Origin: an uncultured Gammaproteobacteria bacterium | Lineage (GTDB): Bacteria > Pseudomonadota > Gammaproteobacteria > Pseudomonadales > Pseudohongiellaceae | Assembly (NCBI GenBank): GCA_903862645.1 | Contig: CAIOZF010000182.1 | Location: 1-58,221 of the forward strand | Direction of reading: 5' to 3' | Length of the DNA: 58,221 nucleotides | In this document: positions 1 through 58,221 of the stretch, piece by piece | Position numbering within the stretch: position 1 is the first letter of the stretch | Layout: every line of letters begins with the position of its first letter | Made by a program: the position numbers and the translations under genes | The notes under the pieces: generated by a model | The model's input: the letters and a program-made list of their open reading frames with translations, nothing else | Database searches by the model: none | Told to the model about the DNA's origin: nothing

Positions 1-48
1 CTGACCGAGAGCGAGCGCAAGCGCGCTGGTCGCAGCCCGCGCGGCTGA
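1..48 (+). CDS. possible 3' end of an unidentified upstream gene
   Basis: Frame 1 is open from the window edge to a TGA at 46-48 and gives 15 residues rich in Arg and Lys. The first palindrome starts immediately after the stop codon, as palindromes at gene ends often do. The fragment is too short to identify and may be chance. Confidence 0.25.
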   Translation: MTESERKRAGRSPRG

Positions 49-116
49 AAAAAATGGGGTCAGAGTAAAAATACAGTGGTTCACACCACTGTATTTTTAC
101 TCTGACCCCATTTTTT
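49..116. repeat. 32-bp perfect palindrome with GGGGTCAGAGTAAAAATAC core, copy 1
   Basis: Arm 49-80 is the exact reverse complement of arm 85-116, with a 4-nt loop (tcac) at 81-84. The inner core (ggggtcagagtaaaaatac then agtggt) is identical to the copy at 1617-1690, while the outermost bases (aaaaaat here) differ. With an A-tract on one side and a T-tract on the other, the transcript could act as a bidirectional terminator. It lies between an upstream stop codon and pip. It resembles REP/MITE-like elements spread by REP-associated tyrosine transposases; that assignment is inference and no transposase is in the window. Confidence 0.9.
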
Positions 117-222
117 AACGCGGGCAGACTCATACAAATTCGCCAGCGTCAAAAAACTGTCCTAAGATTGACCTCATACGGCGCCTGCAATTCAACGTGG
201 CGTCCATCGTTGAGGACTTCGC

Positions 223-1188
223 ATGCTTCTGCTTTTCCCCGAACTGAAACCCTACGCCACCCATCGTCTCAAGGTCTCTGCATTGCACGAATTGCATGTG
301 GAAGAGGCCGGTAATCCAGCGGGCATTCCTGTTGTATTCGTACACGGCGGGCCTGGCGGGGGCACCGACGGTTCTGCTCGCCGTTACTTCGATCCTGACG
401 TTTATCACATCATCGTCTTCGATCAGCGTGGGGCAGGGCGTTCCACTCCGCACGCTGAACTTACCGACAACACCACGCAAGCGCTCGTGCAGGACATGGA
501 AGCCATTCGCGAGTTCCTCCAGCTCGACAAGTGGGTGCTGTTTGGAGGATCGTGGGGCTCCACACTCAGTCTGGTCTATGCACAGTGCCACCCCGAGAGA
601 GTAATGGCGATGGTCTTGCGCGGCATATTTTTGTGCCGTGATATCGATCTGCAATGGTTCTATCAGGATGGTGCCAGTCGTCTTTTTCCAGACTTCTGGG
701 ACGACTACTACCAACATATTCCCGAGGCGGAGAGGTATGACATGATCAAGGCTTACCATCGCCGTCTGACTGGCGCGGATGAGATTGCGCGCATGGGCGC
801 GGCTAAAGCCTGGTCGTTGTGGGAAGGTTGTTGCTCGACGTTGCGTGTTAATCCGAACGTTGTGGATCGCTTTTCCGACCCGCATTTTGCCATTGCGCTG
901 GCGCGTATCGAGGCGCACTACTTCGTCAACAATTCGTTTCTGGAAAAAGATCAGATCCTCAACAATGCCGACAAACTGCACGGCATACCGGGAATCATCG
1001 TGCATGGCCGCTATGACGTGGTCTGTCCGATTGACAACGCCACTGCATTGCACAAACGCTGGCCGGATTCGGAGTTGCACATCATTCGCGATGCCGGCCA
1101 TGCTGCCTCGGAGCCGGGCATCACCGATGCGCTGATCAAAGCCACCAACGAAATGGCCAAGCTGTTCCGTCCCGAGCGCGCGTCATGA
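223..1188 (+). CDS. pip: proline iminopeptidase (S33 alpha/beta hydrolase)
   Basis: A 321-residue cytoplasmic serine peptidase that releases N-terminal proline from peptides; the length is normal for bacterial proline iminopeptidases. The oxyanion motif HGGPGGG is at 41-47 and the nucleophile elbow GGSWGS at 108-113 puts the catalytic serine at 110. Asp265 (HGRYD) and His293 (DAGHAAS) complete the triad. No signal peptide is visible. The stop codon overlaps the dtd start in an ATGA, so the two genes are co-transcribed and probably translationally coupled. The pair is flanked by two copies of a palindromic repeat. The family assignment is secure; substrate preference beyond proline cannot be read from sequence. 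Confidence 0.95.
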   Translation: MLLLFPELKPYATHRLKVSALHELHVEEAGNPAGIPVVFVHGGPGGGTDGSARRYFDPDVYHIIVFDQRGAGRSTPHAELTDNTTQALVQDMEAIREFLQLDKWVLFGGSWGSTLSLVYAQCHPERVMAMVLRGIFLCRDIDLQWFYQDGASRLFPDFWDDYYQHIPEAERYDMIKAYHRRLTGADEIARMGAAKAWSLWEGCCSTLRVNPNVVDRFSDPHFAIALARIEAHYFVNNSFLEKDQILNNADKLHGIPGIIVHGRYDVVCPIDNATALHKRWPDSELHIIRDAGHAASEPGITDALIKATNEMAKLFRPERAS

Positions 1189-1622
1189 TTGGATTGCTGC
1201 AGCGGGTGAATTGGGGGCGACTAACCATCGATGGCCAAGTGCGCGGAGAAATCGGTAAGGGTTTGGTCGTGCTGGTCGGCCTTGATAAGGATGATGACGA
1301 AGCCAAGGCGGATCGCCTGCTGCATCGTCTGCTCTCATATCGAGTTTTTGGTGATGCGGACGATAAGATGAATCTGTCGTTGCTGGATATCGGCGGAGAG
1401 CTGTTGCTGGTGTCGCAATTCACGCTGGCAGCGACCACCGACAAAGGGCTGCGCCCGGGTTTTTCGTCCGCGATGCCACCCGCACTGGCAGAGCCTCTCT
1501 ATGACTATCTGGTGCAACAGGCTGCGAGCAGCGGCATTCGCTTGGCGACAGGAGTGTTCGGCGCAGATATGAAGGTGGCGCTGGAAAACGATGGTCCGGT
1601 GACTTTTCTGCTGCGGGTGTAG
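1185..1622 (+). CDS. dtd: D-aminoacyl-tRNA deacylase
   Basis: A 145-residue protein of full family length that hydrolyses D-aminoacyl-tRNAs (and Gly-tRNA-Ala) to keep D-residues out of proteins. The two family signatures are present: SQFTLAA at 77-83 and the Gly-cisPro chirality filter GPVT at 137-140. It starts in a 4-bp ATGA overlap with pip. Its TAG stop codon (1620-1622) lies inside a palindrome whose arms include the last bases of the gene, so the 3' end has been copied in inverted orientation downstream. Confidence 0.96.
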   Translation: MIGLLQRVNWGRLTIDGQVRGEIGKGLVVLVGLDKDDDEAKADRLLHRLLSYRVFGDADDKMNLSLLDIGGELLLVSQFTLAATTDKGLRPGFSSAMPPALAEPLYDYLVQQAASSGIRLATGVFGADMKVALENDGPVTFLLRV

Positions 1623-1690
1623 ATTTGGGGTCAGAGTAAAAATACAGTGGTTTCTACCACTGTATTTTTACTCTGACCCCAAATCTACAC
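1617..1690. repeat. 35-bp perfect palindrome with the same core, copy 2, including the dtd stop codon
   Basis: Arm 1617-1651 pairs exactly with 1656-1690 around a ttct loop. The inner 25 bases match copy 1, but the outer 10 (gtgtagattt) are the 3' end of dtd in inverted repeat. A further inverted copy of the gene end (gcgggtgtagattt at 1613-1626) lies at 1694-1707. The symmetry therefore extends beyond the shared element into host coding DNA, which suggests that the palindrome arose by fold-back or template-switch copying rather than by simple insertion. Confidence 0.9.
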
Positions 1691-1706
1691 TCCAAATCTA
1701 CACCCG

Positions 1707-1726
1707 CGAGCAGGCTCGCTCCCACA
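1707..1726. repeat. REP-like element (gagcaggctcgctcccaca)
   Basis: The sequence resembles the common pseudomonad REP unit (GTGGGAGC-GGC-TGCTC type) and reappears in variant form at 8538-8603. It lies between the convergent dtd and tatC genes, a usual position for REPs. Confidence 0.6.
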
Positions 1727-1731
1727 AAAAG

Positions 1732-2511
1732 TTACGGTGTTTCGTTGTTGGCTTCGGCAGCTTCTTGCGCCGCCTGCTTCTTCTTGATGAAACGTCCGCA
1801 GAATATTCCCACCTCAAACAATCCCCACATGGGCAGTGCAAGCATGGTCTGGCTGAAGGGATCGGGTGGCGTTAACAGCATGCCCACTACGAAGCAGAAC
1901 ACAATGACATAGGGACGTTTCTCGACCAGATCTTCAGGCTCTACCAGTCCAATCCATATCACCAGAAATACGGCGACGGGAATCTCAAAGGCAATGCCGA
2001 ACGCAAAGAAGATTGCCAGAGCGAAGCTCAGGAAGCTGGTGATGTCCGGTGTCACCATGATGCCTTCCGGTGCTACCGAGACGAAGAACGAGAAGACCAG
2101 GCCGAACATGACGTAGTAGGCGAACGCGATGCCGGCATAGAACAGCACAACGCTGGAGATGAACAGTGGAATGGCCAGTTCTTTTTCATTTTTGTACAGC
2201 CCTGGCGCGATAAACGACCACACCTGAAACAGGATATAGGGCGCTGCCAGGCATAGCGAGACGAAGAATGTCAGCTTGAATGGCGCGAGAAAAGGCGCCG
2301 TAGGATCGATCGCGATCATCCCCATGTTCTCGGGCAACACGGAGATCAAAGGGTCGGCGACGAAGGTGTAGATGTCATTGGCAAAATAGAACAGGCTGAG
2401 GAAAATCACCACGATTGCGACGAGGGATTTCATGATCCGATCACGCAGTTCGATAAGATGGTCCACAAGGGATAACTGACCACCGGGTTTGGGGTCCCTG
2501 GACTGGCTCAT
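1732..2511 (-). CDS. tatC: twin-arginine translocase subunit TatC
   Basis: A 259-residue inner-membrane protein with six predicted membrane helices; it is the receptor that binds the twin-arginine signal peptide together with TatB. The N-terminus shows the family pattern ([12 protein letters not shown] near 15-26), followed by a periplasmic segment and the conserved FEIPVAVF region near helix 4. The start overlaps the tatB stop by 4 bp, giving the operon order hisI-hisE-tatA-tatB-tatC. The Lys-rich tail ([12 protein letters not shown]) is cytosolic. Nothing looks damaged. Confidence 0.97.
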
Positions 2512-3107
2512 TCTTTCCTCGGCTGATCCGCATCGGACTCGGTAGTCGGTGCCGCACTGAAGACGCCACCTTTTAGCTGTATCAAACCGACTGATGGATT
2601 ATTGTAAAAATCTTCGACAGGAGGTTTCGGTGCCGTTGTGGGCTGCTCTGGAGGTTTCGGCATGCTGACGACAGCGGGCTCTTCATAGTCTTCGTCAATA
2701 ATGGCTGGATTGGCAACTGGTGCGGCCGGGGTTGGCGCGCTGGTGATCTCACGCACTGCAGCGGATTCCGCATTGCTCGCTGCCAGTTTCGCTTCTTCGC
2801 TCTTCAGAACAGCATTCACTTCGGCGTTGATGCCATCAAGATTCTTGCGGGTTTCACTCACCAGGCTGTCAGCTTTCTTCTTGGCTTTTGCCAGATCAGC
2901 GAGGATAGACTCGTTGTGCAACTGACGGCGAATCTCGTCTGCATTGATCTCTTTTTCAATCTCGGTTTTGACCTGATTAAAGCTGCGCTTGGCCCTGCCT
3001 ATCCAAAGGCTCGCGGTCTTGATTGCACCGGGCAGGCGCTCAGGCCCGACCACAATCAGAGCGACAATGGCAACCAGCACCAGTTCCGTGAAACCAATTT
3101 CAAACAT
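2508..3107 (-). CDS. tatB: Sec-independent translocase subunit TatB
   Basis: A 199-residue protein with a single N-terminal membrane helix ([21 protein letters not shown]), the conserved GPERLP hinge, and an amphipathic helix followed by a coiled, low-complexity Pro/Ala-rich cytoplasmic tail. TatB pairs with TatC as the signal-peptide receptor. The tail is longer than in E. coli but variable tails are usual. It lies between tatA and tatC on the minus strand; the gap to tatA is 94 bp. Confidence 0.95.
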
Positions 3108-3201
3108 CAGCGTGATCCAATATCAGGACAGTCCAACATCAGGACAGGCATACAGGAGGCGACACACCCGGAAGATGCGCTGCGGCGAAAAGCGACAGGA
3201 A

Positions 3202-3435
3202 TTACTCCTTGTCGCTCGCCTTTTCGGACTTCATGGCAGACCCGCCGACTTTCTTGACGGACTCGTCGTCATCGTCACCGTCAACAGGGCCGTCTTCCTT
3301 CATGGCAGTCTTGAAGCCTTTGAGAGCGCCGCCAAGATCTGCTCCGAGATTACGTAGTTTTTTCGTTCCAAAAAGCATGACAATGATCACCAGAATGATG
3401 AGCAACTGCCAAATACTGATTCCGCCAAGACCCAT
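3202..3435 (-). CDS. tatA: twin-arginine translocase subunit TatA
   Basis: A 77-residue pore-forming Tat component: one short membrane helix ([18 protein letters not shown]), the [10 protein letters not shown] hinge, an amphipathic helix ([12 protein letters not shown]) and an acidic Asp-rich tail. A strong ribosome-binding site (GGAGG, 5 nt before ATG) supports the start. It is the first of the three tat genes, 83 bp downstream of hisE. Confidence 0.96.
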
Positions 3436-3518
3436 TGTAGCCTCCAGGTTCTAGTGTTCAAGGCTCGCGCGTCTGCAAAATTGCGCAAGCCTGTGGTGTA
3501 TGTTGAAGATCGGTTTTG

Positions 3519-3854
3519 TTATGTGTTCTCTGCTCGCGAAGCCTTTTCAACCAGTCCGGAAATGTTGAAACGCTTGCGTAATTCTTCGAGCACCTGTTCT
3601 GGCCCCATGTTCAAATGGCTTAGCATCACGAGGGTGTGAAACCACAGATCTGCAGTCTCTTTCACCAAGGCCTCGCGATCACCGGTGCTGCCGACATCCT
3701 TGGCAGCGATGATAGTCTCGGTCGCTTCTTCGCCGACCTTCTCCAGAATCTTGTTGAGCCCTTTCTTGTGCAGACTGGCCACGTAAGATTCGCCAGCATC
3801 AGCCTGTTTGCGCTGCTCCAGAATCTCGCCCAATTGAATCAGTATGTCGCTCAT
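3519..3854 (-). CDS. hisE: phosphoribosyl-ATP pyrophosphatase
   Basis: A 111-residue MazG-like enzyme that hydrolyses phosphoribosyl-ATP to phosphoribosyl-AMP, the second step of histidine synthesis. The metal-binding helix [15 protein letters not shown] and the downstream [11 protein letters not shown] segment are typical. It is a separate gene from hisI, as in pseudomonads, and overlaps the hisI stop by 4 bp, so the consecutive reactions are translationally coupled. Confidence 0.96.
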
Positions 3855-4279
3855 GGTGCCGCTCGTTGTCCCGCGTAAATTTCTTCGGGATCTTTCAGCA
3901 CGGGGTCAATGGCCTGCCAATGTCCTTCATCAAGACGACGGTAGAAACAGCTTTCACGACCGGTGTGGCAGGCGATGCCGCCAACCTGTTCAACCATGTA
4001 GCAGACGGTATCGCCATCGCAATCCAGATACACGCCATGCAGTTTCTGGACATGACCGGATTCTTCGCCTTTGCGCCACAATTTGCGACGTGAGCGCGAC
4101 CAATAGACCGCTCTGCCTTCCTGTACTGCGAGGGCTAAGGCTTCACGATTCAACCAGGCGTGGGTGAGGACGCGCAAGGTCTTGAAATCCTGTGTAATGA
4201 CGGGCACGAGCCCCTCATTGCTCCAGTTCACCTGGCCGAGCCAATCCTTTGTCAATGCTGATTCTGCTGCCACTTTCAT
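3851..4279 (-). CDS. hisI: phosphoribosyl-AMP cyclohydrolase
   Basis: A 142-residue zinc enzyme that opens the adenine ring of phosphoribosyl-AMP, the third step of histidine synthesis. The signature [13 protein letters not shown] supplies the Asp/Cys metal ligands and is followed by [11 protein letters not shown]. The enzyme is monofunctional with no fused HisE domain. It lies 18 bp after ubiB and overlaps hisE, so histidine, ubiquinone and Tat genes form one minus-strand run, as in related gammaproteobacteria. Confidence 0.96.
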
Positions 4280-4297
4280 GCCCGGTAGTATGCTCTG

Positions 4298-5956
4298 TCA
4301 GCGTTTAAAACACAAAAGGTAAACAGCACCAACGCCCAGCAGAAGGCTGGGTAGAGGCACTCCCAGCATCACTGTGCTGAACTGTGGCAGCAGGCAGGCG
4401 GCGGCAAGGGCAGCCAATATCAGACCATTGCGCAGCGACCTGGCACGTTGCAATTGTAGCTGTATTGCGTCTTCTTCGATGCGCTGCTGGAGCGATTCGT
4501 TGATAGCAGTGAGCTGCTTCGATTGTGTCAATGTGTCGATCATCAGTTGTGGCAGATAGGGCAGTTGTTCGATCCAGTCCGGCACGTTTTCTTGCAGCGC
4601 TTTGAACAGGGTTGTAGGGCGCATGCGGCGACGATTCCAGTCTTCGAGGAACGGCATCGCTGTGGTCCATAGATCGAGTTCCGGATAGAGCTGACGACCG
4701 AGGCCTTCCACATTGAGCAATGTCTTTTGCAGCAGCACCAGCGATGGCTGTACTTCCATATTGAAGCGCCCGGCGGTGCGGAACAGCTGCACCAGCAGGT
4801 GGCCAAATGAGATGTCCTTGAGAGGCTTCTCGAAGATTGGTTCGCAGACCGAACGCATCGCCGCCTCGAATTCATGCACCTTGGTTTTGCGGGGCACCCA
4901 GCCGCATTCAACATGCAGTTCCGCGACCTTGCGGTAATCGCGCTGGAAGATGGCCAGCAGGTTGCGCGCGAGGTATTGCTGATCGTTCTTGCTTAGTGAG
5001 CCAATGATGGCGCAGTCGATGGCGATGTACTGCGGGTTCTCGGGGCTATGTCTGGCAATAAAGATGTTGCCGGGGTGCATGTCGGCGTGAAAGAAGCTGT
5101 GATTGAACACTTGCGTGAAAAATATCTCCACGCCGGTTTCGGCCAGTTTCTTGAGGTTGACGCCCTGGGCGCGCAGGCTGTCGATGTCTGCCACCGGGGT
5201 TCCGTAGATGCGCTCCATCACCAGCAGGTTGATGCGCGAAAATTCCCAGTGCACCTTCGGCACATAGAGCAGTGGTGAATGTTCGAAGTTGCGCCGCAAC
5301 TGCGTGGCATTGGCGCCCTCGGCCAGCAGGTTGAGCTCATCGAGGATGATCTTCTCGTAGTCATCGATGACCTCGCGCGGCCGCAGTCGGCGGCCTACCG
5401 GAAGGTGCTTTTCGACCAGGCTGGCGATCCACTTCAGGAGTTTGATGTCCTCGACTATGGTCTTTTCAATGCCGGGTCGGATGACCTTGATGACCACTTC
5501 TTCGCCGCTGAGCAGGCGAGCGCAGTGGACCTGCGCGACAGAAGCGGAGGCCAGTGGTCCGAGAGAGAGTTCGCTGAAAACTTCCTGCCAGGGTCTGCCG
5601 AGTGCCTCCTCGACCAGGCTGGCAATACCCGGGCTGCTGAAGCCGGGAACGTTGTCCTGAAGGGATTGCAGCTCATCGGCGAGTTCCGGTGGCAGGAAAT
5701 CCCTACGGGTGGACAGCAGCTGTCCGAACTTGATGTAGATCGGGCCCAGCTCTTCCAATGCCAGACGCAAGCGCACTTCGGGTTTGAGCCGAGTGGCCGC
5801 ACCTGCGCTCCACGGCAGACACCACAGTTTGAAGAGCGCGCCTGCGAGACCGCCGGGTTGCAGCTGTGGTGCAACCTGATCGAGGCGGTAACGGGCCGCT
5901 GTGTTGACGAGCTTCAGGAGTCGGGGGATGTGCGACACGGGTCTGGCCTTCGACAT
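4298..5956 (-). CDS. ubiB: ubiquinone biosynthesis accessory ATPase/kinase-like protein UbiB
   Basis: A 552-residue member of the ABC1/ADCK atypical kinase family needed for aerobic ubiquinone synthesis. Visible features are the KxGQ motif (KFGQ at 76-79), the Ala-rich nucleotide loop (ASASVAQVH), the lysine in VVIKVIRPG, the catalytic-loop motif HADMHPGN, and a C-terminal hydrophobic region with two membrane helices (NGLILAALAAACLLP and PSLLLGVGAVYLLCF). In relatives ubiB directly follows ubiJ; here a three-gene bufferin cassette separates them, leaving 140 bp upstream of ubiB for its own promoter. The gene is full length and intact. Confidence 0.96.
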   Translation of the reverse strand: MSKARPVSHIPRLLKLVNTAARYRLDQVAPQLQPGGLAGALFKLWCLPWSAGAATRLKPEVRLRLALEELGPIYIKFGQLLSTRRDFLPPELADELQSLQDNVPGFSSPGIASLVEEALGRPWQEVFSELSLGPLASASVAQVHCARLLSGEEVVIKVIRPGIEKTIVEDIKLLKWIASLVEKHLPVGRRLRPREVIDDYEKIILDELNLLAEGANATQLRRNFEHSPLLYVPKVHWEFSRINLLVMERIYGTPVADIDSLRAQGVNLKKLAETGVEIFFTQVFNHSFFHADMHPGNIFIARHSPENPQYIAIDCAIIGSLSKNDQQYLARNLLAIFQRDYRKVAELHVECGWVPRKTKVHEFEAAMRSVCEPIFEKPLKDISFGHLLVQLFRTAGRFNMEVQPSLVLLQKTLLNVEGLGRQLYPELDLWTTAMPFLEDWNRRRMRPTTLFKALQENVPDWIEQLPYLPQLMIDTLTQSKQLTAINESLQQRIEEDAIQLQLQRARSLRNGLILAALAAACLLPQFSTVMLGVPLPSLLLGVGAVYLLCFKR

Positions 5957-6096
5957 GCGGGACTGGTGCTGCCCAAGTCCATCACGGTCACTGGTTGTTG
6001 GTTATATTTATTTGTTTAAAAATCAGTTGGTTACAATTTTTTTCGTAAAGGGCGGCAAAGATAGCACTTAGCCGGGGTGGCGACAAGGGGCCGTTG

Positions 6097-6999
6097 TCAC
6101 TTTGCTGGCCGCGCGGCGAGCAACTCCAGCTCGATAGCCTTGAGCAGCTGTTTGAGGCTCAACGCCGGGATGTCTTCCTCGGGGAATGCGGTGGCCAGCT
6201 GGCTGCAGATTTCGGCGAAGTCCTGGTCAGCCTGAATAGCGGTCAGAAACACGGCCAGAGGTGCGCCGATAGTCTGGAATTGCATGCGGTGCTGACGCCG
6301 AAACACCAGAATATTCGCCAGCCCCTGGGGGAGTGGGCCCTGCCCGCGATCTACCTCTTCCTGGATCGCAGAATCGCTGGCAGGGGTCGATGTTGTAATT
6401 GGGTTGGTGATCAGATCGATACCAAAAGCGGTTTCACCGGGCTGGCCACCACTGTCGGTATGCGCCTGCATCTGCCGCCAGTACTTCTCCAGATCGAAGC
6501 GACTGTTCAATAGCGCCCAGTCTTTCTTTGCCTGCCAGCGCATCTGCGGCCAGTCGGTGGCGGGCAGCGCCTGCAACTGACTCAGTGTGCAGGTTTCCTC
6601 GTCGGCCAGATCGAAGAGTGCAATGAGCAGAGACTCCAGACTTACTATATCGGCCACCGCTGGCAGCGGGCGGAACTGGTCGTGCTTGCGCAGATACTCA
6701 CGCATAGATTCCCCGACCCGGTGAATCGGGCCGTTGCGGGGTGGGTATTGGCTCATGTAACCGATCCACAGCTGGGTATAGAGTTCGCGTCCCAAGGTGT
6801 TGAACAGCACGGGGAACAAGGCGCTGGACACCTCGACCAGGCGTTGATGGTAGGCGTTGTTGTAGATCGAGAGTGCTTCGGCCTGGGACAGCTGGCTGTG
6901 CGGCGCAAGCAGATCGGCTATTCGTTCGGCGTCGATGCTCAGATCCTGTGGATGACTGATCCAGTCCCAGAATTGCTCCTGTTCCTGACGCCAGCTCAT
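6097..6999 (-). CDS. bufC: bufferin cluster protein BufC (DUF2063, HvfC/BufC-type)
   Basis: A 300-residue protein whose N-terminal half matches the DUF2063 HvfC/BufC-type domain (QEQFWDWISHP, then LSIYNNAYHQRLVEVSSALFPVLFNTLG). In known clusters this protein partners the DUF692 enzyme that modifies the bufferin precursor, probably by recognising or delivering the leader. Its start overlaps the bufB stop by 4 bp. The C-terminal half (from about 200) is less conserved. It is the last gene of the bufA-bufB-bufC operon and lies just upstream of ubiB on the same strand. Confidence 0.88.
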   Translation of the reverse strand: MSWRQEQEQFWDWISHPQDLSIDAERIADLLAPHSQLSQAEALSIYNNAYHQRLVEVSSALFPVLFNTLGRELYTQLWIGYMSQYPPRNGPIHRVGESMREYLRKHDQFRPLPAVADIVSLESLLIALFDLADEETCTLSQLQALPATDWPQMRWQAKKDWALLNSRFDLEKYWRQMQAHTDSGGQPGETAFGIDLITNPITTSTPASDSAIQEEVDRGQGPLPQGLANILVFRRQHRMQFQTIGAPLAVFLTAIQADQDFAEICSQLATAFPEEDIPALSLKQLLKAIELELLAARPAK

Positions 7000-7850
7000 G
7001 GGCGCAGTCCAGCCGCCGCAGGCAGGAGAACTTCGGAGGTGGGTCGGGTGACCGATTCCTGCACAAGACGAGCCTGTTGCAACTCCGCCAGCAACTCCGG
7101 AAGCGGTGGGATGTGGTCGTCGCGCTCCAGCAGGGTGGCTACCGGGCCGAAGCGCTGGCAGGCGTAGCGATAAAGCTGCCAGACGTCATCGCAAACCGGG
7201 TGGTCATGGGTGTCGATGATGTGGGTGGTATTGTTGGTGTGGCCGGCCAGATGAAACTGCCTGATGGCAGCGGGGATCAAAGCATCGACATAGGCATATG
7301 GATTGAAACCAAGATTGAAGCCGCTGACATAGACGTTGTTGACGTCCAGCAGCACCTCGCAGCCGGTTCGACGTACCAGCGCGTTGATGAACTCCGGCTC
7401 ACTCATAGTGCTGGAGCGAAAGGCGATGTAAATCGACGGGTTCTCCAGCACGATTTTGCGCTGCAGAATGTCCTGAATCTGGTTGACCTTGTCGACACTG
7501 AGTTGCAGGTTGGCATCGGTGTAAGAGATTGGCAGCAGGTCGTGGGAAGTGAAGCCGTTGATGCCGGTCCAGCACAGGTGATCGGACACCCATTCCGGCT
7601 CGATCTCGGCGATCAGGCGTTTGAGCTGGTTGAGATAGTGAAAATCCAGGGATTCGTGGGAGCCGATATTGAATGACAGACCGTGCAGCACAACCGGGTA
7701 GCGTTCACGCACCTGGCGCAGGATAGCGCGGGGTCTGCCGCCGGGAGCGAGGTAATTTTCCGTGATCAGCTCGAACCAGTCGACGTCCGGCCAGTGGGTC
7801 AGGACGTAGTCATAATGCACACTGCGCAGACCCACCCCATAGCCAAGCAT
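6996..7850 (-). CDS. bufB: bufferin maturase BufB, DUF692 multinuclear non-heme iron oxidase
   Basis: A 284-residue TIM-barrel protein of the DUF692/MNIO family, which installs oxidative modifications on cysteines of ribosomal peptides (for example thiooxazoles or oxazolone-thioamides). The expected iron-ligand segments are all present: LHGLSFNIGS with His56, SDHLCW with His91, LENPS with Glu136, LLDVNN with Asp169, FHLAGH with His200 and His204, DTHDHP with Asp213 and His215, and LLERDD with Glu242. It follows bufA by 34 bp and overlaps bufC, so precursor, enzyme and partner form one transcription unit. The family is certain; the exact product chemistry is inferred from family members. Confidence 0.93.
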   Translation of the reverse strand: MLGYGVGLRSVHYDYVLTHWPDVDWFELITENYLAPGGRPRAILRQVRERYPVVLHGLSFNIGSHESLDFHYLNQLKRLIAEIEPEWVSDHLCWTGINGFTSHDLLPISYTDANLQLSVDKVNQIQDILQRKIVLENPSIYIAFRSSTMSEPEFINALVRRTGCEVLLDVNNVYVSGFNLGFNPYAYVDALIPAAIRQFHLAGHTNNTTHIIDTHDHPVCDDVWQLYRYACQRFGPVATLLERDDHIPPLPELLAELQQARLVQESVTRPTSEVLLPAAAGLRP

Positions 7851-7884
7851 CAGAAAGCTCCGTCAACCAACCCATGAAGCGTGA

Positions 7885-8403
7885 TCACAGTTCAGAGATC
7901 AGGTTGCCACCCAGTTTGCCGCACAGTTGTTCGGACAATTTCATGTCGCCAGTCGCAATCGCCACGAAGCCAATGCCGTGACAGCTGTTCTTGCCGGCAC
8001 AGTTGGCGTTGCCGTTGCCGTTGCAGGCACTGAACGTGTTGCAGGTGAAGAGGTCGTTGCAATAGGCGACCTGCACACCCTCGGCGACGGCAGCAACTGG
8101 AGCGGCGGCAACGGAAGCGACTTCCTTGCCCCCCAGCTTGTCGCAGAAGCTCTTGGAAACCATGGCGTGACCACTGGAGAAGCTTACAAAGCCCATGCCG
8201 CTGCAGGAGTTCTTGCCCGCGCCCGCGTCATTGCCGAAACCCTTGCAGGCGCTCTGGCCGTGGCAGGATGTCAGGCCCTGGCACTGGCTGACTTTGACCG
8301 GACCTGCTGACTCTTGAGCGTTTACATCAGCAGACAGTGCGGCACCCGCCACCAGTAGAGCGGCTGCGGAAGTCGCCAGTTTGAAGCCGTCGATGGTATT
8401 CAT
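7885..8403 (-). CDS. bufA: bufferin-type precursor BufA with a tandem duplicated Cys-rich domain
   Basis: A 172-residue exported RiPP-like precursor; bufferins are periplasmic copper-binding peptides. A Sec signal peptide ends near ADVNA (residues 25-29). Two homologous units of about 50 residues follow (40-92 and 114-166), each with LTSC/LFTC, xSAC, GKNSC, GFV and CxKLGG motifs, joined by an Ala/Val-rich linker. Cysteines are at 41, 47, 53, 67 and 87 and at 115, 121, 127, 135, 141 and 161: five plus six, with Gly61 where the sixth Cys of unit 1 should be. The start at 8403 is chosen because AGGAG lies 9 nt upstream; the ATG at 8409 would be only 3 nt away. Confidence 0.88.
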   Translation of the reverse strand: MNTIDGFKLATSAAALLVAGAALSADVNAQESAGPVKVSQCQGLTSCHGQSACKGFGNDAGAGKNSCSGMGFVSFSSGHAMVSKSFCDKLGGKEVASVAAAPVAAVAEGVQVAYCNDLFTCNTFSACNGNGNANCAGKNSCHGIGFVAIATGDMKLSEQLCGKLGGNLISEL

Positions 8404-8537
8404 TCTCATAGTCTCCTGATTGATTGTCCGCCGCTGTCGTGCGGTGCGTGCTGCATGGAATACGCGTGTCGTTGTGGGATTATCCTACTCTGTTTGTCGA
8501 ATACAAGCGCTGCGGCATATTGCCTCATCGAGATACC

Positions 8538-8603
8538 TGTGGGAGCGGACCTGCCCGAGGCTGACGACCGCTGAAATCATTCGTGAGCGGGCTCGCTCCC
8601 ACA
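8538..8603. repeat. inverted pair of REP-like units (BIME-like)
   Basis: TGTGGGAGCG at 8538-8547 is mirrored by CGCTCCCACA at 8594-8603, each flanked by REP-like GC-rich sequence, and a related unit lies at 1707-1726. The right unit overlaps the end of ubiJ, whose last residues are encoded by it. The pair lies between ubiJ and the bufA promoter region and could form a stable stem in RNA. Confidence 0.65.
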
Positions 8604-9224
8604 TCTTTGCAGCTTTTGCAGCAAACGTTGTTGACGTGCATGTATACGATCAATCGCCAGCCGCAGTTCATCGACGCGACTGCTGAAATGGGTTATCTCG
8701 CTGGAGCCGGGCAACAAGCGCGCCTCCTCGTGCAGATATTCCTCGACATCGGCGATCAGTGTCTTGCGCGTCTGCGCGGTCCATTCGAGCGCCTTGCCGA
8801 AGAACTGGCTCAGCTGATGAGTGGCGACATCGCCGAAAGCTGCGGAGAAGTGATGCTCCCAGTCCACCTCCAGATCGCGCAGGATCTGCTGCAGATCCTG
8901 AATCAGGTGGGTGTCGCCCCCCAGCCGGATGTCGGGGGAGAAGAGGGCGTCGGTCTGCGCGCCGCCTAGCAGCACGCGGCTGAAGGCGCTGGCGGAGGCG
9001 GCGATCTCTGCCTGAGGCGCGGGCTCGTAGATGCTGCGAATGGACAGCCGCTCTTCTTGAACGAGAACAAACACTTGCCACTGCAAGGGTGCGGTGCATG
9101 CCACTCGGACCGCCTTGCCATGATGGCGTGCCAGTCGGCGCGCAGTGTCAGAGTCTTGCGCGAGCAGGCCGTTCAACAAGGCTTCGACAGGGGCACAGAA
9201 GGCGGAACTGACGAGGTGGTTCAT
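8577..9224 (-). CDS. ubiJ: ubiquinone biosynthesis accessory protein UbiJ (SCP2 domain)
   Basis: A 215-residue protein with an N-terminal SCP2 lipid-binding domain and a C-terminal coiled coil (RVDELRLAIDRIHARQQRLLQKL). UbiJ works with UbiK in the cytosolic Ubi metabolon that carries ubiquinone intermediates. It starts 21 bp after ubiE with AGGA 7 nt before the ATG. The final residues (GSEPAHE) are encoded inside a REP-like element, so the native C-terminus may have been altered by repeat insertion. The usual next gene, ubiB, is displaced by the buf cassette. Confidence 0.92.
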   Translation of the reverse strand: MNHLVSSAFCAPVEALLNGLLAQDSDTARRLARHHGKAVRVACTAPLQWQVFVLVQEERLSIRSIYEPAPQAEIAASASAFSRVLLGGAQTDALFSPDIRLGGDTHLIQDLQQILRDLEVDWEHHFSAAFGDVATHQLSQFFGKALEWTAQTRKTLIADVEEYLHEEARLLPGSSEITHFSSRVDELRLAIDRIHARQQRLLQKLQRCGSEPAHE

Positions 9225-9245
9225 CGCGAATCCTGTGGCCGCCAG

Positions 9246-10061
9246 TCAGCTGGCATGCGGTGATTTGAAACCCAGATGGATGGCGCAGATGCCGCCCATG
9301 ACATCGTGATAGCGGCAGTCTGTAAAACCGGCGTCTTCCATCATTTTCTTGAGCGTGACCTGATCCGGATGCATGCGGATGGACTCCACCAGGTAGCGAT
9401 AGCTGTCCGCGTCGCCGGTGACCAGCTTGCCGACGATTGGCCACAAGGCCGAGTAACCATCGTAGGCCTTGCTGACCAGTTCGCTGCGAGGCTTGGAAAA
9501 TTCCAGCACCATGGCGCGTCCGCCCGGTTTCAGAACCCGGTACATGGAGCGCAGTGCCGCGTCCTTGTCAGTGACGTTGCGCAGGCCATACGCAATGCAG
9601 ATGCAGTCGAAAGTATTGTCGGCAAAGGGCAGGCATTCGGCGTTGACCTGGGCATAGTTCACATTGCCGGTAATGCCCTTGTCGGTAAGGCGGTCGCGCC
9701 CGACGCTCAGCATGGAGGCGTTGATGTCGGCCAGCACCACCTGACCCGTGCGGCCGACCAGCGAGGAGAAGCGAATGCTGAAATCGCCGGTGCCACCTGC
9801 CAGGTCCAGAACGCGATGGCCTTCACGGATACCGCTCAGCTCGACTGTGAAGCGCTTGATCAGACGATGGGTGCCCAGCGACATCAGATCATTCATCACG
9901 TCGTATTTGCTGGCCACGGAATGGAATACCTGACCGACTCGCGCGACCTTCTCCTCGACCGGTACTTGCTGGTAGCCGAAGTGGGTGGTGCGCGGCGTGT
10001 TCGGGGCGCTGTTCTGACTGTCACCGGGTTGTTGATCGCCGGGATTGGTCTGGCCTGACAT
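9246..10061 (-). CDS. ubiE: ubiquinone/menaquinone biosynthesis C-methyltransferase UbiE
   Basis: A 271-residue SAM-dependent methyltransferase that adds the C2 methyl group of ubiquinone. SAM motif I is [12 protein letters not shown]; later family segments are [25 protein letters not shown] and the C-terminal [12 protein letters not shown]. Family conservation starts at [17 protein letters not shown]. The ATG at 10061 is preferred because AGGA lies upstream with normal spacing; an extension to a TTG at 10124 adds 21 residues without family support. It is the first gene of the ubiE-ubiJ pair and follows the DUF971 gene. Confidence 0.96.
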
Positions 10062-10126
10062 AGTGCTTTCCTGCTGGCAGACAAGGCCAGTGGCTTGGAT
10101 TTGGGAATTTCGGGCTGTATTCAAGT

Positions 10127-10567
10127 TTAGAGTGGCGACCGCGGCTGTATGGTAATCACTTGCACCTGCTCTGACAATGAAGCCTTGCTGGTAGCAGCCG
10201 GATAGAAGGGCGCCGGATCACGACTTGCCCCAGCCTCCTGCAGCTTTTGCAGGTACTCCTGCCAAATCGCTTCCTGACTTGTACACAGTTCGTGGAGGTA
10301 ATCCCAGCTGTAGAGCCCGGAATCGTGACCATCGCTGAAGACGAGCTTGAGTGCGTAGTAACCGACCGGTTCTATGCTCAGCAGCCCCACGTTGCGCTTG
10401 CCTGTCTGCAGCACACTCTGACCCTTGCCATGCCCGCGGACATCAGCGGAAGGGGAATGCACGCGCAGAAATTCTGCGCCCAAGGCAAAACTACTGCCAT
10501 CTGCATAGGCCAACTCAAGCAGACCAGAGCGGCGGCGCAAATGAATTTCTGTCGGAGAGTCAGCCAT
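10127..10567 (-). CDS. DUF971 (gamma-butyrobetaine hydroxylase-like N-terminal domain) protein
   Basis: A 146-residue protein consisting of the small domain that caps the N-terminus of gamma-butyrobetaine hydroxylase. Family features are [25 protein letters not shown] and [23 protein letters not shown]. Stand-alone DUF971 genes between hslU and ubiE are common in pseudomonads; a role in iron-sulfur protein biology has been suggested for the domain but is not evident here. It contains two cysteines at most and no catalytic domain. Confidence 0.9.
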
Positions 10568-10618
10568 GCTGTCTTGTTTCCCTAAAACGGTCGTGGTGCT
10601 TTCACCCGCCCGTGTGTC

Positions 10619-11959
10619 TTACAGAATGAATCGGCTGAGATCTTCGTCTCTGGCCAACTCGGCGAGCTGCTTGTCGACATACGCCGCATCAATGACCAGT
10701 TCCTTGTTGGCGCCGATGCCGACATCTGACGCCGTGAAGGAGACCTCCTCCAGCAGGCGCTCCATGATGGTGTGCAGGCGGCGGGCGCCGATATTTTCGG
10801 TACGCTCGTTGACCTGGAAGGCCGTCTCGGCGATGCGGGCGATGCCGTCCTGAGTGAAACTGACATGCAGATTTTCGGTGCCCAGAAGGGCCTGATACTG
10901 CTCGGTGAGCGAGCAGTTAGGCTCGGACAGAATGCGTTCGAAATCGTGAGCGGTCAGCGCCTGCAGTTCGACGCGGATCGGCAGTCTTCCCTGTAGTTCC
11001 GGGATCAGGTCCGAGGGCCTGGAGAGATGGAATGCTCCCGAGGCGATGAACAGGATGTGGTCGGTCTTCACGCTGCCGTACTTGGTAGTGATGGTGGAGC
11101 CCTCGATCAGGGGCAGCAGGTCGCGCTGCACGCCCTCCCGGGACACGCCGCTGTTGCCGGAGTCATTGCGCACGGTGACCTTGTCGATCTCGTCGATGAA
11201 GACGATGCCGGTCTGCTCAGTGGCTTCGATGGCACGACTGCGAATCTCTTCCTCGTTGACCAGCTTGGCAGCTTCTTCGTCTTTGAGTAGTTTGAAGGCG
11301 GCCTTGATTGGCATGCGGCGCGTCTTCTTCTTGCCGGTGTTCATGGTGGAGAACATGTTTTTGAGCTGACTGGTCATTTCTTCCAGTCCAGGTGGCGCCA
11401 TGATTTCGACGCCTGTGACGGAGTCAGCTACCTTGATCTCGATCTCCTTGTCGTCCAGTTCGCCTTCGCGCAGTTTCTTGCGGAAAATCTGCCTGGTGGT
11501 GGACGCTGTGCGGTCGGTGCTGTCGTGCTCGCCGTCACCTCTGGGCTGTGGGAGCAGGGCGTCCAGGATGCGATCTTCGGCGGCGTCCTCGGCTATGTGC
11601 TGGACCTTGCGGATCTGATCCTCACGCAGCATCTTCACCGCGACCTCGATGAGGTCGCGAATGATAGAGTCGACGTCACGCCCAACATAGCCTACCTCGG
11701 TGAACTTCGTAGCTTCGACCTTGATGAAAGGGGCATTGGCGAGCTTGGCGAGGCGACGGGCGATCTCTGTCTTGCCAACTCCGGTCGGTCCGATCATCAG
11801 AATGTTCTTCGGCGTGATTTCCTGACGGATATTTTCATTGAGCTGCATGCGGCGCCAGCGATTGCGCAGGGCAATGGCGACAGCGCGTTTGGCGGCGTTC
11901 TGGCCGACGATATATCTGTCGAGTTCCGACGCGATTTCTCTTGGTGTCATGGAGGACAT
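10619..11959 (-). CDS. hslU: HslUV protease ATPase subunit
   Basis: A 446-residue AAA+ unfoldase that feeds substrates to HslV. Walker A is GPTGVGKTE (about 57-65), the pore motif is the GYVG loop, Walker B is IVFIDEIDK, and an intact C-terminus ([15 protein letters not shown]) is the segment that docks into HslV. The I domain occupies roughly residues 110-240. It follows hslV by 55 bp in the same operon; a heat-shock promoter would be expected upstream of hslV but was not assigned. Confidence 0.97.
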
Positions 11960-12014
11960 GCGATTGTGTTCCTGAATGCGCTGCTGACGGCATGGATGCC
12001 GTTTGCTGTGGATG

Positions 12015-12584
12015 TTAAGTAGGAGTGCTAATGGGGTTATATGCTGAAAATTCCAGCTCTTCGATGGTGTGGTTCTGATTAGTATAGACGCAGATTTCGC
12101 CGGCGATGATCAGGCTTTTCTCTACGATGACTCGGGCATCCAGCTCGGAATGCCGATAGAGGGCTCGTGCTGCGGAGAGGGCGAAGCTGCCACCCGAACC
12201 AATGGCCATGATGCCTTCCTCCGGCTCGATTACGTCCCCGTTGCCGGTGATGAGCAGTGATGCCTCGCGGTCGGCGACCAGCAGCAATGCCTCCAGGCGG
12301 CGCAGTGCGCGGTCAGTACGCCACAGCTTGGCAAGCTCCACTGCGGAGCGCACCAGTTTGCCGTGGTGTTTCTCCAGCATCTCCTCAAAGCGCTCGAACA
12401 GTGTGAAAGCGTCGGCCGTACCGCCGGCAAATCCCGCAATCACCTGATCCTTGTAAAGGCGACGCACCTTGCGCGCGTTGCCCTTCATGATGGTGTTGCC
12501 CTGGGAGACCTGACCGTCACCGCCGACGACAACCTTGTTGTTGCGTCTGACGGAAAGGATAGTGGTGCCGTGAAGTTGTTCCAA
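12015..12584 (-). CDS. hslV: HslUV protease proteolytic subunit
   Basis: A 190-residue N-terminal threonine protease. The reading frame is open further upstream, but TTG at 12584 has AGGAG 7 nt before it and gives MEQLHG followed by TTILSVRR; removal of the six-residue leader exposes the catalytic Thr, as in many beta- and gammaproteobacterial HslV proteins. [23 protein letters not shown] and the [13 protein letters not shown] segment are typical. It forms an operon with hslU and lies downstream of the SPOR-domain gene. Confidence 0.95.
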
Positions 12585-12666
12585 TCTGAAGCTCCTGCCG
12601 GTGCGAGTGCCGGTGTTGGGAAGGCGTGTGGTCTGACCGTGCTGACACACACCACTACAAGGGGGG

Positions 12667-13491
12667 TTACTGACTTACTCCGATACGCATGCTATCGATG
12701 CCGTTGCTGCGTAGAACCCGCTCCAGCTGGCTGAGCTGATCGCGCGAACTGTAGGGTCCGGACTGCACCAGGAACAGGGTCTGCCCGAGCAGAGCTTCCT
12801 TCTTGACGCGAGCCTCCAGTCCCAAGGCATTCAGGCGCATGGTTTGCGCGACGGCAGCGGCCTCCTGTTGAAAGGCGCCTGCCTGAATCATGTAGCTGGG
12901 TTCACCAGGTTGCGCCGCGATCGGTAGGATTGGTGTTATTGCCGGCGCTGCTGTCGATGGTGCGGCGGTGTCTTGAGTGGCGTTGTTCAGGGCAGGGGTG
13001 GTCACGGTGCTGCTCTCCACGAGGGTGCCGCTCTGCGCAACACCAGCAGTCGGACCCTGCGCAGTGGCCAGAGATTGCGCGGCAGCCTGCGCCTGACTCT
13101 GAGCCAGTGCAATGGCCTGCTCTGCTTCAGTGGCGGTGATGGCATTGGTGGCGACCACAGCCGTCGGGGTGCCGTCGACAACCATTTCGTAATTGGGTAG
13201 TTCCTTGTAGAACTCCAGCTGCAGGCGGGCGGCGGCCTGCTCCAGTTCTTCATTGCGACGCTGCTGGGCGGCGGCCAACTCCTCCGCACTGCTGCTGTCG
13301 TTGACATCCGCCATGGGGCTCACGGGAGGCAGCATTCCAGAGATATAAATCAGAAATCCGATGAACAGCCCTAGAGTCAGCCCCGTCAACAGACCGGTAA
13401 GCAGCAGGCCTTTGGCGGGTTGCGGAGCTGGTTCCTGGCGCTTCTGCTCGGGCGCTTTGCGGGTTCTGGTTTTGGCGAAATCGTGGGCCAT
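12667..13491 (-). CDS. FtsN-like SPOR-domain cell-division protein
   Basis: A 274-residue bitopic membrane protein: a short basic cytoplasmic N-terminus, a membrane helix at about 29-51 ([20 protein letters not shown]), a coiled periplasmic region near 65-100, a long Ala/Thr/Gln-rich linker, and a C-terminal SPOR domain from about 195 ([18 protein letters not shown]) that binds denuded peptidoglycan at the septum. The position between priA and hslV matches the FtsN-like gene of pseudomonads, although argS, often found between, is absent. The name ftsN is plausible but the linker gives no proof. Confidence 0.85.
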
Positions 13492-13596
13492 GACTGTCTC
13501 TGTAACAGGGTGAGCGGACTGTGCTAGCCATTATCCTGAAAAACCCGGCATGCAACCAGCCTTATTCCTGACGCGGTATGCGGTGATGCCTGTAAC

Positions 13597-15921
13597 TCAG
13601 ATCATATCCTGGGGATCGACATCGACAGACCAGCGGACGCTGCGGCTCTCTTTCATGGTTTCTAGTTCCGTGCAGAGCTGACCGAGCAGGTGCTGCAGTG
13701 CTGGCCGTTGCTCGGATTGCAGTTGTAGTTGTGCACGAAACTTTCCGGCCCGCTTCTCCATCGGGGCTGGCAATGGCCCCATCAGTGTGACCAGCCTGGG
13801 CTCCGACCGGGCGAGCAGTGTTTCTGCACATTGGCGGACACTGGCGAGAAACAGCTCCGGATTTCTGAAGTCGGTGGCCTCTGCCCGGAGCAACGCCAGG
13901 TGAGAGAATGGCGGCATGGCAGCGGCTTGACGTTCCGCGAGAATTGTTCTGGCGAAGCTGCCGTAGCCACGCAGCGTCAGGGCCTGCAGCGTGTTGTGAT
14001 TGGCGTGGCGGGTCTGGATGACAACCTCTCCTGGCTGTCCGGCGCGGCCCGCCCTGCCAGCGACTTGCATCAACAGTTGCGCCGTATGCTCCTGGCCACG
14101 AAAGTCGGCGCTGAACAGTCCGGCGTCCGCGTCGAGTACTGCCACCAGCGTGACGCAGGGGAAGTGGTGGCCCTTGGCGAGCATCTGAGTGCCGATCAGG
14201 ATGCAGGGCTCGCCCCGATGCACCTCGTTGAGCAGCACATCCAGTTCGTTCTTGCGTCGTGTGGTATCACGGTCTACGCGCAGAACCCGCGTGCCAGGGA
14301 ACAGGCGCGTCAGTACCCCCTCGCTGCGTTCAGTGCCAAGCCCCAGGGCCTGCAAATGCTTCGATTTGCACTGGGGACAATACCGATCGACCGCCTTGCG
14401 GGCGTCGCAGTGATGGCAGCGTAGATGTGGGGGGCTCTTGTGCAGCGTCAGTCGGGCATCGCAGCGCTGACATTCGGCTATCCAGCCGCAATCGGCGCAT
14501 TGCAGGGTGGGGGCGAAGCCGCGGCGGTTGAGGAATACCAGTACCTGATTGCCGCGCTCAAGATGGTCCGCAATGTCCTGCAGTAGCGGCCCGGAAAAGC
14601 CTTCCTGCAGGGCCTCATTGGTGGTGTCCAGCAAGCGCAGCGTCGGCCGTTCCGCGACGCCGGCGCGCTCGGTTAGCTGCAGGTGCTGGTAGCGCCCGCT
14701 GAGCGCGTTATGCAGTGTTTCCAGACTGGGCGTTGCCGACCCCAACACCACCCCGATGTTCTCGCTGCGAGCCCGCACAATGGCGAGGTCGCGAGCCGAG
14801 TAACGGAAACCGTCCTGTTGTTTGAAGGAGCTGTCGTGTTCTTCGTCGACGATGATGATGCCGGGTCGGGCCAATGGCGTGAACAGGGCAGAGCGTGTGC
14901 CGATGACGATCGCGGCCAGGCCGTCGCGCGCCTCGAGCCAGGCCTGCAGGCGCTCAGCATCTGTGAGCCCGGAGTGCAGCACAGCAATCCGGCATTGGAA
15001 GCGCTTGCGGAACCGGCTGATAGTCTGGGGCGTCAGGCTGATTTCCGGGACCAGCACCAGTGCTTGTCTGGACTGCCGCAGAACTGCGGCAATGACTTGC
15101 AGATAAACCTCAGTTTTGCCACTGCCTGTCACCCCGTCCAGGAGCGTGCAGCTGAAGGTTCCGATCGTGGCGCGAATTGCGTCGACCGCCAACTGCTGCT
15201 CGGCATTGAGGGCAAGTTCGTCTTCCCGGGCGGTGATCTGATGGCCCGGACCCAGGGAAAGAGGACGCGGTCGTTCACCTGTTTCGACGAGTCCAGCCTT
15301 AAGCAGGGCGTTCAATCCGGCAGCAGATATTCCAAGCTCGGCGATGGATTCTTTGTCCAGTTCACCATGCTCGGTCAGGAAATCCACAATTTCCCGTTGG
15401 CGCGGCGCGCGGGGTAGGGCATCTGGTGACAACCCTTTGCCCTGAACGCTGAGATACCAGACTTTACGTCCTGGGTGAGTTGCCGGCCGACCCTGTCGCA
15501 ACAGTGCCGGCAGCATGGTGCTGAATACTTCCCCCTGAGGGTGTTGATAATACTGTGCGGCCCACAGCGTCAGTTCCAGGAGTGCCTTTGGCAGCACAGG
15601 GGCGATGTCGAGAATCTCCCCAGCATGGCGCAATTTCGAGTGCTCGACCGATGTCTCTGTCTCTACGGACACCAGCACTGCCACCAGTGTACGTGCCCCG
15701 AATGGCACACAGACGCGAACGCCCGGCTGCAGTCTTGTAATCTGTTCCTCGGTAGCGTCGGCGGGGGGGAGGTAGTCAAACAGCCTGCGTAACGGTGACG
15801 GAACAGCCAGGCGCAGAATTACCCTTGAAGAATGGGAATGCCTGGATGGGGCTGAGTTGGGCATAGGTGGGACAGCAGTCTGCATAACAGGAGTGGGTCT
15901 ACCGGGATTCGCTCGGGCCAT
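13597..15921 (-). CDS. priA: primosomal replication protein N' (PriA helicase)
   Basis: A 774-residue replication-restart helicase that recognises stalled forks. In order it shows a 3'-DNA-binding domain (LRRLFDYLPP near 44-53), Walker A GVTGSGKTE, the DEEH box IIVDEEHDSSFKQQ, a zinc module with eight cysteines (from CADCGWIAECQRC to CHHC and CPQC), and helicase motifs V/VI (GTQMLAKGHHFP, LLMQVAGRAGRAG). Length is normal or slightly long; the first ~30 residues are poorly conserved, so a later start is possible. It is divergent from the chorismate mutase gene. Confidence 0.95.
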   Translation of the reverse strand: MARANPGRPTPVMQTAVPPMPNSAPSRHSHSSRVILRLAVPSPLRRLFDYLPPADATEEQITRLQPGVRVCVPFGARTLVAVLVSVETETSVEHSKLRHAGEILDIAPVLPKALLELTLWAAQYYQHPQGEVFSTMLPALLRQGRPATHPGRKVWYLSVQGKGLSPDALPRAPRQREIVDFLTEHGELDKESIAELGISAAGLNALLKAGLVETGERPRPLSLGPGHQITAREDELALNAEQQLAVDAIRATIGTFSCTLLDGVTGSGKTEVYLQVIAAVLRQSRQALVLVPEISLTPQTISRFRKRFQCRIAVLHSGLTDAERLQAWLEARDGLAAIVIGTRSALFTPLARPGIIIVDEEHDSSFKQQDGFRYSARDLAIVRARSENIGVVLGSATPSLETLHNALSGRYQHLQLTERAGVAERPTLRLLDTTNEALQEGFSGPLLQDIADHLERGNQVLVFLNRRGFAPTLQCADCGWIAECQRCDARLTLHKSPPHLRCHHCDARKAVDRYCPQCKSKHLQALGLGTERSEGVLTRLFPGTRVLRVDRDTTRRKNELDVLLNEVHRGEPCILIGTQMLAKGHHFPCVTLVAVLDADAGLFSADFRGQEHTAQLLMQVAGRAGRAGQPGEVVIQTRHANHNTLQALTLRGYGSFARTILAERQAAAMPPFSHLALLRAEATDFRNPELFLASVRQCAETLLARSEPRLVTLMGPLPAPMEKRAGKFRAQLQLQSEQRPALQHLLGQLCTELETMKESRSVRWSVDVDPQDMI

Positions 15922-16084
15922 GGTAAGGGCATTGCACGACCGACCGCAACCTCCGTCGCGCAGGGTGTCGGACGGACTTTCTGAAGTCGGTTCCTTACGG
16001 TGCCGGGGAGGAGGAATTGGTTTATACTCCGGCGCAAGTCACGGCGCCCCGAGCGCATCCCGCATGGATTCATGGAGTCAAACG

Positions 16085-16390
16085 ATGGCCGGCGAGCCCG
16101 TTCCCGCAGAACTGTTATTGGTGAGAGAGCAAATTGACCGGATCGATCACGGACTGGTGCTGTTGCTTGCGAATCGGTTTGCTCTGACCAGGCGGGTGGG
16201 CGAACTGAAGGCTCAGCACGGTTTGCAGGCGCTTGATCCCGACCGGGAAAACAGCAAGCTTGCGGACATTCGTCAGATCTGTGACCAGCATGGCGTCAAC
16301 GCTGACCTGGTCGCTGAGATACTGGAGCGCGTCATGCGAGAAGTGGTGAAGAACCATAAACTCATTCAGGAAGGCCTCTCCCCGCGTTGA
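16085..16390 (+). CDS. AroQ-type chorismate mutase domain protein
   Basis: A 101-residue all-helical protein with the type II chorismate mutase pattern: LLLVREQIDRIDHGLVLLLANR, FALTRRVGELKAQHGL, a DPDRE segment, and ILERVMREVVKNHKLIQE. It would convert chorismate to prephenate, or act as a related isochorismate pyruvate lyase. The start at 16085 has GGAG 7 nt upstream; the open frame extends further but shows no conservation. It lies between divergent priA and rpmE, apart from pheA. It is a single-domain protein with no dehydratase or dehydrogenase fusion. Confidence 0.8.
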   Translation: MAGEPVPAELLLVREQIDRIDHGLVLLLANRFALTRRVGELKAQHGLQALDPDRENSKLADIRQICDQHGVNADLVAEILERVMREVVKNHKLIQEGLSPR

Positions 16391-16419
16391 TTTGCGCCAA
16401 ATATCTCTGTGTGCCACTA

Positions 16420-16447
16420 TTGCCAATGCGCGCCTCTTTGGTAGAAT
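16420..16447 (+). promoter_or_regulatory. probable sigma-70 promoter of rpmE
   Basis: TTGCCA at 16420-16425, a 16-nt spacer and TAGAAT at 16442-16447 fit the sigma-70 consensus. It is about 90 bp upstream of the rpmE start, directly after the chorismate mutase gene. Confidence 0.5.
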
Positions 16448-16533
16448 GCACCCCCGTTTCGCTGGCAGTGGGCGTTGTTAACGCCGGTCCCTCTGTGGCG
16501 ATACCAGTGAAATACCAATAACGAGGTCCAGGC

Positions 16534-16746
16534 ATGAAACCGAATATCCACCCCAATTATGTAGACATGAGTGCAACCTGCAGCTGTGGCAATGTCCTGA
16601 AGACTCGCTCCACACTGGGCAAGGACATTCTTGTGGACGTGTGCTCGGACTGCCACCCGTTCTATACCGGCAAGCAGAAGACCCTGGATGCTGGTGGTCG
16701 CGTTGATCGCTTCAACAAGCGTTTTGGTTCACGCACACTGAAATAA
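16534..16746 (+). CDS. rpmE: 50S ribosomal protein L31, zinc-binding form
   Basis: A 70-residue ribosomal protein of the large subunit. Cysteines 16, 18, 37 and 40 (CSC and CSDC) show that this is the zinc-binding C+ paralogue rather than the zinc-free YkgM form, which is made in zinc shortage. [20 protein letters not shown] is the typical C-terminal part. It is transcribed alone, with a promoter upstream and a strong terminator downstream. Confidence 0.97.
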
Positions 16747-16772
16747 TCTCGATTTCCGTTTCGCGGATATGT

Positions 16773-16806
16773 AAAAGGCGTCAGAGTTTCCTCTGACGCC
16801 TTTTTG
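16773..16806 (+). terminator. rho-independent terminator after rpmE
   Basis: A 14-bp stem (aaaaggcgtcagag / ctctgacgcctttt) with a tttc loop is followed by a T-run. It lies 27 bp past the rpmE stop and may also serve the convergent mrcA. Confidence 0.92.
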
Positions 16807-16848
16807 TGTTTTTGAATTTTTAGTTTGCAGGTAAACGTGGGCTGTCGA

Positions 16849-19284
16849 TCAGAATAATATCTCGATGTTAGGTTCTTCATCGGTATCGCGGACGTCGCGG
16901 GTATCTTGAGTCTCTCGGGTCTCACGAGTTATGGCAGGCTGGCGGATTTCTGTGGTGAGCGGCGCATTCTCTTCCATGAACACCTCGAACATGGTGTTGG
17001 CCTGGCCTGGGCGTGCACTGCGGCCGGTTTTTTTGTCTATCAGTCTATCCACCAGACCGTCCGGTCGCGCCATCATGCGTTCGGGCATACCTTCCAGCAC
17101 AGTCTTCATGTAGTCGATCCAGATCGGCACTGGTACCGTCGCGCCCTGTTCACTTTCCCCCATCATCTGTGGCTGGTCGAAGCCAATGAACACGCTGGTG
17201 GAAATATCCCTGTTGAAACCGGTGAACCAAAGTTCGGAAGGGCCATTGGTAGTGCCCGTCTTGCCCATCAGATCCTTACGGTCAATCTCTCTACCGACGC
17301 GGCGACCACTGCCTTCCTCGATCACGGAGCGCATCATGCTGCCCAGGATGTAGGTGATCCGGGGATCCACCACCTGAGGTGCTGGCACCAGTTGCTGGCC
17401 AGTTGACTCTCCGTTTAGGGCGATGCTGTTCTGTGCAAAGTTCTGTTGACAATCTGCATCACAGGCGACGGGCTGTGCGGGTCGTGGAATCATGCCCTCG
17501 ACGGTCTTGATCTGTTTGATGAGTGTCGGCTCCACTTTTTGCCCGCCATTGGCGATGGTTGCATAGCCAATCGCCATCTCCAGCGGCTGTACGTCTTGAC
17601 TACCCAGTGCGATGGTCAGGTCATTGGGCGGGAAATTTTCGGTGTGGAAGCCGAAGCGTTTGGCGAAAGGGAACAGCAGATCTGACTCCAGTTGATCATA
17701 CAGTCGCACCGCAGGGACATTGCGTGAGTTGGTCAGTGCATAGCGCAGCGTGATCGGACCGACGAAATTGTTTTCGAAATTTCGTGGCCGATAGTCACCT
17801 CTTGTGAACGGGGCATCATTGATGGTGCTTGCTGCGGTATAGCCATTCTCCAGGGCTGTGCCGTACAGGAATGGTTTGAAGCCAGATCCAGGAGGTCTTG
17901 GGGTGGTGGCACGGTTTACCTGACTGTAGCCGAAGTCATAGCCACCGATCAGGGCGAGAATGTCACCGTTATCGGGAGAGACTGATACCAGCGCACCCTG
18001 CAACTCCGGAATCTGACCAAGCGCCCACCGATTATCGGGCATCAGCTTGATGCGGATCACGTCGCCAGTCTTGACGATTTCCCGGGCTTGTTGAGGCCTC
18101 GGCCAGGCGTTGCTTCTATCCACGAATGGTGCGGCCCAACTCAGGCCGTCCCAGCCGATGTCCACGATGCTGCCATCCCGCAGCAATGCCTTGATTTCAC
18201 GATCCCCTACATGAGTGACGATAGCGGGATGCTGATTGCCAACCACGGATTTAGCTTCCAGGGCTTCCAGCCAGGCGGGCAGGGGATCGTCGGCTGCCGC
18301 GGGTACAAATCCTTCCGTACCACGGTAGCCGTGGCGCTTGTCGTAATACTCTTCAAGGCCATTGGTCAGGGCGCGGTTGGCCACGAGTTGCTTATCACTA
18401 TGGATGGTGGTGGTGACTTCGAAGCCCTTGCGATAGATGTCTTCGCCGTATTGCTGGTACAGCTCCTGCCTTACCATTTCTGCAACATAGGGCGCACTGA
18501 TTTCAATCCTGCGACTGTGGCGGCGGGCATTGTCCGAAGTGCTGCTTGCTGCTTCGTACTCATCGCGACTAATCATCCGCTGTTCGTACATCTTGGTCAG
18601 TACTACATTGCGGCGTGTGGTGGCGCGCTCGGGATCGGTGATTGGATTGCACGGGGACGGACACGGCAAAACCGACGTGAGCATTGCAAACTGATGGAGT
18701 TCCAGTTCAGCGATCGGTTTGCCGTAATAGGCAAACGCAGCAGCATTGATTCCATCGGCGCCGGAACCGAAGTAGATCAGATTGAGATAAAGCGTGATGA
18801 TCTCTTCTTTGCTCAGCTCGCGCTGGATGCGCAGAGCGAAGGGAATCTCCTTGAGCTTGCGGGCGTAAACGGTGTCACTGTCGAATGAGATGTTGTTGGC
18901 CAGTTGCATGGTGATGGTACTGCCGCCGCCCAGATTGACACCGCGCACGAAGCCGTAGAATCCGCGCATGAGGCCAAATATGTCCACGCCGGGGTGGGAA
19001 TAGAAGCGCGGATCCTCGCTGGCGATGACGGCGTTGATCATCATCGTTGGAATTTCGTCGAAGGGAACGGGATCGCGACGGATGCCGATCTCGTCGATCA
19101 GCCGATTGTCGGCAGTCAGGATTCGCAGTGGTGTTTCCAGCTGCACATGACGATAAGACTCTGCCGATGGCAACTGGGGAGACAGATACAGGAATGCAGC
19201 CGCAGCCACCATGACACCCCCGCTGGCGCAGAAAATGCCAAACCAGAACAGTGTCCTGAATACCTTTTTTAGCCTGATGATCAC
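16849..19284 (-). CDS. mrcA: penicillin-binding protein 1A (bifunctional glycosyltransferase/transpeptidase)
   Basis: An 811-residue class A PBP that polymerises and crosslinks peptidoglycan. It has an N-terminal membrane anchor (about 9-32), the GT51 domain with catalytic Glu in ASEDPRFYSHPG and the GGSTITMQLANNI motif, an inserted OB-like region, and a transpeptidase domain with the SxxK motif in GSGFKPFLYG, SxN in TNSRNVPA, and KTG in MGKTGTTNG. The C-terminal tail is rich in Glu, Arg and Thr. It is divergent from pilM, the same arrangement as ponA-pilM in Pseudomonas, with a 573-bp intergenic region. Confidence 0.95.
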   Translation of the reverse strand: MIIRLKKVFRTLFWFGIFCASGGVMVAAAAFLYLSPQLPSAESYRHVQLETPLRILTADNRLIDEIGIRRDPVPFDEIPTMMINAVIASEDPRFYSHPGVDIFGLMRGFYGFVRGVNLGGGSTITMQLANNISFDSDTVYARKLKEIPFALRIQRELSKEEIITLYLNLIYFGSGADGINAAAFAYYGKPIAELELHQFAMLTSVLPCPSPCNPITDPERATTRRNVVLTKMYEQRMISRDEYEAASSTSDNARRHSRRIEISAPYVAEMVRQELYQQYGEDIYRKGFEVTTTIHSDKQLVANRALTNGLEEYYDKRHGYRGTEGFVPAAADDPLPAWLEALEAKSVVGNQHPAIVTHVGDREIKALLRDGSIVDIGWDGLSWAAPFVDRSNAWPRPQQAREIVKTGDVIRIKLMPDNRWALGQIPELQGALVSVSPDNGDILALIGGYDFGYSQVNRATTPRPPGSGFKPFLYGTALENGYTAASTINDAPFTRGDYRPRNFENNFVGPITLRYALTNSRNVPAVRLYDQLESDLLFPFAKRFGFHTENFPPNDLTIALGSQDVQPLEMAIGYATIANGGQKVEPTLIKQIKTVEGMIPRPAQPVACDADCQQNFAQNSIALNGESTGQQLVPAPQVVDPRITYILGSMMRSVIEEGSGRRVGREIDRKDLMGKTGTTNGPSELWFTGFNRDISTSVFIGFDQPQMMGESEQGATVPVPIWIDYMKTVLEGMPERMMARPDGLVDRLIDKKTGRSARPGQANTMFEVFMEENAPLTTEIRQPAITRETRETQDTRDVRDTDEEPNIEILF

Positions 19285-19857
19285 GGATGGGGTCGCTATT
19301 TTAGTGAAAACTCATGGCGATACAGTTTTAGCTGAGACCTGCAGATGATGGGCTATCTTCCCCAAAAAGGGCTGTTCATGGCGCACTCATCATGGGCTGG
19401 CTGTATTCACAGTGGCATTATATACCCATGCAGCGGGTCAATGTTGAGTGTTTCTGTCGGGTAAGTTGCGCATCGAGAGCTCGTTTTTGAGGGGTGCCGC
19501 CGCGCCGGATATTTTCGTATTTAAGAAACTAAAATTAATTATTTCAATATTTTAGTAACTTTTATCCATGTCGGATTGTAGATGGTTGCAGTGTTGTCCC
19601 CATGAAATAACAAAGATGATCAGACTGTGAACTAGGTCAAACAGAAGTTCAAAAACTTGACCTGGTTTGCAACATAAGGTTATTTATTGAGATAGGCATA
19701 TAATCTTTTGAATATTATATATAAATTTGTTTTGATCTAATTTCGTGACTAAAAATGGCGTCAGTCTGCTCGTTTTCACGTTTGCCGCTATACTGACAGG
19801 CAGAGCATTTCGACTTTACAAAATCAGGCTAAAACATCGACATCCGGAATTGCAAAC
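19285..19857. other. 573-bp AT-rich intergenic region between divergent mrcA and pilM
   Basis: No open frame with recognisable homology was found. The central part (about 19510-19745) is markedly more AT-rich than the neighbourhood, with runs such as taaaattaattatttc and aatattatatataaat. It must contain the mrcA and pilM promoters; a TATACT hexamer at about 19789 could be a pilM -10 but no convincing -35 was found. I see no RNA gene. Confidence 0.5.
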
Positions 19858-20918
<1,061 letters not shown>

Positions 20919-20920
20919 CT

Positions 20921-21493
20921 ATGGCTCGCATTAACCTACTTCCCTGGCGGGAACAGCTGCGTGAAGAGCGCAGGCGCGAGTTTATGGTCATGCTGCTTGG
21001 TGTCGTGATCATCGCTGGTGGCATCCTTTTTCTCGTCGATCGCGGCTTCCGTGGTGATATCCGTTATCAACAATCGCGTAATGAATTCCTGCGTCAACAG
21101 ATACTGGTGCTGGATGCCCGCATTGAGGAAATCAATCTCCTGAAGCAGCAAAAGGAGCAGATCAGCGCGAGGATGGAGGTCATTCAAGATCTGCAGGGCT
21201 CGCGGCCTGTCATCGTGCGGATCTTTGACGAATTGGTGAAAGCCCTGCCGACCGGTGTCTATTTCAATACTCTGGTGCGAACGGACAGCACTCTGGAGAT
21301 TGAGGGCATTGCCGAGTCCAATAACAAAGTGTCTGAGCTGATGCGCCGCCTGGATGATTCCGAATGGTTTGTGAATCCCAGTCTCCAACAGATTTCGGCG
21401 GCCAGTGCCGACGTGAACTCAGAGCAGCGCGCTGCCAATGCATTCTCACTCACTCTGGTTCTGCAGGAACCTTTGCGGGAACAGGGGCAGTGA
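20921..21493 (+). CDS. pilN: type IV pilus inner-membrane protein PilN
   Basis: A 190-residue bitopic protein. The N-terminus ARINLLPWREQLREER contains the conserved INLLPWR motif that binds PilM; a membrane helix follows at about 21-41, then a coiled coil and a ferredoxin-like periplasmic domain. It starts 2 bp after the pilM stop and ends 1 bp before pilO. The frame is intact, but its partners PilM and PilQ are disrupted, so the product is probably without function unless those lesions are artefacts. Confidence 0.93.
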   Translation: MARINLLPWREQLREERRREFMVMLLGVVIIAGGILFLVDRGFRGDIRYQQSRNEFLRQQILVLDARIEEINLLKQQKEQISARMEVIQDLQGSRPVIVRIFDELVKALPTGVYFNTLVRTDSTLEIEGIAESNNKVSELMRRLDDSEWFVNPSLQQISAASADVNSEQRAANAFSLTLVLQEPLREQGQ

Positions 21494-21494
21494 C

Positions 21495-22145
21495 ATGACG
21501 CCAATAAAAGGATTGATCAAGGAGCTGCAGAGCTTCGACTGGGACAATCTCAGCGATCTGGACTCGATTGGGGTCTGGCCGGGCGTCGTCAAATTCGTCA
21601 TCACGCTAGTGGTATTCGTACTCTGCCTGGGGCTTGGTTTCTGGTTTGATATCCGCAATCTGCAATCGGCCCTGGAGCGCTGGGCAGCCGAAGAGGCGAC
21701 GCTGCGCATCGAGTATGAACAGAAGGCCGTGATGGCCGCCAATCTCGAAGAATACAAGGCCCAAACCGTGCAGATGGAGGAAGCCTTCTCTGAATTGCTG
21801 CGGCAATTGCCCAGCCAGACTGAGGTTCCGGATCTTGTGGATGAAATCACCGAGACGGGGTTGGGCGCCAGTTTGTCCTTCTCCCGCATCGAACTGGACC
21901 CGGAAGTAGCGCTTGAATTCTATATCGAGCAACCTATTCAGGTGGAAGTGCTTGGCAACTACCACGACTTCGGTACTTTTGTGAGCGGCGTTGCCAGTCT
22001 GGCGAGGATCGTGACACTGCATGACTTCTCGATCATCGCTGCGGCGAGTCGCAGTCTGCTGACGATGACAATTACCGCCAAGACGTACCGCTACGGCACG
22101 GAAGAAGAGGAGGAAGTGTCTGATGCGTCTGCTCCCGCGCCGTAA
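21495..22145 (+). CDS. pilO: type IV pilus inner-membrane protein PilO
   Basis: A 216-residue bitopic protein with a membrane helix at about 33-55 (VVKFVITLVVFVLCLGLGFWF), a coiled coil (LQSALERWAAEEATLRIEYEQK) and a periplasmic alpha/beta domain; it heterodimerises with PilN. The ATG at 21495, 1 bp after the pilN stop, fits better than the upstream open frame inside pilN. The 3' end overlaps pilP by 23 bp. The C-terminus is acidic (EEEEEVSDAS). The gene is intact within a damaged operon. Confidence 0.92.
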   Translation: MTPIKGLIKELQSFDWDNLSDLDSIGVWPGVVKFVITLVVFVLCLGLGFWFDIRNLQSALERWAAEEATLRIEYEQKAVMAANLEEYKAQTVQMEEAFSELLRQLPSQTEVPDLVDEITETGLGASLSFSRIELDPEVALEFYIEQPIQVEVLGNYHDFGTFVSGVASLARIVTLHDFSIIAAASRSLLTMTITAKTYRYGTEEEEEVSDASAPAP

Positions 22146-22680
22146 CTCCAGCAACTTGCGCTGGTGCCGTTTTTCCATGTTGAGTCTGCTGTGTTTCGTG
22201 CTGGCTGCATGTTCGCGCAATGACGGCATGGCCGATTTGCAGCAGTTCGTGATCGACGTGTCGATGCGCCCAGGTGCGCCGGTGGAGCCGATGCCGGTCT
22301 TTCTTCCCTATGAGGCCTTCACCTACAGTGCCGCGTCCATGCGTGGCCCGTTCGATGTGCCGGTGATGGCAGGGACTGGGGTCGGAGTGGAGTCGACGAG
22401 CACCGTGCAGCCGGATTTCAACCGAACGCCAGAGCCACTGGAGAGCTTTGCTTTAACCGCATTGAGCATGGTCGGAATGATCAGTCGTGGCGACGCCTAC
22501 ATCGCTTTGATCCGCGATGACCTAGGGATGATTCATCGGATCGGAAGTGGTAGCTATCTGGGCCGCAATCATGGTCGCGTGGTGCAGGTGACGCCGGAAG
22601 AAGTGTCCATCGTAGAGCTAGCCCCCTCAGGGGATGGTGGATGGGTGGAAAGGCCGCGAACGCTGGCCTTGGAGCGCTGA
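22123..22680 (+). CDS. pilP: type IV pilus lipoprotein PilP
   Basis: A 185-residue lipoprotein with a signal sequence (FSMLSLLCFVLAAC) whose lipobox Cys is near residue 30. It has a disordered Pro-rich middle (PEPLESFALTALSMVGMI) and a C-terminal beta domain (AYIALIRDDLGMIHRIGSGSYLGRNHGRV) that contacts PilQ. It overlaps the end of pilO. The frame is intact. It links the inner-membrane PilNO complex to the secretin. Confidence 0.92.
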   Translation: MRLLPRRNSSNLRWCRFSMLSLLCFVLAACSRNDGMADLQQFVIDVSMRPGAPVEPMPVFLPYEAFTYSAASMRGPFDVPVMAGTGVGVESTSTVQPDFNRTPEPLESFALTALSMVGMISRGDAYIALIRDDLGMIHRIGSGSYLGRNHGRVVQVTPEEVSIVELAPSGDGGWVERPRTLALER

Positions 22681-22794
22681 TGCCAGTTGCCTGCAGAGGC
22701 CTGGTTGCAGTGGGTAGTTACTGTCCGTATGAGATGCAATACAACAGGTTTTTATTCGCAGCGAAAAATTTCGCAGCATTTTCAGGTGATAAAA

Positions 22795-25095
22795 ATGTCT
22801 ACAGCAACGATGACTTCAACGGTCAGGATTCCGGGCTTAAGCGCCGTCTGGACATGGTGTTTGCCGTTACTGCTTGCCTGTCTGAGTCTGCAGTCGATTC
22901 AGGCGCAGGAACCGGTGACCCTGCAGAGCATCGGGTTTGCCAATCTGCCAGGTAACAGCCTTGAGGTAAGACTGGACTTCGATGCCGCGCCCCCAGAGCC
23001 CACAGGCTTTACGCAGGAAGATCCGGCGCGAATCTCTCTTGATCTCACCAATGTACAGAGCAGCCTTTGAGAGCGTCGCTTCGACATCGATTCAAACAAT
23101 GCCGAAAGTGTGATGGTCCTGGAGACCGGTGATCGCACCAGACTCGTGTTCAATCTGAATAGTCCTGCAGAGTACGAGACTCGTATTGAGGGAAATACAC
23201 TGGTGGTGCGCCTTGACAGCAACAGGGTGGTGACTGCCGCCGGGCCCGAGCTGGCTAATGAGGTCACTGCACCTGCGGTTGCCACTGGTACGGCATCTTC
23301 ATCACTGGCGGATGTCATGTTCCGGCGGGGGAGTGAAGAGGACGAAGGCCAGATCGTCATTACGCTCAGCGACGACCAGATACTCGGCAATGTCGAGCAG
23401 GTCGGTTCAAGAATCTATGTCGAGTTCTCAGGTGCGGCAGTGCCAGAGCGCCTGAACCGGCGCTTCGATGTCACCGATTTTGCGACTCCGGTGAATACTG
23501 TCGATGTCTACCCGCAGCGCGGCAATGCCACCATCGCCATTGACCTGAATGGTGAGTACGAATATGTCGCCTACCAGCAGGGCCGTCAGTACACCGTCAG
23601 CGTCTCTCCACCGGGGGCTGCGGTTGCCACTGGCGATTCTTCGGTCGCCTATTCCGGTACCCTTGTGTCACTGAGTTTTCAAAACATCGAAGTGCGCGCC
23701 GTGCTGCAATTACTCGCCGAGGAAAATAATTTCAATCTGGTGACCAGTGACGCGATTATCGGCAATATCACGCTGGAGCTGGATGATGTGCCCTGGGATC
23801 AGGCGCTGAATCTGGTATTGCAGTCACGCAACCTGGACAAGCGTCTGGTCGGTAATGTGCTCTATGTGGCCCCCGCCGATGAAATTGCTGCGCAGGAGCA
23901 GCAGGTGCTGGATGCGACCCGGCAGGCCGAAGCGCTGGCGCCGCTGCATACCGAGTACGTGCAGGTTAACTACGCTGATGCAGCCAATATTCTGACGCTT
24001 CTGACTGGATCGGCGACGGGTAGTTCGCCCGCGGCCGGTGATGCTGCCTCGCCTCAGGTTGCGGCGAACGGGATACTCTCCAGTCGCGGCTCAGCGACTG
24101 TGGATGCCAGGACCAACATCATCATCATTCGCGATGTGACTGAGAAACTGGATGAGGTCAGGGAGCTATTGAGCAAGCTCGACGTGCCGGTCCGGCAGGT
24201 GCTTATAGAGGCCCGCATCGTCAACGTGTCGACCGACTTCGGCAGAGATCTCGGTATCCGTTGGGGTGGTGCCGGGCGCAGGGACACGTCAGACGGCTTC
24301 CGCTACGGCGGCAGCCAGGCCTCCACTCTTGAACAACAGGACAATCGCGTCGCCGAAAGCATCGCCGTGCAGAAGGCACTGGCTGCCGGAGATGCAGCAC
24401 GGGTGAAGGCATTGCAGGATGGTACTGACCCAAGCCTGATTGATGCGATTGTATCCCAGACTATCGCCGCTGTGGCCATTCCGATCGGTTCCGTGTCCTT
24501 CCCCGATGCACTGGCCGTGGATCTGGGGCTGCAGGACGATACGGCATCCTCCTTCTCGGTCGGTTTCACCAGCAACAGTGGTTTGATCGAGCTGGAGCTC
24601 TCGGCTCTGGAAAGTAGCGGTAACGGTGAAGTAATCGCCCGTCCCAAGGTCACCACCCAGGACAAGGTCACCGCGACCATTGAGTCCGGTGTGCGGATCC
24701 CTTATCAGGCTCAGGCTGGTGGCACGGCCGGAGGCTCTACGACCGAGTTTGTGGATGCAGTCCTCTCTCTGGAGGTCACGCCGCAGATCACGCCGGACGG
24801 CCGCATCATCATGCAGCTGGATATTCATCAGGATTCGGTAGCTGTGGGTAGTGGCAACGTGCCGGCGATCAACACTAACTCCATTAATACCAGCGTGCTG
24901 GTTGAGAATGGTGACACGATTGTACTGGGTGGGGTCTTCCGAGAGGAGACAACGACAACGGAGAGCAAGACACCCGTGCTGGGCGATGTTCCCTATATTG
25001 GTCGGCTGTTCAAGCGCACCAATAATGAGAACCGTCGTACCGAGCTATTGATCTTCATTACTCCGAAGATCATCGCCGAGATCAATACGCGCTGA
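22795..25095 (+). pseudogene. pilQ: pilQ, type IV pilus secretin, interrupted by an in-frame TGA
   Basis: PilQ forms the outer-membrane channel for the pilus. The frame starts at 22795 (AGGTG upstream) with a signal peptide ending near SIQAQ and part of an AMIN domain, then meets TGA at 23068-23070 (codon 92). It continues in the same frame without a stop to 25095 with AMIN, STN (SFQNIEVRAVLQLLAEENN), N1 and secretin domains, ending FKRTNNENRRTELLIFITPKI. One substitution (for example CGA to TGA) would explain the stop. Restart at 23110 or 23113 would give a protein without signal peptide. Everything downstream is well conserved, so the change is recent, a sequencing error, or a readthrough codon. 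Confidence 0.88.
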
Positions 25096-25275
25096 GTGTG
25101 AGCTTCCCCTTCAGGCAGGGTCTGGCCCTGCCTCTGTGATAATGGCTTCGTGTGACAGTTGCCCGGATTCGTCCGCCACCCAGTCGTGATTTTCTCCTTC
25201 GGCAAGGGTTACAATGTCGGCCACTCCGCCAGGGTTGCGGACAAACGTCGGTGGCGCTGGGGAATCGGATCAATC

Positions 25276-25914
25276 ATGGACAAGCAGGACAACATATTTC
25301 TCATCGGGCCCATGGGCGTTGGCAAGAGCACCATCGGACGTCTGCTCTCTATGCAGCTGACTATGCCGTTTTTTGATTCCGATCGCGAAATCGAGTTTGT
25401 CACGGGTGCTGACATACCTTGGATCTTCGATGTGGAAGGGGAGCAGGGGTTCCGCGTGCGGGAGGCGCGCATGATCGATACTCTGACGCAGCGCCGAGGC
25501 ATAATTCTGGCGACTGGCGGTGGTGCGATTTTGGCCCCCGACAGCCGGCTCAATCTGAAGAGCCGGGGGATCGTTGTCTATCTGCGTGCCTCGGTAGCCC
25601 AGCAGTTGGAACGCACGGGCAAAGATAAAAGTCGACCACTGCTGCAGACCGATAATCCGCTGGCCAAGATCAAGGAATTGATCAAGATCCGTGAGCCGCT
25701 GTATCGCGAGACAGCCCACGTAATTGTCGATACCAGTCGACGCAGCCCTAGATCGGTGAGCACTGAGATCCTCCATCAGGTCGAAGAATGGCGTGCCGCT
25801 AATCTGGAGCTGGTCGCGGGAATGGCGGGGGAGAACCCCGCAGTGGATTCCTTACAAAGCGCTGCAACGAACAACGACGCGGCTGCCGAGTGCGACACCG
25901 CTTCTGCGGTATAG
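25276..25914 (+). CDS. aroK: shikimate kinase
   Basis: A 212-residue P-loop kinase that phosphorylates shikimate with ATP, the fifth step of the shikimate pathway. Walker A is GPMGVGKST, the substrate residues lie in DSDREIE and GFRVREA, and ATGGGAIL is the third binding motif; the lid contains KDKSRPLL. The ATG at 25276 fits the family N-terminus. The last ~30 residues (AVDSLQSAATNND and after) form a non-conserved tail. The pilQ-aroK-aroB order is standard for gammaproteobacteria. Confidence 0.95.
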   Translation: MDKQDNIFLIGPMGVGKSTIGRLLSMQLTMPFFDSDREIEFVTGADIPWIFDVEGEQGFRVREARMIDTLTQRRGIILATGGGAILAPDSRLNLKSRGIVVYLRASVAQQLERTGKDKSRPLLQTDNPLAKIKELIKIREPLYRETAHVIVDTSRRSPRSVSTEILHQVEEWRAANLELVAGMAGENPAVDSLQSAATNNDAAAECDTASAV

Positions 25915-25994
25915 AAATATGCCGGCCTGTCGCGGCCGACACCCATCAATAGTCAATCAGATCCGGGGCGCCTTGCGGTGCGGGTCGCGCTGGA

Positions 25995-27095
25995 ATGCAG
26001 AAAATGATCAAGCTTGAAGTAGACCTTGAAGATCGCTCGTATCCCATCTTTATCGGCTCCGGATTGTTGGGGCAGGCCGGGCTCATTCGCCCCTATGTAC
26101 ATGGCAAACGGGCACTCATCGTCACCAACGAAGTGGTCGCGCCGCTCTACCTTGCGCAGCTCAAAAGTGCCCTTGTCGATGTCCAATGCGATCACCTCGT
26201 TCTTCCCGATGGCGAGCACACCAAGACACTGGCTACCCTTGGCTGGATCTATGACAAGCTGCTCGCCGATCGCCATGAGCGCAGCACCACTCTGATAGCT
26301 TTGGGCGGTGGCGTAGTAGGTGATATCACGGGTTTTGCTGCTGCAACCTATCAGCGCGGTGTCAATTTCATCCAGGTCCCCACCACCTTGCTGTCGCAGG
26401 TTGACTCCTCCGTGGGAGGCAAGACCGGCGTGAACCATCCACTTGGCAAGAACATGATCGGGGCCTTTTACCAGCCACAGTGCGTCGTTGCCGATACCAC
26501 TGTGCTCGGCTCATTGCCGGATCGTGAACTCAAGGCGGGAATTGCGGAAGTCATCAAGTACGGGCTGATCGACAACCTGCCGTTTTTCGCTTGGTTGGAG
26601 ACGAATATCGAGGGTTTGGTGTCCGGCGACCAAATATTACTGGCCGAAGCGGTCAGGGTCAGCTGTGAGGAGAAAGCCCGCATCGTGGCCGCCGACGAGA
26701 AGGAGGGTGGCGTGCGTGCCCTGCTCAATCTCGGTCATACCTTCGGGCATGCGATCGAGACCGCCATGGGTTACGGCACCTGGCTGCACGGCGAGGCGGT
26801 CGCGGCAGGCATGGTCATGGCATTGGACCTGTCGGCTCGCTTGGGCTGGATGGATGTAAATGCGGCCGCGCGTGCCAGGACATTGCTGGAGCGCGCCGGT
26901 CTGCCGGTCGCGCCTCCCGCCAGTATGACCGCTGATGATTTCATGCGCCTCATGGCTTTCGACAAGAAGGTCCAGGGAGGTAAAATTCGCTTTATCCTGC
27001 TGCGAGGCCTGGGCCAGGCCGTTATCGAGAGTGGGGTGGATGCGGTGTTGCTGCAACAGACATTGGAAGCGGGAGAAGGTTTGTGCCAAAGGTAA
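25995..27095 (+). CDS. aroB: 3-dehydroquinate synthase
   Basis: A 366-residue NAD- and metal-dependent enzyme that makes 3-dehydroquinate from DAHP. Family motifs are [41 protein letters not shown], and the metal-binding histidines in GHTFGHAIE and [11 protein letters not shown]. The start could be 25995 or the ATG three codons later. The 3' end overlaps the following SPOR gene by 13 bp, so aroK-aroB-SPOR are coupled. Confidence 0.96.
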
Positions 27096-28591
27096 ACGAG
27101 GCGTCTGCGTCATTGGATCTGTCTGCGAATCCGTTCGCGACAGACACTCCCATAGCGAGTCTGTATCCGGGCGCGCAGCGTCGTGACATCCTGGCGAGGT
27201 TGCTGCACCACGCGACCGTCAGCAATGACATCATGACCTTGCTGGGTCCGAGTGGCAGTGGCAAGAGTGTCCTCGGTGACTTCTTTGTCCGGCAGGCCTC
27301 CCGACACCAGTTAGTTGCCCGGGTGCGGGCCAGTCTGCTGACCAGCCCTGCGCAGTTGCTGGAAGAGATGTTCAAGGCATTCGTGTTGGATTTCCCGCCG
27401 CACACTTCGTTGGCAGACCTCAAGGAAGCTCTGCTGGATTACTTCGAATCGGTGCGGCAGCAGTCACGCAGCATCGTGCTGATTGTGGATGATGCGCACG
27501 AACTGGGTGATGACGCACTGGCACTTCTGACCCGTCTGGCGCTGGCCGACAATGTGGAGGGTACTTTTCATCTGATCCTGCTGGGGCTGCCACAGTTACT
27601 GGATACACTCGACTACACCTGTCCCATGCACAATGGTGCGCAAAGGTTCAGCGCCATTCATCTGCCGGCTCTTAGTCTGGAGGAGACCCGCGATTACCTG
27701 CGTTACCGGCTGAATGCCGTTGGCTTTGCGCAGGGTGATCAGGCGCGCCCTCTGCCGTTGAGCAACAAACAGATCGACAAAATCTACAAACAGTCTGCAG
27801 GCATGCCCGGCGCCATCAATGCGCTCGCGGGGGCACTGCTTGAAGCCCCGCAAGGCACTGTTATGGCTTTTGATTTGTCTTTTATTTCCAGGATTCCAAA
27901 GAATTATGCCTTTGCGGCTGGTGCACTGCTCGTTGCTCTGTTGGCGGCTTTCCTTTTCGGCGGTGGTGAAGACGAGATGGATGCCCCGCGCACCGTGAGC
28001 ATACCTCTGGAGTTGCCGACTCAGCAGATCCTGCCAGCTCAGCCCATTGCATTTACAGACACGCCTGCGCCGAACTTGCCCGTGGCAGCCCCGAGTGCGC
28101 CAGTGAGTGCATCGAACCCTGTCGTTGCCACGACGCCTCCGCCGGAGCGGGCAGCAATCGCCGCCCCGACGGTGCAGCCTGCAGCGACTGCAGCGACTGC
28201 AGCAACAAACTCAGCGCCGATTCCCGCTGCACCTGCAAGGCCTTCTGTGGTGCAGCAAGCCCCCGTGCCAAGGCCGGCAGCCGTCGTCGCAGGAGCCGGG
28301 CAGCCGGCCAACATACTCGCACTGCCCGCCAGCCAGTTCACGCTGCAGGTGCTGGGCGCCACGTCTCGAACCAATGTTGAGCAGTTCGTGCAACGTCATG
28401 TCGGAAGTTCGCTGCTGTGGTACGAGACCCGCAACAATGGCCGTCCGTGGTTTGTGGTCATACAGGGCGCCTACGCCTCGCGTGACGCAGCAAGATCGGC
28501 ACTCGCCGGGCTGCCTGCTGAGTTGCGCGATCAGCAGCCTTGGGTCCGCAGTCTGGATGAAGTGCAAGCCGACATCCGCACTTCCAACTGA
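27083..28591 (+). CDS. DamX-like protein: AAA ATPase domain, membrane helix and SPOR domain
   Basis: A 502-residue protein starting at GTG. The cytoplasmic part is an ExeA-like AAA module with Walker A GPSGSGKS (about 54-61) and Walker [12 protein letters not shown] (about 131-141). A membrane helix follows at about 273-292 ([18 protein letters not shown]), then a Pro/Ala-rich periplasmic linker, and a C-terminal SPOR domain from about 415 ([17 protein letters not shown]) that binds septal peptidoglycan. The position after aroB matches damX. It overlaps aroB by 13 bp. The E. coli DamX lacks a functional ATPase motif; here the motifs look intact. Confidence 0.88.
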
Positions 28592-28603
28592 GCCGGCATT
28601 GGT

Positions 28604-28632
28604 TTGTCGTGACAGGGGCGGGTGTGTAGAAT
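28604..28632 (+). promoter_or_regulatory. probable sigma-70 promoter of hemE
   Basis: TTGTCG at 28604-28609, a 17-nt spacer and TAGAAT at 28627-28632 lie in the 140-bp gap upstream of hemE. Confidence 0.45.
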
Positions 28633-28731
28633 GCCCAGCCTTCTGATCCACCGTTCCTGCAGCTCCGTAGCCAGGGAACGAGAGTCATCCGGCTCGGATT
28701 ACACTCCAGTTTATTGAAAGAGGATATTGCG

Positions 28732-29796
28732 TTGGCAGAGTTGAAGAACGACAGATTTTTGCGGGCACTGGCAGGTGAGCCGGTCGACATGACTCCTGTA
28801 TGGATGATGCGCCAGGCTGGTCGTTACCTGCCGGAGTATCGCGCTACTCGTGCGCAGGCCGGCGACTTCATGAGCCTGTGCAAGTCTCCCGAGCTCGCCT
28901 GTGAAGTGACCCTGCAGCCGCTGCGCCGTTATGCGATGGATGCAGCGATTCTGTTCTCCGACATCTTGACCATTCCTGATGCCATGGGGCAGGGGCTGTA
29001 CTTCACTGAGGGTGAGGGCCCGCGTTTCCGCAAGGTCGTGCGCAGCGAGAAGGATGTCGAGGCTCTGCCCGTTCTCAATGTTGCCAAGGATCTTTCCTAT
29101 GTGACCGACGCGGTGTCCGTGATCCGTCGTGAGCTGAATGGTTCGGTACCCCTGATTGGATTTTCAGGCAGCCCCTGGACGCTGGCGACTTACATGATCG
29201 AGGGCAGCGGCAGTAAGGATTTCCGTACTGCCAAGCCATTCATGTTCAATCAGCCGCAAGCCATGCACCTGTTGCTCGACAAGCTCGCCACAGCTGTCAC
29301 TAGCTATCTGAACGCGCAGATTGCAGCAGGTGCCCAGGCGGTGCAGATTTTTGATACCTGGGGTGGCGTACTCTCCACTCATGCCTACAGGGAATTCTCT
29401 CTCGCCTACATGACCAAGGTTGTAAACGGACTGACCAGAGTGGCCGACGGCCGCAAGGTGCCCGTGATTCTGTTCACCAAGAATGGCGGCTTATGGCTGG
29501 AAGAGATTGCCGCGAGTGGCTGTGACTGTGTCGGGCTGGATTGGACTATCGACATCGGACGTGCCCGTGCCCGTATCGGTGACAAGGTGTCGCTGCAGGG
29601 CAATATGGATCCGTCTATTCTTTACGCTTCCCCAGGAAGTATCCGCGCCGAGGTGGAGCGAATACTGCGCGACTACGGCGCGGGTTCGGGACACGTCTTC
29701 AATCTGGGGCATGGCATCACGCCTGACGTCGATCCGGCCAATGTTGCCGTCTTCATCGAGTCTGTCCATGAGTTCTCCAGACAGTACCATCGATAG
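28732..29796 (+). CDS. hemE: uroporphyrinogen decarboxylase
   Basis: A 354-residue cytoplasmic enzyme that decarboxylates the four acetate arms of uroporphyrinogen III in haem synthesis. Signatures are [16 protein letters not shown] and [16 protein letters not shown], and the C-terminal [13 protein letters not shown]. The TTG at 28732 gives [13 protein letters not shown], aligning with the E. coli N-terminus and with AGAGG 9 nt upstream; another TTG at 28714 is less likely. folK starts inside its last 29 bp. Confidence 0.96.
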
Positions 29797-30394
29797 TGCT
29801 ATCAGCGGTGTCGGAGCAAGAATTGTCCGAGGCACTATCTCCGACATAGCTGATGAATCGGACGTTCCTGTCTGCTTCATCGGTCTCGGGGCCAATCTTG
29901 ATTCTCATGCGGGATCACCCGAGGCGTCACTGCACGCAGCATTCAAAGAGCTGGCTGCACTGAGCGATTTTCCTGTGGTGGCCTCCTCCCTGTGGCGCAG
30001 CCGTCCGGTCGATTGCCCTCCAGGCTCCCCTGAGTTTGTTAACGCCGTGCTGGCTTTCCGCCCTCGCAATGCTTCCCGGCCTCTGCAATTGTTATGCGAA
30101 TTGCAGGAAATAGAGAACGCTTTCGGTCGGGTTCGCAGTGGTGTGCAAAATGCTCCGCGCCCGCTCGATTTGGACTTGCTGCTTTGTGGCAACCTGAGCA
30201 TGAATACGTCAGTTCTGGTGCTGCCACATCCACGGTTACATCTACGCGGCTTCGTTTTGGCTCCATTGGCGGAGATTGCGCCGGGTCTTGTGCCTCCAGG
30301 TCAATCACTTCCCGTGGACATGCTGCTCAGCGCAATCGGTCCAGGGGCTGATTTGACGGCAGTAAAAGATGCTATTGGCCCTGTCAGTTTGTAA
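29768..30394 (+). CDS. folK: 2-amino-4-hydroxy-6-hydroxymethyldihydropteridine pyrophosphokinase
   Basis: A 208-residue enzyme that pyrophosphorylates the pterin precursor of folate. Family motifs are [51 protein letters not shown], and [21 protein letters not shown]. The N-terminal ~35 residues before FIGLG are not conserved; a later start is possible. Its start at 29768 lies 29 bp inside hemE. folP, the next pathway enzyme, is separate at 45321. Confidence 0.9.
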
Positions 30395-30510
30395 TTCGGC
30401 GTGTATACTACGACCTTTTACGTAGCCCGCAGAAGGCTGTGAAATAAGCAAAAAAGGCCCGTCGGTGCGCTCTCAGGCGACACCCAGGCTACTGCTTCAA
30501 GGGGCAGATA

Positions 30511-31404
30511 GTGTTTCAATCCTGGATCAGATCAGCATTGCTGATTGCGATGACTTTCGGCTTTTTCGCCGCAGTGCCCGCTTACGCACAGAATCTGACC
30601 GTTAAAAGTGGGCTTGCGCCCACATTGCTCAGCCTCGATAGCGGTGGCTTCGGTGCCCCCCGCGACGGCTTGATCACACCCTTCTCCAACGAGTACGTCA
30701 ACAACCTCAATCTCCGCATGTTGTTCTCTCCCGCCAAAGGCTTGAATGTGCGAGCGGGTGCCTGGCGTGTCGGTATGCAGGAACAGTTTCCCGCCGCCGT
30801 AGTCATGCCGGATGCGCTGATCACGGCAAATGGTCCAAAGCTGTTCATTGATGACAGTAACTTGTATGCGGGGGTTCTCGAAGCTCCATCCATAACGAGT
30901 ACTGCCAATCCTGGTCAGCTGGCGCGCGGTGTCGATCTGAGCGCGTCTTATGTCTGGGAGTCTCCTCGCTTCGGCCAGTTCATCGTCAGTACCAAATCAA
31001 CCTACCTGTACAACACAGCAAGGGTGGATGGGTTGCTGGATGGCCCGCTGCCGCCAGCGACCGAAAATACTCTGCTGCCCAAAGGCACAGAGCTGCAGAG
31101 CAGTCTGATGCTGACCTGGCAGGTTGGTAAACACTCTGCCAGTGCCGTGACCCACTACTTCGATTCCTTCGAGGAGCTGGGCAAGCTAAATCTTGAGCAG
31201 TTGAACGAGATCGTTGGGAACATGACCACTCTCGACCTGCAATATGGCTACAATCTCAAAGCCGGCAAGGAAGGTCAGGCAGTGCTTTCGGTTGGCGTGC
31301 GCAACCTCTTCGATGCCAGGCCGGACCAGTTTCTGGAACCCCGCCCGGGTGCGATTGAACAGACAGGTCGTGTAGCTTACGGCACCATCAAATACCAGTT
31401 CTGA
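30511..31404 (+). CDS. small outer-membrane beta-barrel resembling the C-terminus of a TonB-dependent receptor
   Basis: A 297-residue protein, GTG start with AGGGG upstream, and a signal peptide that ends near PAYAQ (residue 27). The mature part has alternating beta-strand patterns and ends with GVRNLFDARPDQF followed by RVAYGTIKYQF, the terminal strands typical of TonB-dependent receptors. No TonB box, plug domain (about 150 residues in true receptors) or second half of the barrel is present, so it is about 40 percent of normal receptor length yet carries its own signal peptide. It could be an independent small porin-like barrel or a truncated receptor remnant that acquired an upstream secretion signal. 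No function is assigned. Confidence 0.6.
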   Translation: MFQSWIRSALLIAMTFGFFAAVPAYAQNLTVKSGLAPTLLSLDSGGFGAPRDGLITPFSNEYVNNLNLRMLFSPAKGLNVRAGAWRVGMQEQFPAAVVMPDALITANGPKLFIDDSNLYAGVLEAPSITSTANPGQLARGVDLSASYVWESPRFGQFIVSTKSTYLYNTARVDGLLDGPLPPATENTLLPKGTELQSSLMLTWQVGKHSASAVTHYFDSFEELGKLNLEQLNEIVGNMTTLDLQYGYNLKAGKEGQAVLSVGVRNLFDARPDQFLEPRPGAIEQTGRVAYGTIKYQF

Positions 31405-31458
31405 ACCGCACCCAGCCCCCCGGCCTCGCACCAACTTACCGACATTAACTTCCCAAGA

Positions 31459-31647
31459 CTATTGCCCCAGTTTTGTCACCACTCGCACGATGGCTATGGT
31501 CAGTCGCCGCAGTTGTTCAGAAGTAATGATGTACGGTGGCATCACGTAGACCAGACGTCCGAACGGTCTGATCCAGACTCCCTCTGCGACTCGGCTGGCG
31601 GTCAGCGGCGCCGCCAGCGTCATGTAGCCTCCGGTCAGCGCCTTTCC
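31459..31647 (-). pseudogene. bioA: bioA remnant (adenosylmethionine-8-amino-7-oxononanoate aminotransferase), two deletions
   Basis: About 62 codons on the minus strand retain two BioA segments: GKALTGGYMTLAAPLT (the region after the PLP-lysine, at 31600-31647) and GVWIRPFGRLVYVMPPYII to the C-terminus (stop TAG at 31459-31461). In intact BioA these are about 120 residues apart, so an internal deletion joined them at VAEG/GVW. The N-terminal two thirds are also gone: the remnant begins inside the 3' end of comF, whose stop codon lies in bioA-derived DNA. It cannot encode an active enzyme. Confidence 0.85.
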
Positions 31648-32351
31648 GACAAACTGACCCGCGCCAGGCATAGCACATCGATACGGGCAATCCCTGCACG
31701 TCGTAATAGCCGCGCCAAAGTATCGACGGTCGTCATCGTAGTGACGACATCATCGACGATGGCCACATGCTGCAGAATCCCGTCCGCGCAATCACCATCC
31801 AGTGTGAAGGCATGGCGCAGATTGATGGCGCGCTTCTCTGCCGACAGCCCTTTTTGCGACGGGGTTGCGCGCGCACGACGACACGAGGTGACATCCACAG
31901 CGATGCCGCAGTGGCGACCGATGATTCTGGCCAACTCCACGCTCTGATTGAAACCGCGCTCGCGCAGACGCGAAGGGTGCAGTGGGACAGGCAGCAATCT
32001 TTGTGGTCTGCCGAGGGTGTCAAAGTAACCCTCTGCTCTTGTAGCGAGCAAATGTGCCAAGGTGCGGCCCTCGGCAAATCCTGCCTGGAACTTGAAGTGC
32101 GCAATCAGCTCACGGATTGGAAATTCATAACGAAAGACGGGGATGCAGCGATCGAAGCTGGGAGGCTCCAGCAGACATCTGCCGCAATAGCAGTGAGCCG
32201 GTGGTGTGGCCCCGAGCTCAACACCACAGCGCTGACAGGCATTTTCCGGATAAGGTAGATCTGCCAGGCATGCGGCACACAAGGCGAGGTTGTCTACCAT
32301 AGCGTCTCCGCACAATACGCATTGTTGGAAGACTGGCAAAGAATAGGTCAT
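31635..32351 (-). CDS. comF: ComF family phosphoribosyltransferase-like protein
   Basis: A 238-residue protein with an N-terminal zinc module (CVLCGDAM, CAACL, CQRC and CYCGRC) and a C-terminal phosphoribosyltransferase fold with VAIVDDVVTTMTTVD, where the usual Gly of the PRPP loop (DDVxTTGxT) is replaced by Met. ComF proteins take part in natural transformation; with pilM and pilQ broken the role is doubtful. The ATG at 32351 is chosen; the frame is open to 32489. The last residues (SLSERR-stop) are read from bioA-derived DNA in another frame, so the native end was lost by a deletion. It was probably divergent from bioB. Confidence 0.88.
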   Translation of the reverse strand: MTYSLPVFQQCVLCGDAMVDNLALCAACLADLPYPENACQRCGVELGATPPAHCYCGRCLLEPPSFDRCIPVFRYEFPIRELIAHFKFQAGFAEGRTLAHLLATRAEGYFDTLGRPQRLLPVPLHPSRLRERGFNQSVELARIIGRHCGIAVDVTSCRRARATPSQKGLSAEKRAINLRHAFTLDGDCADGILQHVAIVDDVVTTMTTVDTLARLLRRAGIARIDVLCLARVSLSERR

Positions 32352-32535
32352 AAAACATCCAATGGCAGACTTATGAGAAATAGAAAGCTGACAAGTCTTG
32401 ATGCGTTCACAGAATAAGCCCCTTTCCAGTATAGCCAAACGCCCAGGCGGCGCCCGGTTCAGCCTTTGAATTCCCCCTCTCAACAGCATAAACAGCAGGA
32501 TGTCAGCAGACCGCGCCGCCGCAGTACCACACGAA

Positions 32536-32613
32536 CATCAAGTGCTTGCGCCACATCCAGAGGAGAGTGCCGATCTCGCCCTGTTTGCGAAACTTGGTCT
32601 ACAACCCGGACAG
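32536..32613 (+). pseudogene. bioB: bioB remnant (biotin synthase C-terminal fragment)
   Basis: The frame beginning near 32500 encodes HQVLAPHPEESADLALFAKLGLQPGQ, matching the conserved BioB C-terminal motif (LLTTPNPxxDxDLxLFxKLGLxP). No radical-SAM CxxxCxxC part remains and no stop codon follows in the expected place. It is just upstream of the bioF/bioD chimera on the same strand, the normal bioB-bioF order. Confidence 0.75.
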
Positions 32614-32668
32614 TTGCACCTGCGGGATATTCCCGTCGAACTCGCCCCGATGTTCTACCCGGCACGGA

Positions 32669-32965
32669 CTTTTGTCCTTCTGCAGCAATGGCTATCTTGG
32701 GCTGGCCAATCATCGGCAGGTTCGAGCGGCTTGCAAAGAGGCAGTAGACCGGTATGGTATGGGTTGCATCAATCACGCCCTGCTGACGGCTCAGGCCATC
32801 CATCTCGACGGCGTGAGACTGGCTGGCTGGGTTGCCAATATTGCTGCCATAGAGTCTCGCCTGCATGCCCCATGCCTGGCACGAATTCCTTTCCAGAAAG
32901 CGGGAGAGTGCATGATAGAGAGGATTGCCCAGCAGCTCAGCATCGCGACTCTACTGCAAGCCTGA
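32669..32965 (+). pseudogene. in-frame bioF-bioD deletion chimera
   Basis: An open frame (from 32546, stop TGA at 32963-32965) carries two unrelated homologies. Codons 42-72 (LLSFCSNGYLGLANHRQV to DRYG) match the N-terminal region of BioF (8-amino-7-oxononanoate synthase). Codons 73-140 (GCINHALLTAQAI, then LAGWVAN) match the C-terminal region of BioD (dethiobiotin synthetase). A deletion between bioF and bioD in a bioB-F-H-C-D operon removed most of bioF, bioH, bioC and the start of bioD; the junction is near 32759. No PLP lysine, P-loop or start-proximal part is present, so neither activity is possible. Confidence 0.85.
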
Positions 32966-33119
32966 CCAGAAAATGCGCGATTGACCTCCCCTGCCATGCT
33001 CGGTAACTTAGGCCCACCGAACGGTTTTCGGTCAGCCGAAAATCACCAGCACTTCTATCGTTTTTCCAGTAGACCCCGACCGTATCCTGCAAGGGATACC
33101 CTCTTCCAGGGAGCAGACA

Positions 33120-34913
33120 GTGGCAGCGTACAAGGCACCAATCCGAGACATGCAGTTCATCCTTCATGAGGTGATGGCAGCTGAAAATCTGTTCGCGCAG
33201 ATGCCCGGAACGGTCGAAGTGACCACGGATCTGATGGACGCAATCCTTGACAGCGCGGCGCAGATGGCTGAAGAGGTGCTGGCTCCTCTCAACCGCAGCG
33301 GGGATGAGGAGGGCTGCCGCTTCGATAAAGGGGAGGTGTATACCCCGGTCGGATTCAAGGAGGCTTACCGGGCCTTTGCCCAGGGTGGGTGGATCGGGCT
33401 TTCCGGCGATGTCCAGCATGGCGGACAGGGCATGCCCAAGATGCTCGCCGTGCTGTTCGAAGAGATGATCATGGGCGCCAACTGCTCCTTCGCGCTATAT
33501 CCAATTCTGAGTGCTGGAGCAAGCCTCGCGCTGGCCCGGCACGCTTCCTCCGAACTCAAGGACGAATACCTGCCGAGGCTCTACAGCGGCGAATGGTCGG
33601 CGACAATGTGCCTGACCGAACCGCATGCCGGGACCGATCTGGGCATCATCAAGAGTCGCGCACAGCCCCAGGCGGATGGCAGTTATCGGCTGACAGGCAC
33701 CAAGATTTTCATCACCGGCGGGCAGCAGGATCTGACCCGCAATATCGTTCATCTGGTGCTGGCCAAGCTGCCTGATGCCCCGCCCGGGCCCAAGGGCATC
33801 TCATTGTTTCTGGTGCCGCGTGAATTGCCGTCCGCGCATGGCGAGCCGGCGGTTTTCAATCAGGTGACCTGCGGATCCATCGAACACAAGATGGGCATAA
33901 AAGCTTCCGCTACCTGCGTTATGAACTTCGATGGGGCGCGGGGGTATCTGGTAGGTGAGCTCAACAAAGGCCTGGCGTGCATGTTCACCATGATGAACTA
34001 CGAACGCCTGTCGATTGGTCTGCAGGGTATTGGTCTTAGCGAGAGCTCTTATCAGACCGCAGTCGCCTATGCCAGAGAGAGGTTGCAGGGGCTTGCCGCG
34101 ACCGGCGCGACGAATCCTGCCGGTCCGGCAGATCCCATCATCGTGCACCCGGATGTGCGCCGCATGTTGCTGAGTGTGCGGGCCGATGTCGAGGCCGGCC
34201 GGGCACTGGCGTTATATGTCGCCAGTCAGCTGGATTTGGCCCACTTCCATCCGGAGCCGGGCGCGCGGGCCCGGGCCGCAAACCTGGTAGCTTTGCTGAC
34301 TCCGGTGGCCAAGGCCGCCTTCTCGGACAGAGGCTTTGAATCCTGCGTGCTCGCGCAACAGGTCTTGGGTGGACATGGCTATGTGCGGGAATGGGGTCTG
34401 GAACAGAACGTCAGGGATGCCCGCATTGCCCAGATCTACGAAGGCACCAATGGCATTCAGGCGCTGGACCTTGCGGGACGCAAGGTAGTCCGGGACAGAG
34501 AGGGCTTGCTGGAAATTCTGGCCACAGAGATCACGGCATTCCTCGCACAAGAATCCAGCGCTGATGGACTGCAGGATTTTCTCAATCCACTGCGGGATGC
34601 GCTTGGAGGGCTGTCGACAACGACGCTTTGGCTCAAACAGGCTGCAGCAGGCAACCCGGACGAAATCGGTGCGGCATCTGTCCCCTATTTGCGACTGATG
34701 GTGCTGGTTCTGTATGCCTACATGTGGGCGCGCATGGCAAAGGTTGCTTTGGCGGCGTTGCAGAACGGTACGGGAGAGGCTTATTTTTACGATGCTAAGC
34801 TGAAGACAGGGCGCTTCTTCATAGCTCGCGTGCTGCCTGGGTATTCAGCCCTGATCGCAGAGATTCGGGGCGGCAGCGCCCCACTGATGGCCCTGGCAGC
34901 GGACCAGTTCTGA
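33120..34913 (+). CDS. acyl-CoA dehydrogenase
   Basis: A 597-residue FAD-dependent dehydrogenase of fatty acid beta-oxidation, GTG start with AGGGAG 7 nt upstream. It has the long architecture with an N-terminal extension and C-terminal domain typical of bacterial FadE-like enzymes. Motifs are MCLTEPHAGTDLG (FAD/substrate contact), KIFITGG, QVLGGHGYVREWG, and IYEGTNGIQALDL, where the Glu is the catalytic base. It stands alone between the biotin scar and the DUF3379/sigma pair. Chain-length preference cannot be read from sequence. Confidence 0.94.
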   Translation: MAAYKAPIRDMQFILHEVMAAENLFAQMPGTVEVTTDLMDAILDSAAQMAEEVLAPLNRSGDEEGCRFDKGEVYTPVGFKEAYRAFAQGGWIGLSGDVQHGGQGMPKMLAVLFEEMIMGANCSFALYPILSAGASLALARHASSELKDEYLPRLYSGEWSATMCLTEPHAGTDLGIIKSRAQPQADGSYRLTGTKIFITGGQQDLTRNIVHLVLAKLPDAPPGPKGISLFLVPRELPSAHGEPAVFNQVTCGSIEHKMGIKASATCVMNFDGARGYLVGELNKGLACMFTMMNYERLSIGLQGIGLSESSYQTAVAYARERLQGLAATGATNPAGPADPIIVHPDVRRMLLSVRADVEAGRALALYVASQLDLAHFHPEPGARARAANLVALLTPVAKAAFSDRGFESCVLAQQVLGGHGYVREWGLEQNVRDARIAQIYEGTNGIQALDLAGRKVVRDREGLLEILATEITAFLAQESSADGLQDFLNPLRDALGGLSTTTLWLKQAAAGNPDEIGAASVPYLRLMVLVLYAYMWARMAKVALAALQNGTGEAYFYDAKLKTGRFFIARVLPGYSALIAEIRGGSAPLMALAADQF

Positions 34914-34929
34914 TCCACTGAGCCAGGGG

Positions 34930-35667
34930 TCAGATAACCCACTCGAAGGCGTCGATGAGCAGTGCCTCATAGGTTTCCAGAGGTTCTTCCTTCTCGCCAA
35001 CGATGATCAGGTTACCTTCACCGAATGGAATGATCTTGCCTGCGAAGCGCGGATCATTCACGTCAAAGCGGGTTTGCACCGGCGAGCTGTGCACAATCAG
35101 CACGGAGACAGATCCCTTAGTCCCTTCCAGCACAATGTGTGCACCAGTGCCTGCAGACAGGCGACAACCGTTGGCAAATTTGATGTGCATGGTCTTGATG
35201 CGCTCGTCTTCCCGCAAATGACCACCGGCCTCAGCGATCACGGCATTGATCTGCTCCCAGCTCAGATCGCTGGCATTTCTGTCATAGCGAGGTTCTTCCC
35301 TGAGGACATGGCGGATTGCATCATCGTGCAACAGCAGATCAGCAGCACTGGGATTGGCGCTCTGCAAACCGACGGACAGGATAATTCCCACCGCTAAAAC
35401 CAGGCTGGCGGCCATGGCGTAATAGCTCGGCCAAATCGACTTGGGAGGCTGGACAATCTTGGGCTGACGGCTCTTGAGTCGGGCAGCCAGGTCCGCAGGG
35501 ACCGGCACTGCATTCATGGTCCCGACAATCCTTCTGTCCAGAGCCTTGAGTTCCAGCACCAGCCGCATCCGCTCCGGTTTGGAGGCTGTGGCAGCAGCAA
35601 AGTCATCGTCAGTATCGTGAGGGTTGGCCAGCGCGCGTTTTCTGAATTCTAAGTCATCCATCGTCAT
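34930..35667 (-). CDS. DUF3379 membrane protein, probable anti-sigma factor
   Basis: A 245-residue protein with a cytoplasmic N-terminal domain, one membrane helix at about 82-102 (YYAMAASLVLAVGIILSVG) and a periplasmic C-terminal domain. DUF3379 proteins are usually encoded next to an ECF sigma factor, as here (64 bp downstream of one on the same strand), and the topology fits an anti-sigma factor. The regulated stimulus is unknown. Confidence 0.8.
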   Translation of the reverse strand: MTMDDLEFRKRALANPHDTDDDFAAATASKPERMRLVLELKALDRRIVGTMNAVPVPADLAARLKSRQPKIVQPPKSIWPSYYAMAASLVLAVGIILSVGLQSANPSAADLLLHDDAIRHVLREEPRYDRNASDLSWEQINAVIAEAGGHLREDERIKTMHIKFANGCRLSAGTGAHIVLEGTKGSVSVLIVHSSPVQTRFDVNDPRFAGKIIPFGEGNLIIVGEKEEPLETYEALLIDAFEWVI

Positions 35668-35731
35668 TGGACTCTTTTCGGAGTTATCTCTCTGGTGTTT
35701 CAGTTATCTGGTGCTTCAATTGCCTGATCTT

Positions 35732-36283
35732 TTACTCTTCCAGATCGGCGTCATCTAATTCTTCTGAATCACCGCCAGGCATAAAAATAGTTTTCAGCTT
35801 GCCACGCGCTCTGAACAATCGAGTCATCACCGTGTTGTTGTTCAGATTCAATATCTCGGCGATCTCCTTGCCGCTGAATCCGCCAATGACCTGAAGCAAC
35901 AGAGGCTCTCTGTAGTCTTTCTCCAGCGTGGCAATGGCTTCATGCAACAGGCGTCGGTCCAGACGCTGATCGGGTTCATTCTCATCCAGATCGGCAATGC
36001 TCTGATCGTCGATATCGACGAGATCCGGGCGGTAGCGCTCATAAAGCCTGGCGTTCTCGCGCCGCAGAATCGTGAAAAGCCACGCTTTGGCAGCCTTCTC
36101 ATTCTGCAGGCTATCCAAAGACCGCCATGCGCGCAAAAAAGTTTCCTGAACGAGGTCTTCGGCAAGTGCTCTGTTCTTGCAGAGCCAGTAGGCGTATCGA
36201 TAAACGTCCTGATAGAACGCATCGACAAGCGCTTCGTAACGCTCCTGCTTCTGTCTATCGACCAAGACCGGGGTGTCGCTCAT
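35732..36283 (-). CDS. ECF-type RNA polymerase sigma factor
   Basis: A 183-residue sigma-70 family protein with region 2 (YAYWLCKNRALAEDLVQETFLRAW) and region 4 helix-turn-helix (LLLQVIGGFSGKEIAEILNLNNNTVMTRLFRARGKL). An acidic C-terminal tail (DSEELDDADLEE) follows. The ATG at 36283 gives the conserved N-terminus; the upstream open frame is not conserved. It is paired with the DUF3379 gene, its probable membrane inhibitor. Confidence 0.9.
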   Translation of the reverse strand: MSDTPVLVDRQKQERYEALVDAFYQDVYRYAYWLCKNRALAEDLVQETFLRAWRSLDSLQNEKAAKAWLFTILRRENARLYERYRPDLVDIDDQSIADLDENEPDQRLDRRLLHEAIATLEKDYREPLLLQVIGGFSGKEIAEILNLNNNTVMTRLFRARGKLKTIFMPGGDSEELDDADLEE

Positions 36284-37409
<1,126 letters not shown>

Positions 37410-37534
37410 CAGGTCAGGCAAGGGGAATTTACTCCGGCATGATGGAATCCCTGCGTAGACACCGGACCGCCAAACCCCGTACAATGCGGCCTCAGTATGT
37501 TTACAACTGAGCACATAACCGGATTTACAGAAGG

Positions 37535-37569
37535 GCGGAATGAAGCGCTAGTTTCATTCCGCTTTTTTT
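37535..37569 (+). terminator. hairpin with T-run in the carA leader, probable terminator or attenuator
   Basis: GCGGAATGAA pairs with TTCATTCCGC around an 8-nt loop and is followed by seven T. It ends 33 bp before the carA start codon and more than 120 bp after dapB. It may terminate dapB, or act as an attenuator of carAB; no leader peptide or riboswitch fold was recognised. Confidence 0.75.
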
Positions 37570-37602
37570 CACCCGGGTTTTGCGTTTTATCGGGAGATTG
37601 CA

Positions 37603-38748
37603 TTGATTAATTCAGCCGTACTGGCATTGGAAGATGGCAGTATTTTCCGTGGAAAAGCCATCGGAGCACATGGTATTTCCAGTGGCGAGGTAGTGTTCAA
37701 CACTTCCATGACCGGTTATCAGGAAATACTGACAGACCCTTCCTATGCAAGACAAATCATAACGCTGACCTACCCTCACATAGGCAACACCGGCACCAAT
37801 GCCGAGGACAACGAATCCGCTAAGGTTTGGGCCTCGGGCCTGGTGATTCGCGACCTTCCCATGCTGGCCAGTAACTGGCGCAATGAACAGACTCTCGATG
37901 ACTTTCTGAAGTCGCGTAACGTTGTCGCTATTGCCGACATCGACACCCGACGCCTGACCCGATTGCTGCGAGACAAAGGCCCTCTCAACGGCTGCCTGCT
38001 CACAGGCGATGCTCTCCTGAAGATGGGCGAAGATAAGGCCATTGCCGAGGCCAGGGGATTCCCGGGAATGCAGGGCATGGATCTGGCGAAGGTGGTCTCT
38101 GTCGCGAAGAGTTACCAGTGGCGTGAAGGCTTGTGGGATCTGGTCGAAGGACATCGCGAAAAGCCCATGAACAATCCGTTCCATGTGGTCGCCTACGACT
38201 TCGGTATCAAGACCAACATCCTGCGCCATCTTGCAGAGCGCAATTGCCGCGTAACAGTCGTGCCCGCGCAGACACCTGCACACGAAGTTCTGGCTCTGCA
38301 ACCCGATGGCGTGTTTCTGTCCAATGGTCCTGGCGACCCCGAACCCTGTTCGTATGCCATTGCCGCGATCAAAGAGTTCCTCGACAAGGACATGCCGGTA
38401 TTCGGGATATGCCTCGGGCATCAACTGCTGGCGCTGGCTTGCGGAGCTAAAACGATCAAGATGAAGCTCGGGCACCATGGCGCCAATCATCCGGTGCAGA
38501 GGATTGCTGATGGGGTTGTTTCCATCACCAGCCAGAACCACGGCTTTGCCGTTGACGAAGCGACATTGCCAGCCAATCTTAAGGCCACGCATCGCTCCTT
38601 GTTCGATGGCAGCCTGCAGGGAATCGAGCGCACCGATAAGCCGGCCTTCGGTTTTCAGGGGCACCCTGAAGCAGGTCCTGGCCCGCACGACATCACGTCG
38701 CTTTTCGATCGCTTCACCGACCTGATGAATGCAAGAGTCAGTCGTTAA
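37603..38748 (+). CDS. carA: carbamoyl-phosphate synthase small subunit
   Basis: A 381-residue glutaminase subunit that supplies ammonia to CarB for arginine and pyrimidine synthesis. The TTG start has GGGAG 6 nt upstream. The nucleophile Cys is in [12 protein letters not shown], with the oxyanion segment [10 protein letters not shown] and the His/Glu in [11 protein letters not shown]-tailed hairpin just upstream may control transcription. carB follows after about 105 bp, where a small stem-loop (cggaggc/gcctccg, 38763-38782) lies. Confidence 0.96.
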
Positions 38749-38853
38749 ACCCGGATTATGTTCGGAGGCATGTTGGCCTCCGGATTGCGAACACTAAACC
38801 AGCAGCCTGGTCGGTCTGACCGGCCGGGCGCCACGTAGACCTACGGTTTGTAT

Positions 38854-42065
<3,212 letters not shown>

Positions 42066-42069
<4 letters not shown>

Positions 42070-42542
42070 GAAAGGTACCGATGACAGTAGCGGGCGCCGG
42101 ACGTCTGCGCAGTGAACTGAATGAACTGAAAAGCGAGAGAAGGCCGAAGATTATTCAGGCCATTGCGGAGGCGCGCGCGCACGGCGATCTTAAAGAGAAT
42201 GCCGAGTACCACGCCGCGCGTGAACAGCAGAGCTTCTGTGAGGGGCGCATCAAGGAGATTGAGGGCAAGCTTGCTGATGCCGAAGTGATTGATGTCCAGC
42301 AGATCAAGCCGAGCGGCCGGGTGATGTTCGGTACCACAGTGACCTTGTTGAATCTGGTTACCGACAAGCGCGTTGTATATCAAATTGTTGGAGAAGACGA
42401 GGCTGACGTTCGAGCAGGGCGAATCTCCGTAGGATCACCGATTTCCCGTGCCATCATGGGCAAGGAAATAGGCGAGGAGATTATCGTCAAGGCGCCGGCG
42501 GGTGATATTGAATACGGAATCGAGGCGGTTGAGCATCTCTGA
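42066..42542 (+). CDS. greA: transcription elongation factor GreA
   Basis: A 158-residue factor that rescues backtracked RNA polymerase by stimulating transcript cleavage. The N-terminal coiled coil ([17 protein letters not shown]), the tip acidic residues and [24 protein letters not shown] are typical, with an FKBP-like C-terminal domain. The ATG at 42066 overlaps carB in ATGA and its product starts [10 protein letters not shown], aligning with E. coli GreA. It is the last gene of the carAB operon. Confidence 0.96.
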
Positions 42543-42580
42543 CATTCCGCTGTCTGGCGGTTGCCGTGAGTGGTCGATGC

Positions 42581-42895
42581 TCAATGAGATTGATGGCGCA
42601 GGATATTGGAAAGCCTGGGATTCGGTTTGTCCGCAGCCCTGTACACTACTGCAACATTACCAATACTTTGCACAAGCTCGGCACGTCCAGTCTCACAAAT
42701 CTGTATGGTCAGATCCCTTCTGGCGTCTCTATCGGCAGCGTAAATCTTGATTTTGATCAGTTCGTGCTCGCTAAGAGCGCGCTCTATCTCTTCAATCACG
42801 CCTTCGGTAAGGCCTTTTTGGGCCACCGTGACCACCGGGGAGAGGCTGTGCGCAATTGTGCGCAGGCGTTTTTTGTCGTTTGTAGCCAGTTTCAT
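42581..42895 (-). CDS. yhbY: YhbY/CRS1 RNA-binding protein
   Basis: A 104-residue single CRM domain that binds pre-50S ribosomal particles. The hallmark SPVVTVAQKGLTEGVIEEIERALSEHELIKIKI and GNVAVVYR are present. It is convergent with greA and divergent from what used to be rlmE; yhbY-rlmE-ftsH is the usual order. Confidence 0.94.
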   Translation of the reverse strand: MKLATNDKKRLRTIAHSLSPVVTVAQKGLTEGVIEEIERALSEHELIKIKIYAADRDARRDLTIQICETGRAELVQSIGNVAVVYRAADKPNPRLSNILRHQSH

Positions 42896-43003
42896 AAGCG
42901 GTATCGCATCGATCTGTTAATTAAATGAAGCCCCGGACTTGCAGGAGGAGCCATTGTAGCCTAGCTTGGGAAATACACAACCGCGCATCCGGTGGCGGTG
43001 TGA

Positions 43004-43236
43004 GTCCTAAACTTGGACAATGATAATGGTGATCTTGTAATATCGCCCCGAGCTCCCAATAACTGTGGCAAGAGCAAACCCGATCTGCCACGATCAAGCC
43101 TCCGCTGAGGAGGGCGCACCGCAGGCCGATAATGGTCTTGTAGGGCGTCGGGGTTGCGATGCTGTCAAACCCTAAAATCACAAGCAGCATATTCAGAACG
43201 AAATAATTTTCCTGCGGTTGCGGGATTTGTAGGCAC
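43004..43236 (+). pseudogene. rlmE: rlmE remnant (23S rRNA Um2552 2'-O-methyltransferase)
   Basis: Between yhbY and ftsH, where rlmE is expected, the plus strand retains two fragments. From 43031, DLVISPRAPNNCGKSKPDLPRSS aligns with the RlmE motif DLVxSDMAPNMSGxxxVDxPR; the frame ends at TGA 43106-43108. In another frame near 43168-43236, a KP then NEIIFL stretch resembles the C-terminal KPxASRxRSxEIYLLA. The first ~115 residues with the SAM motif (VDLGAAPGGWS) are missing, and the catalytic Asp of SDMAPN reads Pro. The gene is dead. No other large ORF lies in this 430-bp gap. Confidence 0.75.
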
Positions 43237-43328
43237 TGCCGGAGCTGCCTGAAGAGACTCCGGATATTGAAGCGGCCCGTTTGGGCTGGCTTCGACTGAC
43301 TTGTGTTAACTGAGATGGGGACACTCCC

Positions 43329-45263
<1,935 letters not shown>

Positions 45264-45320
45264 TTGATGGATGCATCCGCTCCTGCGGGCGGATGCAGCT
45301 TCCTGAAAAGTCTGCGTTGA

Positions 45321-46220
45321 GTGACCTTTTTGAGACTGGGCAAGCATTACATCGATTTATCCATTCCCCGGGTGATGGGCATTCTGAATGCCACCCCAGA
45401 TTCTTTTTCCGATGGTGGCAGGCTGCAATCCGAGACTCACTCCGGAGGCTTCAGTGTGTCTGTCGATCGGGCCCTTTTTCTTGCTGAAGGCATGTTGCGT
45501 GACGGTGCTGCAATCATAGATGTGGGCGGTGAGTCTACGCGCCCTGGAGCTCTGCCGGTGTCCGAGCAGGAGGAGCTGGATCGCGTCATCCCCGTGGTGG
45601 AGGCTATCACCGCGCGCCTTGATGTCGCCGTGTCGGTCGATACCAGTACACCGGCGGTCATGGTACGAGCAATTGCCGCCGGGGCTGGATTGATAAACGA
45701 TGTCAGGGCGCTGGGTTGTGAAGGCGCTAAGGGCATTGTGGCCCGTTCTGCCGCCGCGGCATGTCTCATGCATATGCGCGGGCAGCCAGAGAATATGCAG
45801 GATCATGTGGAATACAACAACGTCGTCGACGAAGTCTATGCGTTTCTGAAGCAGCGTGTTGCGATGTGCGAACAGGAGGGAATTGCACGCGACAGGTTGT
45901 TGATTGACCCAGGCTTCGGCTTCGGCAAAACTCTGGCTCATAATTACGAATTGCTGCGACATCTTGGACGATTACAGTCACTCAAACTGCCGATCCTGGT
46001 TGGCTTGTCCAGGAAATCCATGATTGGCAGTCTGCTTAACAAAGGTGTAGATCAGCGTCTTGCCGGGGGTGTGGCAGCAACAGTTCATGCTCTGCTCAAT
46101 GGCGCCGTCATCGTGAGAACTCATGATGTTGCTGAAACTGTGGATGCGATCAAAGTACATTGTGCTGTTGTGAAAGCACAGTCTGAAACGGTTTGGCTAA
46201 CAGGAAATGGAAGGGAATGA
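45321..46220 (+). CDS. folP: dihydropteroate synthase
   Basis: A 299-residue enzyme joining pterin pyrophosphate to para-aminobenzoate; it is the sulfonamide target. Motifs are [54 protein letters not shown] and [12 protein letters not shown] start. Its stop overlaps the glmM start in ATGA. The ftsH-folP-glmM order is conserved. Confidence 0.96.
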
Positions 46221-47578
46221 CCAAAAAAGGCAAGCGGGAAAAAAAGTTCTTCGGAACAGATGGGATTCGTGGGCGCGTCGGTGAACACCCGATAACGCCA
46301 GACTTTATGCTCAAGCTGGGGTGGGCGGCAGGCAAAGTGTTTGCCAAGTCAGATCGCGGCCGCAGCAAGATACTTATCGGCAAAGATACGCGTATCTCCG
46401 GTTACATGTTCGAAGCGGCACTCGAAGCGGGGCTCACGGCGGCGGGCGTGGATATCAATTTGTTGGGACCAATGCCCACGCCGGCTGTAGCCTATCTTAC
46501 CCGTACATTCCATGCGCAGGCGGGCATAGTCATCAGTGCCTCACACAATCCTTATCATGACAATGGCATTAAGTTTTTCTCAGGTGATGGCTCCAAACTG
46601 CCTGACGAGATCGAATTTGCTATAGAAGAATATCTGGACCGCGAGATCACTACCGTTGACTCTCAATTGATCGGCAAAGCCTCTCGGATCAATGATGCCG
46701 GTGGTCGTTACATCGAGTTTTGCAAAAGCACGATTCCGGCCGACATCAAGCTGGCCGGTTTGAAAATCGTAGTCGATTGTGCTCATGGTTCTACCTACAA
46801 CATTGCCAGTAACGTCTTCCTTGAGCTCGGGGCTACAGTGAAGACCATTGGCGCAGCTCCTAATGGACTCAATATCAATGATCATTGTGGTTCGACAGCG
46901 CCGGAACGGCTGGTCCAGGAGGTGCTCGCGGAGAAAGCTGATCTTGGTATCGCATTCGACGGGGACGGTGATCGGGTGATCCTGGTGGATCATGTTGGTA
47001 ATGTGGTTGATGGGGATGAAATCCTCTATGTGATCGCTCGTGATCGACGCCGCCGCAACGTCGATTTCGGTGGTGTAGTCGGGACCGTGATGAGTAACCT
47101 AGGGCTGCAGCTGGGTCTGGAGGCGTTGGATATTCCATTCGCTCGGACGAGCGTGGGAGACCGTTATGTAATGGCAGCACTAAAGGAGCGGAACTGGGAG
47201 CTCGGAGGGGAATCCTCAGGCCATGTGATATGTCTGGACGTGGCCAGCACCGGGGACGGTATCGTGTCGGCCTTGCAGGTTGTGTATGCCATCTTGAGTG
47301 GCGGGACATCTTTGTTTGAATTACGCAATAAAATGAGCAAATTCCCCCAGACCATGATCAATGTTCGTACCACTGGGAAGCGTGATCTGTCTGGGAATGG
47401 CGCGATCAGTTCTGCCGTTGCAGCGGTTGAATCCAGGTTGGGCAGGAAAGGGCGGGTCTTGCTGCGTCCCTCTGGAACTGAGCCTGTCGTGCGTGTCATG
47501 GTCGAGGGTGAAGATGCGGCATTGGTCGCGCAGCTCGCGCAAGAATTAGCGGATACGGTTGCTGCACAGGTGTCCTGA
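46217..47578 (+). CDS. glmM: phosphoglucosamine mutase
   Basis: A 453-residue enzyme converting glucosamine-6-phosphate to glucosamine-1-phosphate for UDP-GlcNAc. The phosphoserine loop is [15 protein letters not shown], the metal loop DGDGDRV, and the sugar loop GEQ-type GGESSGH. The phosphate-binding [14 protein letters not shown] lies near the C-terminus. The ATG at 46217 has GGAAGGGA just upstream and overlaps folP by 4 bp. Confidence 0.96.
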
Positions 47579-47685
47579 TAATTGCTGCGCGCAGGTTGGG
47601 GAGGTTGCAAGCTCATGGCAACTTGGTTATATTGGCGCCCCGTTTTACAGATGTCAGATGTCGTCCTCTGCACAAGGTAATGTGA

Positions 47686-48441
47686 ATGCGCCGCAGCCTA
47701 GTCGCTGGTAACTGGAAGATGAACGGTTCCAGAGAAACGATTGCTGAGTTGCTGCAGGCGTTGGTCACGGGAGCGAGGCAGGAAGTGGACGGCGCGGATT
47801 TGGTGGTTTGCCCCCCCTCTCCGTATCTGCAGATGTGTCAGCAATTGCTCGGTGGCAGTCACTGGCAGCTTGGCGCGCAGAATGTGCATAGCCAACCCTT
47901 TGGGGCCTACACGGGGGAAGTATCTGCTTCCATGCTCAAGGATTTCTCAGTACGTTACGTGCTGATCGGGCACTCGGAGCGCCGGCAGTTTGCAGACGAA
48001 ACTAATGCTGTTGTAGCAGAGAAATTTGCAGCATTACTGCAACATGCAATGATCCCGGTATTGTGCGTTGGTGAAACTCTTGATGAACGAGAGTCTGGAC
48101 GAGAGAAAGAGGTCGTAGCGGCGCAACTCAATGCCGTGCTTGAGCACTCCGGTGTGTCCGAAATGGCAAATGCAGTAATCGCATATGAGCCGGTCTGGGC
48201 TATCGGGACTGGTTGCACGGCGACTGCCGGGCAGGCGCAGGAGATGCACAGTTTCATCAGAGAATTGATGACGCGACACAGCAGCAAGGTGGCAGATCAG
48301 ATTCGAATTATTTACGGTGGCAGCGTCAACGCGGCGAATGCACGTGAGCTTTTCGCCCAGCCGGATATCGATGGTGGGCTAGTAGGTGGTGCTTCACTGA
48401 AGCCCGATGAATTTATAACGATTTGCAAAAGTGTGAGCTGA
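47686..48441 (+). CDS. tpiA: triosephosphate isomerase
   Basis: A 251-residue TIM-barrel enzyme interconverting DHAP and GAP. The catalytic Lys is in GNWKMNGS, His in IGHSERR, and Glu in [22 protein letters not shown] is the phosphate loop. It lies between glmM and secG as in Pseudomonas. secG begins 2 bp after the stop. Confidence 0.97.
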
Positions 48442-48443
48442 AG

Positions 48444-48836
48444 ATGGAAACAATAGTTGTAGTAGTGCACATTATCGCTGCAATTGCCATTATCGGCCTG
48501 GTATTGCTGCAACAAGGCAAAGGGGCGGATGCAGGCGCGGCCTTTGGCAGCGGCGCATCTCAGACTGTATTTGGGAGTGCTGGTTCGGGAAATTTTCTTA
48601 CGCGATCCACTGCGATTGCTGCAACGGTCTTCTTTATCACCAGTCTGACGCTGGCGATTTACGCCAAGCAAAATACCAGTGCCGGTATCATTGAAGGATT
48701 GCCCATTGTGAATCCGGATCTGCTGTCTCAGCCATTGGCTCCTGTGTCTGATGTTCCGCAAGTGGACACCACTCCAGCCGTAACGGATTTGCCAGTGGCA
48801 CCTGCTACGACTCCTGTGACTCCGCAAGGAAACTGA
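48444..48836 (+). CDS. secG: preprotein translocase subunit SecG
   Basis: A 130-residue membrane subunit of SecYEG with two membrane helices ([21 protein letters not shown] near 3-23 and about 55-75) separated by the conserved [17 protein letters not shown] segment. The C-terminus is a Pro/Val/Thr-rich tail. It starts 2 bp after tpiA; an open frame beginning in tpiA is not the true start. tRNA-Leu follows. Confidence 0.95.
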
Positions 48837-48915
48837 TAGCCATCGGTGGATTAGTGGCTGTTAAGGAATAGATGTAGTGCAGCAGGATGCTGCGAAGCAA
48901 GAGTTTTCAATATGC

Positions 48916-49001
48916 GCCGAAGTGGTGGAATTGGTAGACACGCTATCTTGAGGGGGTAGTGACCCATGGTCGTGCGAGTTCGAGTCTCGCCTTCGGCACC
49001 A
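48916..49001 (+). tRNA. leuU: tRNA-Leu (anticodon GAG)
   Basis: The acceptor arms GCCGAAG and CTTCGGC pair fully, the anticodon stem-loop is ctatc-ttgaggg-ggtag with GAG, the long variable arm of class II tRNA is present, and GTTCGAGTC is the T-loop. CCA is encoded at 48999-49001. The position between secG and the initiator tRNA matches E. coli leuU. Confidence 0.97.
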
Positions 49002-49206
49002 ATTGAAAACGGTTTGAGTTGTGAGGCAAGTGCGTTCGGGTACATAGTTTATATTTTTGGCCTTTCAAGGTTCCCGCTTGACCGCGGAACCCGCACTTCT
49101 GTACAATTTGTGCCCCTGTGAATCGAAGTAGGTTGTTGACTGTACACGCCAGTGTGTCAGCAAAGGTTGCAGGGAAACGTAGTAAATCAAAGATTTTATG
49201 ATTTGT

Positions 49207-49283
<77 letters not shown>

Positions 49284-49370
49284 ATTTTAGAGTTCGGCGC
49301 GATATTTTCAAATTTGCGGTAAGCCCGAATCTCTGTTGGCAGGCAAGACGATCGCGATAGAAGTTCCAAG

Positions 49371-49394
49371 AAGCCCCATCAGGGGCTTTTTATT
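49371..49394 (+). terminator. rho-independent terminator after tRNA-fMet
   Basis: The stem agcccc/ggggct with an atca loop is followed by a T-run (tttttatt), about 90 bp after the tRNA. Confidence 0.85.
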
Positions 49395-49498
49395 AGGCGC
49401 GAGTTTTGCGTTCTAATGTAGGTTGTAATGCTGGGCGGTTATGCTCCACATCGATCTCACTGAATGTGACATTGATGCAAAAAAATGAATTTCAGGAG

Positions 49499-49520
49499 TG
49501 GGCCGCGGGCCCATTTTTTA
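49499..49520 (+). terminator. terminator-like hairpin upstream of rimP
   Basis: The stem tgggcc/ggccca with a gcg loop is followed by six T, 44 bp before the rimP start. In E. coli the metY-rimP-nusA leader also holds terminators and is controlled by NusA, so this may be a regulatory attenuator. Confidence 0.75.
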
Positions 49521-49563
49521 TTTGTGCGATGTGCTTTGTGTCGTCAGGCGCAGGGAGATTTTG

Positions 49564-50016
49564 TTGAGTAACAGTATTGCTCTGGTTTCTGATTTGATCA
49601 GGCCGACAGTGGCAGCCCTTGGGCTCGATCTGTGGGGCGTGGAGCATGTTGTGCAGGGTCGCTTCAGCGTGCTGCGAGTCTACATCGACAAAGATGGTGA
49701 CGGTGTCACGATCGAGGACTGCGAAAAAGTAAGTCGTCAGATCAGTGGCATATTCGACGTGGAAGATCCGATAGCTGGAGAATATACGCTCGAAGTGTCC
49801 TCTCCTGGCATGGATCGGCCGTTGTTTGAGCTTGGTCAGTTTGCGCGCTATGTGGGCAGTGTGGCGACAGTGCGGTTGCGCTCTCCGCTGGAGGGGCGCA
49901 GAAAGTACAAAGGTGTAATTCAAAAGGTAGGGGTGGACGCTGTCCATCTGTTGGTTGATGACAAGGAGTTTGTGCTTCCGGCCTCAGCCATTGACAAGGC
50001 GAATCTGGTGTTCTGA
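49564..50016 (+). CDS. rimP: ribosome maturation factor RimP
   Basis: A 150-residue protein that binds the 30S subunit and aids its maturation. Family features are LGLDLWGVEHVVQGRFSVLRVYID, VTIEDCEKVSRQIS and YTLEVSSPGMDRPLF. The TTG at 49564 has AGGGAG 6 nt upstream; the frame is open further but not conserved. It is the first gene of the rimP-nusA-infB operon. Confidence 0.95.
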   Translation: MSNSIALVSDLIRPTVAALGLDLWGVEHVVQGRFSVLRVYIDKDGDGVTIEDCEKVSRQISGIFDVEDPIAGEYTLEVSSPGMDRPLFELGQFARYVGSVATVRLRSPLEGRRKYKGVIQKVGVDAVHLLVDDKEFVLPASAIDKANLVF

Positions 50017-50110
50017 GCGGATCGGCGCAGTCTGTCCGGTGCAGGGCTCTATAGAGCCTGCAGATTTATCCAAAATGGAATGATGACCTCTTTGGTAAGG
50101 TGACACGATT

Positions 50111-51598
50111 ATGATGAGTAAAGAAATTTTGTTGGTTGCGGATGCTGTCTCCAATGAGAAAGGTGTTTCGCGCGAAGTAATTTTCGAAGCCATTGAATCT
50201 GCATTGGCTACGGCAACCAAGAAATTTTATGAAAATGATGACATGAATTGTCGCGTCCGTGTCGACCGCAAGACTGGTGAGTATGAAACCTTCAAGGTCT
50301 GGAATATCGTCAGCGACGAAGAATATACAGGCAAAGGTTCTCAGCTGGAGCTGGACGAAGCCCGAGAGAAAAATCCAGAGCTTGAGCTAGGCTCGGTCTG
50401 GGAAGAACATATCGACAATATTGAATTCGGTCGCATTGCTGCACAGACAGCCAAACAGGTGATCGTGCAGAAAGTGCGTGAGGCCGAGCGCGACATCATC
50501 ATCGCCGAGTACCGCGACAAGATCGGAACGTTGATCTCCGGTACAGTCAAGAAAGTCACCCGCGAGAGCGTTTTGGTGGATATGGGCGGCAACGCCGAAG
50601 GTCTGCTGGGGCGTGAGCATATGATTCCCCGCGAGAATTTCCGGGTTGGTGATCGCATCCGTGCATTGCTGCTCGACGTGCGTTCCGAGCCACGTGGCCC
50701 GCAATTATTCCTGAGTAGAACTGCAACGGGAATGTTGATTGAGCTGTTCAAGATCGAAGTGCCGGAAATTGCCGAGGAAGTGATCGAAATCAAAGCTGCA
50801 GCCCGTGATCCAGGCTCAAGAGCCAAGATCGTGGTGCGTACCAATGACGGGCGTATAGATCCTGTCGGCGCGTGCGTGGGGATGCGTGGGTCGCGCGTTC
50901 AGGTTGTTTCCAACGAACTTGCCAATGAGCGAATCGATATCATTCTTTGGGATGACAACCCCGCCCAGTTGGTGATCAATTCCATGGCACCTGCCGAAGT
51001 CGCCTCCATCATCGTTGACGAAGACAGTCACACCATGGACGTTGCGGTCGAAGAAGAAAACCTTGCTCAGGCAATTGGTCGCAATGGTCAGAATGTTAGA
51101 CTTTCCAGTGAACTGACCGGCTGGACCATCAACGTCATGAGTGTCGCTGCCGCCGTTGAAAAGCAGCAGCAGGAAACCAGTGGAATCGTGGAGATGTTCG
51201 TCGCAAAACTGGATGTCGATGAAGATATCGCCGAAGTTCTCGTGAACGAAGGGTTCACTTCTCTCGAAGAGATAGCCTATGTTCCTCTCGATGAGATTAT
51301 CAGCATTGATGGTTTCGATGAGGACATTGCCAATGAGTTGCGCAATCGTGCGAAGGATGCCCTGCTGACTCAGGCTATTGCCTCTGAAGAAGGGTTGTCC
51401 AGTGCCAATGTGGCGGATGATCTGCTCACTATGGAAGGCATGGATGAAAAGCTCGCGCTCGCGCTATCCCGAAAGGGTGTGCTTTGTATGGAAGATCTGG
51501 CAGAGCAGTCAGTGGATGAATTGCTGGATATTGAAGGCATGGACGAAGAGCGTGCCGGTAAGCTCATTATGACGGCTCGAGCGCCCTGGTTTGAATGA
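50111..51598 (+). CDS. nusA: transcription termination/antitermination factor NusA
   Basis: A 495-residue factor that binds RNA polymerase and nut-type RNA. The N-terminal domain ([27 protein letters not shown]) is followed by S1, KH1 and KH2 ([37 protein letters not shown]), and two acidic AR repeats at the C-terminus. The second ATG is three bases later and could also serve. It lies between rimP and infB. Confidence 0.97.
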
Positions 51599-51668
51599 CC
51601 CTCGGACATTGAAGCGTTAGAAGACAGGCAATCGGGTTTAGCGAAAAGAGTAATCAGGAGTATCTTAA

Positions 51669-54227
51669 ATGGCAGATGTTACAGTCAGTGAACTCGCCAA
51701 AGTGGTTGGAGTTTCCGTCGAGAAGCTTCTATCCCAGGTGAAAGAAGCGGGTCTGCCCCATACGAAGGCGGATGATCCCATATCGAATGAGGAGAAGAAT
51801 ACGCTTCTGCTGTTCCTGCGCCGCAGTCACGGTGACAGGGAAGCAACCGATGCCTCCCCCAAGAAGATCACTCTTAACCGCAAGACCGTAGAGACGCTCA
51901 AATCCGCCTCAAACCATGGGCGCGGCAAGACGATTGCAGTAGAAGTGCGCAAGAAACGCACTTACGTCAAACGCAGTGAGTTGCCGTCGGAAACCGTTGG
52001 CGGTGCAGAGGCGGGTGATCGTCAGGATGAAACCTTGCCGGACGAGCAGGAATTTACAGCACAGATTGAGCCGGCAGCGATTCAGCAGGAAATGGTAGCG
52101 CAGCCCGCAGCAGCAAACGCAGAAGGCAGCACTCCTGCTGCAGAAAAAACTGCCGTTGAAATTGCCACCGAGAACAAAGCTAAGCCTGCCGAATCGGCCG
52201 AGACTCGAGGTCGTGCCGCTCCCGCAAAGGTCGAGCCAGCCAAGGGAGTCAAGAAAGATGGCCCTGAAGACAAGGACAAGGACGACGACAAAAACGCCTT
52301 CCGCAAGAAGGACAAGGCGCCAGCCAGAAAGCAGGGCAAAGCCCGCGTGGCAGATGACTTTGTGTTGGAAGACAGCGAATACAGTGAGGGTGGCCGTGGC
52401 CGCCGTGGTGGACGCAAGAAGTCACGCGCGACCAAGCAGCATGGCTTTGAAAAGCCCACTGAGTTCATTTCCAGAGAAATCATGATCGGTGAGGCAAATT
52501 CCGTCACCGATCTGGCTCAGAAGATGTCAGTGAAATCGGCTGGGGTCATCAAGGTGCTGTTCAAGATGGGCGTCATGGCGACCATCAATCAGGTGTTGGA
52601 TCGGGACACCAGCACCTTGCTCGTCGAGGAAATGGGGAACACCGCCAAGTTCGTCTCTGCGGATGCGATTGAAGAGAGCCTTTATGAATCCATCTCCTAC
52701 GATGAGGGGGCCGAAACCTTCTCCAGAGCGCCGGTGGTGACCGTCATGGGTCACGTTGACCACGGCAAAACCTCTTTGCTCGACTACATTCGCAAAGCCA
52801 GTGTGGTTGCTCACGAAGCCGGTGGCATCACTCAGCACATCGGTGCCTATCACGTCGAAACCGAGCGCGGCATGATCTGCTTCCTTGACACGCCCGGACA
52901 CGCCGCGTTCAGCGCCATGCGTTCCCGTGGTGCCAAGGCGACTGACGTTGTAGTTCTCGTGGTCGCTGCCGAAGATGGTGTGAAGCCGCAATCCGAAGAA
53001 GCCGTTCAGCATGCCAGATCAGCCGGCGTCCCGATGGTGGTGGCAATTACCAAGATCGACAAACCCAACATCGATCTGGACCGCGTTCGTAGCGAACTGG
53101 CCAATCTAGGCGTGATTTCCGATGCCTGGGGTGGCGACACCCAGTTCGTTGAAGTGTCCGCGCATTCTGGCGCAGGCATTGAAGACCTGCTGGAAGCGAT
53201 CCTGCTGCAGGCAGAAATTCTGGAATTGAAAGCGCTTGTGGATGCGCCCGGCAAGGGCGTCGTGATTGAGTCCCGTCTCGACAAAGGGCGTGGTCCGGTA
53301 GCGTCTGTGCTGGTGCAGAATGGTACGCTGAAGGTCGGTGACGTCGTGTTGGTCGGCCAGGAATTTGGTCGTGTGCGCGCGCTGATCGACGAAATGAGTC
53401 AGTCAGTGAAGTCTGCCGGTCCGTCGATTCCGGTGGAAATTCTTGGCCTGAATGGTGTGCCCGAAGCCGGCGATGAATTCGTCGTTGTCGCGGATGAGAA
53501 GAAGGCCAAGGAAGTGGCTATGTTCCGTCGCGAGCGTCACAAGGACAACAAAGTTGCCCTGCAGCAGAACAACAAAGTGGAATCCATGTTTGCCGGCATC
53601 GGTCGAGCGGACGTGGGCGTCATGAACATCGTGCTCAAGACTGACGTGCGAGGATCACTGGAAGCCATCGTTACCTCGCTGCACAATCTGGGTACTGATG
53701 AGGTGAAGGTCAACATCGTCTCCGCCGGCGTCGGCGGCATCTCCGAGACAGATGCTCAACTGGCGGCCACATCGAAGGCTCGCATCATCGGCTTCAACGT
53801 CCGTGCGGACAAGAGTGCGCGCGAGATCATTGAAAACGAAGGGCTGGAGCTGCGTTACTACAACATCATCTATAACGTGATCGATGATGTGAAAGCAGTG
53901 CTCGGTGGCATGTTGTCGCCGGAAATGCGCGAAGAAATTCTGGGTGTTGCCGAAGTGCGTGATGTGTTCAATTCACCGAAATTCGGTCAGATCGCCGGCA
54001 GTATGGTGATCGAAGGCACAGTACACCGCAGTAAACCGATCCGCGTGTTGCGCAACAACGTGGTGATCTACGAGGGCGAGCTGGAATCCCTGCGTCGTTT
54101 CAAAGACGAGGCCTCTTCTGTGCGTATGGGTATGGAGTGCGGGATCGGCGTGAAGAACTACAACGACGTGCAGATCGGTGACAAGATCGAGGTCTTCCAG
54201 ACCACTGCCGTGGCCCGAACTCTCTAA
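51669..54227 (+). CDS. infB: translation initiation factor IF-2
   Basis: An 852-residue GTPase that brings fMet-tRNA to the 30S subunit. It has N-terminal IF2_N domains ([20 protein letters not shown], and another near residue 275), a charged Lys/Glu/Ala-rich linker of about 180 residues, G1 [12 protein letters not shown]3 DTPGHAAF, G4 TKIDKP, and domains II to IV. The alternative internal starts of E. coli IF2 were not assigned. rbfA follows by 34 bp. Confidence 0.97.
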
Positions 54228-54261
54228 CCAGCGGCCCAGTAACAGGTCGAGAAAAAAGCGC

Positions 54262-54690
54262 ATGGCAAAAGTATCACCAAGAGTGCAGAAGGTCGCGGAT
54301 CAGCTCCAGCGTGAGCTGGCAGTGCTGATTCAGGCGGAGATCAGTGACCCACGTGTCGGCATGGTCTCGGTGACCGGGGTCAAGGTCAGTCGCGATCTGG
54401 CTTATGCCGATGTGTATGTCACGGTGATGGGTTCTGTAGACGGCGTCTCGGGGCTTTCCCCTGGTGTCACGCTCCAACAGGCGAGTCCACTGGACAAGCT
54501 GGAGATCGAAGAGAGTATCAAGGCGCTGAACAACGCGGCTGGTTATCTGCGCACGCTCTTGGCCAGCCGGCTCAGCCTGCGTATTACCCCCAGGCTGACC
54601 TTTCACTATGATGAGAGTGTGGCTCGTGGTCAGTATCTGTCGTCGCTGATTGACCGGGCTCTTGCCGCAGACAGCCAACACCAATCCTGA
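54262..54690 (+). CDS. rbfA: 30S ribosome-binding factor RbfA
   Basis: A 142-residue KH-like protein needed for 16S rRNA maturation and cold adaptation. The start at 54262 gives MAKVSPRVQKVADQLQREL; ISDPRVGMVSVTGVKVSRDLAYADVYV and FHYDESVARGQYLSSLI are typical. The open frame extending upstream into infB is not the true start. truB follows. Confidence 0.95.
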   Translation: MAKVSPRVQKVADQLQRELAVLIQAEISDPRVGMVSVTGVKVSRDLAYADVYVTVMGSVDGVSGLSPGVTLQQASPLDKLEIEESIKALNNAAGYLRTLLASRLSLRITPRLTFHYDESVARGQYLSSLIDRALAADSQHQS

Positions 54691-54717
54691 GCAGGGAACG
54701 TGGCAGGAGATGAGTGC

Positions 54718-55653
54718 TTGACGCAGCGACGTAGACAGCGCGGCCGTGACATCAACGGCATCATCGTGCTCGACAAGGCGAAAGGAGCCAGTTCCAACGC
54801 CTGTCTCCAGGAAGTGAAAAGGTTGTTTGGGGCAGAGAAGGCTGGCCATACGGGCGCCCTCGATCCGCTTGCTACCGGAGTGTTGCCTCTGTGCTTTGGC
54901 GAGGCTACGAAGATTTCCCAGTTTCTGCTGGACTCCGACAAGCGTTATCGCACGACGGTGAGGCTCGGGGTCAGAACTGATACCTTCGATTCCGAAGGCG
55001 CGGTCATCAGCGAACGTGCCGTTGACGCAGTGACTCGTGAACGGGTAGAGCTGGAGCTGGAACAGTTCCGCGGCGACATCGAGCAGACCCCACCGATGTA
55101 CTCCGCGCTCAAGCACAACGGAACGCCATTGTACAAATTGGCCCGCGCCGGCCAGGAAGTAGAGAGGCAGGCGCGCCCCGTCACGATCTACGCTCTGGAG
55201 TTGCTCAACTATACTGAGAGTGACACAGGCAAGACGCTGGAACTGGAGATTTTCTGCAGCAAGGGCACCTATGTGCGTTCCATCGTGGATGACCTGGGAG
55301 AGGCGCTGGGCTGCGGTGGTCATGTCACCGCGCTGCATCGCCTGCAGGCAGGTGCCTTTGACGAAAGTCAGTGTGTTAGCATTGAACGCCTGAAAGAAGT
55401 GAAGGAAGCGGGCGGCTATGAAGCGCTCGACAGGTTTCTGGTGGCGGCCGACGAGGCAGTGGCAGATTTGCCGCGCGTGGTGCTGCCATCCATGACCGCA
55501 GATTATGTAAAGCAAGGCCAGGCGGTACTGGTTAGGCATCTGCCGGAATCGGGTCTCGTGCGTCTGTACGACGAGGACGAATTCATCGGCATCGGCATCA
55601 TGCTCGACGACGGAAGAGTGGCGCCCAGGCGTCTGTTTGCAACCGGGCAGTAA
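54718..55653 (+). CDS. truB: tRNA pseudouridine-55 synthase
   Basis: A 311-residue enzyme making pseudouridine 55 in the T-loop. The catalytic Asp is in GHTGALDPLATG; RYRTTVRLG, QTPPMYSALKHNG and CSKGTYVRSIVDDLG follow, and a small C-terminal PUA-like part ends GRVAPRRL. TTG at 54718 has AGGAG 8 nt upstream and gives a MTQRRRQRGRDING start matching E. coli; the GTG at 54700 is less likely. Confidence 0.95.
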   Translation: MTQRRRQRGRDINGIIVLDKAKGASSNACLQEVKRLFGAEKAGHTGALDPLATGVLPLCFGEATKISQFLLDSDKRYRTTVRLGVRTDTFDSEGAVISERAVDAVTRERVELELEQFRGDIEQTPPMYSALKHNGTPLYKLARAGQEVERQARPVTIYALELLNYTESDTGKTLELEIFCSKGTYVRSIVDDLGEALGCGGHVTALHRLQAGAFDESQCVSIERLKEVKEAGGYEALDRFLVAADEAVADLPRVVLPSMTADYVKQGQAVLVRHLPESGLVRLYDEDEFIGIGIMLDDGRVAPRRLFATGQ

Positions 55654-55789
55654 AAGTATAAAAGGAAAGTACCAACTCACTATAAATATGCATGGTGAAG
55701 CTGGTTTGGCAGGGATGTCAGCAACAAAGGCCGATTCACGATTCGCGTGATCGGTTATTTAATCGCAACGCATATTAGGAGAATAGAAA

Positions 55790-56059
55790 ATGGCTTTAAC
55801 ACCAGAACAGAAAGCAGCAATTGTAAAAGAGTACGCCCAGAGTGAAGGCGACACCGGCTCACCTGAAGTTCAGGTAGCCCTGTTGACCGAGAACATCAAC
55901 CACCTGCAGACTCACTTCAAAGAGCACGTGCATGACCACCACTCACGCCGTGGTCTGATCCGCATGGTAAACAGCCGTCGTAAATTGCTCGACTACCTCA
56001 GAGGCAAGAATAATGATCGTTATGCCGTTCTGATCAAGAAGCTGAACCTGCGTCGCTAA
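55790..56059 (+). CDS. rpsO: 30S ribosomal protein S15
   Basis: An 89-residue primary 16S rRNA-binding protein. [31 protein letters not shown] and [22 protein letters not shown] are the family core. AGGAG lies 8 nt before the ATG. The order truB-rpsO-pnp is conserved. Confidence 0.98.
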
Positions 56060-56154
56060 ACTGTACCGCAAGAAAAGTGTTTACGTAGTATTTCGGAAAT
56101 GAAGAGATGATATAGAGAGACCTTGTTTGACAGGGACGTCATTGCAATGGTGCC

Positions 56155-56175
56155 GGGGTCAAAATAAAAATACAG
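56155..56175 (+). repeat. half copy of the GGGGTCAGAGTAAAAATAC element in the pnp leader
   Basis: ggggtcaaaataaaaatacag differs from the palindrome core at two bases (cagag to caaaa). No inverted partner follows. It ends about 9 bp before the pnp start, next to the ribosome-binding site AGGA. Confidence 0.6.
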
Positions 56176-56184
56176 GAATAGAGT

Positions 56185-58221
56185 ATGTTCAATATAGTGA
56201 GAAAGACCTTTCAGTACGGTCAGTACACCGTGACACTGGAAACTGGCAAGATTGCCAGACAAGCCACAGGTGCCGTTGTCGTGACTATGGGAGACACCCA
56301 GGTACTGGTAACCGTCGTCGGCAAGAAACAGATCAAACCGGGAACCGATTTTTTCCCGCTGACTGTGAACTATCAGGAAAAGACTTACGCAGCAGGCAAG
56401 ATCCCCGGTGGTTTCTTTAAGCGCGAAGGCCGCCCCACCGAGAAAGAGACCCTGACTTCACGGTTGATCGACCGTCCCATCAGGCCGCTGTTTCCCAAGA
56501 ATTTTTGTAATGAAGTGCAGGTTGTCTGTACCGTCATTTCTGCAGGTAAGAATCAGGATCCGGATATCGCCGCACTGATCGGTGCTTCTGCAGCCCTGGC
56601 AATTTCCGGCATGCCGTTCCTCGAACCAGTGGGTGCAGCCCGTGTGGGTTACGATCTGAAGGATGGTTACATCCTCAATCCGGATGTAACCCAGCTCGAA
56701 TCGTCTGCTTTGGACATGGTGGTCGCGGGTACTCGCTCCGCAGTGCTGATGGTGGAATCCGAGGCCAAGCAACTGAGCGAAGATCAAATGCTGGGTGCGG
56801 TTCTGTTCGGTCACGAGGCCATGCAGGTCGTTGTCGACGCCATCCTGGAATTCAAGGCCGAGGCCGGCAAGCCAGCATGGGAACTGGAAGTGGCTCCGGT
56901 CAATGAGGCTCTGCAGTCAGGTCTGAAGCAGGCGTTCGCCGACAGCATCGGTTCTGCCTACCAGATCTCTGACAAGATGCAGCGCTACGACACCCTGGGC
57001 GCCCTGCTGGATCAAGCTGTTGCCCAATTCGCCAATGCCGACACCGGCGTCAGCGCCACAGAAGTTTCTGGTGTGTTCGCATCTCTTGAGAAGAAAGTCG
57101 TGCGTAACCGCATCATCGACGGCGCTCCGCGCATCGACGGTCGTGATAACCGCACCGTGCGTCCGATCTCCATCGAGACTGGCGTGCTGCCGAAGGCTCA
57201 TGGTTCAGCCTTGTTCACCCGTGGTGAAACTCAGGCGCTGGTCGTGACAACTCTGGGTGCAGTGCGTGATGCACAATTGATTGAAGGCCTGGAAGGTTCT
57301 AGAAAGGAAGCCTTCATGCTGCACTACAACTTCCCACCCTTCTGCGTCGGTGAAACCGGCATGATGAGCGGCCCCAAGCGTCGCGAAATCGGCCACGGCA
57401 AACTGGCCAAGCGCGGTGTGCAGGCGGTAATGCCCTCTGAAGATTCATTCCCCTACGCAATTCGTGTGGTCTCCGAGATCACCGAGTCCAACGGTTCCAG
57501 CTCTATGGCATCCGTGTGCGGCAGTTCACTGGCTCTGATGGATGCCGGTGTGCCTATCACCGCTCCGGTGGCTGGTATTGCGATGGGCCTGATCAAGGAA
57601 GGCGATCGCTTTGCCGTCATCACTGACATTCTCGGTGACGAAGACCACCTGGGTGACATGGACTTCAAGGTAGCCGGCACCGCCAATGGCGTGACCGCAC
57701 TGCAGATGGACATCAAGATTCAGGGCATTACCGAAGAGATCATGGAAATCGCTCTGCATCAGGCTCAGGAAGCTCGTATCCACATCCTGGCCGAAATGAA
57801 CAAAGTGATGTCCAAGCCACGCGCTACGGTCTCCGAGAATGCGCCTTCCATGGCCATGATGAAGATCGATCCGGACAAGATCCGCGACGTGATCGGCAAG
57901 GGTGGCGCAGTCATTCGCGCTATTACTGAAGAGACTGGCGCCTCCATAGACATCGATGACGATGGCAACATCCGCATCTATGGCGAAGACGCTACCTCAC
58001 GCGACGCGGCTATCGCACGTGTACTGAGCATCACCGCCGAAGCGGAAGTGGGCAGACTGTACATGGGCAAAGTGGCACGCATTGTCGATTTCGGTGCCTT
58101 CATCACCATTCTCCCAGGCAAAGATGGCCTGGTGCACATTTCCCAGATTTCCTCTGATCGCGTTGAGAACATCGGCGAGTATCTGAGCGAAGGGCAGGAA
58201 GTGCTGGTGAAAGTGACAGAC
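56185..58221 (+). CDS. pnp: polyribonucleotide nucleotidyltransferase (PNPase), cut by the window end
   Basis: At least 679 residues of the degradosome 3'-5' phosphorolytic exonuclease; about 20-40 C-terminal residues are beyond the window. It shows two RNase PH domains (from [16 protein letters not shown] and from [16 protein letters not shown]), the catalytic GSSSMAS loop and [15 protein letters not shown], a KH domain ([17 protein letters not shown]) and the beginning of an S1 domain ([18 protein letters not shown]). The ATG at 56185 has AGGA 8 nt upstream. The frame has no stop in the window, so it must be read through the edge. Confidence 0.97.

Follow-up and report, generated by a model that had tools for sequence, protein, structure and literature searches.

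Remnants of a biotin synthesis locus on both sides of comF in a gammaproteobacterial draft genome

In Pseudomonas palmensis (L047) and in an Oleiphilus bin (L049), comF is divergent from bioB, bioF and bioD, as it is in the locus of the genus studied here. Beyond bioD in both lies an acyl-CoA dehydrogenase gene related (49 and 55% identity) to the one that forms the right flank of our locus. A survey of 1068 genomes found all four bio genes in 91.1% of Gammaproteobacteria, and the aquatic biotin auxotrophs it describes include "desthiobiotin auxotrophs" that keep bioB (PMC9561691).

The stretch of DNA analyzed here, called the window (58,221 nucleotides), lies on contig C182 of a draft genome of 3.10 Mb in 254 contigs (G000; 95% complete, 1.3% contaminated). 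Elsewhere in it, pilM (window 19860-20918) is split, its N-terminal frame stopping at 20212 and the remainder running from about 20214 in another frame, by a frameshift or a consensus error; window 6996-7850 codes for a nearly full-length RiPP-modifying enzyme of the MbnB/TglH/ChrH family (Pfam 2e-104). A sequence-only reading had placed fragments of the four bio genes around comF, and NCBIfam matches, tblastn and collinearity with the close congener G013 bear out both the assignments and their coordinates. The parts of the locus are as follows.

30511-31404, + strand: left flank, gene for a predicted outer-membrane-like (barrel-like) protein of ~300 aa; intact (tblastn, 80.6% to G013)
31459-31584, - strand: bioA 3' remnant, about aa 395-434 of G013 BioA plus the stop codon
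31585-31651, - strand: remnant of the middle of bioA, aa 282-303, including GKALTGG; a 273-bp deletion joins it in frame to the 3' remnant
31635-32351, - strand: comF, full length, stop codon lost
32388-32415, + strand: putative altered bioB promoter, CTGACA-N16-CAGAAT, by consensus match only
32500-32523, + strand: bioB start codon and first 8 codons, by alignment to G013
32524-32548, + strand: bioB junction, 25 bases without counterpart in the alignment; net deletion of 855 bp
32549-32665, + strand: bioB 3' remnant, about aa 303-346
32666-32756, + strand: bioF N-terminal remnant, aa 41-70, with a 148-bp deletion to its left and a 1471-bp deletion to its right
32757-32965, + strand: bioD 3' remnant, aa 167-246, with 36 bp deleted inside; fused in frame to bioF
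33120-34913, + strand: right flank, acyl-CoA dehydrogenase gene, intact; located 3' of bioD in G013, G005, G010 and G016

The bioA tail was matched by NCBIfam models PRK07986 (1.5e-18) and TIGR00508 (2.6e-14), the bioF N-terminus by TIGR00858 (1.9e-8) and slightly better by serine palmitoyltransferase of a related PLP family (4.4e-9), and the bioD C-terminus by TIGR00347 (6.6e-6); the bioB tail was detected with G013 BioB as the tblastn query (2e-10). More telling than these E-values, in our judgment, is position: by alignment and tblastn, the six blocks occupy the places of the intact genes of G013 (L122), in the same order and orientation and between conserved flanks. The left-flank gene, which adjoins bioA in intact relatives with contigs long enough, codes for a protein with a weak match to a TonB-siderophore C-terminus (E 0.036) and to no Pfam family. 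The loss of the catalytic parts of all four enzymes, as claimed from the sequence, holds for most of each protein, but the GKALTGG motif, which we take to be the site of the PLP lysine, remains in bioA, and SNGYLGL is retained in bioF.

Comparison with the closest relatives, proposed as a check in the sequence-only reading, recovered the intact orthologues in syntenic position. In G013, the order is hemE, folK, the barrel-like gene, bioA with its 3' end toward the latter, and comF, followed by divergent bioB, bioF and bioD and the dehydrogenase gene. G005, G010 and the family outgroup G016 share this layout with the locus intact in full, and G009 and G011 have its parts as far as their short contigs reach. 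Relative to G013, and leaving out the spacers that adjoin the outer flanks, 3740 bp are missing over seven gaps: 273 bp within bioA; 942 bp from the 5' part of bioA to the comF end; a net 855 bp within bioB, split over three gaps by the aligner and with the 25 bases unplaced; 15 bp close to the end of bioB, where intact relatives also vary in length; 148 bp across the bioB-bioF border; 1471 bp reaching from bioF into bioD; and 36 bp within bioD. Each of the four genes carries disabling lesions. The deletion next to comF removed its stop codon, adding five codons (LSERR) before the next one. When G005 and G010 serve as references, the comF-bioA junction (gaps of 898 and 911 bp) and the bioF-bioD junction (1426 bp) map to the identical base, and the 273-bp and 36-bp gaps recur with the same size, shifted by no more than about 10 bp; the bioB part gave no clean alignment to either genome.

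Upstream of bioB and on its strand, the best sigma-70-like match in all six bio-bearing relatives examined is TTGACA-N16-TAGAAT or TAAAAT, with 11 of 12 consensus bases. The aligned hexamers of G000 retain nine, the first T of both being changed, and the corresponding spacer of eight other congeners without bioB reaches at most 9/12. Judged by consensus, the bioB promoter of G000 therefore appears to have decayed. A BirA operator, scored against a consensus of 18 positions, had best matches of 16/18 in G016, 13 in G005, 12 in G010 and 11 in both G013 and G000; as genomes without bioB reach 12, we make no claim of an operator for G000.

The rest of the draft was searched for intact bio genes, as the sequence-only reading had also suggested, and held no second copy of bioB, bioF or bioD. 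BioB over the cut-off, present in 41 of the 57 genomes searched (22/36 in the family, 5/14 in the genus), was not found in G000, nor was a BATS domain. For bioF, the scar fragment was the best match, with six weaker, unrelated ones below the cut-off; for bioD, which 26 of 34 genomes carry over the cut-off, it was the only match apart from unrelated ones below it. The bioA search gave three aminotransferase paralogues (258, 222 and 128 bits, all below the 405-bit cut-off) and the two fragments of the scar. The biotin auxotrophy claimed for the organism accordingly stands as a prediction, made from a 95%-complete draft. The biotin carrier protein BCCP is intact, scoring over the cut-off in 19 of 19 genomes, G000 among them; biotin should thus still be needed and is presumably imported. 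Because bioB is lost as well, desthiobiotin should not rescue growth.

Not every biotin auxotroph uses BioY. A search for this transporter, another of the proposed checks, came out negative in G000; five of 34 genomes carry the importer. BioY-type genes (L172, L173, L174, L175) occur in G003, G001 and G007, three of the four congeners without any bio gene at the locus, as well as in G018; the remaining genomes of the genus have none, be they bio-bearing, bioD-only, G012 or G000.

A second bio copy may have stayed unassembled, since the draft is split into 254 contigs and the birA neighborhood is missing from it altogether. birA itself was not found in G000. We rejected a real loss of this gene: with tRNA-sized matches set aside, the first ~5 kb of the query region were matchless in G000, G004, G006, G008 and G009 alike. 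The region is present in G011 at 92%, and in G013 and G012 it adjoins three tRNA genes close to a contig end. Its absence from five drafts and its position near tRNA genes and a contig end make a failure to assemble the stretch next to the tRNA cluster the probable cause.

We read the observed blocks, their breakpoints, the intact flanks, the promoter changes, the lack of another copy in the draft and the tree position described below as the outcome of a recent, lineage-specific pseudogenization of a working bioA/bioBFD locus, with a probability of about 0.9. The ancestor would have carried bioA 3' of comF on one strand and a divergent bioB-bioF-bioD followed by the acyl-CoA dehydrogenase gene. 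Selection for making biotin would then have lapsed, presumably since biotin could be taken up, and at least six gene-disrupting deletions, in an order that we can only infer, would have removed about 3.7 kb on the two sides of comF while sparing comF and the dehydrogenase gene. The leading T of each hexamer in the bioB promoter would have gone as well. The process would amount to repeated deletion in an unneeded pathway, bounded by genes still under selection.

The most serious rival, which we nevertheless consider very unlikely, is an assembly artefact in which fragments of an intact bio locus were wrongly brought together in the contig. The many contigs of the draft, the frame break of pilM if it is a consensus error, and the little drift of the remnants would be in keeping with such an error. 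Yet the seven gaps flank comF on both sides and none enters comF or the flanking genes except at the comF stop codon, the bioB promoter is changed as well, and the missing pieces were not found on any other contig.

At synonymous sites, G000 and G013 differ strongly (pS 0.63), and the remnants fit a loss that is young compared with the divergence of these two genomes; the loss looks recent. A stronger signal of relaxed selection (relative-rate count 30:7; branch dN about 0.14 for G000 versus 0.05 for G013) was rejected, as the tblastn alignments had overrun the junctions. Dropping junction-adjacent codons (bioA 304-394, bioB 297-304, bioF 71) reduced the set from 224 to 197 codons, of which 190 were countable and 185 had all four genomes. 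On these 185 codons, branch dN was 0.078 for G000 versus 0.045 for G013, with a bootstrap 2.5-97.5% range of the difference of -0.005 to 0.074 and 5.3% of replicates at or below zero. The relative-rate count on the remnants was 16:7 (p 0.09), and p was 0.49 when compared with the controls (95:62), among which hemE (9:2) and the barrel-like gene (26:8) are also skewed to G000; the bioD remnant showed no excess (5:6). Changes at residues that are invariant in four intact relatives are commoner in the remnants, with 6 of 95 codons affected, than in the five flanking genes, with 18 of 845 (p 0.027, Fisher test). Relaxed selection is thus not firmly shown, because the drift is weak, the controls lean the same way and bioD has no excess.

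Still less likely than a misassembly is that the fused remnants are translated and kept, as a 70-aa BioA piece overlapping the comF end and a 168-codon frame running from the bioB start toward the dehydrogenase gene, perhaps sparing the latter from polarity. Open frames do extend over the remnants (31459-31671, 32500-33006 and 32546-32965), the bioF-bioD join is in frame, drift is weak, and all three clearly disruptive intragenic deletions (273, 855 and 36 bp) are multiples of three, for which chance gives 1 in 27. No small frameshifts occur within the remnant blocks. Against translation, the promoter hexamers are altered, most of each enzyme is missing, long frames are frequent by chance in a window of 56% G+C, and some invariant residues have changed. 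A variant in which the deletions were filtered for open frames, with BioA, BioB and BioF-BioD mini-frames translated and the scar a selected intermediate, is in our estimation highly improbable, on a par with the misassembly. We treat the frame-keeping of the three deletions as chance in a small sample; it is the sole feature that plain pseudogenization leaves unexplained.

A tree was built from the comF, hemE, barrel-like, folK and dehydrogenase proteins (present in 16, 13, 15, 14 and 12 of 16 genomes, respectively) under LG+F+G4. G000 clusters with G013, G011 and G009 (UFBoot 100) and then with G005 and G010 (92), all five of which are bio-bearing. G006, G004, G002 and G008 form a clade (support 100) in which only bioD is kept at the locus, and G012, G007, G003 and G001 another (support 100) with none of the four bio genes there; the union of these two clades has a support of only 61. 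Because G000 branches within a group of congeners that have retained the locus, its loss appears to be its own, and by parsimony the pathway would have been lost at least twice in the genus, G000 being one such loss. Least likely of all is one shared loss inherited together with the other biotin-less congeners: bioB over the cut-off is indeed missing from nine of the 14 genus genomes, G000 included, but the clustering of G000 with bio-keeping congeners speaks against it, as does the state of the other losers, which keep at the locus bioD alone or none of the four and in which tblastn found no such fragments there. In the family member G031 (C1:313179-314094), bioB is broken into two pieces that overlap, one of them with an internal TAG; this is possibly another loss under way or a sequence error.

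In the bioD-only clade, bioD lies between comF and the acyl-CoA dehydrogenase gene (G004, L131:2436-3164; G006, L127; G008, L129; G002, L128). Its frame is fully open in G004, G006 and G008; in G002 it runs into the contig end, and another contig starts with a matching kind of piece. These four genomes, drafts of 76 to 90% completeness, yielded no bioB or bioF over the cut-off, and bioA is missing as far as the locus is concerned. Residues 8-213 of the 242 of G004 BioD align to dethiobiotin synthetase 1dts (2e-53). The pN/pS of bioD is 0.18-0.32 in four pairs within the clade versus 0.19-0.26 in three pairs of bio-bearing congeners, which would point to purifying selection since the loss only on the assumption that the ancestor of the clade had already shed bioA, bioB and bioF. 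A dethiobiotin synthase without biotin synthase would have no obvious use.

The sequence-only reading had also counted bioH and bioC among the genes lost in the scar, from a former bioB-F-H-C-D operon. Its divergence of bioB to bioD from comF, with bioA nearby, is confirmed, but the intact relatives leave no room for bioH and bioC between bioF and bioD. BioC over the cut-off occurs in 13 of 34 genomes, in none of the 14 of the genus, with or without intact bioBFD, nor in G016, which belongs to a different genus of the family; its loss thus cannot be assigned to the scar. BioB, BioF, BioD and BioA are present in G005, G009, G010, G011, G013 and G016 (L122-L126, L136), known for G009 and G011 from partial contigs, with no BioC over the cut-off. 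bioC sits between bioF and bioD wherever coordinates share one contig, and in G013, G005 and G010 bioD directly follows bioF. In G036, G037, G041, G042 and G043, from other families, bioC is preceded by a gap about as long as bioH (roughly 780-850 bp), and none was seen in G038, G039 or the family members G014, G015, G020, G021 and G022. From the lack of space between bioF and bioD, bioH would likewise have been absent already from the intact congeners, contrary to the claim that it went with the scar.

The scar is ordinary in kind; its value lies in the intermediate stage that it represents and in its placement among bio-bearing congeners. It captures at base level an intermediate of biotin-pathway loss, in a genus that holds intact, bioD-only and absent states side by side. 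Within one order, the layouts resemble stages, from bioF-(room for bioH)-bioC-bioD through bioF-bioC-bioD and bioF-bioD to a scar or a clean loss. Auxotrophy in the genus becomes directly testable, and attention is drawn to the unexplained bioD-only sister clade. A search of open-licence papers returned no title on this locus or on the bioD-only state.

Compared with the Pseudomonas-type comF/bio locus, that of G000 has its four genes as fragments, and the operon of this genus is without bioC. Pseudogenes of bacteria erode by deletion and leave fragments between intact neighbors, and the scar of G000 is alike in this respect. The erosion described in PMC2374718 concerns intracellular bacteria, whereas the genome of G000 is not reduced: its 3.10 Mb at 95% completeness compare with 2.6-3.8 Mb in congeners, which lends no support to the host-associated lineage suggested from the sequence. 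The accompanying suggestion of a nutrient-supplied lineage survives in the weak sense of external biotin, by way of the predicted auxotrophy. In having lost bioF, bioA and bioD and needing an external supply, G000 resembles the aquatic auxotrophs of PMC9561691; unlike the desthiobiotin auxotrophs described there, it has lost bioB too.
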